A program made the translations under genes and the position numbers. The notes under the pieces were generated by a model. That model did no database searches. It worked only from the letters and a program-made list of their open reading frames with translations, and was not told the DNA's origin. A stretch of DNA of 23,241 bases from positions 562,678 to 585,918 of the forward strand of contig WELB01000061.1 in NCBI GenBank assembly GCA_009602725.1, given 5' to 3'. The DNA is from Spirogloea muscicola (lineage: Eukaryota > Streptophyta > Zygnematophyceae > Spirogloeales > Spirogloeaceae). Positions 1-23,241 of this stretch are shown here, in pieces (the first letter of the stretch is position 1; each line of letters starts with the position of its first letter).

Positions 1-14
1 CCCCGGGCGCCGAA

Positions 15-43
15 GCGGCGGCGGCGGCGGCGGCGGCGGCGGC
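15..43 (+). repeat. (CGG)n trinucleotide run in the PDAP1-like leader
   Basis: About nine tandem CGG units sit immediately before the start codon at 48, so they would lie in the 5' leader of the PDAP1-like gene. The run is pure except at its edges. On the RNA it could form a G-rich structure, but that is inference. Confidence 0.85.
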
Positions 44-47
44 AGCG

Positions 48-2423
48 ATGGGGGGCGGCGCGGGGCGCGGGAAGTTCAAGGGCAAGCCCACGGGGCGCCG
101 CAACTTCTCGCAGCCCGAGGACATGGGTGCGCCCCGCCGCCAGAGCCTAAACCCCTAAACCCTGCCTCCTTCCTCCCTCTCTCTCCCTCCTCCTCCCTGT
201 CCTCCCTCCCCCGGGGCGAACTGAGAGCCCCGTCTGCCTAGCCTGTCACTCCGCTAAGTCAGTACATGGATACTTTAGTTACATTCTAGTCAAGGAATTG
301 GCGATTAAGATAATCTATGTGCACATTTACGTATGAACACCCTCTGTATGCACCTGGCTGGCCTTTACAGCCGCTGTTATGATGTCAGCAGCTGAATTCT
401 TCCCCACTTTCTCGTGCCCTGGCCGCCTCGGCCTTCGCCCGTCGAGCTTGACGGCCCGAGCTTGATGGGTCCGGCTGTTGCTTGCGGCAGTCGCGGGGAC
501 GTCCACCAAGCGGCCTGGCTTCAAGAAGAACAAGGAGGTGCGCAATGCAAGCTCGCCCAGCTTGTCGCCTCTGCCAATGGGCGCTGGCCGGGCTGAGATT
601 TCGCCAACAAATTATGCGCAGCTGATATCACTGGGTGTGGCAAGCTGAGGCGCCAGGCCTGCGCTTCGCTGCCTGGCGCTGGCGGCGGCAGGACCCTCAG
701 AACGAGGCGGAGGACGGGTCGGAGGAGGAGGACTCCGACGAGGAGGAGGAGGAGGGGGACAACGCCGCCGAGGTACAAGCTCTTCCAGACATCCACTGCT
801 CAGTCAGTCTGAGCAATATGCAGAATGGTAGTCATTTGGTCTTACAGTCGTGAATGGGCTGCTCATGAAATTGTAGCGAGCAAGCCACTAGACGTTCATG
901 TGGTGAAAATAGTGAGAGAGAGACTTGTGCTGTATGTCTTGTTCAATTGACGAATATTTATAGTATATTAAGAATAAGTTAACTAGTTTCGCCGGCGGCT
1001 GGGGGCGGCAGGATGCCAAGAAGAAGGGCGTGGCGAGCCTGATCGAGATTGAGAATCCGAACGTCTCCCGGTCGCGCACCGTCAAGGCTAGTGCGGCAGA
1101 CGTGAGCCGACCCCAACCCCCTCTCCTCTTCTCCTGCAGGTCACGCTCTCCCCTCCTCCTCGTTGTCTCCCGCTGACCTGCTCGGGTGGGACTCCTCTTG
1201 GCTCTGCAGGCGGACAGGCCAACGGAACTGTCACGTCGTGAGCGGTGAATGATCTCTTGCCCTGTTACTTTATTGTGCCCCTGACACTTTTGCCGCTTGT
1301 TTGCAAGCTGCTGCGACATACGTTGCTTGGTGTAGAAAAAGTGAGAAATAGCAAACGATATCGATGACTTGAATCAAATAGGACAGAAATACCACCCAGC
1401 CAAAAGAAAAAGCACCGCTTACTGTAGATTTAGCATGAGCAAGCACAATAATCATGTTGTCAGAAATAGTGCCAGTTCAGATAGATCCTAATAGTGATAA
1501 ACACCCCATAAACATCATAAAACACATATAGCTTATCCACCTCTGCTGACTCGTGGTCGTGGGCACGGCCTGTCTCCTCGAAACCCAGCGAGGAGCTGCA
1601 GAAGCAGGCGGCGCATGAGCGGTATCTCAAGCTGCAGGAGCAGGGGAAGACGGAGCAGGCTCGGAAGGACCTCGGTGCCCCCCTTCTCTTCCTCGTGGCA
1701 TCTGACTGCCAGACGCTGCTCTCGGTGCTGATGCTCCTGACTGCAGCCTTCTCATGCACAGCCCCTGGAGTTGTGGCTTCGCAGACCGGCTGGCGCTCAT
1801 CCGGCAGCAGCGGCTGGAAGCGGCGCAGAAACGCGAGGAGGAGAAGGCAGGTCAGGAGCGCACTCGAAGTCTGACACCTAAGACTTATTTAAGCACACTC
1901 GCATTGTGACGAATCTTTTATCTCTCTTTCTCTTTTCTCTCTCTCTTCTCCCTCCCTCCCTCCCTCTCTCTCTCTCTCTCTTTCCCTCCCTAGTCTCTCC
2001 GCACTCTCTCCCGCCCTTCTTTACCCCTTTCTCATGGTATCCCTCTCACTTCTCTCCTCTTCAACTGCAACTCTCTCTCCCCTCCCTCCTTTTCTCTCAA
2101 CGCCCTGCCTCCTTATGTCCGCTTCTCCTTGCCTACTCTCTTCCGTCCTGGCAAAGTTAGCAGTCACATGATGTAGAGCAGCATCAAGCAAAGCCAAGGC
2201 GCAGGTCCAAGACTGACATGTGAAGTTTCTAATAAGTAGAAGAATGCTTGAATTGAAGGAAGAGTATGAATAGGAATGAATTACTACAAAGGACTAATTC
2301 TTGCTTGAGGTGAAGGTCCGCTTCCTGTGCTTGGTCATGCCACTGAGCCATGACTTAATACGACCGCTTCCCTTGCCGGCTGCTGCAGCAAAGGATGCCA
2401 AGAAGCTGGAGGCCCGGCGGTGA
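48..2423 (+). CDS. PDAP1: PDAP1/HASPP28-like phosphoprotein, 8 exons, complete
   Basis: This encodes a 28 kDa heat- and acid-stable phosphoprotein (PDGFA-associated protein 1 family), a small charged, mostly disordered protein of uncertain role. Exons are 48-126, 491-537, 692-772, 1012-1101, 1210-1244, 1589-1674, 1785-1850 and 2389-2423. They join in phase with GT..AG ends to give 172 aa; the human protein is about 180. Recognisable blocks in order are a basic Gly/Lys N-terminus, an acidic Asp/Glu run (692-772), the hallmark KKGVASLIEIENPN (1012-1101), ELSRRER (1210-1244), HERYLKLQEQGKTEQARKDL (1589-1674) and RLALIRQQRLEAAQKREEEK (1785-1850). The protein ends in a Lys/Arg-rich tail and a TGA at 2421-2423. 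The 47-nt exon 2 is the least conserved and rests mainly on phase and splice sites. The neighbouring receptor-kinase gene runs tail-to-tail with it. Confidence 0.9.
145..165 (+). promoter_or_regulatory. telo-box-like motif in PDAP1-like intron 1
   Basis: CTAAACCCCTAAACCCT lies about 20 nt inside intron 1. Plant telo boxes (AAACCCTA) occur near the 5' ends of translation-related and growth-related genes. A regulatory role here is inference. It could equally be a scrap of telomere-like repeat like the one at 11.8 kb. Confidence 0.35.
223..375 (+). repeat. dispersed repeat copy in PDAP1-like intron 1
   Basis: Two blocks match the 11.06-11.14 kb region in order. Positions 223-260 resemble 11059-11095, and 331-372 resemble 11101-11143, sharing ATGCACCTGGCTGGC. 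Here the two blocks are separated by about 70 nt that the other copy lacks. The element lies wholly inside intron 1 (127-490) and does not touch the splice sites. Confidence 0.6.
1906..2110 (+). repeat. pyrimidine-rich low-complexity tract
   Basis: About 200 nt of imperfect CT/CCT repeats lie in the last intron (1851-2388) of the PDAP1-like gene, with the pyrimidine strand being the sense strand. No coding signal is evident; open frames here are a by-product of the skewed composition. Confidence 0.8.
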
Positions 2424-2759
2424 TGCAGCAAGATGCCTCGGCTTCAGGCGCTGCTGGCAAACGCCGCATTGTTCCCTACTCACAGCTGCTGAGAATGTGC
2501 GCTTCAGCACTCTACTGGTCGTGGAGGCATGCATATGGAGGACGGCTCTCTGGTGGTGGCAATGAGCGGGCCCCCTCCACTGTGATGGCGTGTTCAGGGA
2601 ATGACAAACGGATGGGTGATGCTGATGCAGCCGCGAGAGTCGACGACACTGCGGAGCTCGCTGCAGGCAAGGGACCTAGCAATCAGTCTAGCACAGTGGC
2701 AGCACATAATCCATAGGGATGATGGCGGGGGTGCGAGAGACAGTCGGCGCGTCCGACGA
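2424..2759. other. convergent 3' intergenic region
   Basis: About 340 nt separate the stop codon of the PDAP1-like gene from the predicted stop of the receptor kinase on the other strand. Both 3' UTRs should fall here and may overlap. I see no clear AATAAA-type signal and no further gene. Confidence 0.5.
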
Positions 2760-10232
<7,473 letters not shown>

Positions 10233-10845
10233 GGCGTCCCGTCTCCTGCGGCAGCTGCCTCCTGCTGCTCCTGCCTGCTGCCGGCAGCCCAAGCTGACGC
10301 TCCAAGCTCCCCAACTGGATCAACTGGCCCAAGCTGCAATCTCCACGCTCTGCGCTGTGGCTCCCGCATGCCCGAGAGGCCGGCGACTGCCTCCGGCCAG
10401 GCTGCCCCTCTCCTGCTAAGGCTGAGCGAGCCGCGAGCTGCAGAGGCTGCGACAGGCAAGGAGGCTGGAATGCAGGCCGCTGAGCGCTGGGGGCCGGGCA
10501 GAGAGAGCTGTGCACGGTAGTGTAGTGCTTGCAGGCGGCGATCCCGTTGAGAAAGTGGGTCTCCCAAGTGGCGATCCCTGTAGTATCTGGGTGCGACGAG
10601 ACGGACGCCGCGTCCTGCTGGAGCTGCGGGAGCTGCTGCTGCAGCGGCTGGCCAGCCAGCACTGGCAGTGGAATGTGGTGGGTGGGGGCCACCGCTTGGC
10701 CTCCCGGGCGGCGCCTGGGTGGTGGGGCGCCCCAACCTCCCTCCCCACCGCCGTCCTCCCGCTGGCAGCAACCTCTGCCTTCATGCCTTGCACCAGGAAG
10801 CTGGTCGAACAGCTGGTGGCACAAGGGCCTGTCGATTTCCGTCTG
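10233..10845 (-). promoter_or_regulatory. GC-rich upstream and leader region of the receptor kinase
   Basis: No independent gene is recognised. The - strand frame is open for long here because the sequence is GC-rich and rich in CTG/CAG triplets. The region lies directly upstream of the signal-peptide exon, so it probably holds the 5' leader and promoter. I see no clear TATA box. Confidence 0.4.
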
Positions 10846-11020
10846 GTATTCGGGCATCAATTAGCGACCTTTACGTGCTGACTCGTGGCTAATGAGCGGG
10901 TCAACTTAGCAGCGGGTGATGTACATCTGTCAGTGAGCTTGCTTCTGTACTTGACCACTCGCTCAATTGACAGTACAGTTTTCTGGCTTGCCCAGCGCCG
11001 TTGCTCTTCCTCCACTCGGC
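10846..11020 (+). repeat. dispersed repeat, copy 1
   Basis: Starts at GTATTC (10846). It matches, in reverse orientation, 16300-16448, sharing GACCTTTACG and AGCGGGTCAA in the same order. Its inner part (GTACTTGACCACTC ... GTTTTCT) resembles a third, partial copy at about 12585-12675. Confidence 0.6.
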
Positions 11021-11100
11021 TCATCTGACATCTATTGCTGACACTAGGGGTACTTACCAAGAGCGCCCTGTCTGCCTACCCTGTGGCTCCGCTAAAGATA

Positions 11101-11218
11101 GTCAAGAACACCCTCAGTATGCACCTGGCTGGCTTTCATAGCCGCAGAGAATGCGTCAGCTTATTCAAAGGGAGGGGTTGTGAAAGCCAGCCAGGTGCAT
11201 ACAGACGGTGTTCATGAC
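11101..11218. repeat. foldback element with 38-bp inverted arms
   Basis: The left arm 11101-11138 and right arm 11181-11218 are inverted copies matching at 35 of 38 positions. They are separated by 42 nt. Both arms end inward at GGCTGGCTTTCA. The arrangement is that of a foldback or MITE-like element. One arm recurs in PDAP1-like intron 1 at 331-372. Confidence 0.8.
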
Positions 11219-11248
11219 TGGGTTAGCAATTTTTCAGTATTCCTTCTG

Positions 11249-11266
11249 GGCTGGCGAATCACAGCC
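11249..11266 (+). repeat. dispersed hairpin motif
   Basis: GGCTGGCGAATCACAGCC has a 5-bp stem (GGCTG/CAGCC) and an 8-nt loop. It is one of a dozen or so copies of the motif in the window. Confidence 0.55.
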
Positions 11267-11329
11267 ATCGGCCTCTACTGGAAGAGTCTTCCTTTCTGCT
11301 TAGCGAAGCCACAGGCCAGGCAGATCTTA

Positions 11330-11700
11330 GAGGCGGCCATGGTTGGGCGCCAGACGAGCGAGCTGCAGGCGGCCGCCGTGGCCAAGACGGGGGGCCGCCC
11401 TCCCTCCTCTTGCCCGCGCCGGGAGGGAGGGAGGGGGGGCTGCGCCGCTTGGGCTCCCGGCGTGGGCGCGAGGGGGAGCGCCGTCGGTGCCCGCGCCCGG
11501 GCCATGTCCCCCTCCCGCCCCAAAGCGGCGCACTGGCTCTCCTACCGTCGCCCAGGGGACACCGCCACGTCGTCCGGTGCCTGGACACGGGCCGGTTGGG
11601 AGATGGGGACTCCCCGCGGCGCTTCCCCCCGTCCGGCGCAGCGCCGGGTGGGAGGCCGACCGCCGCCTGCAGGAACCTCCCGCCGCCATGGCGGTGCTGG
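11330..11700. other. strongly GC-rich block without a recognised gene
   Basis: About 370 nt of G/C-rich sequence is open in several frames on both strands, which is what composition alone produces. It resembles a CpG-rich promoter or first-exon region, but no signal peptide, domain or splice pattern could be identified. Confidence 0.4.
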
Positions 11701-11759
11701 AGTCCCTGAGCATTACTTGCTAGATTTGCTGACCAGATCACGTCGAGCGCCCACTCGCA

Positions 11760-11950
11760 CTCGCAACCCAAACCCAATATCCGAAACCCTGAAACGCTCC
11801 ACCTGAAAATCAAAACCCCTCAATTCCAACCCTAAACCTACATCGAAAACCATAACCCTAAATCCCTGACCCTTTCGGCCCTTCCAGGCCTTGTACGTTC
11901 CCTTGGGCTGGCCTCTCACAGCCATTGCCTTGGGTTTTAGGGTTTGGAAG
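11760..11950. repeat. degenerate interstitial telomere-like tract
   Basis: Repeated variants of AACCCTAAA occur in one direction from about 11765 to 11870, for example AACCCAAACCCA, GAAACCCTGAAA, AACCCTAAACCT and ATAACCCTAAATCCCTGACC. They are followed near 11935 by GGGTTTTAGGGTTTGG in the opposite sense. The unit fits plant-type TTTAGGG telomeres. Decay suggests an old insertion or chromosome-end remnant. Confidence 0.65.
11906..11923 (+). repeat. dispersed hairpin motif
   Basis: GGCTGGCCTCTCACAGCC lies between the telomere-like tract and a second TTTAGGG-type block. It is identical to the reverse complement of 20391-20408. Confidence 0.65.
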
Positions 11951-13551
11951 ACCTGTTTCCTGAGCGACGCCATCGCCGCTGGGTCGCAGCCTCGAGTTCA
12001 GCCGGAAGCCCCCTTGCCGCTCTCCTCGCTCGCCCCTTCCTCTAGCGCCTACTCCTAGCGGCGCCGGCCCGTGCCGCCTGCGGGCACCGCTTACAGGATG
12101 ATGCTTGCAAACACAATCATGATACTATATTGCGAATACCCAATCATCAATAGTGTTCATGTGTACCCAACAGGTGCTCAATCATTCAAAACAGTGGCAC
12201 TTGCTCTGGAATCAATCTGTGGACAGAATACAATGATAGCAAGGCAAGAGAAGTGATATGAGGTCATCTCGAGTCAAAGACTCCTTAGCTGCTTCGTTGA
12301 GCAGTCTCCTTGTTTTAATGATTTCTTTGACAGGTGTGTCGAAGAAATAGCCAGCGGTCGAGCCTGCTCAATCGCAGATGTGGCACGTCGACCTGTGCAC
12401 CGTGCTGCCTCTCGATGTCGCGAGGCCACCTTCGAGGCCGCCTCCGTTTGGCACTGTGCTGGTCCGCTTTGCTTGAGGGCGGGGGCCCGGCATAGCCAGG
12501 GCGTCGTAGACGACTCGCACAACTTCACAAAAAGCCGCGTCTCGACGGCAGAGTTGCTCGCTTCGCTGAGCAGGCCTCCTTGCCTTTGTACTTGCCATTG
12601 TACTTGGCCACTCAGGACCTCCTCATTCAGTACACACTCCGTTTTCTAGCCCTTGCTAGTGCCAGCGCGGCCGGTCCTACAGCCGGTTGACTACCTCGTC
12701 CTGGCCAATGCCGTATTCAACAATGCATAGTGGCCATGCAAGTCCGGCAGTGCCAATAAAGATGGTGTGGCAGTGCACGGCAGCTTCGGGTGGCCGTAAG
12801 GCTGACTGTTTCCCGACAACTTGAATGGCAGGCACCATTCTTCTCCACACAACGACCAGTAAGGCGAGCGGCAGCTCGACCGCATAAAAAGCCTGTCCAC
12901 CCACCCGCCTATGGTATCCTGAAGGCCTTCTGTATTGCTGCAGCGCTGCCAAGCACAGCAACGAGCGGAACGTGCGGCAGAATCACTGGGGTTTCTCAGC
13001 TTCTGCGAGCTGAATGTTCTACTTCTGAGACTAGTGCGCAGGCCAGGCTGGAGGAAAAGGTGGACAAGGCTTGTCAAATCTAAGACGACATAGCAAAACG
13101 GGTCTCCAAGATTATCATCACTTAAGATTCAACCACCTCCCTTGGCTCGACAGGTACTTAATTCGCTTATACGTGACTTTCACCATCTCTCATGCAATCT
13201 GAGTTCTCCATATTCTCTTCTGTGATACTGTGATCCAATTTAACCCAATGATTAGGTTTGTTGTGAGGTGTTTTGTGAGGGCAGGGGGTTATATTGAAGT
13301 TTAGGGCTCAGGTCCGCAATGAGATTAAGACCACAAGAGGGACCAAGACTGGGCGCCCTTCGTAGGCCTTACTAGGGCCACTGTCTAAGGGATGTCATCC
13401 AAAATCAGGAAGGTGATGAAGGTCAACAGGGACGACCATTGAGGGCATCATCATTGGACTGAACACTAAGCGAAAGCGGCGTGGCAGCAACCGGCGCTGA
13501 GATCAAGTTGGCGAATGTTGATGTCTATGCTAGCCCGCCCTGACTAACAAC
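11951..13551. other. gene-poor region with unidentified open fragments
   Basis: Short fragments with protein-like composition occur, such as - strand 12961-12677, which ends in HTIFIGTAGLAWPLCIVEYG followed by a stop. None can be joined into a model or assigned to a family. Positions about 12585-12675 are a partial copy of the repeat described at 10846. Old transposon debris is a reasonable guess, no more. Confidence 0.35.
12585..12675 (+). repeat. dispersed repeat, partial copy 2
   Basis: TTGTACTTGGCCACTC followed by CATTCAGTACAC and GTTTTCTAGCCCTTGC parallels the inner half of the repeat at 10846-11020 in the same orientation and order. The outer half of the repeat is not seen here. Confidence 0.45.
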
Positions 13552-15600
13552 TTGCACATTGTGGACCTTGCCGAGTGGGAAAGAGTTCCCTTTCAGCGCA
13601 CCTTTAACACTATAGATGACCATCGTGTAGCTCTCAACTTAGCAGTGCTACAAGGCCGTGACAAGGGGCTCTCTCTGGGCCATCGCTCTCGTGACCTTCT
13701 CAATCGTATACCTAGCACCTCAATTGTCAACACGAGGTTACATGCACTTGTGGGTAGCTATTGCTCATGGACGCCTAAAGCGTCTAAGTGTGTCCGCAGC
13801 AAGCTGAGCCCCTAAGTTTGCAGCAGTGATGTGACCAATCTTCTGCTATCTATGTAGCTCCATTTTTTGGCATGGGACCTGTCCTCTTGATTCACCGTTT
13901 GCAGACAAACTGCAGGATTTGCAGAGCAAGTCGATGAAGCTGGCCTGGTACTCGGTCTTAGTGGTCCATTTACTTTAGCGAAGCAATTATTTGGGGCCAT
14001 CCTGCAACTCCGCCAAGGCCGATACCAAGCCAGCTAAGCTCAGGCTGGCAAGCTCAGCCCGGTCTCCGAAAACTGCCAGCCAGTGGAAGCCTGGGGTTTC
14101 TGTGTCGCAATTCTTGCAGCATCTGCATGGCCATGCACAATTTCCTCGTACGACATCTTGCCCGCTTATTAACCCGAAGCTCCGCAGCGGCCTTCCGATC
14201 AAAGCGGCACATTATCCTCCTTTCCACCTCTTCGATCATGACGAAATATCGTTGAAACAGCTCGATAAGCTACTACTTACTGGCAGCTCCTATCCAAAGT
14301 CAGGTCTTGTACGTACAGTTTTCACACTGGTCGGCAGAGGCCTGTGTGGAGCTTCTTTGTAGTAAGCAGTGGCTTAAGACTATTAAGGAATGTGCCCTTC
14401 TTGTCAAAGTATTGATCTATCAACCTGACCGGTGCTCGTGGCGAAGGGGCTTGGACGTTGGCTATCCGCTGCTGAAGGGCGTATACCTTGCACTAGAGGT
14501 CTAGTTGAGCAGTGGTTGAATGTGGATACAGATAACGCACGTTCTCCAGCCAACGGATATCCACCACAGTCGCGCCGAGCTTTTCCCACCACATGGAATC
14601 CCTATCTGGCTCTGCCGTGCTAGGTCTGCAGAGACGTGATGATTGTGGACAGCCCTCATCCACATGATCTATCAGAATCAAGGGGCGCCCAAGAAGGCCC
14701 ATGTATGAGTGTCACACCCTGTATGCGTTGTTGCTGGTCCGCAGGGCAAGCTTGCAGCTCAAGAGCACTGCCGCCTGACGGCTACAGAAGCTCAGCTGAG
14801 CATATTCGGAACCTTCAGATAGATGCGAGGTTGGTCTTGTCGTTTATCGAGTCTCAATGGTGTTGGGGATTGGTAAACCAGTCAGCTCCAGTTACCAGCA
14901 TATATCTTGTTAGTGACCCCTGTAATGACTGCGCCAGCTGTGTGTGAGGAACGCGCGCGCAGATACAGCATTATGGGGGATCTTTCATGTCGCTCAGTCA
15001 TGCTGGTTGAGCTCTAGCAGCTGCATCTAGCAGCCCAGCGTGCACAGCACGGGGGTTGTGCTCACCCTCTTTCCGAGATTCACACAGAAGTTTCAGACGA
15101 CGGCCCCCAATTTTGCCTCAAGTGAAGTCACTTGTCAAGTATATTGGCTAGCTCGAGCTGCCCATCTAAGGTCCACCAATGCGACTATATGCTTCACTTT
15201 GAGCTTCCAATTATACTTTGGGAAACTCCCTTTCATTTGGTAGCCTGTACACCAAGTTTCATTCTGCTTCTTAAGCCGTCCACTACTTGTCGCCAATTGT
15301 CTTTAGGCACGAGCCTCTAGGTGCACCCATGTTGGCTCTCATCTGCAAATAACAACTCGCTGAAGGGTTGACTCAAATACTAACGTTGATTTCCATTCCG
15401 ATTTCGAGCATCAGTAGTGACTGGTGCAGCAGCAGCAGTAGCAGCACTCTAAGCAGCATCAGTGAAGACAGCAGGAAGAGAGTCACCCTGACGACACAAA
15501 TAAGGGGTATAAACGGCATTAGATAAGAGGTATACTTGCCCATAGTCATGTTGCTGCTGACGACCGGGAAGACGGGATAGGCGGTGATATGCACGACTAG
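13552..15600. other. unresolved region with decayed coding fragments
   Basis: The - strand carries several stretches with protein-like composition that are broken by stops and frame changes. Examples are WWEKLGATVVDIRWLENVRY near 14590-14530, RPLILIDHVDE near 14680, WKLKVKHIVALVDLRWAAR near 15200, and a short ORF at 14156-14040. No chain of splice sites connects them. They suggest a degraded gene or retroelement. The + strand ORF at 13552-13815 lacks an ATG start and is not recognised. Confidence 0.35.
14040..14156 (-). CDS. small unidentified ORF, 38 aa
   Basis: This frame starts MSYEEIVHGHADAARIATQK and ends GLSLPA before TGA. Its amino-acid mix is ordinary for a soluble protein, and it is too short to be noticed among longer chance frames. 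An AG directly upstream (AATAAG) could be an acceptor, making it a terminal exon of something now broken. The resemblance of DAA..A.Q..FS to the PstS-like gene at 20906 is too slight to trust. Confidence 0.2.
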   Translation of the reverse strand: MSYEEIVHGHADAARIATQKPQASTGWQFSETGLSLPA

Positions 15601-15608
15601 CAGACTGG

Positions 15609-15683
15609 TGACACAAACTCATATGTGAAGTGAAGTGGTTTGCAAGATGGTAGATGATTTGGTGAATTGTACTGCATAAAGAC
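15609..15683 (+). repeat. diverged repeat, partner of 17945-18013
   Basis: GACACAAACTCAT, TGCAAGATGGTA and TTGGTGAATTGTACTGC align in order with GACAAACTCAT, TGCAAGATGGTA and TTGGTGGAATGCACTGC at 17945-18013, in the same orientation. This copy lies just past the orphan exon on the - strand, where its intron would be. Confidence 0.55.
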
Positions 15684-15938
15684 AGTGAAAGTATGTTCGC
15701 GTTGTGGTGGAATGAAAAACGAAGAGTGCATTATGTGAAAACTCCACTAGGAGAAGGAGGCTATGGCCCAGTCACATGGGAGTACCGAGCGCAGAGACGC
15801 TCGTGTGAAAGAGCACGAGCGTAGCTGTGGACCTACGGTAGGGAGTCGGTTTGGTCCTTGGTTATGTGCCAGCAGGAGGGGCCGCGGTGCAGCAGACCAG
15901 TCGGTTGGCTTGCGGGAGTCCACGAGACTGCCACTCAC

Positions 15939-16105
15939 CCGACCGCGGCGCAGAAGCAGTAGGAGCCATAGGTGCTGAGCACCTGGTTTTCAAGGCCCTG
16001 CACGGAGGTGGCGCCGCCGATGTAGGTGGAGCCGGCGGGGGAGCAGGTGACCAAGGCGGACGCCGCGAAGGCCAGGACCAGGACGGCGACGGCGAGGCTG
16101 GCCAT
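15939..16105 (-). pseudogene. orphan first exon of a PstS-like secreted protein
   Basis: ATG at 16105-16103 opens a signal peptide (MASLAVAVLVLAFAASALVT) followed by IGGATSVQGLENQVLS. It ends AAVG at a GG|GTGAGT donor in phase 2. The intact gene at 20906 has the same arrangement: MARFLVAAAVLALAASVSAA, GGGTSMAAVENQVLS, ending GSVG at GG|GTACGT, also phase 2. Length (55 versus 53 codons) and intron position match, so the two are paralogues. I could not find the expected second exon (GSGSG, SDA, RSDSSGT landmarks) in the next 2 kb on the - strand. It is therefore called a partial or decayed copy, but a distant or highly diverged exon 2 remains possible. Confidence 0.65.
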
Positions 16106-16299
16106 GGCTGCTGGGAGAGTGGGGCGCGAGGGTGCGAAGAGGCAGTGGTTGGAGAGCTGTAGCTGGCGTGGGATCTTCTGTGGCGCGGGAGGGCATCTCA
16201 TGAGTGCTCTCTTGATGCTCTGGCGCGAGGTTGGGGGAACGGGCAAACGGGCACCCGCTGGCCATCCCCCGATTATCTAGAGCAGCCAGCCTTATCTAT

Positions 16300-16448
16300 C
16301 AGGGCAATCCCGTGTATGAGAAACAAATGTAGGCCAAATGGCCAAGTACAAAGGCAAGCACATCTAAAGATCTACTTAACCTACAGCAGATTGACCCGCT
16401 TAATAACCACGGGTCAAACGTAAAGGTCACTAATCGATGCATGAATAC
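16300..16448 (-). repeat. dispersed repeat, copy 3 (inverted)
   Basis: Read on the - strand from 16448, it follows the repeat at 10846: GTATTC, ATTAGTGACCTTTACG, CGTGG, AAGCGGGTCAA, then TTTGTACTTGGCCA. It also lies about 200-340 nt upstream of the orphan PstS-like exon, so part of it could act as that exon's promoter. Confidence 0.6.
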
Positions 16449-18270
16449 TAGATGCCAGAAGCGGAGCCCCTCTGCAAGGGAGACCGCTCATGCGGCGGTA
16501 TCTGTGCTCGGCCTCCAGGCATCGCCGCGATGTCCGGAGCCACTGAAGTGCGCGTCGCTTAGGGGAAGCTTCCCGGACTCCGGAAGTCCACTGGCATCTC
16601 CTTGCGCCTGGCCGGAGCTGGGACGACTGGAGTGGGTGGGCACCCTAGTGGGGCGACCACCCAAGTGCTGATAGCTCGTGCTATTCAGCGACGGCTGCGT
16701 TGTCCAAAATTCAGGAAGCGTGTCCCGTAGAGGGGACTTCTGCGGACCCCGACATCTTCTTCCGGCAATTCCTTGCGCTTAAACGGAGCTTCCAGCCTGT
16801 AAGCGAGTGAGTTTTTCCCTTCCCATGCTAAGCAAGGGCCTGCTCAGGCACCATTGACCGGCTTATGCGAGCCATTCATCATGTCAAATCGACTCACACC
16901 ACTCCACTCAAGCCGCCAATCCAAAAGGGAAAGGTTTACCAAACGGGGGCGATGGCTGTTAGGGTCAAGCACAAATGATTGGACAAAGGTCCGAAGGGGC
17001 CGGAAAGCGCTAAGCGCACAGCTAGGCATGTGGCTACTACAATTGGGTGCTATGGCCCCTATCCGTAGCCGCAAGTCATTAAATACAATGATATTGACTG
17101 CGGTGCATAATGCATCGCAAGTGCTCCATATGTTGTCATGGTGCCTTGTTTGCGCCCGTCTATGCCCAACATAGCTCGCAACAGCTGTCAGCGACTTCCT
17201 TAGACAGCTGCTGGTAATACTGTTAGCAGGTCTTGTGTCCTTGTTTGTGAAGCTCAAATTATCAGATCATAGAGGTAGACTTACACAAACGTAGGACCTC
17301 TCATGGCCAACTCAAATGACATCTGTGCCTGGAACGGGGATTTCTAGTTGCAAGCTGCCTGACAGAGCTGCCTGGCAGCGATCGAAAGAAGCACTCACCT
17401 GCAGTACGCATTACCGCCTGTTGTTTGTGATCAAAGTACGCCTTTGCCCTACATAGCACCCTTATGGTCCAAGTTGTACACTCTCGTGTTGCAAAAGCCA
17501 AAAAGGGAGGATCTTGCCAGGAAGTGATTGGTTTTCTCGATGATGCAATGCATGATGACATTGACATCGATTTTAATTTAAACAGTATTAGGGGTGAAGG
17601 ACCAAAGAAAGCAGATAAAGTTGTCAGATGAAGCAGGTCATAAGTTCAGAAGGTCAGCCCCACAACATTGGAAAAATGCAGAGTGGCTGAGTAACCTCGT
17701 GATAAAGGAAGACATTAGATTGTCAACGATTCGCTGCAATTTGTTCAGAAGGCGCAGGCAGCACGGCATTCTCTTATCTTGCATCGCTGCAAGCAACAAT
17801 GAGCAACACTCTCTGAGATTGCCAGACGAAACTGGAAAAATTATATCGCTGCAAGCAACAGGGCAGATATACACTTACAGAGTAGAGTCCCTTGCGAGCA
17901 CTGTGTACATGTGTGGCGACTGGCACACTATTGACAATGATGAAAGACAAACTCATCCGTAAATGATTCTGCAAGATGGTAACTAGGTTGGTGGAATGCA
18001 CTGCGAAACGACAAAGAAGAATTGTCGACATTCAAAGACTTCACCCGCTGTGGGCGCCGCGCACTTCACCGTATTACGAGCTAATGGAAGAGCCTCAGAT
18101 TGCAAAGACTTGCCGTCACCAACTGTGAAAAGAAAGAACAGCTCTGGTATTGCAACAATTGTCATAAACAAAAGATTGTAGCCAGGCTGGTACAGCGAAG
18201 CGCAAATCTGTCTAGCGTTCCTTCTAGAAGAAGCAGCTTGTACGACGGCCATCCCAAACGGAGCTTCATG
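16449..18270. other. stretch without a recognised gene
   Basis: No domain, signal peptide or consistent splice chain was found. ORFs of 105-140 codons on either strand (for example - strand 17257-16844 and + strand 17594-17962) have no family resemblance that I can see. A 16-bp direct repeat, ATCGCTGCAAGCAACA, occurs at 17783-17798 and 17845-17860. Confidence 0.4.
17945..18013 (+). repeat. diverged repeat, partner of 15609-15683
   Basis: Shares TGCAAGATGGTA and flanking blocks in order with 15609-15683. No coding function is evident. Confidence 0.5.
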
Positions 18271-18274
18271 GAGC

Positions 18275-18372
18275 TTTCGCGTGGCTGCGTCCTGATGGAC
18301 CCGTGCGGGACCCACAGCGGCTGAAGTCTGTGAAGGTCAATTTAAGATGCCGCTGCCGCCCACGGGCTTGCC
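18275..18372 (+). repeat. direct repeat, partner of 19066-19168
   Basis: Contains the 20-mer GGACCCACAGCGGCTGAAGT at 18308-18327, repeated exactly at 19092-19111. The flanks also correspond: TTCGCGTGG before it and GTGCCG/ATGCCG then CCCACGGG after it in both copies. The copies are about 790 bp apart. Confidence 0.7.
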
Positions 18373-18455
18373 CAGCAGAGGGCGCTTACTGCGGGCCCCA
18401 TGGCACGCCAGCACCTGGGATCGGGCCCGCGGCGGGACCCTATTCTTGGGTCCTA

Positions 18456-18560
18456 TTCTTGTTTTTCTTAGTGCTTCCCCTGGCCCCTTCTCGTCCTTTT
18501 GTTCATACTTTTTTGGGGTGGCCTTTCCCAGCCCCTATCCTCAATGGGCGAGCCCTTCAT
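18456..18560 (+). repeat. inverted repeat, left arm (partner 20062-20160)
   Basis: About 100 nt match the reverse complement of 20062-20160 at roughly nine in ten positions, with a few one-base gaps. Shared blocks include CTTGTTTTTCTTAG, GCTTCCCCTGGCCCC and CTCAATGGGCGAGC. It includes a GGTGGCCTTTCCCAGCC version of the dispersed hairpin motif. Confidence 0.8.
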
Positions 18561-19065
18561 CATATTCTTAGGCCCGGTCGGTCAGAACGTGGTCGAACAG
18601 ATAAGAGGCACTTCCGAAGGGGGCAAGAGCTGTGAAAGCCAGTCCAGAAGGAATGAACCAGATTCAAAGGGCAAAGCACAAAGCATATACGAGGCATCCA
18701 TGATAAGACTTCAATGATCGAGGATCTGAAGCTTCGAGCATGGAGGCAACGCCTATGCTACATCAGATCTCCTTGAGGCTGGCCGCTCCCAGCCAGCGAC
18801 TCCTGTCTATACTGCCTAGCGCTTGCTCCGGGTTGGTACTTCGGCGGCAGAGATCAGTTTGGCAAATGTGTTTTGAATACTGAAGTCCCCCTTCAATCGT
18901 ATCTGTCGTACTGTTACCTTTGCCCCCCTCAGACTTTCTTGTTCTTTTTACAAATACTTTACTGGCTTGCTTTGGCCTCCCTCTCATTGCACGCGCACCG
19001 CGCGCCTTGCGTCTCCGGGTCGACACGCAGCTGTAGGGCAGAGAGTGCTCGCCCATCGTAGGGGC

Positions 19066-19168
19066 GCTTCGCGTGGATGTGCTTGATGGCCGGACCCACA
19101 GCGGCTGAAGTAGGTCTGAGCAGGTCACCTCAAGAGTGCCGATCGTGCATCGCGTAGGCACCCACGGG
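19066..19168 (+). repeat. direct repeat, partner of 18275-18372
   Basis: Second copy of the block with the exact 20-mer GGACCCACAGCGGCTGAAGT (19092-19111). Outside the 20-mer the similarity is patchy, so the duplication is old. Confidence 0.65.
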
Positions 19169-19913
19169 AGGGGGGGGGCCACTAACGAAGAAGTGGCTCT
19201 CTCACTAACGGCCTGCGGGCTGTCAATGATCGGCCGGTTGCAATTCTATTCTGAGACGCTGGGAACAACAGAAAAGGTGAAGCAGCTCTTTAAAAGAGAG
19301 GCGATGGCTGTGAAAGAACAGCTTCTCAATGTGAGGGCTGTAGTTTTGCGAGGCCAGCCCAAAGGCCTTCAAGAAGCCTACAGAAAGAATAAGAAGATCC
19401 CAACGAAGTGGCATATCCTTGGGGAGTCGCAAAGCGAATACAACCCAGAGTAGGCTGGAAAGGTCGTCAGCAACAAGCAGACCGTTTCCTGCACGATAGT
19501 GATTCCGCACTGCACGCTTGGGAGGCGACCAGGTGTTGCCGGCTAGAGAATCGGCCTTCGGGGCGATATCACGAAGCTAAGGGTCGGTCAAGGAAGAACC
19601 AAAGTGGCTCTCCAATTGGGGGCAAGGGCTGTGATAGAGAGAAGTGGCGCTCCCAAAAGGGCAAGGGCCCCATTGTGATAAGCCAGCACGGAAAGCTTGA
19701 CGAGGTCATGGAAGGTCAACAACGCCGCCCCAGCCCAGACAGCCACATTATCTAGCCGCCTGGACGTGGGGAAGGGCGAGCAGCCGCCTAGGTGCCCCAT
19801 ACTTCACTTCCACTTGGCTCGTCCAGGGCGAGGCCTCGACGGCGGCTCGCCGGCGGTGCAATCCCGTGCATGCACCGAGCCGTATGCCGTTGACCAGCCG
19901 TGACCGGGCGGGG

Positions 19914-19987
19914 CCTGGCGGCTGGTGGGTCCCTGGTGGGCTATCCTCAATGGGCGAGCCCTTTCTTCCTGGCGGCTGGTGGGTCCC
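19914..19987 (+). repeat. 20-bp direct repeats flanking a short insert
   Basis: CCTGGCGGCTGGTGGGTCCC occurs exactly at 19914-19933 and again at 19968-19987. The 34 nt between include CTATCCTCAATGGGCGAGCC, which is the tail of the inverted-repeat arm at 18535-18555. The arrangement looks like an inserted fragment with a target-site duplication, or a small tandem duplication. Confidence 0.7.
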
Positions 19988-20061
19988 AAGGGGACGGTAG
20001 GCAGAGCATGAGGCTCGCAGCAGCAGCGTAGACTCGGCCGCACTTGGGCCACTCAGGAAAA

Positions 20062-20160
20062 GTGCTCGCCCATTGAGAATAGGGGCTGGAAAAGCCATCC
20101 CAAAAAAGAATCAACAAAGGACGAGAAGGGGGCCAGGGGAAGCGCTAAGAAAAACAAGCA
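20062..20160 (-). repeat. inverted repeat, right arm (partner 18456-18560)
   Basis: The reverse complement follows 18456-18560 closely from CTTGTTTTTCTTAG to CTCAATGGGCGAGC. The two arms enclose about 1.5 kb in which I find no transposase or other gene. Confidence 0.8.
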
Positions 20161-20390
20161 CACAGATACAAAGCAGCTACGCATCACTTAGAAACCCCTG
20201 CTAAGCAGCCTCAGGTCAGATATGCTAGGCAATACTCAAGCCCTTCAACACTCAATACACACTCCATGAAAGGCCAGCAGTCACAGAAGATGCAAGCGCT
20301 TCCTAGATTGGGGGGATGACTGCGAAAAGGCCAGCCCAGAAAAAGGAGGTCTCTTTGAAGGAACATACAGTCATTGCCACACAAGGCGAT

Positions 20391-20408
20391 GGCTGTGAGA
20401 GGCCAGCC
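20391..20408 (-). repeat. dispersed hairpin motif
   Basis: The reverse complement is identical to 11906-11923. Its neighbours at 20321-20338 and 20434-20451 are further copies, making a local cluster upstream of the PstS-like gene. Confidence 0.65.
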
Positions 20409-20433
20409 AGACAGGAATGGACAAGGAGACGGT

Positions 20434-20451
20434 GGCTGTGTCAGGCCAGCC
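20434..20451 (-). repeat. dispersed hairpin motif
   Basis: GGCTGTGTCAGGCCAGCC on the + strand; read on the - strand it follows the same stem-loop pattern as 11906-11923. Confidence 0.6.
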
Positions 20452-20576
20452 GTGAAGGAGAGTTTGGCTGCTAGTCTTTCGGAACTGCGGCTCATCCCTC
20501 GTAATTACTATGTGATCGATCCTACCCAAGTTCTGAGAGAGCGCTCTTGGCCCCTTTGGACTCTGTTATTGTTTTT

Positions 20577-20596
20577 GGGCTGGCTTTTCGCAGCCC
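20577..20596 (+). repeat. dispersed hairpin motif, best stem
   Basis: GGGCTGGCTTTTCGCAGCCC forms a 6-bp perfect stem with an 8-nt loop. It is followed by CTTGCCCCCTTTGG, a flank shared with some other copies. It lies about 330 nt upstream of the PstS-like start codon. Confidence 0.65.
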
Positions 20597-20744
20597 TTGC
20601 CCCCTTTGGGAGAGGCACTTCTCTTTTCACAGCCACTGGCTTAACTTGGATGGGCTTCCTCTGCGGGGAAAGGGTCGGCCGGGGCGGCGGTGGGGCCAGG
20701 GGAGCTACCCGCCCACGAGAATCAGTGGGAATCTTCCCCCTCTC

Positions 20745-20757
20745 CGCCAATGGCGGC
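20745..20757. promoter_or_regulatory. CCAAT-type palindrome upstream of the PstS-like gene
   Basis: CCGCCAATGGCGG is a near-perfect palindrome containing CCAAT, about 90 nt upstream of the TATA-like element. A promoter role is inferred from position. Confidence 0.4.
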
Positions 20758-20836
20758 TGGAATCCGCGCCAGCTCGGGACGGCCAGCGGTCGACACGGCC
20801 CCGGGGCACAGCCTTGCTCGGGCGCCCGCCGGAGTA

Positions 20837-20843
20837 TTATAAG
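20837..20843 (+). promoter_or_regulatory. TATA-like element of the PstS-like gene
   Basis: TTATAAG within AGTATTATAAGAGACTGG stands out in GC-rich surroundings about 65 nt before the ATG at 20906. Spacing fits a transcription start near 20870. Confidence 0.6.
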
Positions 20844-20905
20844 AGACTGGGGAGCAGCCTGCCACTCCCACTCTGCAGCCCTGCCTCCGACCCGCCACAC
20901 CTGCC

Positions 20906-22169
20906 ATGGCTCGCTTCCTCGTGGCCGCCGCGGTCCTCGCCCTCGCTGCCTCCGTCTCAGCCGCCTGCTCGGCCATCGTCTTTGGGGGCGGCACTTCCAT
21001 GGCGGCGGTGGAGAACCAAGTCCTGAGCTCATCCACCACCCCCTTCGGCTGCTACGGCTCGGTCGGGTACGTCAGATGCCACAGCACCCCACCTGAGGAG
21101 TTACGAGCTTTGTGGCAATTGGTAGCGTGGAGCCTCCAAATCCACGCACTGACCATCAATGTCCTGCTAGCACTACGATGCATGCACTGGCCAGCATCTA
21201 CTGCGCCAGGAAGCGCCGGATGCTGCTTGACATTTACACAGCACGCTGTGCAAATTTTTTGCTTCTGGCAGCTCCGGGAGTGGTTACAATCACTTCAAGG
21301 CTAAGGACTACCGGGTTGCTGCCTCCGATGCTGCTATGACGGCAGCGCAGGAGAGTAGCCTTGGCTTCAGCAAGTTGACCGTGCCTCAGGGCCTGCAGTC
21401 CTACTCGATGCTATACAACGGTGCCACGCAGCTGGCATTGACTTGCCAGAGCCTGGCCGACCTCTACTCCGGCTTCTCCACCACCATAGGAGGTGGTGCC
21501 CTCACCGTCCCAGTCGCTCGCTCCGACTCTTCTGGAACTTCCTATGTGTTCTCGTCCTACCTCAACCTTTGCACGGCTGGCGGTACCCGCCCGTGGCCGT
21601 CCACCAAGGTTGGCGAGGTTGTGGCCTGGGGCTCACCCAGGCTGGTGACGGCTACCGCGTCCCTGGGCGTTGCCTCCTATGTTCTCTCTCACCCCGCTGC
21701 CATCTGCTATGTGGGGACTTCTATTGCCACAACTTTTGTATCTGGCAATGTTCGCATTGCGGCGACCAACAACAAGGCCGGTCAGAACTACAGGGGTGAT
21801 TCCTGCTCTATCCTTGGCGCGAATCCCCTCACACTGCCCAGCGCCAGTGCCACGTGGTCTGCTGTCAAGACCATCTTCGCGCCTGGCTCTGGTGTTTGCC
21901 CAATGGTTGCCTTCATACACCTCTGGGTGCCCACCGTGACCTGTCCTGCTCCGGGTCCCGCTCCACCTGCACCACCTCCTCCCTGCAGTGCAGTACCTCC
22001 ACCACCACCTCCACCTCCCCCCCCTTTTTGCACTGCTGCTCAAGTCAAAGGCTTTCTTACTTATGTTTTCTCGAGTTCAGGCCAGACCCTTCTCGCGCCT
22101 CTTGGTTTTGTAGCTTGCCCCAGCGGTCTCCTTAATCAGGATAGGAACGCCGTTGCTACTATAATGTAG
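20906..22169 (+). CDS. secreted PstS-like phosphate-binding protein with Pro-rich insert, 2 exons
   Basis: Exons 20906-21066 and 21272-22169 join in phase 2 (GG|GTACGT, CAG|C) to give 352 aa. Residues 1-20 are a signal peptide (MARFLVAAAVLALAASVSAA). The rest follows the PstS-type periplasmic binding fold in order: GGGTS (27-31), GSGSGYNHFKAKDYRVAASDA (54-74; read as GSGSG then SDA), a LADLYSGF block, ARSDSSGTSYVFSSYL (136-151), AAICYVGTS, CPMVAFIHLWV, FLTYVFSSSGQTLLAPLGF (315-333). The Thr/Ser, Ser, Asp and Arg-Asp-Ser-Gly-Thr positions that hold phosphate in bacterial PstS are all represented, so ligand binding is plausible. No transporter subunits are nearby. The protein should be exported to the wall or periplasmic space. 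Residues 278-307 are a proline-rich block inside the fold. A paralogous first exon lies at 15939-16105. Confidence 0.85.
21942..22031 (+). other. proline-rich, cysteine-flanked insertion in the PstS-like protein
   Basis: Residues 278-307 run from a Cys through PAPGPAPPAPPPP, a second Cys, a run of ten prolines, to a third Cys. The block sits between the strand-like CPMVAFIHLWVPTVT and the helix-like AAQVKGFLTYVFSSSGQ, which are adjacent in bacterial PstS. It may be a hydroxyproline-rich, wall-anchoring loop; that role is inference. Confidence 0.8.
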
Positions 22170-22850
22170 GCTATGACTATAACGTAGGATGTGACGATAA
22201 AGTGTGTCACTTCAGTATAGAAGTAAGAATGACTGCGTTGCAATATAGGATACAAACTGTTGACAATTTCAAGGATGTCCACGTTGTTCAGTTCATATGC
22301 TATATTGGAAGTATCAGACATTTGAGCATTACAGAGCTATTGGTGATAACCAATTATATCATGCTCCCCATGCGTGTGAAGCGAGTCTAAGTTGGCCTTC
22401 TACGGTAATTGGAAGCTGACTCATTTGAGATTGGGCTTTGGACTATGATAAGCAAGCTTGTTGCACGTTTGTGTTGGAGATCTGTGTTGTTGAATTCATG
22501 CTCACATTCATGAAGCGGCTAGCCAGCGGTTCTTGAATCCAACAACTTGAATCTCAAAGAGCATTGAGTTCTGCAGTCAGTGTCTTGGGGTTTCGTGGGT
22601 GGGGGTGAAAGACAAGGTACCGCGGGTCTAGTGTTGGGGTTTAGGTCTCAGCAGTCGAACACCCATTCCCACCACCATTTCCAAATATGATACTAGACTC
22701 TTACATCTCCCGAGTGGAAGAAACCATTGTTACTTCCAGTGTTCAGCGACGGTCCTCTGCAAGCCATTTGACATGTTCACATAGGTCTTACACAACCTGT
22801 GGGGTCGGGGTTAGGTCTTTGGGATGTAGGCTGCTCCCCCTGGCGATGAC
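22170..22850. other. 3' flank and intergenic stretch, nothing recognised
   Basis: This less GC-rich sequence should carry the 3' UTR of the PstS-like gene. No coding chain, RNA gene or clear poly(A) signal was found. Two GGGGTTT-type scraps occur near 22590 and 22635. Confidence 0.45.
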
Positions 22851-23059
22851 GGCCTGCAGCTTCCGGGCCCGGGCGGATTCTTCTGGGGCCGGCCCTCCGC
22901 CCTGCCCGGCCTCCCCGGCTTCAACGGGCAGCTCCGCACAAGTTCCTACCCTCCTGCCCGCCGGCAGGCCGGAGCCGGCCGGGCAGCCGACGAGGAACAC
23001 GTTTCTCCTGCCCGCTATGGGCGGGCAGATTCGCGAAAGGTTCCCCCCATCCCCCCAAG

Positions 23060-23088
23060 CCCTAACCGGCGCCCTAATGCCGCCCTAA
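23060..23088 (+). promoter_or_regulatory. three evenly spaced CCCTAA motifs
   Basis: CCCTAA occurs at 23060, 23072 and 23083, spaced 12 and 11 nt, ending about 27 nt before the ATG at 23115. They resemble the core of plant telo boxes. Position suggests the leader or core promoter of the next gene. Confidence 0.45.
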
Positions 23089-23114
23089 CCCCGACCAGAG
23101 ACCCGCCGCCAGCC

Positions 23115-23172
23115 ATGCCCACCGCCGCCGTCGCCGCCGTCGCCGCCGCCGGCGCCTGCGCCGCAATCTGCG
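23115..23172 (+). CDS. probable first exon of an unidentified gene, runs off the window
   Basis: ATG in good context (GCCAGCCATGC) opens MPTAAVAAVAAAGACAAIC, ending in phase 1 at a strong donor (TGCG|GTGAGT). The Ala-rich start could be an organelle- or secretion-targeting sequence, or simply reflect GCC repeats. After the donor the sequence is intron-like and ends in a GGC/GCG repeat (23217-23241). Product unknown; rated low because one short GC-rich exon can arise by chance. Confidence 0.35.
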
Positions 23173-23241
23173 GTGAGTGCCCTGCGCCGCGCTCGCTCGC
23201 CCTGCCCGAAGCCAATGCTGCGGCGGCCGCGGCGGCGGCGG

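Follow-up and report, generated by a model that had tools for sequence, protein, structure and literature searches.

Hydroxyproline-rich wall glycoproteins of green algae, such as pherophorins and extensin-like proteins, carry PAPGPAPPAPPPP- and Pro10-type stretches. Bacterial PstS binds phosphate through eight contact residues, which we took from the list given in PMC10846223. PstS-like phosphate binders have also been reported from eukaryotes as DING proteins; their genes are missing, and the role of PstS-type proteins in eukaryotes is accordingly left open in the available part of that literature (PMC7922408). Here, we describe a nuclear PstS-type gene of Spirogloea muscicola, located in a 23,241-nt stretch of contig WELB01000061.1 (hereafter, the window), whose product carries a proline-rich block at a turn of the PstS fold.

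Gene structure and position of the Cys/Pro block

In its spliced frame, the gene comprises two exons, encodes 352 amino acids and ends at TAG. The principal features are as follows.

20906..21066, plus strand: exon 1, with a likely signal peptide (MARFLVAAAVLALAASVSAA, judged by eye) and the first segment, bearing a GGGTS motif
21067..21271, plus strand: GT-AG intron of 205 nt (donor GG/GTACGT, acceptor TTCTGGCAG/C), frame kept
21272..22169, plus strand: exon 2, the PstS-type phosphate-binding domain up to the stop codon
21942..22031, plus strand: Cys/Pro-rich loop insertion, residues 278-307, with Pro10 at 21996-22025, based on the open frame, paralogue comparison, alignment and model

A similar exon 1 occurs in many paralogues, that of L017 matching the window exon 1 in tblastn searches, and 12 of 16 paralogues contain an intron of ~181-245 nt in the corresponding position; of the others, three were unreadable and L023 gave a wrong motif. 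The product is probably secreted, judging by eye from the signal peptide, with a mature N-terminus at about ACSAIVFGGGTS (cleavage site likewise placed by eye). The domain profile PF12849 (PBP_like_2) scored 32.3 bits at the window gene against a gathering cut-off of 27, and a shorter query scored 18.2 bits, below the cut-off.

The initial annotation described a 30-residue Cys/Pro block containing ten straight prolines and bracketed by cysteines, and the reading frame bears this out: the block consists of 30 in-frame codons, CPAPGPAPPAPPPPCSAVPPPPPPPPPPFC, with a cysteine at each end and a third mid-block. The composition is beyond chance, as Pro10 appeared in none of 20,000 shuffles of the protein, and shuffling the bases of the window 200 times likewise produced no such tract. 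Besides the block itself, 44 sequences of the same genome (162,453 bases, with L001 repeating the window) yielded three Pro10-type tracts, all of them CCG repeats outside the exon-2 frames (L015, L016, L017). Proline codons within the block are mixed (CCT 8, CCA 6, CCC 4, CCG 1), and a pure triplet repeat is therefore ruled out.

Alignment to 55 bacterial PstS sequences, together with a model of exon 2, agreed with the initial annotation that the flanks of the block are neighbouring segments in bacterial PstS. The block is preceded by VCPMVAFIHLW, whose bacterial counterparts are SYPIVTYTWIL and similar, and followed by VKGFLTYVFSSSGQTLLAPLGF. The model was built without exon 1 from 55 of the 80 bacterial PstS loci fetched and 12 of 21 algal frames, and it leans on the bacterial rows; a model from algal paralogues alone (17 of 21 intact frames) reached a pLDDT of 32.2. 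In model-based comparison, the PstS fold extended along the whole exon-2 domain, and the model aligned to PstS chains over residues 1 to 298, spanning the block, with Mycobacterium tuberculosis PstS-1 as the top row. The protein thus has a PstS fold with the block inside it rather than at a domain end, as had been proposed.

In exon-2 numbering, strand 212-220 precedes the block and helix 255-265 follows it; the block itself has a pLDDT of ~60-72, the lowest in the model. The stretch from position 217, just before the strand Trp, to the residue preceding helix Lys259 is longest in the window gene, at 42 residues, against 17-24 for the 11 other algal rows. The 55 bacterial PstS have 15 or 16 residues there, with no paired prolines and two cysteines in all. 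Counted on the alignment, the site corresponds to about residues 262-271 of Escherichia coli PstS. A second, multi-exon PstS-like family in the same genome (L124 and L125, contigs C3 and C56) shows an apparent intron at the Pro-block site, with a clear acceptor and an unclear donor. The further suggestion that the block interrupts the ligand-binding core was not upheld. According to the model, it is a loop or turn joining a strand to the C-terminal helices, apart from the phosphate contacts, at a position that is a short turn in bacteria and where the second algal family apparently has an intron. This turn would be exposed at the protein surface, and both the fold and the phosphate site look intact despite the block.

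An alternative reading is that the block, or part of it, is an intron or a gene-model artefact absent from the mature protein. The tract is pyrimidine-rich and resembles an intron end, the second family apparently has an intron there, and one GT-AG pair, 21943-22044, keeps the frame while excising little beyond the block itself. However, the frame is open throughout, and no good splice sites flanked the block among those tested (GT at 21881-21945, AG at 22021-22100). Frame-keeping donors nearby are poor (GTGTTT, GTTTGC, GTTGCC, GTGCCC, GTGACC, GTCCTG), including that of the 21943-22044 pair, and all other frame-keeping pairs also cut the strand or the helices. Because of these poor donors, and because the sole near-clean pair spans 102 nt, under the 181-245 nt of family introns, an intron was rejected as the leading explanation. 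Three paralogues (L002, L022 and L024) moreover encode short in-frame Cys/Pro loops at the same site. Judged from the sequence, the objection that the block is spliced out appears weak, and we consider an intron or artefact most improbable. An origin of the block as an exonised intron end is a guess, prompted by the apparent intron of the L124/L125 family.

Paralogue family and history of the loop

The PstS-like family is represented by at least 103 matched stretches, several per gene, in a genome of 153 Mb and 471 contigs. Loci L001-L040 often form head-to-head (contigs C96, C20, C365, C30) or tandem (C14) pairs, and many copies are broken. Our comparison covered 21 intact exon-2 frames that passed the filter, window gene included. 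Outside this set stood L001, which is the window gene itself; L005, which looks intact with a plain loop and was dropped by the filter; the broken L010, L013, L016 and others; and fragments on C139, C95, C23, C99, C77, C238 and other contigs. On the window contig (C61), no other family members appeared among the matches listed, apart from an exon 1 in the window itself.

15938..16105, minus strand: orphan exon 1 of a second family copy, 79% identical to L017 exon 1 (tblastn), head-to-head with the window gene at a distance of ~4.8 kb

In the rest of the window, tblastn gave no exon-2 match above background for this orphan. Between the head-to-head copies lies an inverted repeat of ~100 nt, 90% identical (18458-18557 and 20060-20158). 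The window also contains a minus-strand fragment with a Pkinase match below cut-off (5155-5478), which we liken to the beginning of a receptor-like kinase domain of plant type, and a long AG dinucleotide repeat of 53 copies (7039-7144).

A plain loop of 14-16 residues, with no cysteine, occurs in 17 of the 21 intact frames. The remaining four carry a Cys/Pro loop, namely the window gene (39 residues), L002 (21), and L022 and L024 (19 each), so that the long proline version is confined to one of 21 intact copies. Three broken copies, L013, L027 and L035, likewise have Cys/Pro loops. The C-terminal cysteine is retained in L027 and L035, and the corresponding part of L013 is unreadable. With the loop removed, codon trees separated the four Cys/Pro copies from the rest by a well-supported branch, and synonymous distances agreed with this grouping. 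The protein tree did not group the four (three changes; grouped in 2% of 200 bootstrap trees), leaving their relationship unsettled, and an AU test did not reject a single group (p 0.30). The window-gene branch is long (0.32). Most probably, a short Cys/Pro loop arose once and was later lengthened a single time, in the window gene. Since the long form is peculiar to the window gene and the Cys/Pro loop is common to four copies, the loop was lengthened in one gene of one subgroup, leaving the ligand core unbroken. This combination of anatomy and history, an elongated strand-to-C-terminal-helix loop in one member of a Cys/Pro subgroup, is the reading that we favour, with moderate confidence.

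The same anatomy would be expected from neutral elongation, in which a length-tolerant site accumulated proline codons by slippage and drift without the block having a function of its own; the two readings are not exclusive. Restriction of the long form to one intact copy, the short bacterial turn and apparent algal intron at the site, and the long window branch all speak for neutrality. Against it stand the mixed proline codons, which form no pure repeat, and the Cys/Pro character itself, which recurs in three other intact copies and in three broken ones and is linked with a second cysteine elsewhere. On balance, we regard neutral elongation as possible, if doubtful.

The second cysteine lies downstream of the block.

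22116..22118, plus strand: codon for Cys336 (FVACP), which co-occurs with loop Cys307

Both Cys307 and Cys336 are present in all four Cys/Pro copies and both are absent from all 17 plain copies (Fisher p 0.0002, the copies being related and not 21 independent events). Nineteen copies have both Cys112 and Cys154, and the remaining two, L021 and L023, have neither; Cys232 and Cys263 occur in 21 of 21. These patterns are compatible with disulphides, and a Cys307-Cys336 staple would fit as what pins the loop. The Cys/Pro subgroup nevertheless gains three cysteines, an odd number, which counts against the favoured reading.

Phosphate site and possible wall retention

The window gene keeps all six of the phosphate contacts encoded by exon 2; alignment of the exon-1 contacts T10 and F11 is uncertain (GGGTSM versus GAGATFP). 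L022 and L024, members of the Cys/Pro subgroup, lack D56 and S139, which also counts against the favoured reading. Among the paralogues more widely, D56 is replaced by Val or Thr in L021, L022, L023 and L024, S139 by Ala in all four and T141 by Ala in two, and L025 has lost the contacts R135 and D137. Intact paralogues with such losses may bind a ligand other than phosphate.

Loss of contacts in some paralogues, the many broken family copies and the head-to-head partner lacking a detectable exon 2 could suggest that the window gene is itself a decaying copy, with the block reflecting relaxed constraint. Its intact 352-residue frame and splice sites, the six of six testable contacts and Ka/Ks values of 0.10-0.33 against 20 paralogues argue otherwise, and decay is very unlikely.

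Exon-by-exon searches, which a finely split gene could escape, found no match to PstC or PstA in the genome; in each search, 14 of 14 control genomes were matched, 12 and 13 of them over the cut-off. The family therefore looks like a set of orphan secreted binding proteins. The equivalog TIGR00975 (PstS of PstSCAB), compared with exon 2 only, scored 72.4 bits against a cut-off of 205, and matches to PHO4-type transporters are present in the genome. Most likely, to judge from the permease and PHO4-type searches, the window protein is a free, secreted phosphate binder. Scans of bacterial genomes and viral contigs with the algal profile, seeded by short conserved peptides and so liable to miss remote relatives, confirmed no relatives; PstS occurs in plasmids and phages at ~30% identity (tblastn).

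The mechanism that we propose is a PstS-type phosphate-binding protein, probably secreted, from a large nuclear family that seemingly works without a Pst permease. The block would have grown, at a length-tolerant site, from the short Cys/Pro loop of one paralogue subgroup. The loop would project into the cell-wall space, its prolines probably hydroxylated and glycosylated as in other proline-rich algal wall proteins and its end probably stapled by a Cys307-Cys336 disulphide, and would thereby slow its escape from the wall. We prefer this retention function for the block by analogy with what is generally known of algal wall proteins, and because candidate oxygenase domains are present in the genome. 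By this analogy, a hydroxyproline-rich wall could plausibly anchor the protein; the step by which the proline loop retains the protein in the wall remains tentative, with a largely neutral elongation as its chief alternative, and for the block alone neutral elongation accounts for the data about as well. As 17 of 21 intact copies have no Cys/Pro loop, a wall tether does not explain retention across the whole family. A more elaborate scheme would make the system a wall-resident phosphate trap, a transporter-free secreted PstS-like family in which one branch is locked in the hydroxyproline-rich wall by the disulphide-stapled proline loop and other branches, losing contacts, perhaps bind other ligands; taken whole, we think this unlikely.

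Comparison with known systems

Should the loop be a wall anchor, it would illustrate how a cell wall can hold an otherwise free binding protein that has no dedicated anchor domain. The expanded, intron-bearing nuclear family, with no PstC/PstA match, offers real genes for asking what eukaryotic PstS-type proteins do, and in our view this orphan family is of greater interest than the block. The searched literature, with subscription papers mostly outside it, contained no description of an expanded algal PstS-like family; as far as it shows, PstS is known and a Pro-rich elongation of its strand-to-helix turn is new.

The algal protein resembles bacterial and cyanophage PstS (E. coli 1ixh/2abh, cyanophage P-SSM2 7xg8) in fold over the whole of exon 2 and in six of six testable contacts. 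It differs from bacterial PstS in that its gene is nuclear and intron-bearing, with 22-29% identity to the 55 bacterial rows, extra cysteines and a Cys/Pro block at the turn, and in that the exon-by-exon search of its genome matched neither PstC nor PstA. Membership among the DING proteins was rejected, as no DINGGG occurs in the 352 residues or at the predicted mature start; structurally, the algal model matched DING proteins less well than PstS and, unlike them, the algal family has real nuclear genes. With the hydroxyproline-rich wall glycoproteins of green algae, the window protein shares PAPGPAPPAPPPP and Pro10 stretches and probable secretion; PF12499 gave no match, and its positive control was silent too. 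In those glycoproteins, however, the proline stretch forms a long rod or an inter-domain linker, whereas here it is a 30-residue loop within a binding fold.
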